A DNA stretch of 52,196 bases from Cytophagales bacterium (GTDB lineage: Bacteria > Bacteroidota > Bacteroidia > Cytophagales > Thermoflexibacteraceae). How positions within the stretch are numbered: position 1 is the stretch's first letter; each line of letters opens with the position of its first letter. Positions 1-52,196 of the stretch are shown piece after piece. The notes under the pieces are model-generated. The model did not search any database. It was given only the letters and a program-made list of their open reading frames with translations, and was not told the DNA's origin. Position numbers and translations under genes: made by a program. The stretch spans positions 1-52,196 of the forward strand of contig JAAFKA010000032.1 of assembly GCA_013299115.1 (NCBI GenBank), read 5' to 3'.

Positions 1-920
1 CATATTTACAGTTCCTGCTGCTTGATTAACAGTTCCTGTGCCACTCACAATGCGTATGGAAACAGGCAAATTGGAACTTGCTACTGCACTCAAATTAATT
101 GCTGTGTTGAGCAACGGATTAATAGGCTGCGTAAACCTGATAGTTTGGTTTGCTTTTGCAACCTCAAAAGTACGAACTACATTCGTTGCTGCATTCCACA
201 AATCATTGCCAGCTTGGGCAAAAGTCAAAGTAATAACGCCAGCCCCGTTGATAGTCAGGGTATTGCCAACTATTGTTGCATTGCCAGTTACGGTTGTTGT
301 TACAGGCAAATTGGACGTTGCCGATGCCGAAACGGTGGCAGTAGTTAATTGTCCAAACACGCCATTAAAAGGTGCAACAATGTTACCAATGCTTTGGTTT
401 GCTTTCACCACATTGAAACTACGAGTCAAGGTAGTTGCAGCAGCAAAGTTGCCACCCGCAGGAATTGTTGCAGTGATGGTAACACGACCAACCGCAGGAG
501 TAGTCGTATTGAGAACTACCAAATTAGGTTGAGCAGGTAAAATACTTGCAATATTTTGTCCTGCTGTTACAGTATAAACCACAGGCAAGCCCGAAGAGCT
601 GCGTGCATTGACAAAGAAATTGCCACTATTCCAAGCCCTATCAGGAATACTGTCGAAACCAACTATGCTTTGCGGTGCAGGCAAAATGCGGAAAGTTCGG
701 CGAACAGGCGTAGCTGCTAAGAAAGCAAAATTGCCACTTTGTGTAGCCTCAACCACTACTTCACCCAAACCTGTCATGCTTGCGGTGTTGCCACCAATAG
801 CCAAATTTCCACTCACCACTGTAAACGAAACAGGCAAACCTGAACTTGCAGTAGCCACCAAAGTAAATGGTACGGTGCTGAAAATACGGTCAGGCAAGGC
901 ATCGAAGGTGATGGTTTGAG
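1..920 (+). repeat. Left arm of a >=920-bp near-perfect inverted repeat
   Basis: This stretch is the reverse complement of 51126-52045; paired coordinates add up to 52046. I found two mismatches over the arm, both near 798-808, where the left-encoded protein differs by two residues from the right one. The match ends abruptly at 920: beyond it the two loci encode different linkers. The arm runs to the window edge, so its true length is unknown. It lies inside the coding tail of the M43 protein, and the mate lies in the same reading frame of the beta-helix protein. Confidence 0.95.
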
Positions 921-3900
921 CAACTTGCGGTGCAGGAGGCGGAGGAGGTGGTGCACCAACATTTACTGTAAATGTTGTTGAAACAGCATTAAGACCTCCG
1001 CAAGCAGTACCTCCATTATCTGTAACAGTAACAGTAATTTGTGCTGTGCCTGTTTGTGCTGCCACTGGCGTAAACGAAATTGTACCAGTTGGATTTGAAG
1101 GCGTATAAGTAACCGTAATTGGATTTGGTATCAAAGCCACGTTGCTACTTGTTGCCGTAACCGAAGTAATAGCTTGTCCTGTATCACCTGCACCTGTGCC
1201 AATACCTGTTAAATTAACAGTTTGCAATGGTGCACTAACAGGAATACCAATAGCAGGTAAGTTTGTAATGGTAGGCTGTACGTTTATAGGCGTAACAGTC
1301 AAAGCTACTGCATTGCTGGTTACACTTGGCGTACAAGTACCTGTTACAATTACTCGATATTGGCGACCATTCATTGCGTTGGCAACACCTGTTAAGGTTA
1401 AAGTGGCAGTTGTATTACCTGCCAAGTTTACAAAAGCACCTGCTGTGCCTGTGTTGTCTTGCCATTGGTAAGTCAAACCTGCACCTGTTGCTGCAACAGT
1501 AAAGGTTGCATTTGCACCAGCACAAGCTGTAACAGCCGTTGGTTGTGTGGTAATGGCAGGCAAAGCATTAACAGTCAAAACTGCTGATTGCGTTGTTGCA
1601 TTGCCACAACCTCCTGTGATTACGCATTGGTATTGGTTGGTACTCATACCTGCGGTTACTGCGGTCAAAGTTAAGGTTGCCGAAGTTGCACCGCCATACA
1701 CACCACCATTGGTAATGTTTGCGAAAGCTGCTACACCAACTTTTTCCTGCCATTGGTACGTTAATACCCCTGTGCCTGTGGCTGCTGCGGTGAAGGTAGC
1801 ATTTGCACCTACGCAAACAATTTGGGCTGCTGGGTTCGTTGTGATAGACGTTGCGGGATTAACAGTTAAAGCTACTGCGTTTGAAGTTGCATTGCCACAA
1901 GTGCCTGTGATGATACACTGATATTGGTAAGTGTTCATGGTGCTTGTTACGGCTGTCAAGGTCAAAGTTGCTGCGTTTGCACCTGCTATGTTGCCAAAAC
2001 CTGACCCTGTGTTTACTTGCCATTGGTAAGTCAATGTGCCTGTACCAGCACCTGCCACTGTGAAAGCAGCATTTGCACCCACGCAAACTGTTTGTGCAGT
2101 TGGTTGAGTGGTAACAGACGTTGCTGGGTTTACAGTTAAAGCAACAGGAATAGTAGTTGCGTTTCCGCAAGTACCTGTAACAATTACTTGGTATTGGTTG
2201 GTACTCATACCTGCTGTTACAGCAGTCAAAGTTAAAGAGGCAGTAGTTGCACTTGGATTGCCTGTAATATTAGCAAAAGCTGCCACCCCAATTTTTTCCT
2301 GCCACTGATATGTCAAGCCTGCACCCGCCGCCACTACGCTAAATGTTGCGTTTGCACCTGCACACACTGTTTGTGCAGTTGGTTGAGTTGTAATTGCAGT
2401 TGCGGGGTTTACAGTCAAAATAGCTGCATTGCTTGTTGCTGCGCCGCAAGTAGCCGAAGTAGCCACACAACGATATTGGTAGTTGTTCATGGCTGCTGTT
2501 ACGCCTGTCAAAGTCAAAGAAACAGTAGTTGCATTGCTATACACACCACCATTGGTAATATTTACAAAGCCAGCCCCTGTGTTTTCTTGCCATTGGAAAG
2601 TGGCTGCATTGGTAGCTGCAATGGTAAACGTAGCATTTTGCGTTGGGCAAACTGTTGCGTTAGTCGGTTGCGTGTTAATCACTACGTTTGTAGTAGTAAT
2701 TGTCAAATTCACACCATTGTCTGCACTGTTGGTGACTGGTGCAGAACTTACTACTCTAATTCTGTAATTGGTATTGGCTGCAATGACAGGAATAGTGCCA
2801 ACAATCGTACCGCCAGTGGTGCTTGTCAAAGTACCCATATTGGTAGAAGTTGCAAAATTGTCATTAGAAATTTGTGCAGTAAATACGTTACCTGCATTGA
2901 AAGCAGCAGCTACAGTAAACGGAATGTTTACAGTTACGCCTTGACAGAAAGTAGTACCTGTGATAGCACCCAAAATAATTCTGTTCAATGGGTCGCCAAC
3001 TGCAAAACCTCCACTGAGATTCATACCTGTAAAGGTTGCGGTAGTTGCTCTGCTGGTAGTCAAATAAGCTGCTGCATTTGTAGTCGTTGCAATCACATTG
3101 GTATTTCCGTTTGCTGTTGGTGCAGCAGGCGTGATGTTAGAAATAGCACCACCAGAACGGATAACTTTTGCGTTAGTATTCCAAACTTTGGAAGTAGCTG
3201 TTTGCCAACCTGTAACTTCGGTTGCGTCATGATACAACGTAATTTCATAGCTACCTGCTGCGTTGTCCGTAGTTGGGGTAACTCTGAAAGTTTTGTTAGC
3301 TGCTCTTTCTGCTGCGGGTGTGTTCCACAAATCCGTAGCACCTGTTCCATTTCTGTCAATGGCTACTGTCGTACAACCGTAGTCGTGGGCAGTCAAATTG
3401 ACAAGCCTTGCGATTGTTTTTCCTGCATTTACAAAAAATACAGTTTGGTTGGGTCCCACAGGGTGAGTTGCAGAAACTAAACCTGTTTCTACTGCATTAG
3501 CTGTTAAGCCTGTTACTACCAAATTGTCAATAGCAAACGGAGGATTTGAACCACCAGAACCGTCATTGTCCCAACGCCAAGCCAAATACAAGTTAGCTTG
3601 ACCTTCGCAAGCTGCGGGTAAAGTGATTGTATAAGTTCTAACAGTAGAAGAACCGTTAAATACAGGGGCTGGTGTCTGTGGAATGGTGTTATTAGCATCT
3701 GCATTTCCTTCTAAGGTAATAAATGTTGTACCATTAGTAGAATATTGCAAACGACCAAAATCATAAAAAGCACCACTAAACAAGTCATTGCCATTACAAA
3801 TCCAATCAAAAGTAACTTGTATGCTGCTTCTGCCAATTGTATTGAGGGCAGGGGCAACTAATCTTACTCTTGCAGTTAAACCATTGTCAAAAGTTAATGG

Positions 3901-6900
3901 TCTGGTTGTCATATTTTGCGAAATATAAGCAGCTTTTGTACCTGTCATACCTGCATTTTCACCAATAACCCATTTATTTGTAGGAGTAGCAGTAATATTT
4001 GCTCTCGACCATGTTGTTGCATTTGGCGTGCCTGTAACTTCGCCCAAAGTCAAACCCTCAAAGTTTTCGCTAAATATGGTAGCATTGGAGTTGTTTTGGT
4101 CATTAGTGCCAATCGTCAAAGTTATTGACGCATTACCCACAATATCTACACCACCAATCGGTGCAGAAGGTACAACAGCAATGTTCAAAATAATGGTTTC
4201 TGCACTTTCTTGCGTGCCATCATCAAACACACGAATAGTTGCGTTTTGATTAGCTGCACTTGCTGCGGGGAATGTTACAGTTGGCGTAAGCACTGTGTAA
4301 TCCAAAGCAGTTGTAGCAGTTCCCGAAGGCGTAATGGTTACGGTCAAAGCCTGTAAAGGTGCTGCCGAAACACGCAACGGAATAGTATAATCTGTGTAAG
4401 GACGACAATCTCCCATTGCACTTGCAGTTGTTGGTGCTTCTGGCGTTGCTGTTGCAGCATTGACAAAAGAAACCAAAGCAGGTCCATTTGGCGTACCTGT
4501 TCCAAAACCATTATTTGCAGCCAAACCTGATGTGAAAGACGACTGCACAAATCTGTCTGTTCCCGATAAGGTTGTACCTCTTACTGTACTTCCACCTACA
4601 TTATTGGTTGCACCATTGGCAAAAGGCGTGGCAGCAGTGATGTTGCTAATTGCCCCACCTGTGCTGATGACGTTTGCGTTGGCAGCCATTGTGTTTGGCG
4701 TTGCAGCACCATTATAAGCTGTTGCTTCGGCAGCAGTATAATAGGTTGTAACTCTCAAAGTAGAACTTGTATTTGGATTTGTTGGTGTTACCAAAATAGT
4801 TTTTTCTGCCAAGAAAGTAGAAGGTGTTGTATTCCAAAGTTCTCTGTTGGTGGTGCCTGTTCTGTCAATTTTTACAGTCGTACAACCGTAATCGTGAGCA
4901 GTAGGGTTTTCAATTTTTGCAAGCAATTTGTTTGCAGCATTGAAAAAATGCACCGTAGAATTTGGTCCCAAATACCTTGTTACTGTTTCGTTCAAAGCAG
5001 TTTCAATAACAGGGGTAGGTCTTGTTACTAACACAATGTTATCAATCACAAAAGGAGGATTGTTGCCATCGTTTGCATCATTGTCCCAACGCCAAATAAA
5101 ATACAAAGCAGGTTGGTTATTGCAAGCAGCAGGCAAAGCTACGCTGAAATTTGTAATATTCCCTTGATTTGCAAAAGGTGTTGTACCTGTAAAACCTCCA
5201 TCTTGCGTTGTTGTTGTTGCCTCAGAGGGTGTACCTGCACCTGTGATAGATTGGTAAGTACCTGTTGGGCTTGTTGAGTAGAACAAACGACCAAAATCCC
5301 ACAAATTCGTACCTGTGCCTGTGTCTTCGCCAATACATTTGAAGTCAAAAGAAATTTCCAAATTCGTAAAACCTACTGTGCTAATGGCAGGAGAAACCAA
5401 ACGTGAACGTGATGTAACACCATTGCCAGGTCCGCCAGCACTTGTATAAGCAACAGGTCTTGTGGTGGCGTTGTTAGAAATATAAGCAGATTTTCCTGTA
5501 ATGCCATCTGTTGATGAGCCAATTACCCAATCATTTGCTCCTGCTTCCAGAGTTCTACGCAACCAACCTGTGCCTGTTGCTGGCACTGCCCCTTCGGTTT
5601 GTGTTTCAAAATTCTCCGACCAAACAACAGTAGCCAATGGGAAACTGTCGTTATCACGAATGGTTATCACATTGGTTGGTGTTGCAGGTTGCAAAAAGCC
5701 TGTATTTGCCACTGCCAAAGACAAAGCAATGGTGAAATTTTCGTTACTTTCTGTGGCTGCATCATCAAAAATACGCACTGTTACAAATTGGTCTGCCATA
5801 CTTGCCGCAGGGAATGTAACCGTAGTAGTCATCAGTTGGAAATCAGAACCTGCGGTTGCTGTTGGAGTTCCTGTCAAGGCTACATTTAAAGTAGTAGCTA
5901 CGGCGGGTGCAAAAGAAACTTTTACAGGTATGGTAATATCTGTGTAACCCAAACAACCTGCTGCAACAGTTGTAGCCTCTGGTGTAGAAGTGCTTGAAGT
6001 AGCAAAGCTAAATGTAGGTTTGTCCACAAAACTTACATTGTCTATGTAGATATTATTACCTCCTCCACTTGTTCCCCAAAAACGGAATTTCACCTTCTGC
6101 CCTATGTAAGCACCAATATTGATGCCTTCTTTACGCCAATGCAAATTGCTGGTAGGAACAAAATCCCCCGCATTTTGCGAAGTAGTGATTAAAGTAGCAC
6201 CTGCTTTGTCATATAAAGGCGTTGCCACCCAAGTCAAACCGCAGTCGGTGGAAACTTGTACTTGTAATCTGTCTGTGTTGCCTCCTGCTTTTTGGCAATA
6301 AGCCACATCAAACTCCAATCTGGTGTTGGCGTTTGCACCTGTCAAGTCTAACATTCTGGTTATCAAAAAGTCATTCAAACCTGACGTGTTAGTACGAGAA
6401 AGACGCAAAACCGCAGCTTTTGTAACAGCACCTGTTGAGCCAATTAAGGTAGAACCCACCGCAGGCGACCAATTTACGCAGTCATTGCCTGGGTTTTCAC
6501 GTCCCCAACCTATGGGCAAGAAATCTCCCTCAAAGGTTTCAAACAAAGGAATAGTTCCTCCTGTGCTAGTGAAATTTGCAGCCGACTCGTCAAAAGTAGT
6601 AAAAGGGTCAGCCACACCATTTGGCAGTCTTGACAAAGCCGAAATGTTGTTGTTGCCCGCCACTACACCCGCAATAGGGTCTAAGGTCAAGTTGCTAATT
6701 GCGTTAGCAGGAATATTCAAACCTGTAAACACTTTGGTTTGTGTAGCACCACCATTTAATTTGTAATCAATAGTTATGCCTGTGAGAACCGAAGTACCAT
6801 GATTTTTTATTGCAATGACAGGCGTAATTGTCGTCGCACATACGTCTGTGGTAGGGAATACAATGTACTGCACCGCTGCATCTGTGGTAGCAGGTGGCAT

Positions 6901-7953
6901 CATTTTATCGGAATTTATCAAAGACCAACGGAAATTTTCCAAAGTAGTACGCATACGAATTGCTTGGTCTTTGGTAAAGATATTCAAACAACCATCATCA
7001 GAGTAGTCCATATAGTTTTCAAACATTTCATCGGCAGTACCGCAAGCATTTGGTTTGGGGTGCGTAGGGCATCCTCCATTGGCATCAGCATGAACAGGCG
7101 TATCTGCACAAAAGTCATCGCCGCAAGTAGCATCACCCCAAATGTGGCGTAAGCCTAACCAGTGACCAATTTCGTGAGTGGCAGTTCTTCCCAAATGGTA
7201 AGGCGTAGCAGTACCGGGTGCTGCGGGACCTCCCACAGAGCCAGCCAACATTACTACCCCATCAGTAGTAATAGAGCCAGGATTACAATCCATACCATTT
7301 AAAGAGGTAACAGGAAATTGAGCATAACCCAATAAATTATTTCCCAATGCTACCGACCAATAGTTCATATACAATGCACCGTCATAGCCTTGCGTAACCG
7401 TAGTAAAAGGCTTGATGTTAGCATCAATATAGGTAGGTGTATAAGGCGGTGCTGTCCAGCCCGCAGTGGTGCGGTTGATACGATTTACGCCATCTTCGCT
7501 GTTTGGAAAAGCCGAACCATCAGGACGGCGGCGTGCCAACACAAATTGAATTTGTGTGTCTGCTCCACGTGGGTCTGTATTGAAACCCGGTGTGGCTACA
7601 ATTCTACGAAAATCTTGATTCAACACATCTAACTGTGCTTGCATACGAGCATAGCTAATGTTAGTGCCTGTACCAACAGCTTCGCCATTATGAACTACGT
7701 GAAATACAACAGGAATTTCATACACACCGTTTACAATCCGACTATTAGGGTCGGCTTGTGCCTGTGCCATGTATTCCTTTACTTTGAGATTGAGTTGCTG
7801 CTCAAAATCGGCGTGTTGTTTTGCCAATTTCGGATTAGCAGCCACCCTTTGCTGGTGGACAGTATGCCCACAAGTCCGCTGGGCATAGGCTATGCTTTGC
7901 AAACCGAGCAAAAACAGTAGCAACAAACCCATAGATAGGTGATTTTTGTGCAT
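1..7953 (-). CDS. Giant secreted M43 metalloprotease with repetitive adhesive tail (3' end beyond window)
   Basis: The reading frame starts at the ATG at 7953 and stays open for 2651 codons to position 1, so the C-terminus is missing. A signal peptide (residues 1-24, cleavage after AYA) precedes a peptidase M43 domain with HEIGHWLGLRH at residues 260-270 (zinc ligands H260, H264, H270; catalytic E261) and a downstream NYMDYSDD Met-turn. Then come three jelly-roll or anchor-type modules alternating with two Calx-beta-like domains (about 6800-2800). Five tandem Ig-like repeats of about 90 residues follow (about 2700-1290; each begins near TTQPT and contains TYQWQ). The last part is MBG-like repeats opening with QTITFD. 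M43 enzymes of this type in Bacteroidota are exported, and a T9SS sorting domain would be expected beyond the window (inference). The last 307 codons are nearly identical to the end of the gene at 43820. Confidence 0.9.
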   Translation of the reverse strand, partial: MHKNHLSMGLLLLFLLGLQSIAYAQRTCGHTVHQQRVAANPKLAKQHADFEQQLNLKVKEYMAQAQADPNSRIVNGVYEIPVVFHVVHNGEAVGTGTNISYARMQAQLDVLNQDFRRIVATPGFNTDPRGADTQIQFVLARRRPDGSAFPNSEDGVNRINRTTAGWTAPPYTPTYIDANIKPFTTVTQGYDGALYMNYWSVALGNNLLGYAQFPVTSLNGMDCNPGSITTDGVVMLAGSVGGPAAPGTATPYHLGRTATHEIGHWLGLRHIWGDATCGDDFCADTPVHADANGGCPTHPKPNACGTADEMFENYMDYSDDGCLNIFTKDQAIRMRTTLENFRWSLINSDKMMPPATTDAAVQYIVFPTTDVCATTITPVIAIKNHGTSVLTGITIDYKLNGGATQTKVFTGLNIPANAISNLTLDPIAGVVAGNNNISALSRLPNGVADPFTTFDESAANFTSTGGTIPLFETFEGDFLPIGWGRENPGNDCVNWSPAVGSTLIGSTGAVTKAAVLRLSRTNTSGLNDFLITRMLDLTGANANTRLEFDVAYCQKAGGNTDRLQVQVSTDCGLTWVATPLYDKAGATLITTSQNAGDFVPTSNLHWRKEGINIGAYIGQKVKFRFWGTSGGGNNIYIDNVSFVDKPTFSFATSSTSTPEATTVAAGCLGYTDITIPVKVSFAPAVATTLNVALTGTPTATAGSDFQLMTTTVTFPAASMADQFVTVRIFDDAATESNENFTIALSLAVANTGFLQPATPTNVITIRDNDSFPLATVVWSENFETQTEGAVPATGTGWLRRTLEAGANDWVIGSSTDGITGKSAYISNNATTRPVAYTSAGGPGNGVTSRSRLVSPAISTVGFTNLEISFDFKCIGEDTGTGTNLWDFGRLFYSTSPTGTYQSITGAGTPSEATTTTQDGGFTGTTPFANQGNITNFSVALPAACNNQPALYFIWRWDNDANDGNNPPFVIDNIVLVTRPTPVIETALNETVTRYLGPNSTVHFFNAANKLLAKIENPTAHDYGCTTVKIDRTGTTNRELWNTTPSTFLAEKTILVTPTNPNTSSTLRVTTYYTAAEATAYNGAATPNTMAANANVISTGGAISNITAATPFANGATNNVGGSTVRGTTLSGTDRFVQSSFTSGLAANNGFGTGTPNGPALVSFVNAATATPEAPTTASAMGDCRPYTDYTIPLRVSAAPLQALTVTITPSGTATTALDYTVLTPTVTFPAASAANQNATIRVFDDGTQESAETIILNIAVVPSAPIGGVDIVGNASITLTIGTNDQNNSNATIFSENFEGLTLGEVTGTPNATTWSRANITATPTNKWVIGENAGMTGTKAAYISQNMTTRPLTFDNGLTARVRLVAPALNTIGRSSIQVTFDWICNGNDLFSGAFYDFGRLQYSTNGTTFITLEGNADANNTIPQTPAPVFNGSSTVRTYTITLPAACEGQANLYLAWRWDNDGSGGSNPPFAIDNLVVTGLTANAVETGLVSATHPVGPNQTVFFVNAGKTIARLVNLTAHDYGCTTVAIDRNGTGATDLWNTPAAERAANKTFRVTPTTDNAAGSYEITLYHDATEVTGWQTATSKVWNTNAKVIRSGGAISNITPAAPTANGNTNVIATTTNAAAYLTTSRATTATFTGMNLSGGFAVGDPLNRIILGAITGTTFCQGVTVNIPFTVAAAFNAGNVFTAQISNDNFATSTNMGTLTSTTGGTIVGTIPVIAANTNYRIRVVSSAPVTNSADNGVNLTITTTNVVINTQPTNATVCPTQNATFTIAATNAATFQWQENTGAGFVNITNGGVYSNATTVSLTLTGVTAAMNNYQYRCVATSATCGAATSNAAILTVNPATAITTQPTAQTVCAGANATFSVVAAGAGLTYQWQEKIGVAAFANITGNPSATTASLTLTAVTAGMSTNQYQVIVTGTCGNATTIPVALTVNPATSVTTQPTAQTVCVGANAAFTVAGAGTGTLTYQWQVNTGSGFGNIAGANAATLTLTAVTSTMNTYQYQCIITGTCGNATSNAVALTVNPATSITTNPAAQIVCVGANATFTAAATGTGVLTYQWQEKVGVAAFANITNGGVYGGATSATLTLTAVTAGMSTNQYQCVITGGCGNATTQSAVLTVNALPAITTQPTAVTACAGANATFTVAATGAGLTYQWQDNTGTAGAFVNLAGNTTATLTLTGVANAMNGRQYRVIVTGTCTPSVTSNAVALTVTPINVQPTITNLPAIGIPVSAPLQTVNLTGIGTGAGDTGQAITSVTATSSNVALIPNPITVTYTPSNPTGTISFTPVAAQTGTAQITVTVTDNGGTACGGLNAVSTTFTVNVGAPPPPPPAPQVAQTITFDALPDRIFSTVPFTLVATASSGLPVSFTVVSGNLAIGGNTASMTGLGEVVVEATQSGNFAFLAATPVRRTFRILPAPQSIVGFDSIPDRAWNSGNFFVNARSSSGLPVVYTVTAGQNIASILPAQPNLVVLNTTTPAVGRVTITATIPAGGNFAAATTLTRSFNVVKANQSIGNIVAPFNGVFGQLTTATVSASATSNLPVTTTVTGNATIVGNTLTINGAGVITLTFAQAGNDLWNAATNVVRTFEVAKANQTIRFTQPINPLLNTAINLSAVASSNLPVSIRIVSGTGTVNQAAGTVNM
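1290..2700 (-). repeat. Five tandem Ig-like repeats inside the M43 protein
   Basis: Read on the minus strand, five units of about 90 residues succeed each other. Each has the order TTQPT, a Cys in a VC(A/V)GANA-like segment, a TYQWQ or FQWQ core strand, an SLTLT or TLTLT strand, a YQ(Y/C) strand, a second Cys in TCGNAT, and closing AxLTVNP. Approximate unit boundaries are 2700, 2405, 2125, 1853, 1567 and 1290. The paired cysteines and spacing fit Ig-like adhesive domains. The units are clearly related but have diverged at nucleotide level, so they are older than the terminal 920-bp repeat. Confidence 0.75.
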
Positions 7954-8253
7954 AAGATTTGTGAAATTGTTAGTTGATAAAATTTAAAAATTACTAAAAT
8001 TGAAGTTTGTTTTTACATTCAATAATAGTTTTCAAATGTATAATAAAAAAAAGAATTTTTAAGTGTTTTATTCTTATTTTTATACAAAATAAGTGTATGA
8101 ATTTTAAGGTAGTTTCTCAATTTGTTATTTTAAAGAATACAAGCAGTTAATAAACAGAAAAAGAGTTTTCTATATCTTTGGTTGTTAGCAAATAAAAGAG
8201 TAATTTTGCGAAAAATTTAATCTTTTTAATAAACATTCAATTACAATTACAAC
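7954..8253. other. Divergent intergenic region between the M43 gene and efp
   Basis: This is an AT-rich spacer between two outward-reading genes. On the minus strand, 8033-8040 reads TACATTTG and could be the -7 box of the M43 gene; I see no good -33 box for it. On the plus strand a well-formed promoter lies at 8178-8208 (separate entry). Nothing else was recognised. Confidence 0.5.
8178..8208 (+). promoter_or_regulatory. Predicted Bacteroidota-type promoter of efp
   Basis: TTG at 8178-8180 is followed, after a 20-base spacer, by TAATTTTG at 8201-8208. This matches the -33 TTG / -7 TAnnTTTG pattern of the Bacteroidota primary sigma factor. Transcription would begin near 8215, leaving a leader of about 40 bases before the ATG at 8254. 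Another -7-like box (TATCTTTG) lies at 8173-8180. Confidence 0.6.
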
Positions 8254-8811
8254 ATGAACACAGGAGATATTAACGTAGGCTCATTTATCAGACACGAAGG
8301 CGAATTGGTGCAAATACTTGAGTATCAGCACCGTACACCGGGCAATTTGCGTGCTTTTTACCAAGCCAAAATGCGTAACCTAAAAAATGGTAAGTTAGTC
8401 GAGTACCGTTTTCGTTCAGGAGAAAACGTAGATGTGGTACGTGTAGAACTAAAAACGATGCAATATCTCTACAAAGAAGGCGAAAGTATGGTCTTGATGG
8501 ACCACACAAGCTACGAACAAATCTATGTAGAGGCTTCTCTTTTTGGCGATAGCATTGCTTTTTTGAAAGAAAATATAGATGTGATTGTAGCTTTTGACGA
8601 AGAAACTCCACTTTTTGCAGAGCCTCCACGTACTATGGTGTTGGAAATTACCTACACAGAACCTGGTATCAAAGGAGATACAGCCACTCGTACACTCAAA
8701 CCTGCCACAGTGGAAACAGGAGCAAAAGTAAACGTACCCTTGTTTTGCAACACTGGTGAGTTAATCAAAGTGGACACCAAAACAGGTGAGTATATGGAAA
8801 GAGTAAAATAA
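8254..8811 (+). CDS. efp: Elongation factor P
   Basis: Elongation factor P binds stalled ribosomes between the P and E sites and promotes peptide-bond formation at polyproline stretches. The 185-residue protein is full length, with the KOW-like N-terminal domain, the central OB domain and a C-terminal OB domain ending in the usual YMERVK tail. The tip loop that enters the peptidyl-transferase centre reads TPGNLRAF (residues 28-35). Aligned with E. coli, the modified Lys34 position is Asn31 here, with Arg33 two residues further on. I believe this loop is typical of a Bacteroidota EF-P subgroup (from memory). The gene stands alone, with its own promoter and a strong hairpin after the stop codon. 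Confidence 0.95.
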   Translation: MNTGDINVGSFIRHEGELVQILEYQHRTPGNLRAFYQAKMRNLKNGKLVEYRFRSGENVDVVRVELKTMQYLYKEGESMVLMDHTSYEQIYVEASLFGDSIAFLKENIDVIVAFDEETPLFAEPPRTMVLEITYTEPGIKGDTATRTLKPATVETGAKVNVPLFCNTGELIKVDTKTGEYMERVK

Positions 8812-8841
8812 TTTTTTGGTATTTGATACCAAAAGTGCAAT

Positions 8842-8875
8842 AAAGATGACATCTTTTTAAAAGATGTCATCTTTT
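8842..8875 (+). terminator. Hairpin terminator after efp
   Basis: A perfect 16-base-pair stem (8842-8857 with 8859-8874) built from the core AAGATG(A/T)CATCTT, followed by a short T run, lies 30 bases after the efp stop. Almost the same stem sequence is found in the hairpin at 41689-41721. Confidence 0.7.
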
Positions 8876-8891
8876 ACGCCACTTTCCCAAT

Positions 8892-9049
8892 ATGCTAAAC
8901 CTCCGCAATCCTGATGGAAGTTTCAACTTTGACAACGTAAGTTCTTTTTCGGAGGCATTATAGAAAAAGACTCTGTCGTAAAAATCACTTTCAAATCTAA
9001 CGAATTTTGTAAAACACAAGCTAACGACTCGTTTTTTATACCTTTGTAG
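8892..9049 (+). pseudogene. Possible short gene remnant with one frameshift
   Basis: Two short reading frames join across a T run near 8945-8949. The first reads LNLRNPDGSFNFDNV, the second FGGIIEKDSVVKITF and onward to a stop at 9047-9049. Together they look like a short piece of a protein rather than random sequence, but I do not recognise the family, and no intact start-to-stop gene can be made. The rest of the 8876-9095 spacer holds only a MITE-like end at 9077-9090. Confidence 0.25.
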
Positions 9050-9076
9050 AAGTACTTGCAGTGCAACCCGTTTCTA

Positions 9077-9090
9077 AATAACCTCTAATA
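9077..9090 (-). repeat. Orphan MITE-like terminal sequence
   Basis: AATAACCTCTAATA is identical to bases 43655-43668, which include the right terminus of the MITE-like element at 43549-43665. I see no partner terminus nearby, so this may be a remnant or a chance match. Confidence 0.3.
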
Positions 9091-9095
9091 GACAA

Positions 9096-9542
9096 CTACA
9101 CAGCAAATTGCCTGAAATGGTGGTCTAAATGTTTGTGTGCCAAATGTCCCCATTCATCTTTGGGCATATCGCCAAAGAATGGGTGTGTTACCAAAGTATC
9201 TTTTGCCACAAATCTGTCTAGCAAACTAAACAAAGCAGCTTTTTCGTAGGCAAAATCTTTGGCAACTGTTCCTTTCTTGTCTTTGTCCAATTCAGGAATG
9301 GTTGGCGAGTTTTTAGCAAAGCTAAACTTGAAAATTATCCATTTTAGTATCACCCTATTAAAGAAATTGGCGTTTGGATAGAGTTCTTTTTCGCCTAAGC
9401 CCATTCGAAGTTGGTCAGAACAGTGGCAGAGCATTTGGGATGCGGTCATTGTTCCCCATTGGCGAGGAGAATTTTCGTTTAAATTTTGCAAACGAGTTTT
9501 GATAGCAGCCAACTCTTGGGGATTGTAAATATTGCCTTGCAT
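9096..9542 (-). CDS. DUF1569 / DinB-like protein
   Basis: A 148-residue protein starting with MQGNIYN. An upstream in-frame start (9596) would add a poorly conserved 18-residue leader, so 9542 is preferred. The pattern fits DUF1569, a DinB-like four-helix family: an N-terminal helix pair, WGTMTASQMLCHCSDQ (His in helix 2), a Pro-rich loop, and the closing WGHLAHKHLDHHFRQF. The histidines in MLCHC and KHLDHH are placed like the metal ligands of DinB-type proteins. The biochemical role of the family is not established. It is convergent with efp and has no obvious partner. Confidence 0.7.
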   Translation of the reverse strand: MQGNIYNPQELAAIKTRLQNLNENSPRQWGTMTASQMLCHCSDQLRMGLGEKELYPNANFFNRVILKWIIFKFSFAKNSPTIPELDKDKKGTVAKDFAYEKAALFSLLDRFVAKDTLVTHPFFGDMPKDEWGHLAHKHLDHHFRQFAV

Positions 9543-9679
9543 AGAAATTTGAAGTTTAGATAGTAAGATTGAAAGCAAAGGTAAAAATTTTGGCAAAAAA
9601 TAAAAATTAAGTAGTTGAAGTTTTTAGTGAAACCATAAAATAATTTGCAACTCTATTACGTACTATGCCGAAAAATATA

Positions 9680-9687
9680 TACCTTTG
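9680..9687 (+). promoter_or_regulatory. Likely -7 box of the propeller histidine kinase
   Basis: TACCTTTG matches TAnnTTTG. If transcription starts a few bases downstream, the possible upstream start at 9685 would lie inside the promoter, which supports the ATG at 9733 as the real start of the kinase. No clear -33 TTG is present at the right distance. Confidence 0.45.
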
Positions 9688-9732
9688 GCTTTTGACAACG
9701 CTGTAAAAAGTCAAGTAAACCTACCTTTCTGC

Positions 9733-12700
9733 ATGGTAAAACTTCCAGCTATTTATTTACTCCTTTTGGCTATCAAACCTTATACTTTTCGTTGGTTAGG
9801 TCTGCTTTTCTTGGCTTTTTGTATCAATCAGCTAAGTATTTCGTTAGGCTTTGCCCAAAAAAAGTTTTTACGTTTCGAAAGTATCTCTATTGAGCAAGGT
9901 TTATCGCAGAGCAGTGCCATTTGTTTGTTGCAAGACCAAAAAGGCTTTTTGTGGGTAGGTACGGCTGATGGTTTGAATAGATATGACGGTTATAATTTTA
10001 AGGTTTATCGTAAGGATTTCTTGAACAAAAAATCTATTGGCAATAACTACATCAACGACCTGATAGAAGACGAAGAAGGCAATATTTGGGTGGCTACACG
10101 AGCAGGGTTGTGCAAATATGATTGGCAGACCGACAGTTTTGTAACTTATCTTTTTCCTAACCCCAACCCCGCATACAGTCATTTTTTAAGTTTGGCACTC
10201 GACAAGACAGGCAAAATTTGGATTGGTGCCCAACACAAAGGTATTATGTATTTCGATAAAAAATCCAAATCTTTTGATACATTGGCTTATTCTCCTGCAT
10301 TGCAGACCATTTGTAAGAAAAATTTGGGTCTGTTAATCGTCAATGATGTTTGTTTTGACAAAGATGAAAAAAACCTATGGGTAGCCACAGAATATGGTTT
10401 GTTGCGTTATAATTTGGAGAAAAAAGCATTTTCTTTGCCTTATTTACCCCAAGTCTATACCAACAATGCCATTCCCGATACAGGTTGCAGTATTTTACTC
10501 CCCGATGAGCAAGGCAATGTGTGGGTAGGCACGTACAATGGGGCTATCAGCCGTTGGAACAAAACCAGCAATGATTTTTATACTATCAAATTGCCCACCG
10601 CAGAAGCCCAACCTTATGGGGCAAACAGAGTGAAAGCCTTGTTACAAAACAGCCAAAATAGTTGGTGGGTGGGTACACTAAGCACAGGTTTGTATCATGT
10701 GCAGTTGCTTAATGAAAAAGTAGAAATCCAGAATTTTTTGCAAGACAACAACGACAAATACAGCCTGAAAGACAATGACATTGTTTCTATTTTGACCGAC
10801 AAGAGTGGCTTGTTATGGGTAGGTTCTTTTGGTGGCGGGCTTTTTAAGCATGACGATAGTTACAATATGTTCAACGCCTATACACACCCACAAGCACACC
10901 CCCAAAACGTGGTTCAAAATGGTATTCGGTCTGTTTTAGAAGATAGCAAAGGCAATCTTTGGATTGGCATGACCAACAGAGGATTGAAAAAATTTGATGC
11001 TGATGGCAAAACTTTGACTAACTATGAATACAAAGAAAATGACCCTAACAGCTTGACAAGCAACAGAATAAATGCTGTTTTTGAGGACAAAAAAGGCAGA
11101 ATTTGGGTAGGCTGTGGCGATGGAGGCTTGTCTTTGTTTGTGCCTCCTGTTACCAAATTGGCAACAGACAAAGGCAAATTTTTTGCTTATAAATATCAAC
11201 AAAATGAATTGTTTAAGCCCCTACAAGCAACCGTTTACACGATAAATGAAGACGAAAACCAAAATCTTTGGTTAGGTACTCTTGCTGGATTGGTAAAATT
11301 TGACTCTACTCGAAGCCAAGTTGAGGTATTTAAAGAAATTCAAAACAATCCAAACTCAATAGTTGGTGATGCGGTGCGGGCTATCAACATAGACAACGAA
11401 AAAAAACAACTTTGGATAGGCACTTTTGGCGGAGGACTGACCTTGTTTGACCTCAAAAGCAATACGTTTAAGAGATTTACCAAAGACCTAAAACTCGACG
11501 GCAGCAGCATTAGCGACAATGCAGTGAGTAGCATCTACAAAGATAATTATGGGACGGTTTGGATAGGTACTTTTGGTGGTGGACTCAACAAATTGGACAA
11601 TAAAACCAAAAAATTTACCTATATCACAGAAAATAACGGCATAGCCAATAATGTGGTGTATGGAATTTTGGAAGACAAGCAAAACAATCTTTGGTTAAGT
11701 ACCAATCATGGCGTTACTCGTTACAATATTCTAAGCCAACAAGCCCTGAATTATAACTTGGCAGACGGCTTGCAAAGTGATGAATTTAACGCCAATGCTT
11801 ACCACAAAGGAAAAAGTGGCAGGTTTTATTTTGGTGGTATCAACGGCTTGACCTCCTTTAAACCCGATAGTTTGGCAGACAAGGTGCAAAACTATCCAGT
11901 TTTATTTACAGATTTTAAACTATTTAATAAATCTGTAATTCCAGACTCGGTTGCTGTTATTCAAAAACACATCAGCGAAACGCAAGAAATTGTACTTGCT
12001 CATACAGATTATGTGTTTTCTTTTGAGTTTGCAGCACTCAACTTCAACACGCCGCACCGAGTACGCTATGCCTACAAAATGCAAGGTTTTGACAAAGAAT
12101 GGATATACACCAATGCCAACAACAGAAGTGCCAATTATTCTAACTTGCCCGCAGGCAGTTATGTTTTGCAGGTAAAAGCTACCAATTCCAATGGGTCGTG
12201 GATGGACAAACAAGCCGAAATAAAAATTCGTATCAAGCCCGCCATTTGGAATACTTGGTGGTTTAAAGTATGTGCTTTTCTGTTGGTGATACTTGCCATT
12301 GTCATCTTTGTTTCTTTGCGTATTAGGCGTATTCAACAGCAAAGAGAAGAATTGGAAAGCACAGTCAGGTTGCGTACAGGCGAAATTATGCAACAAAAAG
12401 AGGAGATAGCCCAACAAAGAGATACCATAGAAACGCAACTACACCAATTAGAAACTGTATTGACCCAACTCCGCAAATCTGAACACGAACTAAGTGAACT
12501 AAACGAGGCAAAAAATAAATTCTTTTCTATTTTTGCCCACGATTTGCGCAGTCCTCTTAACTCTTTAAAAGGTTTTTCTTCTCTCTTGGCTAATTTTGCA
12601 GATGAACTGAGCAAGGAGGAAATCAAAAGTATTGCCCATGATTTAGACAAAAACATAACCAATTCTACCAAATACCTCGAAAATTTACTCACTTGGGCAA

Positions 12701-13200
12701 GGAGTCAAATGAACAGCATAGAGTTTAAGCCTGAAAGTTTATCTTTGTTGCACTGCGTACAGACTTCGATGGAGTTGTTGCAAGTGAATGCACAGGCTAA
12801 AAATATTGCTGTTTTGTGTTCCATCGCCTCCAACTTGACTGTTTGGGCAGATGCCAACCAACTTAAAACTATTTTGACTAACCTCATTGCCAATGCCATT
12901 AAATTTACTCCACAAGATGGCAAAGTTAGCATTGGGGCTACTCCACAAATTCCCCAAACGAATGAAACACAAATGATTTTGATAAATGTTACAGACACAG
13001 GCGTGGGCATGAGTGAAACTGTAACCCAAAAAATATTTAGAATAGACTCCAAACACAGCACCAAAGGCACAGCAGGCGAAAGTGGCACAGGCTTAGGACT
13101 GTTGATTTGCAAAGAATTTGTAGAAAAAAATGGAGGAGAAATTTGGGTAGAAAGCCAAGAAGAGCAAGGAACTACTTTTTATTTTACACTGAAAAGTTAA
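9733..13200 (+). CDS. Sensor histidine kinase with two-component propellers and Y_Y_Y domain
   Basis: A 1155-residue membrane-bound sensor kinase. After a signal or anchor segment it has two seven-bladed propellers built from repeated LWVGT-type blades (roughly residues 45-720) and a Y_Y_Y domain ending near NLPAGSYVLQVKATN. One transmembrane helix (about 845-870) and a coiled coil follow. The HisKA domain carries the phospho-acceptor in SIFAHDLRSP (H936), and the HATPase domain shows NAIKFTP, DTGVGM and GTGLGLL. Unlike the hybrid (HTCS) sensors of Bacteroides, it stops after the ATPase and has no receiver or AraC domain. Its response regulator must be encoded elsewhere, as no regulator gene is adjacent. 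The ligand is unknown. Confidence 0.92.
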   Translation: MVKLPAIYLLLLAIKPYTFRWLGLLFLAFCINQLSISLGFAQKKFLRFESISIEQGLSQSSAICLLQDQKGFLWVGTADGLNRYDGYNFKVYRKDFLNKKSIGNNYINDLIEDEEGNIWVATRAGLCKYDWQTDSFVTYLFPNPNPAYSHFLSLALDKTGKIWIGAQHKGIMYFDKKSKSFDTLAYSPALQTICKKNLGLLIVNDVCFDKDEKNLWVATEYGLLRYNLEKKAFSLPYLPQVYTNNAIPDTGCSILLPDEQGNVWVGTYNGAISRWNKTSNDFYTIKLPTAEAQPYGANRVKALLQNSQNSWWVGTLSTGLYHVQLLNEKVEIQNFLQDNNDKYSLKDNDIVSILTDKSGLLWVGSFGGGLFKHDDSYNMFNAYTHPQAHPQNVVQNGIRSVLEDSKGNLWIGMTNRGLKKFDADGKTLTNYEYKENDPNSLTSNRINAVFEDKKGRIWVGCGDGGLSLFVPPVTKLATDKGKFFAYKYQQNELFKPLQATVYTINEDENQNLWLGTLAGLVKFDSTRSQVEVFKEIQNNPNSIVGDAVRAINIDNEKKQLWIGTFGGGLTLFDLKSNTFKRFTKDLKLDGSSISDNAVSSIYKDNYGTVWIGTFGGGLNKLDNKTKKFTYITENNGIANNVVYGILEDKQNNLWLSTNHGVTRYNILSQQALNYNLADGLQSDEFNANAYHKGKSGRFYFGGINGLTSFKPDSLADKVQNYPVLFTDFKLFNKSVIPDSVAVIQKHISETQEIVLAHTDYVFSFEFAALNFNTPHRVRYAYKMQGFDKEWIYTNANNRSANYSNLPAGSYVLQVKATNSNGSWMDKQAEIKIRIKPAIWNTWWFKVCAFLLVILAIVIFVSLRIRRIQQQREELESTVRLRTGEIMQQKEEIAQQRDTIETQLHQLETVLTQLRKSEHELSELNEAKNKFFSIFAHDLRSPLNSLKGFSSLLANFADELSKEEIKSIAHDLDKNITNSTKYLENLLTWARSQMNSIEFKPESLSLLHCVQTSMELLQVNAQAKNIAVLCSIASNLTVWADANQLKTILTNLIANAIKFTPQDGKVSIGATPQIPQTNETQMILINVTDTGVGMSETVTQKIFRIDSKHSTKGTAGESGTGLGLLICKEFVEKNGGEIWVESQEEQGTTFYFTLKS

Positions 13201-13219
13201 GATTGTTTTGGTGTGCGTG

Positions 13220-13248
13220 TTGAAATGTTGGTATAAATAGTACTTTTG
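13220..13248 (+). promoter_or_regulatory. Predicted promoter of hemG
   Basis: TTG at 13220-13222, an 18-base spacer and TACTTTTG at 13241-13248 fit the Bacteroidota -33/-7 pattern. The start codon at 13274 would be about 20 bases from the transcription start. Confidence 0.5.
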
Positions 13249-13273
13249 TGGCATTACCCAAACTTTAACACAA

Positions 13274-14563
13274 ATGATAGGAATTATTGGGGCTGGTATT
13301 TCAGGCTTATTAGCAGGTCATTTTTTGCAGAAACAAGGAAAACCTTACTTTATTTTGGAAGCTACCAACCGAGCAGGAGGCTACCTCCAATCGGAAAGGA
13401 AAGGGAATTATTTGTTTGAGAAAGCAGCCAATTCTTTGTTGGCAGACCAAGAATTGTTGGATTTTTTGCACGACATAGGCTTACAAGACGAACTACTTTA
13501 CGCAAACGAAGTAAGCAAACAACGGTTTATTTTAAAAAATGGCAAATACCAAGCCCTACCTACTTCGCCTTTGCAACTTTTGACAAATAAATTTTTTAGT
13601 TGGAAAACCAAAATTGCTATTTTCAAAGAATTGAGAAATAAAAATCAAGTAATTGACAATGAAACAATTAGCCAATTTTTTGAACGTCATTTCAACAAAG
13701 AAATAGTCGACTATGCGGTTACGCCTTTTGTAACAGGTATTTACGCAGGCAATCCTGCCGAATTGTTGGTTGCCAAAACTTTTCCCCAATTAGTCGAGTA
13801 TGAAAAACAATACGGTTCTATCCTCAAAGGTTTTATCAAAAATAATAAGGTAAGTAGAAAACAGTCTATCAATTTTAGAGAGGGTTTGGAAACTTTGCCA
13901 AGAAAGTTAGCAGAAAAATTGGAAATTTTTTATAACCAAAAAGTAGAAAATATTACATACAAAAAAAAGTTTAGTATCCAGACTCAAACCCAAACTTTTG
14001 ATTGCGAAAAACTGATAATTACCTCGCCAAGTTTTTGTGCAGCAGAATTTTTGCGGTTATCTTTCCCTACGCTTGCCCATGCGTTGGCAGCCATTCATTA
14101 CCCGCCAATGAAAGTGGTGCATACACTATTAAAAAAATCGGCAGTAGGTTTCGAACTCAATGGTTTTGGCGGTTTGCACCCTGCGGTAGAAGGCAAATTT
14201 TCGGCAGGGGCTTTGTGGACAAGTAGCGTATTTAAGCACCGTTGTCCTGATGATGAGGTATTGCTCACGAGTTTTGTAGGTGGGCAATTAGCAACTACTC
14301 ACGCACAACTACCCGAAGCTATTATTTTGCAACGTCTTAATCAAGAATTAACTGAATTGTATCAACTTTCGCAACCTCCTCTTTATCAGCAAGTTGTAAA
14401 CTGGGACAAAGCCATTCCGCAATACAACCAAGCCCTCATAGCCAGCGACCAAGCCATTGCAGCAGCCGAACAACAGCAACTTTACGTTTGTGCAAATTGG
14501 CATCAAGGCATTTCGTTGGCAGATGCTTTTAAAAAAGCAAAAGGGTTGGCTGAAAGGTTGTAA
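13274..14563 (+). CDS. hemG: Protoporphyrinogen oxidase (FAD-dependent, HemG/HemY family)
   Basis: A 429-residue flavoprotein of the protoporphyrinogen or coproporphyrinogen oxidase family, which carries out the six-electron oxidation near the end of heme synthesis. The N-terminus is a Rossmann FAD-binding motif (IGAGISGLLAG, residues 4-14). It is followed by the family segments for the flavin ribose (EATNRAGG), the central substrate domain with VTPFVTGIYAGNP, and the C-terminal FAD segment ending WHQGISLADAFKKA. Whether it uses the protoporphyrin or the coproporphyrin substrate cannot be decided from sequence. It has its own promoter and no heme genes beside it. Confidence 0.9.
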   Translation: MIGIIGAGISGLLAGHFLQKQGKPYFILEATNRAGGYLQSERKGNYLFEKAANSLLADQELLDFLHDIGLQDELLYANEVSKQRFILKNGKYQALPTSPLQLLTNKFFSWKTKIAIFKELRNKNQVIDNETISQFFERHFNKEIVDYAVTPFVTGIYAGNPAELLVAKTFPQLVEYEKQYGSILKGFIKNNKVSRKQSINFREGLETLPRKLAEKLEIFYNQKVENITYKKKFSIQTQTQTFDCEKLIITSPSFCAAEFLRLSFPTLAHALAAIHYPPMKVVHTLLKKSAVGFELNGFGGLHPAVEGKFSAGALWTSSVFKHRCPDDEVLLTSFVGGQLATTHAQLPEAIILQRLNQELTELYQLSQPPLYQQVVNWDKAIPQYNQALIASDQAIAAAEQQQLYVCANWHQGISLADAFKKAKGLAERL

Positions 14564-14654
14564 ATAGTTGTAAGTTTTTAATTGTAAATTGTTAATTACA
14601 TAAATAATTTATTATCAAATACTTGTAATAAAAAAATATAAAAAACACCAAAAA

Positions 14655-15656
14655 ATGACAACCCTTGTTACCAATACTTCTCCCCAAATTATTCAACAAA
14701 CTTTGCTTGCTTTGTTGGAAACAGCCCAAAAAAGTATTTGGGTGGCAGTGGCGTGGTTTACAGACCAAACTCTTGCAGAGGTGCTGTGGCGAAAAGCAAA
14801 GCAAGGCGTGGCAGTCCGTTTGGTGGCAGTGGCAGACGAATTGAACGAGGAACAAGGTATTGATTTTCAGGGACTTAGCGAGCAAGGTGCAGAAGTTTTG
14901 TTGTGGGAGGGCAATGAATTGATGCACCATAAATTTTGTGTTGTCGACAAGTTATGGGCAGTCGTGGGGTCATACAATTACACTTATGCAGCCCAAAACC
15001 AATGGGAAAGTGTGGTAGTTATCAAAAATAAGCAGCAAGCTACCGAATTACACGCCGAATTTGACCGAATAGTGGCGGCGTATTGGCAGCAAGTAGCCAA
15101 AGAAGAGGGTAAATCTCCGCTTACGTTGGCGTGGTGGCACAACCTCCTGCACTACGGAAAACTGAACAAAAAAGGCTTAAAAAACTATACTTGGCAGCAT
15201 ATTTTCAGGCTGCATTTGGCTCTGCACAACAAGGGAATTGCCTTGACTAACGAAACAGTCTATACCAATGGGGCAAACCACCAAAGTAGCAACTGTTTTG
15301 AGGTTTATCAACAACTGATGGGCAAAAAATTTGCCGTTGCCCTCACTCCCCTAACCAAACCCAAACTTCACCAATTAACCCAAATCAAAAGCCTTTGGCT
15401 TACAGGGCTGGGTATCAAGACCTTAGCCCCTTTGCAACCTTTTGCTCACTTAGAAGAACTTTATTGCGGACACAACCAACTACCCGACCTTGCCCCCTTA
15501 GCTACTTGCCAACATCTCCACACCTTGCACGCATGGGGTAATGAATTGACCAATATAGAGTCGCTAAACTCTTTGCCAAATTTGCAGGAGTGGAATTTAG
15601 AGGGAAATCCACAAGTGGGGTCGGTGAAGGGGAAAGGGAGGTTTGGGGGGAGGTAA
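14655..15656 (+). CDS. Phospholipase D-like protein with C-terminal leucine-rich repeats
   Basis: A 333-residue protein with no signal peptide. Residues 1-150 form one PLD-like domain with a single HKD motif (H91, K93, D98, then GSYN at 105-108), like the single-motif Nuc or mitoPLD-type proteins that act as dimers. Residues about 240-320 are short leucine-rich repeats (LTQIKSLWLTGLGIKTL, HLEELYCGHNQLPDL, HLHTLHAWGNELTNI, NLQEWNLEGNP). A cytoplasmic nuclease or phosphodiesterase coupled to a recognition module is a reasonable inference, but substrate and role are not shown. It lies next to the IS relic and the ATPase-DUF4435 module, so it may belong to the same accessory region. Confidence 0.75.
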   Translation: MTTLVTNTSPQIIQQTLLALLETAQKSIWVAVAWFTDQTLAEVLWRKAKQGVAVRLVAVADELNEEQGIDFQGLSEQGAEVLLWEGNELMHHKFCVVDKLWAVVGSYNYTYAAQNQWESVVVIKNKQQATELHAEFDRIVAAYWQQVAKEEGKSPLTLAWWHNLLHYGKLNKKGLKNYTWQHIFRLHLALHNKGIALTNETVYTNGANHQSSNCFEVYQQLMGKKFAVALTPLTKPKLHQLTQIKSLWLTGLGIKTLAPLQPFAHLEELYCGHNQLPDLAPLATCQHLHTLHAWGNELTNIESLNSLPNLQEWNLEGNPQVGSVKGKGRFGGR

Positions 15657-15661
15657 ACTAA

Positions 15662-15895
15662 TCACTGCACATTATAAGTAGTCATGGTGATGTTACTAAA
15701 GAACAGTTTTTTACCACCAACCGTAGTTGTAGAAAAGTTGGCTGCACCAATTTGAATAACAAATTTTCGCAAATTCATCTTTTCTAAGTCTTTGGCTTTT
15801 ATCACAAACCTTTGCGTACCAGAAGGGAGAATCAGAGCAATAGCATTGGCAGTAAATGTATCCGTAGATTTGTTCAAAGGACTAATAGCTTGCCG
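15662..15895 (-). pseudogene. C-terminal fragment of an unidentified protein
   Basis: The minus-strand frame between a stop at 15896-15898 and a TGA at 15662-15664 encodes about 77 residues, including FVIKAKDLEKMNLRKFVIQI and ending TYNVQ. It has no ATG at its 5' end, only a TTG. It reads like the end of a longer protein whose upstream part is gone. The upstream side is where the IS630-type remnant begins, so truncation by that element is the simplest explanation. The family is not recognised. Confidence 0.35.
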
Positions 15896-16017
15896 TTAGC
15901 TGAATTTGTGCTGTTCGTACTACTTCTATAGTTGATAATATATCTTTGTTCGTATAAAAAGTAGCATTTTTTTGAAAAAAAGTGAGCATCTTTGTAAGTT
16001 CCTTAGGCTTTCAAACT

Positions 16018-16746
16018 ATGCTCACAGTAAAATCTGATAGTTCTCAAATTTCAATGCTAATCTACGAAATGTATCATCGGGCGGCGAACCGCTATCCTGA
16101 TGCAATTGTGCAAAAAAGATTTCATGTTATTTACCTAAAAATGACTAACCCCGAATTAAGTTGCACGCAAATTGGCTCTTATGCAGCCTTGCACTGCAAC
16201 ACCGTAAGCAGTATTATTCACACCTATAATGCTTCTGGTCTGGAGGGACTAAAATACAACAACTATGGTACAAATCAATCTGATTTGTGCAAGCATAGCC
16301 ATAGAAAAGGCAAAAAAGGGAGAAATAGCCCTGCTTTTTTGCGACTCTGCTCATTTTGTGATGGGGGTATTTCTTAGTCATCTGTGGGCTATTTGTCGAG
16401 TTTTTATTCCTTCTTCAGCAGGTAGAAGCCGTTTAAATGTTACAGGTGCCATAGACGCAATCACCAAAAAACTCTATTTCCAAACCAATAACACAACAGT
16501 CAATGCACAGTCGTTTATGGAATTTTTGTTGTATTTGCGAAGTCAAATGCTTGACAAAGCCATTGTCATTGTATTGGACAATGCACGCTATCAGCATTGC
16601 AACCTAGTCAAAGAGCTGGCAGTAACTTTAGAAATTACCTTGTTGTTTTGCCGCCCTATTCGCCAAACCTCAACAATATAGAGAGATTATGGAAATTTGT
16701 AAAGAAAAAGGCACTCTACGGGAAGTTTTATCAAAATTACGAATAG
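16018..16746 (+). pseudogene. Decayed IS630-family transposase
   Basis: The N-terminal helix-turn-helix part starts at MLTVKSDSSQ and continues to YGTNQSDL. The DDE part then appears in the +1 frame (EKAKKGEIALLFCDSAHF, GRSRLNVTGAID, IVLDNARYQHC). The third catalytic residue lies in yet another frame (LPPYSPNLNNIERLWKFV) after loss of a T in the run at 16646-16649. IS630 transposases may use one programmed frameshift. Here, however, the segment between the HTH and DDE parts (about 80-90 residues in intact relatives, from memory) is also missing, and the end is truncated at 16744-16746. All three catalytic acids are still encoded but not in one frame, so the element is dead. I could not define its terminal repeats. 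Confidence 0.8.
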
Positions 16747-16837
16747 TTTAGATTTTAGCTATACAAAAAATGTTAGGCAATGGAGGTTAAAGTTTGTTAA
16801 ACAAATTGAATTTTGTAAATTTGAAACTGTAAAACCT

Positions 16838-16871
16838 AAATCCGAAGGGTTTTTAAAAACTCTTCGGATTT
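16838..16871 (+). terminator. Long palindrome downstream of the IS relic
   Basis: A 34-base palindrome with outer arms AAATCCGAAG and CTTCGGATTT and an inner TTTTTAAAAA; only one symmetric position is mismatched. It ends 18 bases before the severed ATPase start at 16890 and probably acts as a bidirectional terminator separating the relic from the following genes. Confidence 0.55.
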
Positions 16872-16889
16872 AAAACAAATGACAAAACC

Positions 16890-16979
16890 ATGCTTACCAA
16901 AATAACCTTAGAAAATTTTAAAGTTTTTCGCCACGCTACGGAGTTTCCGTTGGCAAAAATCAATTTGAATAGTTTTTGA
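16890..16979 (+). pseudogene. Severed N-terminus of an AAA (SMC/RecF-like) ATPase
   Basis: An ATG opens a 29-residue frame (MLTKITLENFKVFR, then FPLAKINL) that stops at TGA 16977-16979. This is the classic first beta-hairpin of AAA_15/AAA_21 ATPases, the piece that normally leads directly into the Walker A loop; here it ends before reaching it. It lies 56 bases upstream of the intact ATPase at 17036 but is not a duplicate of that gene's own start. It is therefore probably the stump of a different ATPase gene removed by deletion or replacement. Confidence 0.6.
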
Positions 16980-16988
16980 GCAACAATT

Positions 16989-17018
16989 TTGTAAACTGTT
17001 GCTGCTTTTCTTATTTTG
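16989..17018 (+). promoter_or_regulatory. Candidate promoter of the ATPase-DUF4435 operon
   Basis: TTG at 16989-16991, a 20-base spacer and TATTTTG at 17012-17018 resemble the Bacteroidota promoter with one base missing in the -7 box. The ATG of the ATPase follows at 17036. The sequence also lies just after the ATPase stump, so the promoter may have been left by the deletion that made the stump. Confidence 0.35.
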
Positions 17019-17035
17019 CATAAAAAATAAAAACA

Positions 17036-18460
17036 ATGAAAATTAGAGAATTTAAAGTATATGGCTTTTGGGGCAAGTATGATGTGCGTTGGGAAATGAA
17101 ATCTAATGTTAATGTATTAGTGGGTATCAATGGTTTAGGCAAAAGTTCTTTGCTTAAACTGCTTGCCTACTGCCTTAACCCAGAAGATGACTCTAAAGTA
17201 GCTTGGGAAGAAGTGGCTAAATTGGCAGAGGAAGTAGAAATTATTTTTGTAAATGGTGGGGTCATTAGGGTAGATTTACATAACTATATGATCGATGATG
17301 CAAAAAATGTACGTCAATTTATCAATATGGATTGGGCAGATTTGCAAATTATAACTAATGAAGTTCCACTAATTGTAAAAACTTTTGACAATGCGGATAG
17401 TTTAGATAAAATTTTAGGGCTTAGAAACAATGAAGGTTTTTTTTCGGCTTTGATTGGGCATTTTTTTAATTATCGCAATGAAAAAATAGCAACAGTGCTT
17501 GATAATGGAGGTAATCTTGCCGAAGAAAGTCGTGATATTTACAACTTGTATGATGTGATAGATAAATATTTTGGTGATTCTAATAAAAGAATAAACAGAA
17601 GTTTTCGGACAAAAGAATTTTTATTTGAGCCTACCAACATTGGTGTAGATAAACTTTCTTCGGGAGAAAAACAACTACTTGTTCTATTTTTGGCTACATT
17701 TTTACAACGCCAACAAGAAACTTTTTTGCTTTTAGACGAGCCTGAAACTTCTCTACATACGTTATGGCAAGAAAACTTGTTTAGTGATTTATTAGCAATC
17801 AATCCAAACTGCCAATTAATTGTAGTAACACATGCAACTTCTACTTTTGGCTATGATTGGGTAAGCAACAGAGTTAGAATAAATGAAATTATTTTTCCTA
17901 TTGGTACTTTGTTGCAAGAAAATAAGCAAGAAATGGAAAATAGTTTTCAACAAAACTATCCTGCATTAGTACAAAATGTTATCAATTTTATTGATACGCA
18001 AATTCAAAACACAAATGCTTATCAAGTTACTTACGAAATTAATGTTTTGTTAAAAAATATTGACGTAATTTCTCTACAACACGCAGGAGAAATTGTAAGG
18101 AGAATGAATAATAAAGGTATTAAGGTAGATGTTATTACCATTACAACGCTAATTAACCGAGTTTTTTCTACTGTAGAAGAAGCTAAACAATTATTACAAA
18201 TAGGTAATGTAGAGCCAAATGACTATGCTTTTAATTCCCTCTTAAAAAAGGCTAATTCTGTTGAAAATGGCGTACAATTTATTGCCGAATTTATTGCTTT
18301 GTATAATTATATTAAACCTGATATATTCACGTTTAGCACTTTGCTTGGCAAGGCAAAAAATGCAGAAGAGGTTAGGCTTGTAGAAGACCAACGTATGTAT
18401 TATAATGTCAAGGCTAATGAAATTTATAACTCTAAACTTCATTTTAAACTGGCAAAATAA
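17036..18460 (+). CDS. AriA-like AAA ATPase with C-terminal PPR-like repeats
   Basis: A 474-residue cytoplasmic ATPase. Residues 1-290 are an ABC/SMC-type AAA domain: Walker A GINGLGKSS (30-38), signature LSSGEKQ (207-213), Walker B LLLDEPE (231-237) and H-loop H266. Residues about 330-465 are not part of that fold. They form about four tandem helical repeats of 30-36 residues with the PPR pattern, starting VTYEINVLL (331), VITITTLI (366), DYAFNSLL (396) and IFTFSTLL (430), and ending GIKVD, VEPN, IKPD and VKAN. The downstream DUF4435 gene overlaps by one base. ATPase + DUF4435 is the composition of the PARIS anti-phage system (AriA-AriB), where the ATPase senses a phage protein and restrains the nuclease. 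The PPR-like tail is not a feature of AriA that I know of. Confidence 0.85.
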   Translation: MKIREFKVYGFWGKYDVRWEMKSNVNVLVGINGLGKSSLLKLLAYCLNPEDDSKVAWEEVAKLAEEVEIIFVNGGVIRVDLHNYMIDDAKNVRQFINMDWADLQIITNEVPLIVKTFDNADSLDKILGLRNNEGFFSALIGHFFNYRNEKIATVLDNGGNLAEESRDIYNLYDVIDKYFGDSNKRINRSFRTKEFLFEPTNIGVDKLSSGEKQLLVLFLATFLQRQQETFLLLDEPETSLHTLWQENLFSDLLAINPNCQLIVVTHATSTFGYDWVSNRVRINEIIFPIGTLLQENKQEMENSFQQNYPALVQNVINFIDTQIQNTNAYQVTYEINVLLKNIDVISLQHAGEIVRRMNNKGIKVDVITITTLINRVFSTVEEAKQLLQIGNVEPNDYAFNSLLKKANSVENGVQFIAEFIALYNYIKPDIFTFSTLLGKAKNAEEVRLVEDQRMYYNVKANEIYNSKLHFKLAK

Positions 18461-19572
18461 TGGACGAAACTACAAAAAGAGATGACGAGAAAAGCCAAAA
18501 TGAAGACTTTATTTTGACTGCTACAGAAAATGGTCGTTACATCATATTTGCAGAGTCCGAAGAGGAAGATAAATTCTTTTGGCGTGATGTTATCACACAA
18601 TTTGCACCTGAGAAAGCCAAAAGTAAACATAAGATTACTGTTTTACTCAATTCAAAGGGCAAAAAACAAAATGGTGTTTCTGAAATACGCAAATTTCTAA
18701 GAACGACAAAACTTACTTTGGCAGCACAAAATGTACTATTTTGTATAGATAGTGATGCTAATTATTTGCTCAAAGATGAATTGACACAAAATAAATCCTA
18801 CATTTTACAAACCTATACTTACAGTATTGAAAATCATAAATCTGTTCCCGAAAATCTAAACAAAATTGTAGAAAAATACGAAATAGAGTTTGATTTCAGG
18901 ATTTTTCTAAGTAAATACTCAAAAGTTATTTATGACTTTTTTCTCTATTGGTTGGCTATAAAAAAAATAGAATTGCCTATACAAGAAGAACTTGCAACAA
19001 CCCACATTCCTGACACAGAATTTGAACAGATAAAGCTAAGACGTAAAAATTTACTCAAACCTATTACAAAAGAAGAACACAAAAAGGTAATAGAAATTAG
19101 TGGTGCTATTGATATTGCCAATAATGGGCAAACAATACTAGACAATATTCAAAATAAAATAGCTGTTTGGAAAGTGAATTATGCTACTGAACTTGCAAAT
19201 ATTGACATAGACCAAATAAAAACTTATTTGGTAGAAAACAACTTTAATATTTTGCCAGAGGAAATTTACTTATACATAAGAGGACATAATCTTTTTGGAG
19301 AGAAGGAAAATGATGGGGTCATTTTAGCACTGCTTTTTGCTATTTCTGATAATAAACGGCAAAGCAAAAAGCAAATGGAACAAGAAATTCAGGATACGCA
19401 ACTCTCTGGAGAAGAAAAATGGGAGAAAAAGAAAGAACTTTATGCTTTGCTTGCTTATGAAAAAATGGCTAATGAAAGCTATAAATATTCTTTTACTAAT
19501 CAAATATGTGCGTTGATGAATAAAATACAAAATGATGTGCAAAAGTATTTCAGAGAGAAAAAAGAAATTTAA
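18460..19572 (+). CDS. DUF4435 protein, AriB-like putative toprim nuclease
   Basis: A 370-residue partner of the ATPase; its ATG shares a base with the upstream TAA, indicating translational coupling. The N-terminal half shows the DUF4435 (toprim/OLD-like) pattern: IIFAESEEEDKFFW with acidic E32, a central CIDSDAN carrying D97 and D99, and the family hallmark YSIEN (residues 121-125, E124). These acids correspond to the metal-binding E...DxD set of toprim enzymes. The C-terminal half is helical and charged. In PARIS, AriB is released from the ATPase on infection and cleaves host tRNA, stopping growth; a similar job is inferred here, not shown. AT content is higher than in the neighbouring housekeeping genes, in keeping with an acquired module. 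Confidence 0.8.
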   Translation: MDETTKRDDEKSQNEDFILTATENGRYIIFAESEEEDKFFWRDVITQFAPEKAKSKHKITVLLNSKGKKQNGVSEIRKFLRTTKLTLAAQNVLFCIDSDANYLLKDELTQNKSYILQTYTYSIENHKSVPENLNKIVEKYEIEFDFRIFLSKYSKVIYDFFLYWLAIKKIELPIQEELATTHIPDTEFEQIKLRRKNLLKPITKEEHKKVIEISGAIDIANNGQTILDNIQNKIAVWKVNYATELANIDIDQIKTYLVENNFNILPEEIYLYIRGHNLFGEKENDGVILALLFAISDNKRQSKKQMEQEIQDTQLSGEEKWEKKKELYALLAYEKMANESYKYSFTNQICALMNKIQNDVQKYFREKKEI

Positions 19573-19637
19573 AACACATCTTGGCGAAGCAGACCTAAAT
19601 GGCACTATTGATTACAGTAAAGCTGATAGCAAAAAAA

Positions 19638-22600
19638 ATGGAAAACTGCCTATGTAAATTGCCTCGCCTACTCATCATATTATTCCTCCTCTGGCTTGTC
19701 TTGCCTGCACCACTTGCAGCCCAGCAGCTATCAAACCTCCATTGCAAAAAAGTAAAACTAATTGCTAATCAACCCCTTAGCCTCGATACGCTGACCTTGA
19801 TAGCCGAAAGTATCACCTTGCAACCCACCACTTTACAAAAAAATTTGCAGGTGCAGTACCAATATGCCACCAATACTGTAGTGCTTTTACCCTCTGTTTC
19901 GTCCACTTCGCTGCCCGATTCGGTTACGATTTGCTACCGCACTTTTCCGTTTCTTTTTACCCAAAAACACTACAATCGTAGCCAAGCAGCCTACGATTCG
20001 GGGTTGTATAGCCAAGATATTACGATAAGGCAGTTCCAAAACCGCAAAACTGAAAGAGTAGAATTGTTTAAGGCAGACAGGCTGAACAAAAACGGCAGCA
20101 TCACACGTGGCGTTTCGCTGGGCAACAGGCAAGACGTTTTTGTGAACTCCGCCCTCAACCTCCAACTCGATGGGTATTTGGCAGACGACCTGCACCTCAC
20201 AGCTGTTTTGTCCGACCAAAATGTGCCTTTTCAGCCCGAAGGCAATACCCAACGGCTGCAAGAATTGGATAGAATTTTTATCAAATTGACCCACCCTTAC
20301 GCCACCTTGTCGGCGGGTGATGTGGTGTTTCAAAACCGCAGCAGCGAATTTTTGCGGTTCTACAAAAACGTATTGGGTGGAATCATAGAAACAGATTACG
20401 GGGCAAAGGCAGACAGTTTGAATAGGTTGAAACAGCAAACGCAGCAACAGACGCAGGGTAATTTTACAACATCGCAACCTCGAAACAGGGCTTATTCAAG
20501 AGTGGGCTTTTCCATAGCCAAAGGTCGTTTTGCTTCGCAACTCCTTGAAATTCAGGAAGGTGTGCAGGGAGCTTATCGACTGCGTGGGGCAAATGGCGAA
20601 AGGTTTATTGTGGTCATGGCAAACTCCGAAAAGGTTTTTTTAGATGGCAAGTTGCTCACCAGAGGTTTCAATTACGACTACGTGATAGACTACAACACAG
20701 CTGAAATTACGTTTACTAACCAAATTGTCATCACCCGATACACCAGAGTCCGCATAGATTTTGAGTATGCAGTCCAAAATTACAGCCGTAGTATTCTCAC
20801 CGCCACTCACGAGCAGCAGTTGGGCAAATTGTCGTTGGCGGGCAATTTTTACAGAGAAAAAGATGACGAAGGCAACCCTTTGTTGCAAACTTTGCAGGCT
20901 GCTGATATTCAACTTTTGCAACAGGCAGGGGACACTGCCACCACAGTTTTTGCCAATGGTGCAGTTTATGTACCTGCCTATCAAGCAGATAGGATTTTGT
21001 ATTTCAAAAAAGACACAACAGTCGGCAACCAACTCTACACTTTTTTTCAACGTGCCACCGAGCAACAAGATTCTCTGTTTGCCGTAGTTTTTACGGAGGT
21101 TGGCACAGGCAAAGGAGATTACAAAATAGGCAATCCAACGGCAAACGGCAGGACTTATGCGTGGGTAGCCCCCGTAAACGGCGTGGCACAAGGCAATTTT
21201 GCCCCTATTCGATTACTGATTCCACCCAACCAAAAGCAAATGCTAACCGCAGCAGCAGCTTACCGAATCAGCAAAACGCAGAGAATTTTTGCAGAGGTGG
21301 CGTGGAGCAACAACAACCGCAATTTGTTCTCCACCATCAGCACAGACCAAACCCAAGGCAATGCTTTGAAAATTGGTTGGCAAAACCAAAAGCAAATAAT
21401 CAAAAACAAGTTGCTCAACAAATTATTGGGTGGCGACAGTTTATGGTTAGATTATCAAGTTGATTATGAACAAGATAGCAAAAATTTTAGTCCCATCGAC
21501 AGGTTTCGTTTCATAGAGTTCGACAGAGATTGGGCAGCACCCAACGCCACCCAGCAGCCCCAGCAAGACCAAATACTGAACGGAAGTTTGCAACTGCAAA
21601 ACAACCCAAACAATTTTATACGTATCAGACACAGCCGAAGAAACAGGGGAGATGCTATCAACGGCTTTCAGCAAAGCCTCGACCTTGCCAAATCTTTTGG
21701 CAAGTATTACACCCAACTCAACTTATTTTGGTTGCAAAATGACAAAAAAATTACACAGGCTAATTGGTGGCGTTTGACTACCAATCACTACTATAAATTG
21801 AATAAATTAATCGTAGGCTACCAATTTGCCCAAGACCACAACCAACTTGCCAAAGCCCAAACGGACAGCATACTTTCTACGGCTATGTATTTTGACGAAC
21901 ATAAATTTTATCTCAAACAAGGCGACAGTGCCAAATGGAACTATTCAGCAGACTTTGCTCTCCGCACAGACCAACTACCAAGCGAAGGAAAACTAAGCCC
22001 CAGCACCCACGCCCAAACCTTAAATTTGGCTGCTCGAAAACAAAAAAACAACCAACTTTTTAATTTTGTTTTGACTTATCGCAACCTAAAAAATTTGCAA
22101 CCTATTGGCAATCAACCCAATAAAATAGAAGAAACCATTATGGGCAGGGTAGATTGGAATACATTTTTTTGGAAAAACAATATCAAATCTGAACTCACCT
22201 TAGCCACCGCCACAGGCAGAGAACTGAGGCGGGAGTTCAGGTATGTGCAGGTAAACACAGGCACAGGTACACACACATGGCGTGACGACAACAAAAACGG
22301 CATACAAGAACTCAATGAATTTTATTTGGCTATTAACCCCGACGAAAAAAATTATATCAAGTTGTTCACCCCAACAGACGAATATTTGGCAGTTTTTAGC
22401 AACAATTTTACTTATCGGCTAACAGTCAATTTACCAAAAAATTGGCAACAAAAGACCAAAATCTTACAAGCCTTAGGCAAGTTGAGTTTGGTAGGTTCTT
22501 GGGCTGTAAACAAAAAAATAACAGACAATAATTTATTGCAACGATTTTTGCCTACTACTATCAATTTGGCAGACAATTTTTTGCAAAGCAAACAAGACGT

Positions 22601-23240
22601 ATTGCGGGCTACCTTGTTTTACAACCGAACTTCGCCAGCTTTCGGCATCGAGCTGAACTTTGCCCAAACAGCCCAACGCCAACTACTCACCAATGGTTTT
22701 GAAAGTCGAAACATAGACGAATTGCTGTTGAGCATCAGAAAAAATATAGGTAAAAATTTTAATACCAAATTGTTAGTCGGCACAGACCGCAAGGGCAATG
22801 GGTCAGATTTTTTGGAAAACCGCAACTTTTTGGTGGCTGCTTGGCTGCTCCGCCCCGAATTGTCTTATCAACCTTCGCAGACTTTTAGGCTCACTTTTTT
22901 GTATAGTTGGCAGCAAAAACGCAATGTTTTCAAGTCCACCAGCACCGAAAATGCCCAATTTCACGATTTTTCGGTAGAAAGTCGTTGGGCAGAGGCTACC
23001 AAACGGACAGTGCAGGCAAGGCTGCGAATGACCAACATTGCCTTTGTGGGCGAGGCTAACTCACCCGTAGGCTACGAATTGTTGGAGGCTCTGCAAAATG
23101 GCACGAATTGGTCTTGGAGTTTGAATTGGCAGCAAAAACTTGCCAACGGCTTGCAAATGACCTTGATTTATGACGGCAGAAAATCTGAAAATCAGCCTGT
23201 TGCTCACGTGGGCAGGGTGCAACTAACGGCTTTGTTTTGA
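19638..23240 (+). CDS. SprA-like large outer-membrane protein
   Basis: A 1200-residue exported protein. The start at 19638 (MENCLCKLPRLL...) gives a clean signal peptide cleaved near LAAQQ; an in-frame ATG at 19599 would only add a poor leader. The segment around residues 130-230 (GSITRGVSLGNRQDVFVNS, LHLTAVLSDQNVPFQPEGNT, LQELDRIFIKL, TLSAGDVVF) resembles the repeated motif of SprA, the giant outer-membrane translocon of the T9SS, and of a shorter Bacteroidota family of unknown role. The rest is rich in aromatic alternating strands (YRLTVNLP, LRATLFYNRTSPAF), consistent with a large beta-barrel. At half the length of SprA it is unlikely to be SprA itself. A strong hairpin follows at 23346. 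Confidence 0.6.
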   Translation: MENCLCKLPRLLIILFLLWLVLPAPLAAQQLSNLHCKKVKLIANQPLSLDTLTLIAESITLQPTTLQKNLQVQYQYATNTVVLLPSVSSTSLPDSVTICYRTFPFLFTQKHYNRSQAAYDSGLYSQDITIRQFQNRKTERVELFKADRLNKNGSITRGVSLGNRQDVFVNSALNLQLDGYLADDLHLTAVLSDQNVPFQPEGNTQRLQELDRIFIKLTHPYATLSAGDVVFQNRSSEFLRFYKNVLGGIIETDYGAKADSLNRLKQQTQQQTQGNFTTSQPRNRAYSRVGFSIAKGRFASQLLEIQEGVQGAYRLRGANGERFIVVMANSEKVFLDGKLLTRGFNYDYVIDYNTAEITFTNQIVITRYTRVRIDFEYAVQNYSRSILTATHEQQLGKLSLAGNFYREKDDEGNPLLQTLQAADIQLLQQAGDTATTVFANGAVYVPAYQADRILYFKKDTTVGNQLYTFFQRATEQQDSLFAVVFTEVGTGKGDYKIGNPTANGRTYAWVAPVNGVAQGNFAPIRLLIPPNQKQMLTAAAAYRISKTQRIFAEVAWSNNNRNLFSTISTDQTQGNALKIGWQNQKQIIKNKLLNKLLGGDSLWLDYQVDYEQDSKNFSPIDRFRFIEFDRDWAAPNATQQPQQDQILNGSLQLQNNPNNFIRIRHSRRNRGDAINGFQQSLDLAKSFGKYYTQLNLFWLQNDKKITQANWWRLTTNHYYKLNKLIVGYQFAQDHNQLAKAQTDSILSTAMYFDEHKFYLKQGDSAKWNYSADFALRTDQLPSEGKLSPSTHAQTLNLAARKQKNNQLFNFVLTYRNLKNLQPIGNQPNKIEETIMGRVDWNTFFWKNNIKSELTLATATGRELRREFRYVQVNTGTGTHTWRDDNKNGIQELNEFYLAINPDEKNYIKLFTPTDEYLAVFSNNFTYRLTVNLPKNWQQKTKILQALGKLSLVGSWAVNKKITDNNLLQRFLPTTINLADNFLQSKQDVLRATLFYNRTSPAFGIELNFAQTAQRQLLTNGFESRNIDELLLSIRKNIGKNFNTKLLVGTDRKGNGSDFLENRNFLVAAWLLRPELSYQPSQTFRLTFLYSWQQKRNVFKSTSTENAQFHDFSVESRWAEATKRTVQARLRMTNIAFVGEANSPVGYELLEALQNGTNWSWSLNWQQKLANGLQMTLIYDGRKSENQPVAHVGRVQLTALF

Positions 23241-23345
23241 GTACGCAAAGGCTGTTTTAGCATAGACCAAGACCAAATCAGGCTTTATCCTACCAAAATC
23301 ACAAAGAACTTTATAAGCAAATCTGTTGTAAGTAATTGAACTTAA

Positions 23346-23374
23346 TTATCCGACACCTCAAAGGTGTCGGATAA
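23346..23374 (+). terminator. Perfect 13-bp hairpin after the SprA-like gene
   Basis: A 13-base-pair stem (TTATCCGACACCT with its complement) with a three-base loop lies 106 bases after the stop. No T run follows, so it may be a REP-like or mRNA-end element rather than a classic intrinsic terminator. The surrounding 23241-23620 spacer otherwise holds only the promoter at 23536-23566. Confidence 0.55.
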
Positions 23375-23535
23375 ATCTGATAATCAGCTATATAGGGTTT
23401 AAAATATTGTCGTTTATTTAAGTCTAACTACTTATGATACAACAAAATACAACAGTTTAGTTGCGTTTCCTTCATTTCTGGCGTATAGGCAGGGGAAACA
23501 GACAAGACAATATCTTTTTGAAAAACAGACAAAAT

Positions 23536-23566
23536 TTGTTTTTTCAATAATTTTTGATTAACTTTG
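23536..23566 (+). promoter_or_regulatory. Predicted promoter of the 7TM-SpoIIE gene
   Basis: TTG at 23536-23538, a 20-base spacer and TAACTTTG at 23559-23566 fit the Bacteroidota consensus exactly. The start codon at 23621 would have a leader of about 45 bases. Confidence 0.6.
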
Positions 23567-23620
23567 CTAATAAAATTTTAAACACTCACTTCACTTTTTT
23601 TCTATCAAACATGGGTTTTC

Positions 23621-25798
23621 ATGGCTTTGTGTTTTCGTATTTCGTTATATTTTATGTTGTGTTGGTTGCCTTTTTTGCTTACCGCACAATCTGTTATTAG
23701 TTTACAAGAGGGAGAATCCCAAAAAATTACCAAACAAGCCACCTATTTCAGAGATGAAACAGGCAAGCTGGACTTAGCCGCCGTTTTGCAACCTGCCCAG
23801 CAGCAGTTGTTTCAGCCTGTAACCAAATCAATCATTTCGGGTGGTGGAAAAGAAGGTTTTTTTTGGCTCAAAGTCAATTTGCAACGCAACAGCCCTACCA
23901 AAGAATGGGTGCTGTATTTGCCCCACGTCAATCTGAAAGGAGCAGAATTGTATTATCAAGACAGCCTCCACCAATGGAAAAAAATGGCTGCGGGCTTTAA
24001 AGTGCCTATACAAGAAAAAAACTATCCACATTATTATCAAGTTTTTCCCTTAGCAAACGTCTTGCATACGCCTGCTGTAACTTGTTATCTGCGTATGCAC
24101 ACCGCAAATACAGGTTTTTCGCTGCATTTGGCTACTTTGCACGAATTTGATAAATTCATAGCCCAAAGAAATATGTTTTATGGCATCTACTTGGGCATTA
24201 TGCTTTTTATCTTGTTCAACAATGTGTTGTTGATTTTTTCGCTGCGAAACAAATTATATTTTTACTATGTGGTCATTGTCTTTCTCTATATTGCAAGTTC
24301 TTTATGTTTAGATGAAAATGGCTATTTTTGCTTTTTGTTCCCTTCTTTGTCTATTTATAACTTCAAAATTGCCATTTTTGGTACGACCGTTATTCAAATT
24401 GCTATTCTCTATTACTGCATTTTGTTTTTGGATATGGAAACGAAACACAAAAAATTTGCTCGTTTTATCAAGTGGGAAATGATTGCCTTGTGTGCGGTAT
24501 TAGTTGTAGAATTTTTTGCTCCCGAACATATTGGCAATTCACTAACCCAACTTTGTGGTTTGATTTCATTAGCTACTTCCATCACAGCAGGTGTACACAG
24601 CTACCGAAAAGGCTATGCGTTGAGCAGCTATTATTTGGCTGCCTATATTAGCTTTTTTTTCTGGGTGGCAATAGCTCTTTTGTATCTTAATTTTGGTCTG
24701 CCCAATATTTTTCCGATAGATTATTTAGCCATTGCCTTCTTGTCCGAAGTAGTTTTGTTGGCTTATGCGTTGAGCAAAAGATTTGAATATGAAAAATTAC
24801 AACTTGCAACCGCCAAGCAAGATGCACAACAAGCTTCTATCTGGCAGTTGCAAGAAAACGAAAGATTGATAAAAGAACACAACCAATCCTTAGAACTGAA
24901 AGTTGCAAAACGGACAGAAGAACTTAATAAAGCCTTAGAAGAAGGGCAGCAAATAAACGAGGAACTGAACATCACCGTAGAAACTACGCAAAGACAAAAA
25001 AATGATATAGTCTATAAAAATGAGCAGATTATGGCAAGTATCAACTATGCTTTGCGGATACAAACGGCTTTACTACCAACCAAAGAAAAATTTGCAAGCT
25101 ATTTTGGCAACGACAACTTTTTCATTCTTTTCAAACCCAAAGACATTGTTAGCGGAGATTTTTATTGGATAAACGACCAAGCTGGGCGAATTATTGTAGC
25201 CATTGCCGACTGCACAGGGCATGGTGTGCCTGGGGCTTTGATGACGATGATTGGTAGCCAACTGCTCTACGAAATTGTAGAGCAACGCAACATTACTACG
25301 CCCAATCTTCTACTCAATGAACTCAACAAAGCGGTGCGAAAATCACTCCGCCAAGCCGAAACCGACAACAGAGATGGCATGGACATTGTGCTGTTGAGCA
25401 TAGACCCTAAACAAAAAATAGTGGAGGCGGCGGGGGCTATGAACTCCTTTTTCTACATTGCCCACGACCAAACTACATTAACCGAGTGCAAACCCGACAA
25501 GTTTGCTATTGGAGGTTATGAGCAAAAACATAGCAAAGGTTTTACCAATATTCGCATAGATTTGACTGCTACCACTACGTTTTACCTCCTTTCTGATGGC
25601 TATGCCGACCAGTTTGGCGGGGCAAACAACCGAAAATTTATGCTCAAAAACCTCAAACAACTTTTGCAAGACCAACATACGCAGCCTTTGGCTACGCAAG
25701 GTAAGGTGTTAAACCAAACCATAGAAGAGTGGCGAAAAGAGGCAAATGAAAACCAAGTAGATGATATTTTGGTGGTGGGAATTAAAATAGTGGTGTAG
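23621..25798 (+). CDS. 7TMR-DISM receptor with SpoIIE-type PP2C phosphatase
   Basis: A 725-residue inner-membrane signalling protein. A signal peptide (residues 1-23) and a periplasmic 7TMR-DISMED2 jelly-roll domain (about 25-175) come first. Seven hydrophobic helices (about 180-385), a coiled coil rich in Glu, Gln and Lys (about 385-470) and a PPM/SpoIIE Ser/Thr phosphatase domain (about 480-725) follow. The phosphatase keeps its metal-binding acids: DIVSGDFYW, IADCTGHGVPGALMTMIG, DGYADQFGG and the terminal VDDILVVGI. Such proteins dephosphorylate anti-sigma-factor antagonists or similar targets. No STAS or RsbW-type partner is adjacent, so the target is unknown. Confidence 0.9.
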   Translation: MALCFRISLYFMLCWLPFLLTAQSVISLQEGESQKITKQATYFRDETGKLDLAAVLQPAQQQLFQPVTKSIISGGGKEGFFWLKVNLQRNSPTKEWVLYLPHVNLKGAELYYQDSLHQWKKMAAGFKVPIQEKNYPHYYQVFPLANVLHTPAVTCYLRMHTANTGFSLHLATLHEFDKFIAQRNMFYGIYLGIMLFILFNNVLLIFSLRNKLYFYYVVIVFLYIASSLCLDENGYFCFLFPSLSIYNFKIAIFGTTVIQIAILYYCILFLDMETKHKKFARFIKWEMIALCAVLVVEFFAPEHIGNSLTQLCGLISLATSITAGVHSYRKGYALSSYYLAAYISFFFWVAIALLYLNFGLPNIFPIDYLAIAFLSEVVLLAYALSKRFEYEKLQLATAKQDAQQASIWQLQENERLIKEHNQSLELKVAKRTEELNKALEEGQQINEELNITVETTQRQKNDIVYKNEQIMASINYALRIQTALLPTKEKFASYFGNDNFFILFKPKDIVSGDFYWINDQAGRIIVAIADCTGHGVPGALMTMIGSQLLYEIVEQRNITTPNLLLNELNKAVRKSLRQAETDNRDGMDIVLLSIDPKQKIVEAAGAMNSFFYIAHDQTTLTECKPDKFAIGGYEQKHSKGFTNIRIDLTATTTFYLLSDGYADQFGGANNRKFMLKNLKQLLQDQHTQPLATQGKVLNQTIEEWRKEANENQVDDILVVGIKIVV

Positions 25799-26197
25799 AC
25801 GTAGTTATTAGCAAAACAAGCCCAACGACCTGCGTGGAATGAATATAAAACGAAAAATTTAACAGCTACTTCGTGATGAAAATTATTTAGCAATGCTTTT
25901 AAAAACAATCATATTTACTTTTCTGCTAACAACTTGGGAATGAAAATTAAATAAACTGCCTTTTTTGTTTAGGCAAAGATAGTAAAAGATTTTTGGAAAA
26001 GGAAAAGATTTTTTGGGAAGGAATAACGAAAGTCTTATCTCTGTTAAAAACCAAAACATTGCTACTTCCCTTCATCAGTTTTTTTACCTTTTCTTTTGCA
26101 ATTCCTAACTTCCTTGCGTATTTTGCGTTATGTAGTTGTGAATGTAGTGTATGCTTTAGCATATAATTTTTTCTTTAACTGCCAACCAAAAATTGCC
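25799..26197. other. 399-bp spacer with one REP-like hairpin
   Basis: No coding sequence is supported. The only recognisable structure is the TTTA-loop hairpin at 26137-26166, related to the pair at 34375-34434. Purine-rich sequence lies around 25975-26020. I found no convincing -33/-7 pair for the protease gene. Confidence 0.4.
26137..26166 (+). repeat. REP-like TTTA-loop hairpin upstream of the S8 protease
   Basis: TGTGAATGTA (26137-26146) precedes a seven-base-pair hairpin whose core is TATGC-TTTA-GCATA (26150-26163). The same leader and loop occur twice at 34375-34424, where the stem is TACGC/GCGTG. The paired differences keep the stem, so it is the structure that is conserved. It ends 32 bases before the start codon at 26198. 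Confidence 0.55.
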
Positions 26198-29100
26198 ATG
26201 AAAAAACTATTTACTTTCTTGCTCTGCTGCTTAGGTAGTCTGCCTTTGGTAGCCCAACAAAAACCTGCGGAGGATTACACCTTCTATGTAGGTACGCATC
26301 GCATGGTCTTAAATCCAGAAGTTGCGACTTTCAAAACTGCTGCAACGGCTGAAAATACTTTTCAGGGTAAACAATATGTGCTGTTGCAATTTTGGCAGTT
26401 GCCTGCCGAAAAACAAAAGCAAAAACTCCAACAGTTGGGCGTTGTTTTTGGAGATTATTTGCCTCCTTATGCCTACTATGCCACTGTACCAAGCAATTTT
26501 TCGGCTTTTGCTGCCCTCACCGCCAATCAAGTAAGGGCTGTTGCACCTTTGCAAGCTGCTCACAAATACAATGCAGCTTTATTGGCTACTTTGCCCACCA
26601 ATCAAAAAACACTTTTTTATGCAACCATTGCCCCAAACCTGAATCCTGCTGACGTACAAACTTACTATGCTCAACGCAATGTAGTTTGCAAAAAAGTATA
26701 TTCAGAACTGGCAACTGTTGCTTTGGAGGCTACCAAAGAGCAAATCAACGACTTAGTAGCACCTTTTGTGCGGTATCTTCGCCCCGCCCAAACCCCACAA
26801 CTCCTTAATCTGCACTATGGCAAACACAATAGTAGGTCAGGCACAATAAACAAAGGCACTCGCAACCTCACAGGCAAGGGCGTAAGCATAGGCTCGTGGG
26901 ACGGCAGCCCAAGTGGAGAACACATAGATTTTACGGCTCGTTACCAATATGGTGAGCCTACGGACAACTACGCCTCATGGCATGGCACGCACACCACAGG
27001 TACTATGGCAGGGGCAGGAAACCTCGACCCTTACACCGAAGGCATGGCACCCGAAGCCAACATAGTGGGCTACACTTTAACAACAGGCGAATATATCCCT
27101 TACGAAATGTTGCGTGCAGTACAAGATTACAACATTACCATTACGCAAAACTCCTACGGCTGGTATCCCGATTGTCCGCAAGGGGCTATGTATGACATAG
27201 AGGATAGAGGTCGGGACCAATTGACTACTTTGTATCCCAATTTGTTGCACGTTTTTGCTATTGGCAATTCACAAAGTAGGTGTTCTGGATTTGGTACAAC
27301 AGCAGGCAATGCAGGCAAAAACACTATTACTGTTGGTGCTGTCGAGGCTAATGACAATCTTACCAATTTCAGTTCTTGGGGACCCACCAGAGATGGCAGA
27401 GTAAAACCTGATGTTACAGCCGTTGGTGCTTACAATGTCTATTCTACTCAACCTGCTAACAACTATGGAGGACCTGGTTTTAATGGAACTTCCTTTGCCT
27501 GCCCTGTGGTTTCAGGAATGTCAGCCCAATTGTATCAAGCCTATAAACAACTCAACGGCAACCAAAACCCTCGTGCTTCGCTGATAAAAGCCGTTATTTG
27601 CAATGGGGCTACAGATTTGGGCAATGCCAATGTGGATTACAAGTTTGGTTTTGGGCGTGCAAATGCTTACAATGCCGTAACAGCCATAGAAGGAAATAGG
27701 TACAAAGTGGAAACCATTGCACAAGGGCAGAGCAAAATTTACAATTTGACTGTACCCGCAGGCGTGGCACAAATGAAAGTTTTATTGGCGTGGACAGACC
27801 CCGCAGCCCCCGCTACGGCAGGCAAAACCCTTATCAACGACTTGCATTTGGAAGTTTTTGACGGAAACACCACTACCTACTATCCTTGGAAATTAAATCC
27901 TGCAAGTCCTAACTCTTTGGCAATTAGGGGAATAGACAGCCTGAACAACATAGAACAAGTTACCATTAACACACCTGCGGCGGGCAACTACCAACTGATT
28001 GTGAGAGGAGCAAGCATTGCCACCTACACACAAGAATTTAGCTTGACTTGGCAAGTGGAACAACCCAAAGTGAAATTGACCTTCCCGATTGGTGGCGAAA
28101 GTCTGCGTTCTACCTTAGACTACCCGATTTACTGGGACGCCGTAGGCACAACGTCCACCTCCAAAGTAGAATTTTCCTTAGACAACGGCAGCACGTGGCA
28201 ACTGATAGAAGACAATATTCCTACTACTCGCAACCAAAGTTATTGGCTCATACCCGATGGCACGTTTACGCATCAAGCCTTAGTCAGAGTTAGCAATGGA
28301 GCTTTGAGTAGCACCTCCGAATTGAACTTTTCTTTGATAGATGCACCGACTATCACCGCAGCCACGCCCAGCAACCAAAGTATCAACCTCACATGGACAG
28401 CCAGCACTGGAGCCACCTCTTACGACATATTAAGCCTAAATCTCCAAACAGGTAATTGGGAGTTAGTTGCAACTACCAATGCACTTACTCACAACTTGAC
28501 AAATTTAGTCAATAACAAACTCTATTGGTTGGCAGTGCGAGCAATGACAACCCAAATCACAGGGCAGAGGTCGGGTGCAGCCAGTGCCACACCTACAGGG
28601 GCAGGAAGCACCATAGATTTGGAAGTTACCACCTTAGTAGCCCCTGCAGCCAACGCCTGCACCCGAACAGCTACCGAAAATATTACTTGCACCATAAAAA
28701 ATTCGGGAACAGCCACTTTGTTGGCAGGTACTGTATTGCCTGTTGCTTACCAAATTAATTTGCAAGCCGTTGTAAATGAGAACTTTACACTCACAGCCGA
28801 TTTAGCTGCTGGGGCTACTACCAATTATACCTTTGCTACTACTGCCAACTTAGCAACTATTGGCAATTACAGTATCAAAACTTCGGTCAATTTGGCAACT
28901 GATTTGGTGTTGGGCAACAATACCAAAACCACAAGCATAGACAACTTAGCGCCGCCTTTGCCTGTCATTGTTGGCAATCCAAACCTTTGCGGAGGAAGCA
29001 CCACTTTAACAGCCAAAATGCCTATACAAGTTTATAATACAGGTACGATTGCCTTTGCCCCGCAAAACATGACCGCAGCCACGCCACTAACTTTACTCAA

Positions 29101-30925
29101 TGATGCGGTATCTGCTGCTCTGCCTTTGGGCTTTTCCTTTGAGTTTTTTGGGAAAAGCTACCAAAATTTGTTTGTAAGTTCCAATGGGGTAGTTGGTTTT
29201 ACTTCTTTTGGCTTAGAATATTCGCCAAGCACCTTGCCCATTCCTTCTTCGGTTGCCTTGCCAAATAATTTTATTGCCTTAGCCCTTTGCGACTTAGCCC
29301 CCAATGTAGGCGGAACAGTGAAATATTTGCAAACAGGCGTAGCCCCCAACCGAAAATTTGTTGTGGAATACAACAACGTGCCTATTGTGGATTATACGCC
29401 ACCTGCTCTGCCCACAAATTTTGTTACAGTACAAGTGATTTTGAACGAAAACAACACCATAGAAATTCACACGACCAATAGTCCTGCAAGTAGTTTAACC
29501 AAAATTATGGGGTTGGAAAATGAAACAGGCAAGGCGGGCATAGCTGTTTCGGGTAGAAATGGTACGGCTTGGGCAGCTACTAATGAAGGTTTGCAATTCA
29601 CTCCTGTTTTGCCTCCTATCAGTTGGCTACCCAATGGCGAAACTACGCCCAGCATCACCACCTCAACGGCAGGTACTTATTCGGTGAGTTACACCCAAAA
29701 TGGTTGCACCTATTCGCAAAGCCTGAATGTAAGCAATGGTTGCGTATTGCCCACTATCACCTCCTTTACGCCTACTTCGGGTGGCGTAGATGTTACTGTA
29801 ACAATCAAAGGCACAAATTTTACAGGCATTACAGGAATTAGCATTGGTGGCAAACCCGCAAGAACTTTTACAGTAGTCAATGATTCTACTGTCTTGGCAA
29901 CCACCAATGACGATTTTGCAACAGGTACTTTGGTTGTTACTAATCCTTCGGGCAGTTTTGATACCAACAGCAACGCCAACCCCAACAAAACTTTTACCCG
30001 ATTGCCTTGTGCCAATCCTGTAAGTGCCTTGACCATTGCCGATGAGCCTGATTCCAACGGCTTTGCAGGGATACGCCTAAATTGGACAAACGACAACAGC
30101 AATCCAACAGCTACGCTTTTGGTTGTATTTAAACCTGCTAATATTCCTTTTTGGACTGCACGTTTTTTGGCTGGCACTGCTACTACCTTCCGCATAGGTC
30201 ATGTAGAGGGTAATATACCTTATCAAATTTACATTCAGTCTTTCTGTGGAGGTAGCCTCTTAGGAAATAGAGCAGAAGCTACTACCTTTACACCCACTAT
30301 TGGGGCTAATAAAACTTGTCAAACACCAGTTACTACTTCGCTAACTCTCAACGGTGGCAATAGGGCAGTATTCAGGTGGCAGTCTGTAACTAATGCAGTA
30401 ATGTATCAGGTAATGTATCAATCTTGCGACATAAATGGTAGTGTGGCTTTGGGTAGTGGCGTGCAAACTTACCTTGCAGCTATTGATACTTCGTGGACAG
30501 TAACAGGCTTAACTGCTTGGCAATATTACCGTTTTAGAGTAAAAACGGTTTGTATGTCTAATAATTCAATTAATACACCTTTTGGTGCTTTTTCTATCAT
30601 ACAGGCACAAGCCCCGTCAGGAATAGCACCCCAACCCCCAAAGGGTGAGTTTGACGTTATTTTGTCAGAAGCCCCCTTTGGGGGTTGGGGGGCAGCTATC
30701 TACCCCAACCCCGCCCACGAACAAGTGAGCATTAGTTATCAATCTGGAACAAGCAATAAGTTTTCTGTCGTCATCACAGACTTGTTGGGTAGAGAAGTGC
30801 TACGAACTGCCGAATTTGAAAACGAAATGACTCTAAGCCTGAAAGACTTTGCCAAAGGAATGTATTTGGTAAAAATAACAAGCAAAGAAGGAGAAATTTT
30901 GACTCAAAAATTGGTCGTGGAATAA
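26198..30925 (+). CDS. Secreted subtilisin-like (S8) protease with T9SS sorting domain
   Basis: A 1575-residue secreted serine protease. MKKLFTFLLCC at 26198 gives a clear signal peptide (cleaved near LVAQQ), so the longer frame from 26096 is rejected. The catalytic triad is D235 (GSWDGS), H262 (WHGTHTTGTMAG) and S432 (GTSFACPVVSGMS). Further on come a P/homo-B-like beta domain, a fibronectin type III-like domain (TITAATPSNQSINLTW), a CARDB-like stretch, a jelly roll with GFSFEFFGKSY, an IPT/TIG domain (ITSFTPTSGGVDVTVTIKG), another Fn3 and a T9SS type A sorting domain starting AIYPNPAHEQ. The sorting domain directs export through the outer membrane and surface attachment. The linker before it encodes a 17-bp inverted repeat (30629-30690). 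Confidence 0.95.
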   Translation: MKKLFTFLLCCLGSLPLVAQQKPAEDYTFYVGTHRMVLNPEVATFKTAATAENTFQGKQYVLLQFWQLPAEKQKQKLQQLGVVFGDYLPPYAYYATVPSNFSAFAALTANQVRAVAPLQAAHKYNAALLATLPTNQKTLFYATIAPNLNPADVQTYYAQRNVVCKKVYSELATVALEATKEQINDLVAPFVRYLRPAQTPQLLNLHYGKHNSRSGTINKGTRNLTGKGVSIGSWDGSPSGEHIDFTARYQYGEPTDNYASWHGTHTTGTMAGAGNLDPYTEGMAPEANIVGYTLTTGEYIPYEMLRAVQDYNITITQNSYGWYPDCPQGAMYDIEDRGRDQLTTLYPNLLHVFAIGNSQSRCSGFGTTAGNAGKNTITVGAVEANDNLTNFSSWGPTRDGRVKPDVTAVGAYNVYSTQPANNYGGPGFNGTSFACPVVSGMSAQLYQAYKQLNGNQNPRASLIKAVICNGATDLGNANVDYKFGFGRANAYNAVTAIEGNRYKVETIAQGQSKIYNLTVPAGVAQMKVLLAWTDPAAPATAGKTLINDLHLEVFDGNTTTYYPWKLNPASPNSLAIRGIDSLNNIEQVTINTPAAGNYQLIVRGASIATYTQEFSLTWQVEQPKVKLTFPIGGESLRSTLDYPIYWDAVGTTSTSKVEFSLDNGSTWQLIEDNIPTTRNQSYWLIPDGTFTHQALVRVSNGALSSTSELNFSLIDAPTITAATPSNQSINLTWTASTGATSYDILSLNLQTGNWELVATTNALTHNLTNLVNNKLYWLAVRAMTTQITGQRSGAASATPTGAGSTIDLEVTTLVAPAANACTRTATENITCTIKNSGTATLLAGTVLPVAYQINLQAVVNENFTLTADLAAGATTNYTFATTANLATIGNYSIKTSVNLATDLVLGNNTKTTSIDNLAPPLPVIVGNPNLCGGSTTLTAKMPIQVYNTGTIAFAPQNMTAATPLTLLNDAVSAALPLGFSFEFFGKSYQNLFVSSNGVVGFTSFGLEYSPSTLPIPSSVALPNNFIALALCDLAPNVGGTVKYLQTGVAPNRKFVVEYNNVPIVDYTPPALPTNFVTVQVILNENNTIEIHTTNSPASSLTKIMGLENETGKAGIAVSGRNGTAWAATNEGLQFTPVLPPISWLPNGETTPSITTSTAGTYSVSYTQNGCTYSQSLNVSNGCVLPTITSFTPTSGGVDVTVTIKGTNFTGITGISIGGKPARTFTVVNDSTVLATTNDDFATGTLVVTNPSGSFDTNSNANPNKTFTRLPCANPVSALTIADEPDSNGFAGIRLNWTNDNSNPTATLLVVFKPANIPFWTARFLAGTATTFRIGHVEGNIPYQIYIQSFCGGSLLGNRAEATTFTPTIGANKTCQTPVTTSLTLNGGNRAVFRWQSVTNAVMYQVMYQSCDINGSVALGSGVQTYLAAIDTSWTVTGLTAWQYYRFRVKTVCMSNNSINTPFGAFSIIQAQAPSGIAPQPPKGEFDVILSEAPFGGWGAAIYPNPAHEQVSISYQSGTSNKFSVVITDLLGREVLRTAEFENEMTLSLKDFAKGMYLVKITSKEGEILTQKLVVE
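30629..30690 (+). repeat. Translated palindromic element in the protease linker
   Basis: A perfect 17-base inverted repeat (30629-30645 and 30674-30690; arms CCCCAACCCCCAAAGGG and its complement) lies in frame between the last Fn3 domain and the T9SS domain. It encodes the odd linker PQPPKGEFDVILSEAPFGGW. The GC content is far above the surrounding gene. C- and G-rich palindromes of this kind occur as dispersed intergenic repeats in some Bacteroidota (from memory). Confidence 0.7.
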
Positions 30926-30972
30926 TAGGTAATAGATATGAAAAATGATGTATGAAATTGAACAATTGCTTA

Positions 30973-32082
30973 TCAGTTATACTTGTGTGGCACTATCATA
31001 TTGTCCAACTGCTTTTGCAACCACCTATCAAAATCAAGTTCATTTGGTAAAAATTTGATAGTAATAGGCAAATAAAATAAAGGCAATTTGCAAAGGTAAG
31101 TTGCTAATTGGGGTTCTTGCAACTTCACAAAGTCTTTTTCTGTTGCGACAATAATTGGCTGTTGGTCTTGTAAGTTTTGGTAAATTTTTAGCAATTTTTC
31201 GGCATCAGCAGGCGTATAAACATAATGGTCTGCAAAGTCGAGATGGGCAAGTAATTGGTAGTTTTTTCCTAACTCTTGGCGTAAGGGCGTGGCATTGGCT
31301 ATGCCTGTGAGCAAAATAATGGGCTGTTGTTGGTTTTGTTTTTCCTGAATTGGTTGTTTTCCCTGTGTGTGTGCGTGTGTATAGGTGTGTGCATAAACAG
31401 GTTGCAACTGTTGGTAATTGATAGCTGAAAAAAATATAGGTACTTGTCTATCAGGCAAATAAGGTGCAATTTTTGCTTTTATTTTTGCTTGTTCTTCGAT
31501 TGATAAATTGGTTGGACATTTTGTAACAACGATGGCATTGGCTCTTTTTGCCCCTCTCCTACCCTCTCTTAATCTACCTGTGGGCAGCAGAAAATCCTCA
31601 TAAAAAGGTTGAGCATATTCCGTTAGTAGCAAATTAAGGTGTGCTTTTAGGGGTCTATGTTGGAAGGCATCGTCGAGCAAAAGCAGTTGGGTAGCAGGTA
31701 AGTTTTTCTTAATTTTTTCAACAGCTTGCACCCTGTTTTCGCCTACGCTTACGTGAATAGTTGGCGAAAACCTATGAAAAAGCAGCAAAGGTTCGTCGCC
31801 AATGGTGCTGGCTTGGCTTTGGGAGTCGGCTATCAAAAAACCTTTAGTTTTCCTACCATAGCCTCTACTTAGGGTCGTAATTTGGTAATTTTTTGCCAAT
31901 AACTCCACCAAATAAACCAAATGCGGCGTTTTGCCTGTACCTCCCACTCGCAAATTGCCTACTGTAATGCTTGGAATTTCAGGCTGAACAATAGGCAAAA
32001 ATTGCTTGTCATACAAATAATTTCGAATACTTGTGATGAGTTGGTAGAGAACAGCAAAGGGCAGGAGCAAAAACCGCAACAT
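30973..32082 (-). CDS. lpxK: Tetraacyldisaccharide 4'-kinase
   Basis: LpxK phosphorylates the 4' position of the tetraacyldisaccharide lipid A precursor at the inner membrane, giving lipid IVA. The 369-residue protein has an N-terminal membrane-associated helix (residues 1-25), the Walker A of the family VGNLRVGGTGKTP (41-53), SRGYGRKTKG, the Walker B-like LLLLDDAFQHR, and the Rossmann segments LLTGIANA and DHYVYTPADAEKL. Residues about 230-255 are a low-complexity His/Thr/Gln insertion encoded by an imperfect TG-rich tract at 31363-31397. The start codon overlaps the stop of the upstream membrane-protein gene by one base. Confidence 0.95.
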   Translation of the reverse strand: MLRFLLLPFAVLYQLITSIRNYLYDKQFLPIVQPEIPSITVGNLRVGGTGKTPHLVYLVELLAKNYQITTLSRGYGRKTKGFLIADSQSQASTIGDEPLLLFHRFSPTIHVSVGENRVQAVEKIKKNLPATQLLLLDDAFQHRPLKAHLNLLLTEYAQPFYEDFLLPTGRLREGRRGAKRANAIVVTKCPTNLSIEEQAKIKAKIAPYLPDRQVPIFFSAINYQQLQPVYAHTYTHAHTQGKQPIQEKQNQQQPIILLTGIANATPLRQELGKNYQLLAHLDFADHYVYTPADAEKLLKIYQNLQDQQPIIVATEKDFVKLQEPQLATYLCKLPLFYLPITIKFLPNELDFDRWLQKQLDNMIVPHKYN

Positions 32083-32636
32083 CAGAAACTAAAAAGAGGG
32101 GTTTTCATAATAAAATGCACATAACTGCCCACACCAACCACGCCGACCAACATACCGAGCAACAAACCTACCCAAAGGAGCAAAGTAGCTCTTTTTTTGG
32201 CGTTGCGTTGGAGTTCTGCCAATTTCTTTTGGTTGAGCAAAGGCACAGTGGCAACACCAGCCTCCTCTATTGAGGTTTTGAGGGCAGATTCTTGGGTGCG
32301 AAGTTGCTCCATATAAATTTCCATATCTTGGAGTTCTTTGCCTTTTTCGGCTACTTGTTTTTCTAAACGAGTGGCTATCAAGGTACCTTCTTTTGCCAAT
32401 AAATCCAATCTTTCGGTGTAATTGATAAGGTCGTCATCGGCAATAATTTCAGGCACATGCGACAAGTTGGCTTCGTTGGCTGTAACCTTCATACGTGCCT
32501 CGGTTTCGTTTTCGTCAGAAAAAATTGTTTTGAGAAAAATATAAATCAATAAAATGACAAAGAAAAATAGCCCTACTACATAAAAAGCTATGTATTTGTT
32601 TTCGCTAAATTGGTTGAAAAACTCTGAAATAGTCAT
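32082..32636 (-). CDS. Small coiled-coil inner-membrane protein upstream of lpxK
   Basis: A 184-residue protein starting MTISEFFNQF. An in-frame upstream start at 32726 would put 30 unrelated residues before it and is rejected. It has a transmembrane helix near each end (about residues 15-38, YIAFYVVGLFFFVILLIYIF, and about 153-175, LLLWVGLLLGMLVGVVGVGS) and a charged coiled coil between them. The family is not recognised. Overlap with lpxK (ATGA) indicates one transcript, which hints at an envelope role, but nothing in the sequence shows a direct function in lipid A synthesis. Confidence 0.65.
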   Translation of the reverse strand: MTISEFFNQFSENKYIAFYVVGLFFFVILLIYIFLKTIFSDENETEARMKVTANEANLSHVPEIIADDDLINYTERLDLLAKEGTLIATRLEKQVAEKGKELQDMEIYMEQLRTQESALKTSIEEAGVATVPLLNQKKLAELQRNAKKRATLLLWVGLLLGMLVGVVGVGSYVHFIMKTPLFSF

Positions 32637-32950
32637 GGCATTGTGTTTTTTTTGCAAAGTATAAAACTTTTTGTGAAAAATTAGTAAGTTGCTATATTTT
32701 TTTAGAGAACTTTCACTACAATACACAACTATTTTCTTATTCGCAGATTCAACTTTGAAAAATTAAATACCTACATTTACACAAAAATTGTCAGACAACC
32801 GTTTATTTTTTTGCAAATAGTTTTGATAAATATTTTATGAAACAAAAAAATATTAAATTTGACAAAACTTTTTAATCATTTTGACTTTTGTAATCTGAAA
32901 TACCTAAAAATTACTTTTCAATGTCTATATAATTTTTTAGCAGAGCTATT
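32637..32950. other. Divergent spacer between the lpxK operon and the PAS protein
   Basis: AT-rich, with no supported gene. A weak plus-strand promoter candidate is TTG at 32888-32890 and TACTTTTC at 32912-32919 (21-base spacer, last -7 base off consensus). Nothing else was recognised. Confidence 0.35.
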
Positions 32951-33562
32951 ATGCAACACCACTCTTATTTTTTCGATTTAATCCCTGAATGGTTACACCA
33001 TAGTCATACTTTTTATTGTATGGTTACTAGTTTGGAAGGACATTATACTTACACCAATGTTGGTTTTCAGTTGCAATATGGCTTTGTTACCGAAGATTTT
33101 ATGGGCAAACATGCCTTGTTAGCCATTCATGAGGAGGACTGGGCTAAGTGTGGTCAAGTAGTAACAGAACTTTTGCAAGAACCTGAAAAAATTATTCGAG
33201 TGCAACTTCGCAAACCTTTGGTAAATGGCAATCACCACTGGACAGACTGGGAATTTTCAGTTTTATGCAATACGGCGCAACAACCTATTGGAATTTTTTG
33301 TCTGGGCTGCGACATCTCACAGTTTAAAGCTAATGAGCAACATTTAGAAGCCAATAAATCTCAATTAGAGCAAATAGCATGGTTGCAGTCTCACGAACTC
33401 CGCCGTCCTGTTGCCAATATTTTGGGATTAGTGGCGTTGTTAAAAGACCTCAAACTTTCAATAGAAGACCAAATTTTATTGCAACATCTCCAAACATCAG
33501 CTTTGGAATTAGATAAAATTATACATCAAATTGTAGCCAATGCTACGAAAGTTGAGCCGTAG
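32951..33562 (+). CDS. PAS protein with a HisKA helix but no ATPase domain
   Basis: A 203-residue protein with a PAS fold (residues about 15-125: HYTYTNVGFQLQYGF, MGKHALLAIHEEDW, PIGIFCLGCDISQFK). A helical hairpin of the HisKA type follows, with the phospho-acceptor box WLQSHELRRPVANILGL (H148). It ends where a histidine kinase would continue into its ATPase domain, and no ATPase-like sequence follows in any frame before 33709. It could act as a phosphotransfer or dimerisation partner of another kinase, or as an inhibitory decoy; neither is shown. Confidence 0.8.
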   Translation: MQHHSYFFDLIPEWLHHSHTFYCMVTSLEGHYTYTNVGFQLQYGFVTEDFMGKHALLAIHEEDWAKCGQVVTELLQEPEKIIRVQLRKPLVNGNHHWTDWEFSVLCNTAQQPIGIFCLGCDISQFKANEQHLEANKSQLEQIAWLQSHELRRPVANILGLVALLKDLKLSIEDQILLQHLQTSALELDKIIHQIVANATKVEP

Positions 33563-33643
33563 TGGTGCGTGTTTACTTATAAGTTTTCCAAAAAGTTTTT
33601 CCTTTCAGCAATTTAATTTGTATCTTTGCTTAACATAGTGCAG

Positions 33644-33709
33644 AACAATTAGAAAAAAGAAACAATTAGAAAAAAGAAACAATTAGAAAAAAGAAACAAT
33701 TAGAAAAAA
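33644..33709 (+). repeat. Four tandem 17-bp repeats abutting a start codon
   Basis: The unit AACAATTAGAAAAAAGA repeats without spacers at 33644, 33661, 33678 and 33695; the last copy is cut after 15 bases because its A run becomes the A of the ATG at 33709. A -7-like box TATCTTTG lies at 33621-33628, so the array forms the whole 5' leader. The copies are identical, which suggests recent expansion by slippage. Confidence 0.9.
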
Positions 33710-34362
33710 TGGCAAAGAAAGTAAAAGTATATGATGAAGCCGAACTTATCAAAATGTTTGGCTTAATTCGCAAAGTTGGCAATGCAAAACACCCACTTTT
33801 GCAGGAATGGACAACTACTACCACACAGCTAAGTGCTTGGGAACAAGAACTTTTTAACTATATTTCAGATAATCTATCCGAAAAAATATCGGGTTGGAAT
33901 GAGGAAATGCTAAAAATGAACTTCATTGCACAGGTTTTGGTTTTGGGGCATTTGAGGGAAACCGATGCTTACAAGGCTTACTATGAAAATACAATAGAGG
34001 CTACTGTGGACAATTATTTTTTGAAAACAAAGGCAGATATGATGATTGCCAAAGGAATTTTAGAAAGAGCAGAAACTCCTTATTTTTACTTTCAGGAATA
34101 TAAAAAATTAAAAGAACCCAATAGAGATGTTACGGCACAACTGATAGAGGCTTTTTTGATTTCACAAGAAAATAATAAAAACGGCAAACCATTGTACGGT
34201 TGCACTGTTTCAGGGAAAATTTGGGAGTTTTTGGTTATGGAAAATCGTACGTATTGCATTTCTGAATACTATGATTGCACAAAATATAATGACTTGATAC
34301 AAATTATAGCCATACTGCGAAAATTTAAAGAAATTTTAGAAACAAGGTTAATTGTGAATTAG
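33709..34362 (+). CDS. PD-(D/E)XK-like conserved protein of unknown role
   Basis: A 217-residue cytoplasmic protein of a family seen in Bacteroidota and cyanobacteria (from memory) but not functionally named. The core shows a nuclease-like arrangement: D110 in KADMMIAKG, then E130 and K132 in PYFYFQEYKKLKEP, and a following strand-turn-strand PLYGCTVSGKIWEFLVMENRTY. This matches the spacing of a PD-(D/E)XK active site. The N-terminal half is helical. It lies behind the four tandem 17-bp repeats, so its expression may vary with repeat number. Whether it is an active nuclease is inference. Confidence 0.55.
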   Translation: MAKKVKVYDEAELIKMFGLIRKVGNAKHPLLQEWTTTTTQLSAWEQELFNYISDNLSEKISGWNEEMLKMNFIAQVLVLGHLRETDAYKAYYENTIEATVDNYFLKTKADMMIAKGILERAETPYFYFQEYKKLKEPNRDVTAQLIEAFLISQENNKNGKPLYGCTVSGKIWEFLVMENRTYCISEYYDCTKYNDLIQIIAILRKFKEILETRLIVN

Positions 34363-34374
34363 TAAATTGCCTGT

Positions 34375-34434
34375 TGTGAATGTAACATACGCTTTAGCGT
34401 GTGAATGTAACATACGCTTTAGCGTGTGAATGTA
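34375..34434 (+). repeat. Tandem REP-like hairpins (25-bp unit, 2.4 copies)
   Basis: The unit runs from TGTGAATGTA through a hairpin with loop TTTA and stem CATACGC/GCGTGTG; copies start at 34375 and 34400, with a third partial copy at 34425-34434. A related single copy with a compensated stem lies at 26137-26166. The array ends 15 bases before the start codon at 34450. Confidence 0.75.
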
Positions 34435-34449
34435 TAACAAAAATAATTT

Positions 34450-35010
34450 ATGCTCAAAAAAGTCTTCTTTGCAATTTTATTTTTTGCTGTTTTTTTTCTC
34501 TTGCGTAGCTACTGGTCGTATCGCAACCACAAGACTAATCCTCAAATAGAGGCTGAATGGCGAGAAACACAGGATAGTTTGTCAAGCAACATCATTACAC
34601 CACAAGCCATTTTTGACGAACACCAACAGAAAAAAAGCAAGCAAGCTGCTCTAACAGACCAAAGTATTTGGAAACAACTAACGGCTGTAAAGTATGAAAC
34701 CAAAGCCGACGGATATGTTCCTTTTTTTGACAATAGGCAAACAGCCTTAGATAAGCAAACTATCATTATTGAGGGTTATATGGTACAAACAGAAACTAAA
34801 ACAGCAAGCAATTATTTTTTGTTGTCTTTATATCCTTATCAATCTTGTTTTTTTTGTGGTGGTGCAGGCATAGAAACAATGATAGAAGTAGAAAGCAAAA
34901 AACCTATTCCATTTACAGACAAACCTATCAAGTTACAAGGCATCTTGCAACTAAACCGCCAAACGGAGGCTGCTTTTTTTTATACCTTACAAGAAACAGT
35001 AAGTTTTTAA
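34450..35010 (+). CDS. Membrane-anchored protein with CxxCGGAG motif
   Basis: A 186-residue protein with an N-terminal membrane anchor (residues about 3-22, VFFAILFFAVFFLLRSYW). The exported domain ends in an OB-fold-like segment with IIIEGYMVQTE, FLLSLYPYQSCFFCGGAGIETMIEVE and IKLQGILQLN. The paired cysteines followed by GGAG and the acidic residue are the conserved centre of a small Bacteroidota family (from memory) whose function I do not know; metal or heme binding would be a guess. It has no close operon partner and is preceded by the TTTA-loop hairpin pair. Confidence 0.65.
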   Translation: MLKKVFFAILFFAVFFLLRSYWSYRNHKTNPQIEAEWRETQDSLSSNIITPQAIFDEHQQKKSKQAALTDQSIWKQLTAVKYETKADGYVPFFDNRQTALDKQTIIIEGYMVQTETKTASNYFLLSLYPYQSCFFCGGAGIETMIEVESKKPIPFTDKPIKLQGILQLNRQTEAAFFYTLQETVSF

Positions 35011-35092
35011 AACTAATCTTAGCTGGTTAAGCCAAAAATCTTAAACTTTTACTGTTTTTTTTCGTTATTCTTTTAGGTACACATCAATTTAT

Positions 35093-35557
35093 ATGAACAT
35101 AGACGATTATACGCCAAAAGAAATAGACATTTCCCAAATAGATTTGGAGAAAATGAAAGAAAAGACTACTGAAAATCCTGGTTTATTGCCTTATGCTCAT
35201 ACGGTAGGCGGTGCTGTCATTAAGCCCGAAGATGAAGGGAAAATCAAAGGGAGAGCCATACAAGCTATGCAGGAGCAGACAACCAGCCAAATGAAGCAAC
35301 TCTATGAACAAATGCAAACTCTTGCTCGTCAGGCTCAAGACATCAACCGCCGTATAGAAGTGTCGAATAGAATTTATATAGCAGAAATGCGGTTTGAGCC
35401 TATTATTGGGCGTATTTACTATCTCTACGAAAGAGGCGATGGCACAGATACCTTGTCGTTAGTAGCCCCGAATGAATGGGGACGCAGTGCCAAATATGCC
35501 AAGCACATAGCCACAGCTAAGTTATTGGCAGACCACACATGGGAAGTATTGGACTAA
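35093..35557 (+). CDS. DUF2452 protein
   Basis: A 154-residue cytoplasmic protein of the DUF2452 family. Typical stretches are NPGLLPYAHTVGGAVIKPEDEGKIKGRA, a central coiled coil (MQEQTTSQMKQLYEQMQTLARQAQ), and the C-terminal FEPIIGRIYYLYER and LSLVAPNEWG. Length and order agree with the family, which has no known function. It stands alone. Confidence 0.8.
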   Translation: MNIDDYTPKEIDISQIDLEKMKEKTTENPGLLPYAHTVGGAVIKPEDEGKIKGRAIQAMQEQTTSQMKQLYEQMQTLARQAQDINRRIEVSNRIYIAEMRFEPIIGRIYYLYERGDGTDTLSLVAPNEWGRSAKYAKHIATAKLLADHTWEVLD

Positions 35558-35778
35558 CTTGCCTCACTTTTAGCCCACTCTTTTTCAAGCAACGCACCTG
35601 TTAGATTCAGATTTTTGTTTTCTTGTGCAAAGCAATTTACACAGCATCACAAGAATAAAAACGAAAGAATAATTTTCATATTTTTTATAGATATACCATT
35701 CAACACCAAAAATAAACCACTCACGCACATAAAACAACCATTTACGCCATTTTCTATTTTTTTTGGTTAGTTGTTTTC

Positions 35779-35786
35779 TATCTTTG
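35779..35786 (+). promoter_or_regulatory. -7 box upstream of the lipoprotein gene
   Basis: TATCTTTG matches TAnnTTTG, 57 bases before the lipoprotein start at 35843; this also argues against the longer frame from 35771. The 35558-35842 spacer shows no other structure. Confidence 0.4.
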
Positions 35787-35842
35787 TAATATTAAACTTT
35801 TGTAAAAGTATTTTATTATCTCAAACAAAGAACATCAAAACC

Positions 35843-36568
35843 ATGAAAACCTTAAAAAAGTTGTTGCTCTTATTATTAGCAAGTTCTTTCTTAGCTGCTT
35901 GTCAAAAAGAGGCAGAAAATCCTGCACCGTTGAGTCTTACCGAACAATACAGTCGGGCAATAAAAGATGCAATGGTAGCCGAGCCAAACGAAGTTTCTAC
36001 AACTTTGGTAGCTATAACCGAAAACAATCCCAATTTAATTTGGCAGACCAGTGCCAATGGAGAGAAAAGAGTGTTGATGGTTTCGTGGACAAAATTTATA
36101 TCGAGCTACCCCGTTGGTGATACAGTGCAAACCAAATGGGGGCATACTTGGGTAACTTCTGCACCTGAAATGAAAAATTGGTTTAAGACAAACTACCCAA
36201 CCAACAGCACCATAGAGCAAAGGGCAGAACAACTACTGGGTGTACCAATCGGGCAGGGCTATACGCATTTTGTAGAAATGTGGGTAAAACCTGAAGATTT
36301 GTTCAGACCTGCACCAGATAAAGAAATTACAGACAACAAAGCCGAATTGGATTTTCCTACCAATACAGACGACACCCATCGCAAGTGGATAAATGATAAC
36401 ATTATTTTCTCTTACTATCCACAAAAATATCCTTGGACAAGACTTGGCTACACCTACGATTGGGGAAATCCCAAATCAGAAGTGGGCTTATCTGAGTTCA
36501 TTCTCAATAAAAATGCAAAGGTTATTGTAAAAGCTGTTACTCCTAATGCAGCTTATTTGACTAAATAA
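35843..36568 (+). CDS. Lipoprotein of unknown function
   Basis: A 241-residue lipoprotein. MKTLKKLLLLLLASSFLAAC gives a lipobox with Cys20, followed by an acidic-polar linker. The mature part has aromatic-rich segments such as VLMVSWTKFISSYPVGDTVQT, THFVEMWVKPEDLFRP and FSYYPQKYPWTRLGYTYDWG. The regular WVTSAPEMKNWFK region suggests a compact globular domain, but I do not recognise the family. It is followed by a strong hairpin and appears monocistronic. Confidence 0.75.
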   Translation: MKTLKKLLLLLLASSFLAACQKEAENPAPLSLTEQYSRAIKDAMVAEPNEVSTTLVAITENNPNLIWQTSANGEKRVLMVSWTKFISSYPVGDTVQTKWGHTWVTSAPEMKNWFKTNYPTNSTIEQRAEQLLGVPIGQGYTHFVEMWVKPEDLFRPAPDKEITDNKAELDFPTNTDDTHRKWINDNIIFSYYPQKYPWTRLGYTYDWGNPKSEVGLSEFILNKNAKVIVKAVTPNAAYLTK

Positions 36569-36594
36569 GAAACAATATTGAGGAGTCAGGCTTT

Positions 36595-36640
36595 GCAAGA
36601 AGTATAATAAAAAAATATTAGCTTTTTTTATACTTCTTGC
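36595..36640 (+). terminator. Terminator after the lipoprotein gene
   Basis: A long stem with GCAAGAAGTATAA at its base and the complementary TTATACTTCTTGC, and an A/T-rich upper part, starts 27 bases after the stop. Confidence 0.65.
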
Positions 36641-36668
36641 ATAAATTTGGAATCAATTTTTCAACAAT

Positions 36669-38663
36669 ATGAGTAACGCAAAGTTTATCCTCCTCTCTTT
36701 TTTTCTTTGGGCAACACCTTATCTATTGCAAGCCGAAAAACCAACAGAACAAGATAGTGTGTTCCGTTATTTGCAAGATTCTGTTCGTGCCGACACGACC
36801 AAAATCAGGCTATTAAATGAGCTTTGTTGGAAAAACAGGTTGGAAAATTTTACTTTGGCAACCACTTATGGCAAAGCTGCTTTGGAGTTGGGACGAAAAA
36901 TCAATCACCAAAAAGGTATCTTAAAAAGTTTGAGTTTTTTGGGTGTAGTGGCTATCAATGAGGCTAATCACCCGCTGGCATTGCAATATTTTTTGGAGGC
37001 TTTGGAAATAGCCACCGCCCAAAACAATATGGTGGAGGTTGCTTATACTTACAATAATTTGGGCAAACTCTACTATAACGAAAAAAATGCAATGTTGTAT
37101 AGGCAATATTACCAAAAAGCCTTAGATGCAGCCCGCAAAACCAACGATGCAGATGTGTTGGCATATTCTCTCCGCAATGTGGCTTTTGTCTATGAGTACG
37201 AAAAAAAATACGACAAAGCCCTGTTTTATCACAAGGAGGCTTTGAAAATTAGAGAAAAACTCCAAAAAGAAACTTATCTTATTTCGGCTTTGCAGCTCAC
37301 AGGGGCTTGCTATACAATGGTAAATGAATATGATAGTGCTTTTCAGTGTTTTAACAAAGCCCTAAGTATTGCCGTACACTACCACACCATTTTAGACAGA
37401 GCCGATGTATTTAATGCCAAAGCACGTGCATTCAGGCGTATGCACCAATACGACTCAGCCCTACTCAATGCCCTCAAAGGTTATGAAATAGCCAAAAAAC
37501 AGAATGCGTGGGAGTGGCTGCGAATTTCTGCCGAAATTTTATATGATATTCACAAAGACAAAAAAGAATATGACAAAGCCCTTGATTATCACGTAGTTTG
37601 GGCGGCTTACAGAGATAGTATTTTGAGTGAAGGGCAACTGATGAAAATACAACAACTCAATCTTAAATATGAATTTGAGCAAAAAGAAAGAGAAAGAATA
37701 TTGGCAGAACAACGCGAAGATGTCTTGCAAGAGGAAGCCCTGCATAGGCAAAAACTCTACTTGGCAATGGCAATGGTAGCTTTATTGGCTGTTATTTTCA
37801 TAGCTTTGTTGGTTTCGAGGTCTAATTGGCAGCGTAAAAAACACAATGAATTATTGTTGCAAAAAAATCAAGAAATCGAAACGCAAAAAACAGAAATCCA
37901 AACCCAACACGATGCCCTCGAACAACAAACGGCTTTGCTTGCCGAACAAACCAAAGCCTTGCAAGCAGCCAACAACGTAAAAACCAAAATGTTTTCTATC
38001 ATTGGGCATGACCTCAAAAGCCCCTTTGCAACCTTGCAGGGTGCTTTGCCTCTCTTGGCAGATGGAGAATTTACACCCGCAGAAAAAGCAGCTATTTTGG
38101 GTAACGTAACCCGTATGGTGGACACTTCGGCAGATATGCTGGATAACTTGTTGCAATGGGCAAAAGCCGAAATGCAAAATAGCAAACCACAATCTGTTGT
38201 GATAGAGGTAAGAAAAACAGTGCAAAGCAAGGTAAATCTCTACACAGAAATAGCACGACAAAAAAATATCACCATAGCAAACGAAGTGCAAGCCGAGTTA
38301 AAAGTTTATGCAGACCAAAATCAAATGTTGCTGATTATCAGAAATTTACTTGGAAATGCTGTAAAATTTACTCCTGAAGGTGGCGAAATTAAAGTCAAAA
38401 GTAGGGAGTTAGACGACTTTGTAGAGATTGCTGTTGCCGATAATGGAATAGGTATGAATGAGGAAACAAGGCGTAAGATTTTTAGAAAAGATAGCACTTT
38501 CACCACACAAGGCACAGCAGGCGAAAAAGGCACAGGGCTGGGCTTAATGCTTTGCAAAGAATTTACAGAGGCAAACGGAGGTAAAATTTGGGTGGAAAGT
38601 ACACAAGGCAAAGGAACTACTTTTTATTTTTCACTACCGAAACAGTTGCTAAATCCTCATTAA
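36669..38663 (+). CDS. TPR-containing sensor histidine kinase
   Basis: A 664-residue kinase. After a signal peptide (to about residue 22) come about five or six tetratricopeptide repeats (about 60-300; for example AYTYNNLGKLYYNEKN, AYSLRNVAFVYEYEKKYDKAL). One transmembrane helix (about 361-384, LYLAMAMVALLAVIFIALLV) and a long Gln/Glu coiled coil follow. The HisKA domain has H447 in SIIGHDLKSPF, and the HATPase domain has NAVKFTP, DNGIGM and GTGLGLMLC. The periplasmic TPR sensor is a common Bacteroidota design. No response regulator is adjacent. The catalytic end is closely similar in pattern to that of the propeller kinase at 9733. Confidence 0.92.
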   Translation: MSNAKFILLSFFLWATPYLLQAEKPTEQDSVFRYLQDSVRADTTKIRLLNELCWKNRLENFTLATTYGKAALELGRKINHQKGILKSLSFLGVVAINEANHPLALQYFLEALEIATAQNNMVEVAYTYNNLGKLYYNEKNAMLYRQYYQKALDAARKTNDADVLAYSLRNVAFVYEYEKKYDKALFYHKEALKIREKLQKETYLISALQLTGACYTMVNEYDSAFQCFNKALSIAVHYHTILDRADVFNAKARAFRRMHQYDSALLNALKGYEIAKKQNAWEWLRISAEILYDIHKDKKEYDKALDYHVVWAAYRDSILSEGQLMKIQQLNLKYEFEQKERERILAEQREDVLQEEALHRQKLYLAMAMVALLAVIFIALLVSRSNWQRKKHNELLLQKNQEIETQKTEIQTQHDALEQQTALLAEQTKALQAANNVKTKMFSIIGHDLKSPFATLQGALPLLADGEFTPAEKAAILGNVTRMVDTSADMLDNLLQWAKAEMQNSKPQSVVIEVRKTVQSKVNLYTEIARQKNITIANEVQAELKVYADQNQMLLIIRNLLGNAVKFTPEGGEIKVKSRELDDFVEIAVADNGIGMNEETRRKIFRKDSTFTTQGTAGEKGTGLGLMLCKEFTEANGGKIWVESTQGKGTTFYFSLPKQLLNPH

Positions 38664-38698
38664 TTCTAATTTTCTCTTTCTTTTCTCAAAAAAATTCT

Positions 38699-38706
38699 TA
38701 ACTTTG
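38699..38706 (+). promoter_or_regulatory. -7 box upstream of the PBP gene
   Basis: TAACTTTG fits TAnnTTTG; the start codon at 38781 lies 75 bases downstream. No clear -33 TTG is present. Confidence 0.4.
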
Positions 38707-38780
38707 CTGTTTATAAGGCACATTTTGCAATCAAAACAACAACTATTGCCACCACCTTACCAATCAACCGACTATTTTGT

Positions 38781-41132
38781 ATGGCACAATTTAAGGATTT
38801 TTCGAGAAAACTGACCAATTTAAGGCTTGCAGACCTCAAAAAAGAGGTAAGCAAGGTAAAAGATTATACTTATTTGCAATGGATACGATTGGTATGGCTA
38901 TTTTTTCTGAGTGGTTTGTTTACAATAAGTGTTTGGTTTTTTGCCGTACAAATCAATTTTCTTTCTCTTTTTGGCGATATGCCCGACCTCAAAGCCTTAG
39001 AAAACCCTCGTTCAGAAACCTCGTCAGAACTTTATTCTGCTGATGGCATCATGTTAGGCAAATATTTTAGAGAAAACCGCAGCCCTGTTACTTACGGAGA
39101 ATTGTCTGAAAATCTAATTAATGCCCTTTTAGCAACGGAGGACATTCGTTTCGAAGAACACTCGGGGATAGATATGAAAGCCACCATTTCCATACCTTAT
39201 TATATACTCAAAGGCGACAGCAAAGGGGCAAGCACCATTACCCAACAGTTGGCAAAAAACTTATTCAAAACTCGTGGTTCCAGTGGTACTTTACTCAATG
39301 TGCCTGTATTGAGTAAGGTGGTATCTAAAACAAAAGAATGGTTGTTGGCAATAGAGTTGGAAAGGTCATATACCAAACGTGAGATTATGACCATGTATTT
39401 CAATACAGTAGAGTTTGGTAGCAATTCGTTTGGTATCAAAGTAGCTGCCAAAACTTACTACAACACCACCCCTGACAAACTAACCATAGACCAAGCTGCC
39501 ATGTTGGTTGGTATGCTCAAAGCACCTTCATTTTACAATCCATTTTACAATCCTGAAAATGCTCTGCCCCGACGAAACACTGTGTTAAGCCAAATGGCAA
39601 AGTACAATTATTTGAGTGAAGCCCAAGCAGAAATAGAAAAACAAAAACCTATTGATGTAAAAGAGTACCAAGTTGATGGGCATTTGGTAGGCAATGCCAT
39701 GTATTTCCGTTCAGTAGTGGCGGAGTGGCTCAAAGTTTGGTGCAAACAAAACGGCTACGACTTGTATGCAGACGGTTTGCGAGTTTATACAACCATAGAT
39801 TCCAGATTGCAAAAACACGCAGAAGATGCCGTAGAAGGTTATATGCCCGAAGTGCAAGCCAAATTTTTTAAACAATGGAAAAACAAAAAACCTTGGGTGG
39901 ACGAAAACGGAAAAGAATTGCCTTATTTTTTGGAAACAGCAGCCAAAAAATCTGAAAGATACCGTTTGCTCAAAATTCAACATGGCGAAGATACCACCAA
40001 AATTTGGGAGGAAATGGCAAAACCTGTGAAAATGAGGGTTTTTACGTGGAACAAACCCGAAAAAGAATTGGATACTTTGCTTAGTCCAATGGATTCTATT
40101 GCCTACTACAAACACTTTTTGCGTACTGCCATGATGACCATGAACCCTCACAATGGCGAAGTATTGGCGTGGGTAGGCGGCATGAACTACAAATATTTTA
40201 AATACGACCAAGTATTGCAAGGCAAACGACAAGTAGGCTCTACGTTCAAGCCAATGGTATATGCTGCCGCCATTAAAGAATATGGTTTTTCGCCTTGCGA
40301 CCAGGTGCTTGATGTGCCACAAACTTTTACTATGTATGACGGCACGACTTGGACAGCCAAAAACTCTACCAACCAATACACAGGCAAACCTTATACCTTG
40401 CGACAAGCCTTGTCTTTGTCTATCAATACAGCTTCGGCTTACCTCATGCGAAAAGTAAAACCGCAAACAGTGATTCGTTATGCTCGAAATTTGGGCTTTA
40501 CAAGTCCTTTGGAAGAAGTATTTTCCTTGTGTTTGGGGTCAAATGAAGCCTCTTTATTCGAATTAACAGGAGCTTATGGTACTTTTGTCAATAAAGGGAC
40601 TTGGATAGAACCAACTTTTATTACTAGAATAGAGGATAAAAACGGCAAAATCATTTACCAAAAAGTAGCCAAAACCAAAGAGGCTTTAGACGAACAAACG
40701 GCTTACCTTATGTTGTATATGCTCAAGGGTGTGGCAGAGGGAGGCACAGCAGGAGGTTTATGGCGTTATAAATTCAAACAAGGCAATGACGTAGCAGCCA
40801 AAACAGGCACTACACAAAATAATTCTGATGCGTGGTTTGTGGGCTGCACCAAAGACCTCATCACAGGCGTATGGGTGGGCGGCGAAGACCGCAGTATTCA
40901 CTTCATAGGCAACGAAGGCACAGGTGGCAAATTAGCCATGCCCCAATATGCTCGTTACACCGAAAAGTTATTTGCAGACAGCACCCTTAACCTGAAAAAA
41001 GGTCAGTTCCCTGCACCCAAAAGCCTAAAAGTACAGTTAGATTGTTCAAAATACCAAACAGGTATGCTTGCCTTAGATTCTACTATCTACGTCATGCCGA
41101 CAGGCAACCCGTTGAGTGAGGATTTGAATTAA
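38781..41132 (+). CDS. Class A penicillin-binding protein (PBP1A type)
   Basis: A bifunctional peptidoglycan synthase of 783 residues, anchored by one N-terminal helix (about residues 35-58). The GT51 glycosyltransferase domain carries E120 in ATEDIRFEEHSGID and the second motif GASTITQQLAKNLF. The transpeptidase domain has S487 in the SxxK motif GSTFKPMVY, SIN in LSLSINTASAY and K674 in AKTGTTQ. It polymerises lipid II and cross-links the strands in the periplasm. An insertion between the two domains (about residues 340-435) is longer than in E. coli and is rich in Lys and Trp. The gene has its own promoter-like sequence. Confidence 0.95.
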   Translation: MAQFKDFSRKLTNLRLADLKKEVSKVKDYTYLQWIRLVWLFFLSGLFTISVWFFAVQINFLSLFGDMPDLKALENPRSETSSELYSADGIMLGKYFRENRSPVTYGELSENLINALLATEDIRFEEHSGIDMKATISIPYYILKGDSKGASTITQQLAKNLFKTRGSSGTLLNVPVLSKVVSKTKEWLLAIELERSYTKREIMTMYFNTVEFGSNSFGIKVAAKTYYNTTPDKLTIDQAAMLVGMLKAPSFYNPFYNPENALPRRNTVLSQMAKYNYLSEAQAEIEKQKPIDVKEYQVDGHLVGNAMYFRSVVAEWLKVWCKQNGYDLYADGLRVYTTIDSRLQKHAEDAVEGYMPEVQAKFFKQWKNKKPWVDENGKELPYFLETAAKKSERYRLLKIQHGEDTTKIWEEMAKPVKMRVFTWNKPEKELDTLLSPMDSIAYYKHFLRTAMMTMNPHNGEVLAWVGGMNYKYFKYDQVLQGKRQVGSTFKPMVYAAAIKEYGFSPCDQVLDVPQTFTMYDGTTWTAKNSTNQYTGKPYTLRQALSLSINTASAYLMRKVKPQTVIRYARNLGFTSPLEEVFSLCLGSNEASLFELTGAYGTFVNKGTWIEPTFITRIEDKNGKIIYQKVAKTKEALDEQTAYLMLYMLKGVAEGGTAGGLWRYKFKQGNDVAAKTGTTQNNSDAWFVGCTKDLITGVWVGGEDRSIHFIGNEGTGGKLAMPQYARYTEKLFADSTLNLKKGQFPAPKSLKVQLDCSKYQTGMLALDSTIYVMPTGNPLSEDLN

Positions 41133-41189
41133 TAAGACTTGGAACCAGGCTTTCAATTCACAACTAAAAAATTTTTTAAATCTTCATCG

Positions 41190-41633
41190 ATGTTCAAATT
41201 TTACTTTTTTTGTTGGTGTTGCTACTATCTGTTTTTTTTCGGGCAAGCACAAAATGTTGCACCAACTACTACAACTCATTACAATGTTTTGGAATATTTA
41301 ACACCAAGTTTTGAGGGGGTTACTGAGCAAAAAATCCCTTATAAGGTGTATGCTTTTCGATGGAAAAGGTGTTTTGGGTTTTGTGATAGGTGGTTTTTGG
41401 TAGTAGCAGATAGTCTAACTGTCAAGGCTTTTGCTATAAATAAAGGCAAAATCCAAGAAACTTTACCTTTGTCCGAAGTATGGAAAGAAACCTTTTATTT
41501 GGCAGTCCAACAATATGCTGTCAAATTACACCATAAACATACGGCACAAGGAGATTTACAACTTACCTCTTACTATGTGGCAAAAAGAAACCTAAAAAAG
41601 TTATTGCGGAACTTGTGGGGGTTGAGTAAATAG
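41190..41633 (+). CDS. Small secreted protein of unknown function
   Basis: A 147-residue protein with a signal peptide from MFKFYFFCWCCYYLFFF to about GQAQ. The ATG at 41190 is preferred over the TTG-initiated frame from 41139. The mature part has alternating polar and aromatic strands (IPYKVYAFRWKRCFGFCDRWFLVV), with two cysteines in CFGFC and a Lys-rich C-terminus. I do not recognise a family. It follows the PBP gene by 57 bases and may share its transcript. Confidence 0.55.
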   Translation: MFKFYFFCWCCYYLFFFGQAQNVAPTTTTHYNVLEYLTPSFEGVTEQKIPYKVYAFRWKRCFGFCDRWFLVVADSLTVKAFAINKGKIQETLPLSEVWKETFYLAVQQYAVKLHHKHTAQGDLQLTSYYVAKRNLKKLLRNLWGLSK

Positions 41634-41666
41634 TTATAAAAAAACACAAATGGGCAAATTACAAAA

Positions 41667-41759
41667 TAGAGTTTATGGATAATTACCCAAAGATGTCATT
41701 TTTTTGAAAAATGACATCTTTTGCCAAGCCTCTTAACAAAAAATTATTCATAAACTCTA
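41667..41759. mobile_element. MITE-like element with nested hairpins
   Basis: The termini TAGAGTTTATGGATAATT (41667-41684) and its complement (41742-41759) match at 17 of 18 positions. Inside lies a perfect 15-bp hairpin (41689-41703 with 41707-41721) whose stem shares the core AAGATGTCAT with the efp terminator. No transposase is present. The size (93 bp) and layout fit a miniature inverted-repeat element that also works as a terminator for the small secreted protein gene. Confidence 0.55.
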
Positions 41760-41811
41760 ATTATTGCAGAGAAAAAACCAACTACTAAATTCTATCGACT
41801 AATTACTATCT

Positions 41812-42477
41812 ATGCAAAAACAAATTAGTTTTACCAAGCAAGCCACTTATGAAACTTATGGCAATTTGCAACCAACTACCACAACAGTTTGGTTGGTTTG
41901 TCATGGCTATGGACAGTTGGCGAAATATTTTATCCGCCGTTTTGATTGTTTAGACCCTCATCAACATTATGTCATAGCTCCACAAGGTTTGTCTAAATTT
42001 TATCTCGATGAAAAGTACGAAAAAGTGGGGGCTTGCTGGCTTACCAAAGAAGACAGAACAATGGAGTTAGAAAACCAACTGCACTACATAGACCAAGTGT
42101 GGCAAACTGAAAAAGAGCAAGCTAATAAAATAGGAATTAATATTAATGAATTGACTATCAATATTTTAGGTTTTTCACAAGGCTGTGCGGCAGCCTGTCG
42201 TTGGTCGGTAAGTCGTCAAATTCCGTTTCGCAATTTACTGGTGTGGGCGGGTTTGCTGCCAAAGGAAATAACAGCCCTTGATTGGCAGTTTCTCACTCCA
42301 GATACTGCGGTGTATATGCTACTGGGCAGGCAAGACGAATTTTATCAACTCCTTAATTTTGAGGAAGAACTACGGAGAGTGCAAACCCTACTTCCTACTT
42401 TACGAGTCATTTATTTTGATGGTGGACATGAAGTTAAACGCGAAGTGCTGGCTAATTGGGTGGCAACACAAGGTTAA
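41812..42477 (+). CDS. Alpha/beta-hydrolase, phospholipase/carboxylesterase-like
   Basis: A 221-residue cytoplasmic hydrolase. It shows the oxyanion strand VWLVCHGYGQLAKYF, the nucleophile elbow GFSQGCAAACRW (Ser of GxSxG), an acidic candidate in YMLLGRQDEF and the catalytic His in VIYFDGGHEVKRE. This is the pattern of the phospholipase/carboxylesterase family (Abhydrolase_2). The substrate is unknown; small esters or acyl-proteins are typical for the family. It starts 52 bases after the MITE-like element and lies 36 bases before the glycosyltransferase gene, so the two may be co-transcribed. Confidence 0.85.
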   Translation: MQKQISFTKQATYETYGNLQPTTTTVWLVCHGYGQLAKYFIRRFDCLDPHQHYVIAPQGLSKFYLDEKYEKVGACWLTKEDRTMELENQLHYIDQVWQTEKEQANKIGININELTINILGFSQGCAAACRWSVSRQIPFRNLLVWAGLLPKEITALDWQFLTPDTAVYMLLGRQDEFYQLLNFEEELRRVQTLLPTLRVIYFDGGHEVKREVLANWVATQG

Positions 42478-42513
42478 AGTTTGTCAAAAGATAGAATAAT
42501 AAAACAGAAATAT

Positions 42514-43524
42514 ATGCCCAAAATTCTTATCTTGCGTTTTTCGTCTATTGGTGATATTGTATTGACCACGCCTGTCATTCGCAACGTGAAACAACAAGTA
42601 CCAGATTGCCAACTACATTATTATACCCGCAACCAATATGCAGATTTGCTGCAAAACAATCCATACATAGACAAAGTCTGGGCTTGGACTGATAGTGTGT
42701 TTGCTCTTGCTGAGCAGTTGCGAGCAGAAAACTATGATTATGTGTTGGATTTGCACCACAATTTTCGCACTTTGCGACTCAAAACTTTGTTGGGTTTGGG
42801 CAATCCATTAGCAAAAACGCAGTTTTTTAGTTTCAATAAATTGAATATAGAAAAGTGGTTGTATGTCAATTTTAAGGCTAAGACCATGCCCAACTTACAC
42901 ATTGTAGATAGATATATGGCTACTACCAAAACTTTGGGTGTAGTAAACGACCAGCAAGGGCTTGATTATTTTATTCCTACCAAAGACGAAGTTTCGTTGC
43001 AGATTTTGCCACCTACGCATTATACAGGCTATGTGGCGTATGCAATGGGGGCACAGCACAACACAAAAAAGTTACCTTTGCTCAAAATGATAGAGTTATG
43101 CGAAAAAATTAATGCACCCATTGTATTGTTAGGTGACAAGCATGACGCAAAAATGGCATTGGAAATTGAAAAGTATTTTGCTACTCCCCAAGCTCCCAAT
43201 ATTTCTATTTTCAATGCTTGTGGCAAGTTTACTCTCAATCAATCAGCCTCTTTAATTCGCCAAGCAAAGATGGTTTTTGCCCACGATACAGGGTTGATGC
43301 ACATAGCTGCTGCCCTCAAAAAAAAGGTATATAGCATCTGGGGCAATACAACACCTGCTTTGGGTATGTATCCCTACCAAACTGCCTACGAAATTTTAGA
43401 AAACAAAACAGTTACTTGTCGTCCTTGTTCAAAAATTGGTTTTGATACTTGCCCCAAAAAACATTTTGCTTGTATGAATGAGATTCATTTTGACATACTT
43501 TCCGAGTTGATTATTGATTACTAA
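42514..43524 (+). CDS. GT9-family (heptosyltransferase-like) glycosyltransferase
   Basis: A 336-residue GT-B glycosyltransferase of family GT9, which transfers heptose or related sugars to the LPS core. The start at the ATG of MPKILILRFSSIGDIVLTTP is preferred over the in-frame TTG at 42481. Family features are SSIGDIVLTTPVIRNVK at the N-terminus, the DLHHNFRTLRLK loop, and the donor-binding HDTGLMHIAAALKKKVYSIWG. A Cys-rich C-terminus (TCRPCSKIGFDTCPKKHFAC) is common in Bacteroidota GT9 proteins (from memory). The donor sugar cannot be told from sequence. It probably acts at the cytoplasmic face of the inner membrane. Confidence 0.9.
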   Translation: MPKILILRFSSIGDIVLTTPVIRNVKQQVPDCQLHYYTRNQYADLLQNNPYIDKVWAWTDSVFALAEQLRAENYDYVLDLHHNFRTLRLKTLLGLGNPLAKTQFFSFNKLNIEKWLYVNFKAKTMPNLHIVDRYMATTKTLGVVNDQQGLDYFIPTKDEVSLQILPPTHYTGYVAYAMGAQHNTKKLPLLKMIELCEKINAPIVLLGDKHDAKMALEIEKYFATPQAPNISIFNACGKFTLNQSASLIRQAKMVFAHDTGLMHIAAALKKKVYSIWGNTTPALGMYPYQTAYEILENKTVTCRPCSKIGFDTCPKKHFACMNEIHFDILSELIIDY

Positions 43525-43548
43525 ACTACCAAAAAAATTTAGGATTAA

Positions 43549-43665
43549 TAGAGGTTATTACGATTTGTACCGTACCCTTTGCGGGGGTTGCCTCCAACTG
43601 CAGGGTCAATTAGTTGAAAATCAAGAAGTTATTTTTCTATACAAAAATTATCGTAATAACCTCTA
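43549..43665. mobile_element. MITE-like element with 16-bp perfect termini
   Basis: TAGAGGTTATTACGAT (43549-43564) and its exact complement (43650-43665) enclose 85 bases that include a GC-rich patch with CCCTTTGCGGGGGTT. There is no coding capacity. The ends share TAGAG(G/T)TTAT with the element at 41667. The element fills much of the 43525-43819 spacer; I see no clear promoter for the giant gene that follows. Confidence 0.5.
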
Positions 43666-43819
43666 ATACAGTTAAAATATTATTGATGTGGTAAGTAAAC
43701 AAGCAAAAAACAAATTATTAACAAATTTTTAAATTATTATATTTTTTTTACATAAATTAACCCCCAAAATTCTTATTCGTCATTTAAACTTTTTTATTAC
43801 ACAACCAAAATAAAATTTT

Positions 43820-46800
43820 ATGTTCAAAAAACTAACTTCGTTAGGCAATTTGGTAGGTGCTTTTGCAAGCAAAACCACTACCAAATGTGCCTTTGGGTTG
43901 TTGGCACTGTCCCTGTTAGGCACAGCAGCCCAAGCCCAAAACGTAACGGTAGCAGGCAGCACAGGAGCAAATGGCAGCTATGCCACCCTCAAAGCAGCCT
44001 TTGATATTATCAATGCCAACGGCACACAAGCCACCAACAATATCACGATTGATATTGTGGGCAACACCACCGAAACTGCAAGTGCTGTTCTTAATCAACC
44101 AACCACCAGTTCGTGGGCAAGTTTGATAATTAGACCTTCGGGGGGAGCAGCAAGGGTGATTGATGGGTCAATCATCGGACACCTTGTCAGCCTAAATGGA
44201 GCAGATAATGTTACCATTGACGGTTTGAATACAGGGGGCAATAGTTTGACCATTTCAAACCCAAGTGGTGGAGGTAGCAGTGCTATCAATATTTTTGGTG
44301 ATGCTGTAAATAATATGATTACTAACTGTTCGGTGCAAGCATCTTCTATCACAGCAAGTGGTGCTATTATTAATTTTGGTGGAGGTACGGTAACAGGCAA
44401 CGACAACAACACCATCAGCAACTGTAAAATTAGTGGTATAGGTACGGCTGTACCCACACAGGGGATTATCTCTACTGGGTCAAATGCCACCATTACAAAT
44501 GATAATATTTCTGTTTCGAATAACGAAATATTTGATATTTTTAATGTAGGCAGTGCTTCTACTATTATTAATGTCAATTCTTTTAACAGTGCTTGGACTA
44601 TCACAGGGAATAAAATTTACCAGACAGCCACAAGAACTGCAACAACAGGTAGTTCGCACAATGGAATTTTTATTAGCAATTCGGGTATCAACTATGTTGT
44701 TACGAATAACACCATTGGTTTTGCCAATGCAGCAGGTACAGGCTTAACCACCTACGCAGGTACAGTAGCCACAAGGTATGTGGCTATAAATGTGGCAGGA
44801 ACAGGCACTACAGGCAGTTCAAACATTCAAGGCAATACCATTGCAGGTTTTGTGCTGAACACAAGCAGTGGTAGTTCTGCCCCAGGCAACGGTATCTTTA
44901 TGGGCATCACTTTCTCTGGTTCTGGTGCTGCAACCATAACAGGTAACACCATTGGTTCTACAACCACAACAGGGTCTATTACCACCACCACCACATCAAC
45001 AGGTGGCTTAACAGGGGGTATGAACATTGGAAGTACAGGCACATACAGCATTACCAACAACAACATTGGCGGTATCACTGCCAACGGTTCGGCAGCTGCT
45101 ATTGCAGCAAGCATTACAGGTATTCAAGCTACCGCAGGTACACCCACTATCACAGGCAATACCATTGGTAGTGCGACTGTTGCAAATAGTATCAATTCGC
45201 CAACTGCTGGAACTTCAAGTCAGTTCGTAATCGGTATTAATGCTTCAACTACTACGGGTGCTACTACTATTTCTAACAACACAATAAGTAATTTGAGCCA
45301 AGCAGGTACAGGTGCTGGCATTTGCAGAGGGATTTCTTATAATGGTACAGGTTTTGGCACCATCACCAACAATACTGTAAGTGCCTTAACAGGTGCAACT
45401 TCAAGTGGAAGTACATTTGGTGCTGTTCTTGGTATTGTGTATTCAGGCACGTCACCCACAGGTGCTTTGGTGGCACAAAATACTGTATTTAACTTAGCTT
45501 GTACCAACACTACAGCAGTTCAAAATAGAATAGTTGGTATTATGTATGGCAATGGTACAAATGGAAACGTATTACGCAATAGAGTATATGATTTGCGAAA
45601 TGCCTCTACACAAACCACAGCCACAGCACCACCTATGACGATTGGGATTTCATTAACATCGTTTTCGCCAACTACTACAGTAGCCAACAATATGGTTTCG
45701 TTGGGAGATGGACAAACAAACAATATGGTTTTTGTAGGTATTCAAAATGTAACTAATACTTTTAATACAAATATTTACCATAATTCTGTAACTATTTCAG
45801 GAACTGCTACATCTGGTGCTTTGCCTTCTGCTTGTTATCACAGAGGAGATTTTACAGCAACAGCCATCAATACAGCTGTTGATATTAAAAACAACATTTT
45901 TGTCAATACCCGCAGTGGAGGCACAGGCAAACACTATGCAATAGCAAATGCTATTGGGGCAACAGCCTCAGCCACAGGTTGGGCTGCAAATGCCTCAAAC
46001 TTTAATGTGTTGAATGCCAATGCTGCCACCATAGGTTTCTGGACAACAGACCGTGATATTGCAAATTGGCGTACTTCTTCGGCTGGTGATGGTGTTGCAA
46101 GTTCACAATCTGGCGTAACCATCAACTGGACAAACCCAGCCACCGCAGATTTACACATTGTTGCACCTTTCCCTACGCCTATTGAAGGGGCAGGTACTTT
46201 TAGTACAAGTGTAACAGATGATTATGATGGCGAGGTACGTGCAACTAACTCACCTGTTGATATAGGAGCTGACGCAGGTAATTTCCTTACCTATCCTGCC
46301 ATTCATTACACACCACTGCCAAATATTTGTGGAACTGGGGCAAGGACTTTGACTGCCACCATTACAGACGTTGATGGCGTACCTACAACAGGTGCAGGTT
46401 TGCCTGTTTTGTATTGGAGAGTAAATGCAGGGGCATACACAGCAGCCACAGCTACACACGGAGGCGGAAGTACTTATAACTTCTCTTTTGGTGGAACAGC
46501 CTTGGCAAATGATGTAGTTTCATACTATATTGTAGCACAAGATAATTTGGGTACTGTCGGCTCAGCACCTTCTTTGGGTGCAACAGGCTTTACTGTTAGC
46601 CCGCCTGCTGCGGGAACTGCACCAACATCACCAAATACTTATACAGTATTGCCAACTTTGACAGCAGGTACTTATACAGTAGGGGCAGGTGGTAATTTCA
46701 CTACCTTAACGGCTGCGGTCAATGCCTACAATACACAATGTTTAAATGGTGCTGTAATATTTAGTTTAACAGATGCTACCTATTCAGGTGCGGAAACATT

Positions 46801-49800
46801 CCCGATAACGATTAACAACACCCAAGCAAGTGTAATCAACACTTTGACTATTAGACCAGCTACAGGTGTTTCTCCGACAATTACAGGTAGTTCAGCCACA
46901 GCAGTTATTATTTTAAATGGTGCTGATTTTGTTACTATTGATGGTACAAATGGGACTACTGTAAACACTTTGTGTCCTGCGGTGGCTGCTACTCGCAATT
47001 TAACTATCCAAAACACCAATACCAGCACAAGTTCAGCAGTTGTGTCTATCCAAACCACCGCAGGCGGGGATGCAGCACTAAACAATAATATTCGCAACTG
47101 TAATATTACTGGTAACAGCAATACAACTACTTTACTTGGAATTAATTTGGGTGGGACAACTATTAACAGCGGAACAGGTGCCAATGGAAACCACAACAAT
47201 ACCATAGTAAATAACCGAATCATCAAAACTACTAATGGTATTTTTGCTGGCGGAGCTTCGGCTGCCTTGCGTAATAACAATTTAGTTATCAGCCAAAATG
47301 TAATGGATGGCACTGTTGCAAGTGGCGACAATATAGGCAAAGTAGGTATTACAATTACATTTGCAGATGCCCCAATTCTACAAGGTAATGTTATCAAGAA
47401 TATCAATAATGCAGTAAGTGGTGATAACATAGCTATTGTTGTTGGAAATACTAGCAGTGCTAATTCCTTGGGATTAGGTGGCGAAGTTATCAATGCTATT
47501 ATTACTAACAACTTGATAGACAATATTGTGAGTAGTAATAGCACAGGTTTTTCGGCAGTAGGCATTGCTGTTGGTGTTGCCAATTCAGGCACTACTTTGG
47601 TGGCAAACAATATGATAAGCAATATTTATGCAAATGGCACTTCTCCTGATTTTGGTGCAGGTATCTTTATTATGGGGGGCACAGGCACAACTAATGTGTT
47701 CCATAATTCTGTAACCATGAGTGCAGCAGCAGCATTGACAGGTGGCGACCATCCTAACGTAGCCCTTGCTATTGGAGGTATTACTCCAAACCCAATTGTC
47801 AATGTAAGAAATAACATCTTAATTGCCAATGGACCTGGTAATGGTTCGGCTACAAGAAGTAATGTGGCTATTGGCTTGCATTATGCAGCTCCATTTACAA
47901 ATTTAGTTTCTAATAACAATGATTTGTTTGCAGGTGGCACAGGAGGGGCAGCAATAGGTATTACAGGTACAATAAGTACCACAGGAACTCTATCTGCTAC
48001 CTTAGCAAATTGGCAGACCACAGCTACTCAAGATGCAACTTCTTTAAACTTTGCTCCTGTTTTCACTTCGGCAACAGATTTGCACATTGTAGCAGCTAAC
48101 GTAACTAATACACCACTTTCTACAAGTGGTACAAATGCTGTTATAGGTACAGTGGCAAATGATATTGATTGTGAGCCAAGAAGTGGACTTACTCCCAATA
48201 TAGGTGCAGACGAATTTATCCCTGCCCCAAGCATTACGGTTACTTCTGCAATGACAGCCTTTGCAGGTTGTTTTGGCACAGCTTCGGCTACCCAAACCTA
48301 CACAGTGGCAGGTGCAAACTTAGGCGTAAACAATATTGTCATCACAGCCCCAGCAGGCTATGAAATCTCCTCAACAGGTGGGGCACCTTTCTTTGGTACG
48401 TTGAACTTAACGCCAATCGCAGGCACAGTGGGAACAACTACTATCACTGTTCGTTTGACCAATGGAGCAGGAGTAGGCACAGTAGCAGGCAACATTACGC
48501 ACGCCAGCACAGGGGCTATCACACGCAACGCAGCCGTAACAGGTACGGTAACAGCACCAAACGCAGCCACAATTAGCTACGGAGGTACGCCATTCTGTCG
48601 CACAGTAACATCAGGTTTGGTAACATTCACAGGCACAGCAGGAGGTACATATTCTTCTACTGCGGGCTTGACTATCAACGCCACCACAGGAGAAATTAAC
48701 CCTTCTACCAGTACAGCAGGTGCTTATACAGTAACCTACACAATGGCTGCAAATGGTGCTTGTCCTATGAACACAGCCACTACTACTGTAAACATTACAG
48801 CAGTACCCGTAGCCACCATCAGCTATGCAGGTTCTCCGTTCTGTCGTACAGTAACTTCTGGTTTGGTAACACAAACAGGTGCAGCAGGTGGAGCATATTC
48901 TGCACCCGCAGGTTTGAGTATAAACCCAACCACAGGAGAAATTAACCCTTCTACCAGCACAGCAGGTACTTATACTGTAACTTATACCATTGCACCAGCA
49001 GGAGGTTGTGCAGCAGTACCATTTACTACTTCGGTTACGATAACAGCACAGCCAGTAGCTACATTTAGTTATGCAGCTTCGCCTTATTGTAAAAATGCTG
49101 CCAATCCTTCGCCTACTTTGGGAATGGGTGCAACAGCAGGTACATTCTCGGCAACGCCAGCAGGTTTGGTTTTTGTCAATGCAGCCACAGGTGAAATTGA
49201 CTTAACAGCCAGCACCGCAGGTACTTATACTGTAACAAACACCATTGCACCAGCAGGAGGTTGTGCAGCAGTAGCTACACCAACAGCAACCGTAACCATT
49301 ACAGCAGTACCTGTAGCAACTATTGCATACGGTTCAGCTACTTATTGTGTAACAGGTGCAAACCCAACGCCTACTATCACAGGCACACTTGGAGGTACAT
49401 TTAGCAGTTCGCCAGCAGGTTTGGTATTTGTAAACAATGCCACAGGAGAAATTAACTTGACAGGCTCAACAGTAGGTGGACCTTACACAATTACCTATAC
49501 AATGGCAGCAGGAGGAGGTTGCTTACAACAAACTGCAACCACCACTGTTTCATTAACCAATGCACCAATAGCTACTTTTAGCTATGCAGGTACGCCTTAT
49601 TGTAAAAATGCTACAAATCCTTCGCCTACATTTGGAATGGGAGCATCGGCAGGTACATTCTCGGCAACGCCAGCAGGTTTGGTTTTTGTCAATGTAAACA
49701 CAGGTCAAATTGACTTAGCAGCCAGCACAGCAGGTACTTATGCCGTAACAAACACCATCACAGGTGGAGGTTGTGCTTTGACAGTTGCCACAAGCAATGT

Positions 49801-52196
49801 AGTCATCAAACCTGCTCCAGCTATCAGTGGTGTTACAGGGGCAAGTGTCTGTTCTAATACTCCTAATGCAACTTTGCAAGCTACAGGCAACGGTACAATA
49901 CTTTGGTATCCAACTATAACCAGTAATCAAGTTGTAAACGTAGGAGCAAACTATACTGTTCCTGTTGCTGGTAATGCAACGTATTATGCACAAAATTTGA
50001 TTGTTAATACTGTTGCTACCATGAATCCACCAGCACAGACCAGCACTTTTACAGGAAATACAAGAGGCTATTATTTTGTTGCCCCAACAGATTTTATTAT
50101 TACTTCCTTAAAAGTACCTGGTCCTATCACAGGTTCACAAAACATTGCAGTAGTTAAATTTGATGGGGCAGTACCTCCACCTCTTTTCTCTGCAACCACT
50201 AATAGTTTCACTACCTTGTTCCTCACGCAAAATAATACTGCTGCTGATACCATTCCTGCGATGATAAGCATAGCAGCAGGTGATGTGATTGGCATTATGG
50301 GTACAAGAGGTGATGTGAATAGTTATGCTCCTGCACCTGCTACTGTCAATATTGCAGGTTTCAATGTAACCCTTACCAGAATGGGTATGCAATTTAACCT
50401 AAGAACAACTAACCCCACTAATTTGTGGAGTGAAAATGGTAGCAGTATTTCCAGAGTAGAATTTAACTACATAACTGGTTGCTCAAGTGCAAAAAGTCCA
50501 GTGAATTTAGTAGTAACGCCAGCCAATGTAGCCACCATTAGTTATGGGGCAGCTCCTTTGTGTTTGTCTGCAACTTCGGCTACAGTAACCCAAACAGGCA
50601 CAGCAGGAGGTACGTATTCAGCTACGCCCGCAGGTTTGACTATCAACGCCACCACAGGGGAAATAAATCCTTCGACCAGCACAGCAAATACTTATACTGT
50701 AACCTACACAATGGCTGCAAATGGTGCTTGTCCTATGAACACAGCCACTACCAATGTTACCTTAGTAGCACCAAACAATGCACCGACAATGAATGTGATT
50801 AACAACGCATTCTTATCGACAGGTGCACCGTTGCAAACGGTTAATTTAACAGGTATTGGTTCTGGTGATGTAGGACAAGCTATTGATATGATAACTGTAA
50901 CAAGTAGCAATGTAGCTCTTATACCTACGCCAACCATTACCTATACACCTTCAAACCCAACAGGCACATTGACTTATACGCCTGTTGCCAATCAAACAGG
51001 TGTATCGACAATTACTGTAACAGTGAGAGATATTGGTTCAGCTACTTGCGGTACGAATACTTTTGTGCGTACTTTTGTAGTCAATGTATCTACTGCATCA
51101 GCTACGCCGCCACCAGCCCCAGCTTCTCAAACCATCACCTTCGATGCCTTGCCCGACCGTATTTTCAGCACCGTACCATTTACTTTGGTGGCTACGGCAA
51201 GTTCAGGTTTGCCTGTTTCGTTTACAGTGGTGAGTGGCAATTTGGCTGTTGGTGGCAACACCGCAAGCATGACAGGTTTGGGTGAAGTAGTGGTTGAGGC
51301 TACACAAAGTGGCAATTTTGCTTTCTTAGCAGCTACGCCTGTTCGCCGAACTTTCCGCATTTTGCCTGCACCGCAAAGCATAGTTGGTTTCGACAGTATT
51401 CCTGATAGGGCTTGGAATAGTGGCAATTTCTTTGTCAATGCACGCAGCTCTTCGGGCTTGCCTGTGGTTTATACTGTAACAGCAGGACAAAATATTGCAA
51501 GTATTTTACCTGCTCAACCTAATTTGGTAGTTCTCAATACGACTACTCCTGCGGTTGGTCGTGTTACCATCACTGCAACAATTCCTGCGGGTGGCAACTT
51601 TGCTGCTGCAACTACCTTGACTCGTAGTTTCAATGTGGTGAAAGCAAACCAAAGCATTGGTAACATTGTTGCACCTTTTAATGGCGTGTTTGGACAATTA
51701 ACTACTGCCACCGTTTCGGCATCGGCAACGTCCAATTTGCCTGTAACAACAACCGTAACTGGCAATGCAACAATAGTTGGCAATACCCTGACTATCAACG
51801 GGGCTGGCGTTATTACTTTGACTTTTGCCCAAGCTGGCAATGATTTGTGGAATGCAGCAACGAATGTAGTTCGTACTTTTGAGGTTGCAAAAGCAAACCA
51901 AACTATCAGGTTTACGCAGCCTATTAATCCGTTGCTCAACACAGCAATTAATTTGAGTGCAGTAGCAAGTTCCAATTTGCCTGTTTCCATACGCATTGTG
52001 AGTGGCACAGGAACTGTTAATCAAGCAGCAGGAACTGTAAATATGACCGCAGGCGGCGAAACAGTGTTGGAATTGACCCAAGCAGGTAACGACAACTTCA
52101 ATGCAGCAGTGCCTGTTCAGGTTCGTTTCATAGCTGTTCCGAACATTATTTTGACAAGTTTGTCAGCAGCAAGGTTCTGCGGTGGGGCTAACATTA
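43820..52196 (+). CDS. Giant secreted beta-helix and adhesive-repeat protein (3' end beyond window)
   Basis: The frame starts at the ATG at 43820 and remains open for 2792 codons to the window edge. A signal peptide (cleavage near AQAQ, residue 39) is followed by a right-handed beta-helix (about 43950-46250, many short ITGNTI or ISNNTI turns). An Ig-like linker and a second beta-helix (about 46670-48210) come next; these helices end in VDIGADAG and NIGADEF. About six repeats of roughly 80 residues follow (GGTYSATPAGLTINATTGEI, TAGTYTVTYT; 48570-49800 and 50520-50760), separated by a domain at 49800-50500. A cadherin-like module and the MBG-like tail shared with the M43 protein end the visible part. 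Export by the T9SS is likely, but the sorting domain would lie outside the window. A surface adhesin role is inferred. Confidence 0.9.
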   Translation, partial: MFKKLTSLGNLVGAFASKTTTKCAFGLLALSLLGTAAQAQNVTVAGSTGANGSYATLKAAFDIINANGTQATNNITIDIVGNTTETASAVLNQPTTSSWASLIIRPSGGAARVIDGSIIGHLVSLNGADNVTIDGLNTGGNSLTISNPSGGGSSAINIFGDAVNNMITNCSVQASSITASGAIINFGGGTVTGNDNNTISNCKISGIGTAVPTQGIISTGSNATITNDNISVSNNEIFDIFNVGSASTIINVNSFNSAWTITGNKIYQTATRTATTGSSHNGIFISNSGINYVVTNNTIGFANAAGTGLTTYAGTVATRYVAINVAGTGTTGSSNIQGNTIAGFVLNTSSGSSAPGNGIFMGITFSGSGAATITGNTIGSTTTTGSITTTTTSTGGLTGGMNIGSTGTYSITNNNIGGITANGSAAAIAASITGIQATAGTPTITGNTIGSATVANSINSPTAGTSSQFVIGINASTTTGATTISNNTISNLSQAGTGAGICRGISYNGTGFGTITNNTVSALTGATSSGSTFGAVLGIVYSGTSPTGALVAQNTVFNLACTNTTAVQNRIVGIMYGNGTNGNVLRNRVYDLRNASTQTTATAPPMTIGISLTSFSPTTTVANNMVSLGDGQTNNMVFVGIQNVTNTFNTNIYHNSVTISGTATSGALPSACYHRGDFTATAINTAVDIKNNIFVNTRSGGTGKHYAIANAIGATASATGWAANASNFNVLNANAATIGFWTTDRDIANWRTSSAGDGVASSQSGVTINWTNPATADLHIVAPFPTPIEGAGTFSTSVTDDYDGEVRATNSPVDIGADAGNFLTYPAIHYTPLPNICGTGARTLTATITDVDGVPTTGAGLPVLYWRVNAGAYTAATATHGGGSTYNFSFGGTALANDVVSYYIVAQDNLGTVGSAPSLGATGFTVSPPAAGTAPTSPNTYTVLPTLTAGTYTVGAGGNFTTLTAAVNAYNTQCLNGAVIFSLTDATYSGAETFPITINNTQASVINTLTIRPATGVSPTITGSSATAVIILNGADFVTIDGTNGTTVNTLCPAVAATRNLTIQNTNTSTSSAVVSIQTTAGGDAALNNNIRNCNITGNSNTTTLLGINLGGTTINSGTGANGNHNNTIVNNRIIKTTNGIFAGGASAALRNNNLVISQNVMDGTVASGDNIGKVGITITFADAPILQGNVIKNINNAVSGDNIAIVVGNTSSANSLGLGGEVINAIITNNLIDNIVSSNSTGFSAVGIAVGVANSGTTLVANNMISNIYANGTSPDFGAGIFIMGGTGTTNVFHNSVTMSAAAALTGGDHPNVALAIGGITPNPIVNVRNNILIANGPGNGSATRSNVAIGLHYAAPFTNLVSNNNDLFAGGTGGAAIGITGTISTTGTLSATLANWQTTATQDATSLNFAPVFTSATDLHIVAANVTNTPLSTSGTNAVIGTVANDIDCEPRSGLTPNIGADEFIPAPSITVTSAMTAFAGCFGTASATQTYTVAGANLGVNNIVITAPAGYEISSTGGAPFFGTLNLTPIAGTVGTTTITVRLTNGAGVGTVAGNITHASTGAITRNAAVTGTVTAPNAATISYGGTPFCRTVTSGLVTFTGTAGGTYSSTAGLTINATTGEINPSTSTAGAYTVTYTMAANGACPMNTATTTVNITAVPVATISYAGSPFCRTVTSGLVTQTGAAGGAYSAPAGLSINPTTGEINPSTSTAGTYTVTYTIAPAGGCAAVPFTTSVTITAQPVATFSYAASPYCKNAANPSPTLGMGATAGTFSATPAGLVFVNAATGEIDLTASTAGTYTVTNTIAPAGGCAAVATPTATVTITAVPVATIAYGSATYCVTGANPTPTITGTLGGTFSSSPAGLVFVNNATGEINLTGSTVGGPYTITYTMAAGGGCLQQTATTTVSLTNAPIATFSYAGTPYCKNATNPSPTFGMGASAGTFSATPAGLVFVNVNTGQIDLAASTAGTYAVTNTITGGGCALTVATSNVVIKPAPAISGVTGASVCSNTPNATLQATGNGTILWYPTITSNQVVNVGANYTVPVAGNATYYAQNLIVNTVATMNPPAQTSTFTGNTRGYYFVAPTDFIITSLKVPGPITGSQNIAVVKFDGAVPPPLFSATTNSFTTLFLTQNNTAADTIPAMISIAAGDVIGIMGTRGDVNSYAPAPATVNIAGFNVTLTRMGMQFNLRTTNPTNLWSENGSSISRVEFNYITGCSSAKSPVNLVVTPANVATISYGAAPLCLSATSATVTQTGTAGGTYSATPAGLTINATTGEINPSTSTANTYTVTYTMAANGACPMNTATTNVTLVAPNNAPTMNVINNAFLSTGAPLQTVNLTGIGSGDVGQAIDMITVTSSNVALIPTPTITYTPSNPTGTLTYTPVANQTGVSTITVTVRDIGSATCGTNTFVRTFVVNVSTASATPPPAPASQTITFDALPDRIFSTVPFTLVATASSGLPVSFTVVSGNLAVGGNTASMTGLGEVVVEATQSGNFAFLAATPVRRTFRILPAPQSIVGFDSIPDRAWNSGNFFVNARSSSGLPVVYTVTAGQNIASILPAQPNLVVLNTTTPAVGRVTITATIPAGGNFAAATTLTRSFNVVKANQSIGNIVAPFNGVFGQLTTATVSASATSNLPVTTTVTGNATIVGNTLTINGAGVITLTFAQAGNDLWNAATNVVRTFEVAKANQTIRFTQPINPLLNTAINLSAVASSNLPVSIRIVSGTGTVNQAAGTVNMTAGGETVLELTQAGNDNFNAAVPVQVRFIAVPNIILTSLSAARFCGGANI
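48570..50765 (+). repeat. Tandem ~80-residue adhesive repeats with recent exchanges
   Basis: About six copies of a module beginning ATISY or ATFSY, with a Cys in FC or YC, the GGTYS and PAGL strand pair, ATGEI and STAGTYTVTYT. A stretch of 53 bases is identical between 48731-48783 and 50699-50751, while the sequence around it has diverged. This points to recent exchange between non-adjacent copies. Confidence 0.75.
51126..52045 (-). repeat. Right arm of the >=920-bp inverted repeat
   Basis: This is the mate of 1-920 in opposite orientation, within the plus-strand giant gene. It opens at the codons for QTITFD and covers about three MBG-like repeat units. A further 151 bases lie to its right in the window; whether they also match the left gene cannot be seen because the left arm is cut at position 1. 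Confidence 0.95.

What the first reader, a model, noticed from the sequence alone, without database searches (positions are those of the whole stretch)
17036..19572. PARIS-like ATPase-nuclease pair whose ATPase carries a PPR-like repeat tail
Seen: an ABC-type AAA ATPase (Walker A 30-38, LSSGEKQ 207-213, LLLDEPE 231-237, H266) overlaps by one base a DUF4435 gene with toprim-like acids (E32, D97, D99, YSIEN). Its last 140 residues form about four tandem repeats of 30-36 residues that follow the PPR pattern (331, 366, 396, 430). Known: PARIS is an AAA ATPase (AriA) plus DUF4435 (AriB), and AriB cleaves tRNA when a phage inhibitor is sensed; PPR arrays bind single-stranded RNA base by base and are very rare in bacteria. 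Inference: an RNA-reading module fused to the sensor could detect tRNA, a cleavage product or phage RNA, or could dock the nuclease. In PPR numbering, residues 5 and last of repeats 2-4 are T/N, N/D and S/N, which are the common code pairs (A, U, A). This agreement supports the assignment. I do not know of such a fusion being described.
Basis: partly seen in the sequence, partly recalled or inferred. Interest (0 to 1): 0.88.

Follow-up and report, generated by a model that had tools for sequence, protein, structure and literature searches.

The report
Bacterial immune sensor with RNA-reading tail
A known type of bacterial anti-virus alarm here carries a repeat tail of a kind that plants use to read RNA letter by letter, and the letter-choosing positions of that tail are kept almost unchanged across distant bacteria, so the alarm probably recognises a short RNA.

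Summary
Window 17036-18460 encodes an AriA-type (PARIS) ABC ATPase, overlapping by one base an AriB-type Toprim gene (18460-19572). Residues 328-473 form four PPR repeats plus a capping helix: Pfam PPR_3 is over its cut-off, a tail profile matches 42 PDB sequences, all PPR proteins, and AlphaFold2 gives paired helices. It is not AriA's normal end: the other 71 of the 80 best-scoring related loci lack it, as does a fourth pair in this genome.

The same genome has two more tailed pairs. I aligned 20 intact tailed AriA genes from 17 genomes of three phyla (Bacteroidota, Cyanobacteriota, Thermodesulfobacteriota). Their eight PPR-code residues average 94% conservation against 65% for the rest of the tail and read N/D, T/N, N/D, S/N: 5'-U-A-U-A-3', second repeat relaxed. 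A post hoc lead: U-N-U-A occurs in 4 of 31 anticodon loops parsed in this genome, including Lys(UUU) and Thr(UGU), the main targets of E. coli AriB. Exact UAUA occurs in none.

RNA binding and phage defence are untested. My searches found no printed description of the fusion; predicted PPRs in another defence sensor (PaAvs5-3) are in print. Verdict: a new, well-supported PARIS variant.

The parts
17036..18460 (+). ariA-like gene with PPR tail, 474 aa
   Evidence: ORF; PADLOC AriA 1.3e-44; structure match to AriA 8ux9_B Z 21.1, rmsd 3.0, 263 residues aligned, model 1-289
17123..17149 (+). Walker A, residues 30-38 GINGLGKSS
   Evidence: sequence; G30, N32, G33, G35, K36 invariant in 20
17654..17674 (+). 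ABC signature LSSGEKQ, residues 207-213
   Evidence: L207, G210-Q213 invariant, S208/S209 at least 90% in 20
17726..17746 (+). Walker B LLLDEPE, residues 231-237
   Evidence: D234, E235 invariant in 20
18029..18130 (+). PPR repeat 1, residues 332-365, code N336/D365 (U)
   Evidence: helices 328-340/347-359; N 20/20, D 19/20
18131..18220 (+). PPR repeat 2, residues 366-395, code T370/N395 (A), the relaxed repeat
   Evidence: helices 366-375/380-390; T 15/20, N 17/20
18221..18322 (+). PPR repeat 3, residues 396-429, code N400/D429 (U)
   Evidence: helices 396-403/409-422; N 20/20, D 19/20
18323..18418 (+). PPR repeat 4, residues 430-461, code S434/N461 (A)
   Evidence: helices 430-439/443-455; S 20/20, N 20/20
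18419..18454 (+). C-terminal capping helix, residues 462-473
   Evidence: helix 462-473; Y464 and L468 invariant in 20
18460..19572 (+). ariB-like (Toprim) gene, 370 aa, overlapping ariA by one base
   Evidence: PADLOC AriB 5.8e-34; Foldseek best match AriB 8ux9_A E 2.7e-3, prob 0.99
18748..18756 (+). Toprim DxD, residues D97-S98-D99
   Evidence: D97 and D99 in 24 of 24 AriB rows

Best explanation
A PPR-tailed variant of PARIS. AriA is the ABC-ATPase sensor and scaffold; AriB is the Toprim RNase it restrains and activates (mechanism taken from E. coli PARIS, not shown here). The C-terminal four-repeat PPR domain binds a short single-stranded RNA, predicted 5'-U-A-U-A-3' with a loose second base, through residues 5 and last of each repeat. 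My preferred role is docking RNA at the complex, most likely the anticodon loop of the tRNAs that AriB cuts (U34-N35-U36-A37 of Lys-UUU and Thr-UGU type tRNAs). Shown here: domain make-up, conservation of the pair and of the code residues, spread over three phyla. Inferred: RNA binding (about 0.7), docking of AriB's tRNA substrate specifically (about 0.3), phage defence (about 0.8, by family).
For: The tail is PPR by profile, by a PDB profile search (42 sequences, all PPR proteins) and by predicted helices. Eight code residues average 94% identity over 20 relatives against 65% for the 130 other scored tail positions; 0 of 20000 random draws of eight positions reach this. The repeat-specific pattern N/T/N/S at position 5 and D/N/D/N at the last is kept, which helix capping alone would not demand. 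ND reads U and SN reads A; TN is rationalised on the same lines, threonine preferring purines and Asn35 adenine (PMC4837458, passages). In two other bacterial PPR proteins the code positions are among the most variable of near-identical repeats (L161: 3 of 496 position pairs as variable; L163: 5 of 496), as expected if bacterial PPRs use the code. AriB is next door in 18 of 21 tailed AriA loci. Of 64 patterns X-N-X-X only U-N-U-A occurs in both the Lys(UUU) and Thr(UGU) loops of this genome, the two main E. coli AriB targets (PMC12409363, abstract and four sections).
Against: No binding data. Four repeats are few for tight sequence-specific binding (recalled). T/N in repeat 2 predicts A, whereas Lys has U35 and Thr has G35; exact UAUA is in 0 of 31 parsed anticodon loops. 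The 1-in-64 match is post hoc, and U-N-U-A is also in Arg(UCU) and Tyr(GUA), which are not among the reported AriB targets. Positions 34 and 37 are usually modified in these tRNAs (recalled), which could block the Watson-Crick faces that PPRs read. In E. coli PARIS AriB acts after leaving AriA (PMC12409363), which sits badly with docking on AriA. The between-repeat test is mixed: in L161 position 4, and in L163 positions 28 and 30, vary as much as code positions; only 50 of 148 (L161) and 19 of 58 (L163) pairwise amino-acid differences fall on the two code positions; and the own-C67 array shows no excess (177 of 528 pairs as high). The 20000 draws do not correct for kinship. Two of 21 tailed loci lack AriB and one has a truncated AriB.
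Confidence: 0.57

Rival explanations
1. RNA-triggered sensor: the tail detects phage RNA (or a phage tRNA such as one with anticodon UAU) and its binding switches the AriA ATPase so that AriB is set free.
For: The tail sits on the sensor subunit; the code is conserved and of known pairs; exact U-A-U-A corresponds to U34-A35-U36-A37 of a tRNA-Ile(UAU), an anticodon not among the 34 distinct tRNAs parsed in this genome (no tRNA-Ile of any anticodon was named there, so the set is incomplete).
Against: A four-base site is common in any AT-rich transcript, so it discriminates poorly alone. A code kept across three phyla suits a constant ligand better than a fast-changing phage one. A survey of phage tRNAs was not done.
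Confidence: 0.25
2. Protein-docking solenoid: the tail holds AriB or a phage trigger protein, or stiffens the AriA oligomer, and the PPR-like residues are inherited structure.
For: Solenoid repeats often bind proteins; [quoted passage not shown] Two of the three NACHT-linked PPR proteins found here have unusual code pairs (L167, L168).
Against: Does not explain why the eight code positions, each repeat-specific, are among the best conserved of the tail.
Confidence: 0.27
3. Autoregulation: the tail binds the operon's own leader RNA.
For: PPRs commonly control transcripts in organelles (recalled).
Against: UAUA is not enriched in the 150 bases upstream of 20 ariA genes: 34 seen, 31.8 expected from dinucleotide resampling.
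Confidence: 0.05

Closest known systems
PARIS (AriA-AriB), E. coli B185 type
   Same: ABC ATPase of AriA fold (8ux9_B, Z 21.1 over model 1-289) followed by an AriB-type Toprim gene
   Different: Carries a PPR tail of about 150 residues; the E. coli AriA chain is larger outside the shared core (396 residues, 263 aligned). Trigger and tRNA targets are unknown.
P-type PPR proteins (PPR10, designer PPRs)
   Same: Repeats of 30-34 residues as helix pairs, code residues at 5 and last
   Different: Only four repeats, bacterial, fused to an immune-type ATPase rather than acting in an organelle.
PaAvs5-3 (AVAST type 5)
   Same: Antiphage NTPase with predicted PPRs in its C-terminal repeat domain (PMC12931631, one passage)
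   Different: STAND NTPase rather than AriA; the passage speaks of protein ligands and not of an RNA code.

Membership tests
PARIS | AriA-type ABC ATPase | tested here: met
   PADLOC AriA 1.3e-44; best structure matches are AriA entries, Z 21.1
PARIS | Adjacent DUF4435/AriB gene | tested here: met
   PADLOC AriB 5.8e-34, one-base overlap; AriB beside 18 of 21 tailed AriA. Pfam DUF4435 itself does not match the window's AriB
PARIS | Toprim acidic residues in AriB | tested here: met
   DxD 97/99 and E124 in 24 of 24 rows; the Glu column (22 of 24 E) is S33 in the window's protein, with E32 and E34 beside it
PARIS | AriA hexamer that holds AriB; release on an Ocr-like trigger | not testable with these tools
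   known for E. coli (PMC12409363)
PARIS | tRNA cleavage and phage defence | not testable with these tools
   needs experiment
PPR repeat family | PPR profile match over curated cut-off | tested here: met
   PPR_3 28.6 bits, cut-off 25; PPR_2 29.5, cut-off 30, just under; PPR_2 in 17 of 20 relatives at E<=1e-3
PPR repeat family | Tandem helix-turn-helix repeats | tested here: met
   AlphaFold2 helix pairs in four repeats, ten-residue pLDDT means 82-98 from residue 331 on
PPR repeat family | Fold match of the tail to solved PPR structures | tested here: inconclusive
   the ATPase filled the list of the whole-model search; the sequence profile matches PPR structures only
PPR repeat family | Code residues at positions 5 and last | tested here: met
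   N/D, T/N, N/D, S/N, conserved in 20
PPR repeat family | Single-stranded RNA binding | not testable with these tools
   no binding data

The most novel reading that the evidence does not exclude
A sequence-programmed RNA-reading module built into a bacterial immune sensor: the PPR tail reads the anticodon loop U34-N35-U36-A37 of the very tRNAs that AriB cuts, and is one instance of a wider use of coded PPR arrays in bacterial immune-type NTPase and signalling genes.
Probability: 0.24. Interest if true: 0.93.

Novelty: new variant of a known kind. Interest (0 to 1): 0.82.

Why it matters
PPR arrays are among the best understood modular RNA readers, known mainly from organelles, and their ligand can be predicted from sequence. 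A conserved array on a bacterial immune sensor turns 'what does this sensor or effector recognise?' into a directly testable four-letter prediction. It bears on the open question of how AriB picks its tRNAs (raised in the discussion of PMC12409363), and the other PPR-NTPase pairs found here suggest a wider class.

Tried and rejected
Tail as the normal AriA end: rejected. The named-genome scan found 475 relatives and kept 80 loci. The first 9 match to query residue 471; of the other 71, 70 match no further than residue 298, and the exception, L074, has a 286-aa gene. The AriA reading frames in the 71 are 216-375 aa; 52 of the 71 have an AriB start within 60 bases by my HMM.

Tail gained many times: not supported. 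The ATPase tree needs two changes, and one clade is not rejected (p-AU 0.469; 20 tailed and 29 tail-less rows, the latter 28 chosen of the 71 plus one own). Several long branches, including the window's, make their places unsure.

Mobile carriage: not found. Phages: 2 of 50,697 records match, over 15% of the query. Plasmids: 39 of 72,556 records match, none over 80% of the query; the 20 listed end by residue 314 and 19 were not listed. Viral contigs: two scans on few peptide patterns found no relative.

Leader-RNA binding: no UAUA enrichment. Literal UAUA docking on this genome's tRNAs: absent from the 31 distinct loops parsed. RF00005 found 40 tRNA genes and ARAGORN named 34 distinct tRNAs; one tRNA-Cys loop could not be placed and some isoacceptors, tRNA-Ile among them, were not named.

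The AriB profile found no PDB relative, although its model's best match is AriB. About seven deep lineages share the code pattern (read by me from the tree).

For that I lowered RNA binding from about 0.75 to about 0.7, the best explanation from 0.6 to 0.57 and the novel case from 0.25 to 0.24, and raised the protein-docking rival from 0.25 to 0.27.

Full report
What is there. The window is positions 1-52196 of contig C26 of a 5.5 Mb genome in 74 contigs. Two genomes of its family correspond to named Cytophagales MAGs (L051 to G002, L054 to G005; same BLAST rows and places), so it is most likely a Cytophagales bacterium. Window 17036-18460 and 18460-19572 encode two proteins that overlap by one base. 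PADLOC calls them AriA (1.3e-44) and AriB (5.8e-34). The AlphaFold2 model of the first (mean pLDDT 83.9) matches AriA of the E. coli PARIS complex best (8ux9_B, Z 21.1, rmsd 3.0, 263 aligned, residues 1-289). The model of the second (mean pLDDT 82.7) has AriB as its best match, weakly (8ux9_A, E 2.7e-3). Pfam DUF4435 does not match the window's AriB.

The tail is PPR. Pfam PPR_3 is over its cut-off and PPR_2 just under in the window's protein. Of 20 tailed relatives 17 match PPR_2 and 15 PPR_3 at E<=1e-3. A profile of 16 tails matches 42 distinct PDB sequences at E<=1e-3. All are PPR proteins, most by molecule name, the designer 4ozs by a paper passage and PAP2/pTAC2 by recall. Natural PPR10 scores 2e-25. 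Predicted helices pair as four repeats and a cap.

It is not the usual AriA end. In the named-genome scan the first 9 of the 80 loci kept match to residue 471; the other 71 are AriA genes without the tail. The same genome holds two further tailed pairs (L002 on C13, L003 on C45) and one tail-less pair (L004 on C33).

Spread. Twenty intact tailed AriA genes in 17 genomes were aligned: Cytophagales, Saprospiraceae and unnamed relatives of the window's genome (Bacteroidota), named and unnamed Cyanobacteriota (Nostocales, Oscillatoriales, Tychonema, Anabaena among them), and two copies in one Desulfobacterales genome. One more, in Sphaerospermopsis, has a broken N-terminal frame (L057), and one is a fragment with two stops (L160/L178). 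Survey counts with tail profiles: 8 of 59 near relatives, own genome included, at E<=0.001, one of these only by a non-AriA PPR gene; 4 of 395 Bacteroidota at E<=1e-8, only the own genome among them by tailed AriA; 8 of 386 Cyanobacteria, one of them the fragment and one the broken L057 gene; 1 of 247 of the phylum of the Desulfobacterales genome. Searches scored at most ten candidates per genome, so their counts are lower bounds. AriB stands next to 18 of 21 tailed AriA genes (the 20 and L057); L170 and L176 lack it and L173 has a truncated one. A single origin of the tail is not rejected (p-AU 0.469).

The code. In residues 5 and last, repeat 1 is N/D, repeat 2 T/N, repeat 3 N/D, repeat 4 S/N. 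Counts over 20: N336 20, D365 19, T370 15, N395 17, N400 20, D429 19, S434 20, N461 20. Mean 0.94 against 0.65 for 130 other scored tail positions; 0 of 20000 draws as high, without correction for kinship. Fifteen other tails are 33-44% identical to the window's. ND reads U and SN reads A; TN is explained on the same lines, threonine at position 5 preferring purines and Asn35 adenine (PMC4837458, passages), and bases follow repeats 5' to 3' (PMC13041630, passages; PMC11094755, passages). The predicted ligand is 5'-U-A-U-A-3' with repeat 2 relaxed, hence U-N-U-A.

Do bacterial PPRs use the code? The evidence is mixed but leans to yes. In L161 (10 of its repeats compared) positions 4, 5 and last are the most variable: mean entropy 1.00 at code positions against 0.15 elsewhere, 3 of 496 position pairs as high. 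In L163 (6 repeats) 1.19 against 0.17, 5 of 496, with positions 28 and 30 also variable. Still, most pairwise amino-acid differences lie outside the two code positions (98 of 148, 39 of 58). Own C67 (4 repeats) shows no excess (177 of 528).

What RNA? Exact UAUA is in none of the 31 distinct anticodon loops parsed in this genome. U-N-U-A is in four: Lys(UUU), Thr(UGU) and Arg(UCU) at 34-37 and Tyr at 33-36. E. coli AriB cuts mainly Lys(UUU) and Thr(UGU), and less Asn(GUU) and Thr(CGU) (PMC12409363, abstract and four sections read). Of 64 X-N-X-X patterns only U-N-U-A is in both loops. This is post hoc, and T/N in repeat 2 favours A, which fits neither U35 nor G35 well; I hold it as a lead. UAUA is not enriched upstream of ariA.

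Mechanism. I propose that the tail brings a short single-stranded RNA to the AriA-AriB complex, most likely the anticodon loop of AriB's tRNA substrates. Rivals are an RNA trigger sensor and a protein-docking solenoid. Conservation of repeat-specific code residues argues against the last; the shortness and constancy of the site argue mildly against the phage-RNA sensor.

Print. Searches for PARIS/AriA/AriB with pentatricopeptide (no paper holds all four terms), PPR with AriA and phage defense (none), DUF4435 with pentatricopeptide (none) and PPR with antiphage terms (8 of 21 listed) showed no description of this fusion in the held library; most subscription papers and all bioRxiv-only preprints are outside it. 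Searches were further searches, seen as listings. PPRs are mentioned as predicted repeats of PaAvs5-3 (PMC12931631, one passage). PMC9122126 (passages) defines PARIS as ATPase plus DUF4435.

Surroundings. Upstream lie pieces of a DDE_3 transposase (15982-16681) and a PLD-LRR gene; downstream a large protein without Pfam match at E<=1e-5. PADLOC was run on three window proteins only and Pfam on twelve, so I make no claim about a defence island.

Noticed in passing
L009 (G000:C67:85000-97000): 3819-5141 and 5138-6700: A P-loop ATPase-like gene (by eye; no Pfam match at E<=0.01) overlaps a 520-aa PPR gene with near-identical 33-aa repeats (PPR_2 4.5e-48). A very similar pair by eye, broken over frames and contigs, is in G002 (L166, L165).
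   Followed up: partly
L168 (G000:C46): 4945-6702 and 7008-7901; L167: 7516-9285 and 6092-7516; L164: 3957-5489 and 5486-6502: NACHT-like NTPase gene followed by a PPR gene in three genomes; own and L167 pairs are 43% and 41% identical, the L164 NTPase 27% to the own one. PADLOC gave only weak matches (mad8, PtuA; best E 9e-4) for those scanned.
   Followed up: partly
L161 (G121:C29): 877-3150: 758-aa protein with an N-terminal part that resembles a nucleotide cyclase (motif recalled, no Pfam match) and about eleven PPR repeats; positions 4, 5 and last vary most between them.
   Followed up: partly
L163 (G207:C29): 5234-7087: 618-aa protein with six near-identical PPR repeats; code positions are among the most variable, with positions 28 and 30.
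   Followed up: partly
L162 (G186:C41): 5079-7091: Short PPR gene (260 aa) beside a DUF3644 gene and genes that look like type I restriction-modification by eye.
   Followed up: no
window 15982-16681: Pieces of a transposase just upstream of the pair, in two overlapping frames (DDE_3 5.4e-9 in one; IS630-like by recall).
   Followed up: no
window 14655-15656: PLD-like nuclease domain fused to leucine-rich repeats, with weak similarity to DrmC and DpdK.
   Followed up: no
L173 (G448:C191) 5019-7202: Second tailed copy of a Desulfobacterales genome has a truncated AriB and a second copy of the AriA start, which looks like a trace of duplication.
   Followed up: no
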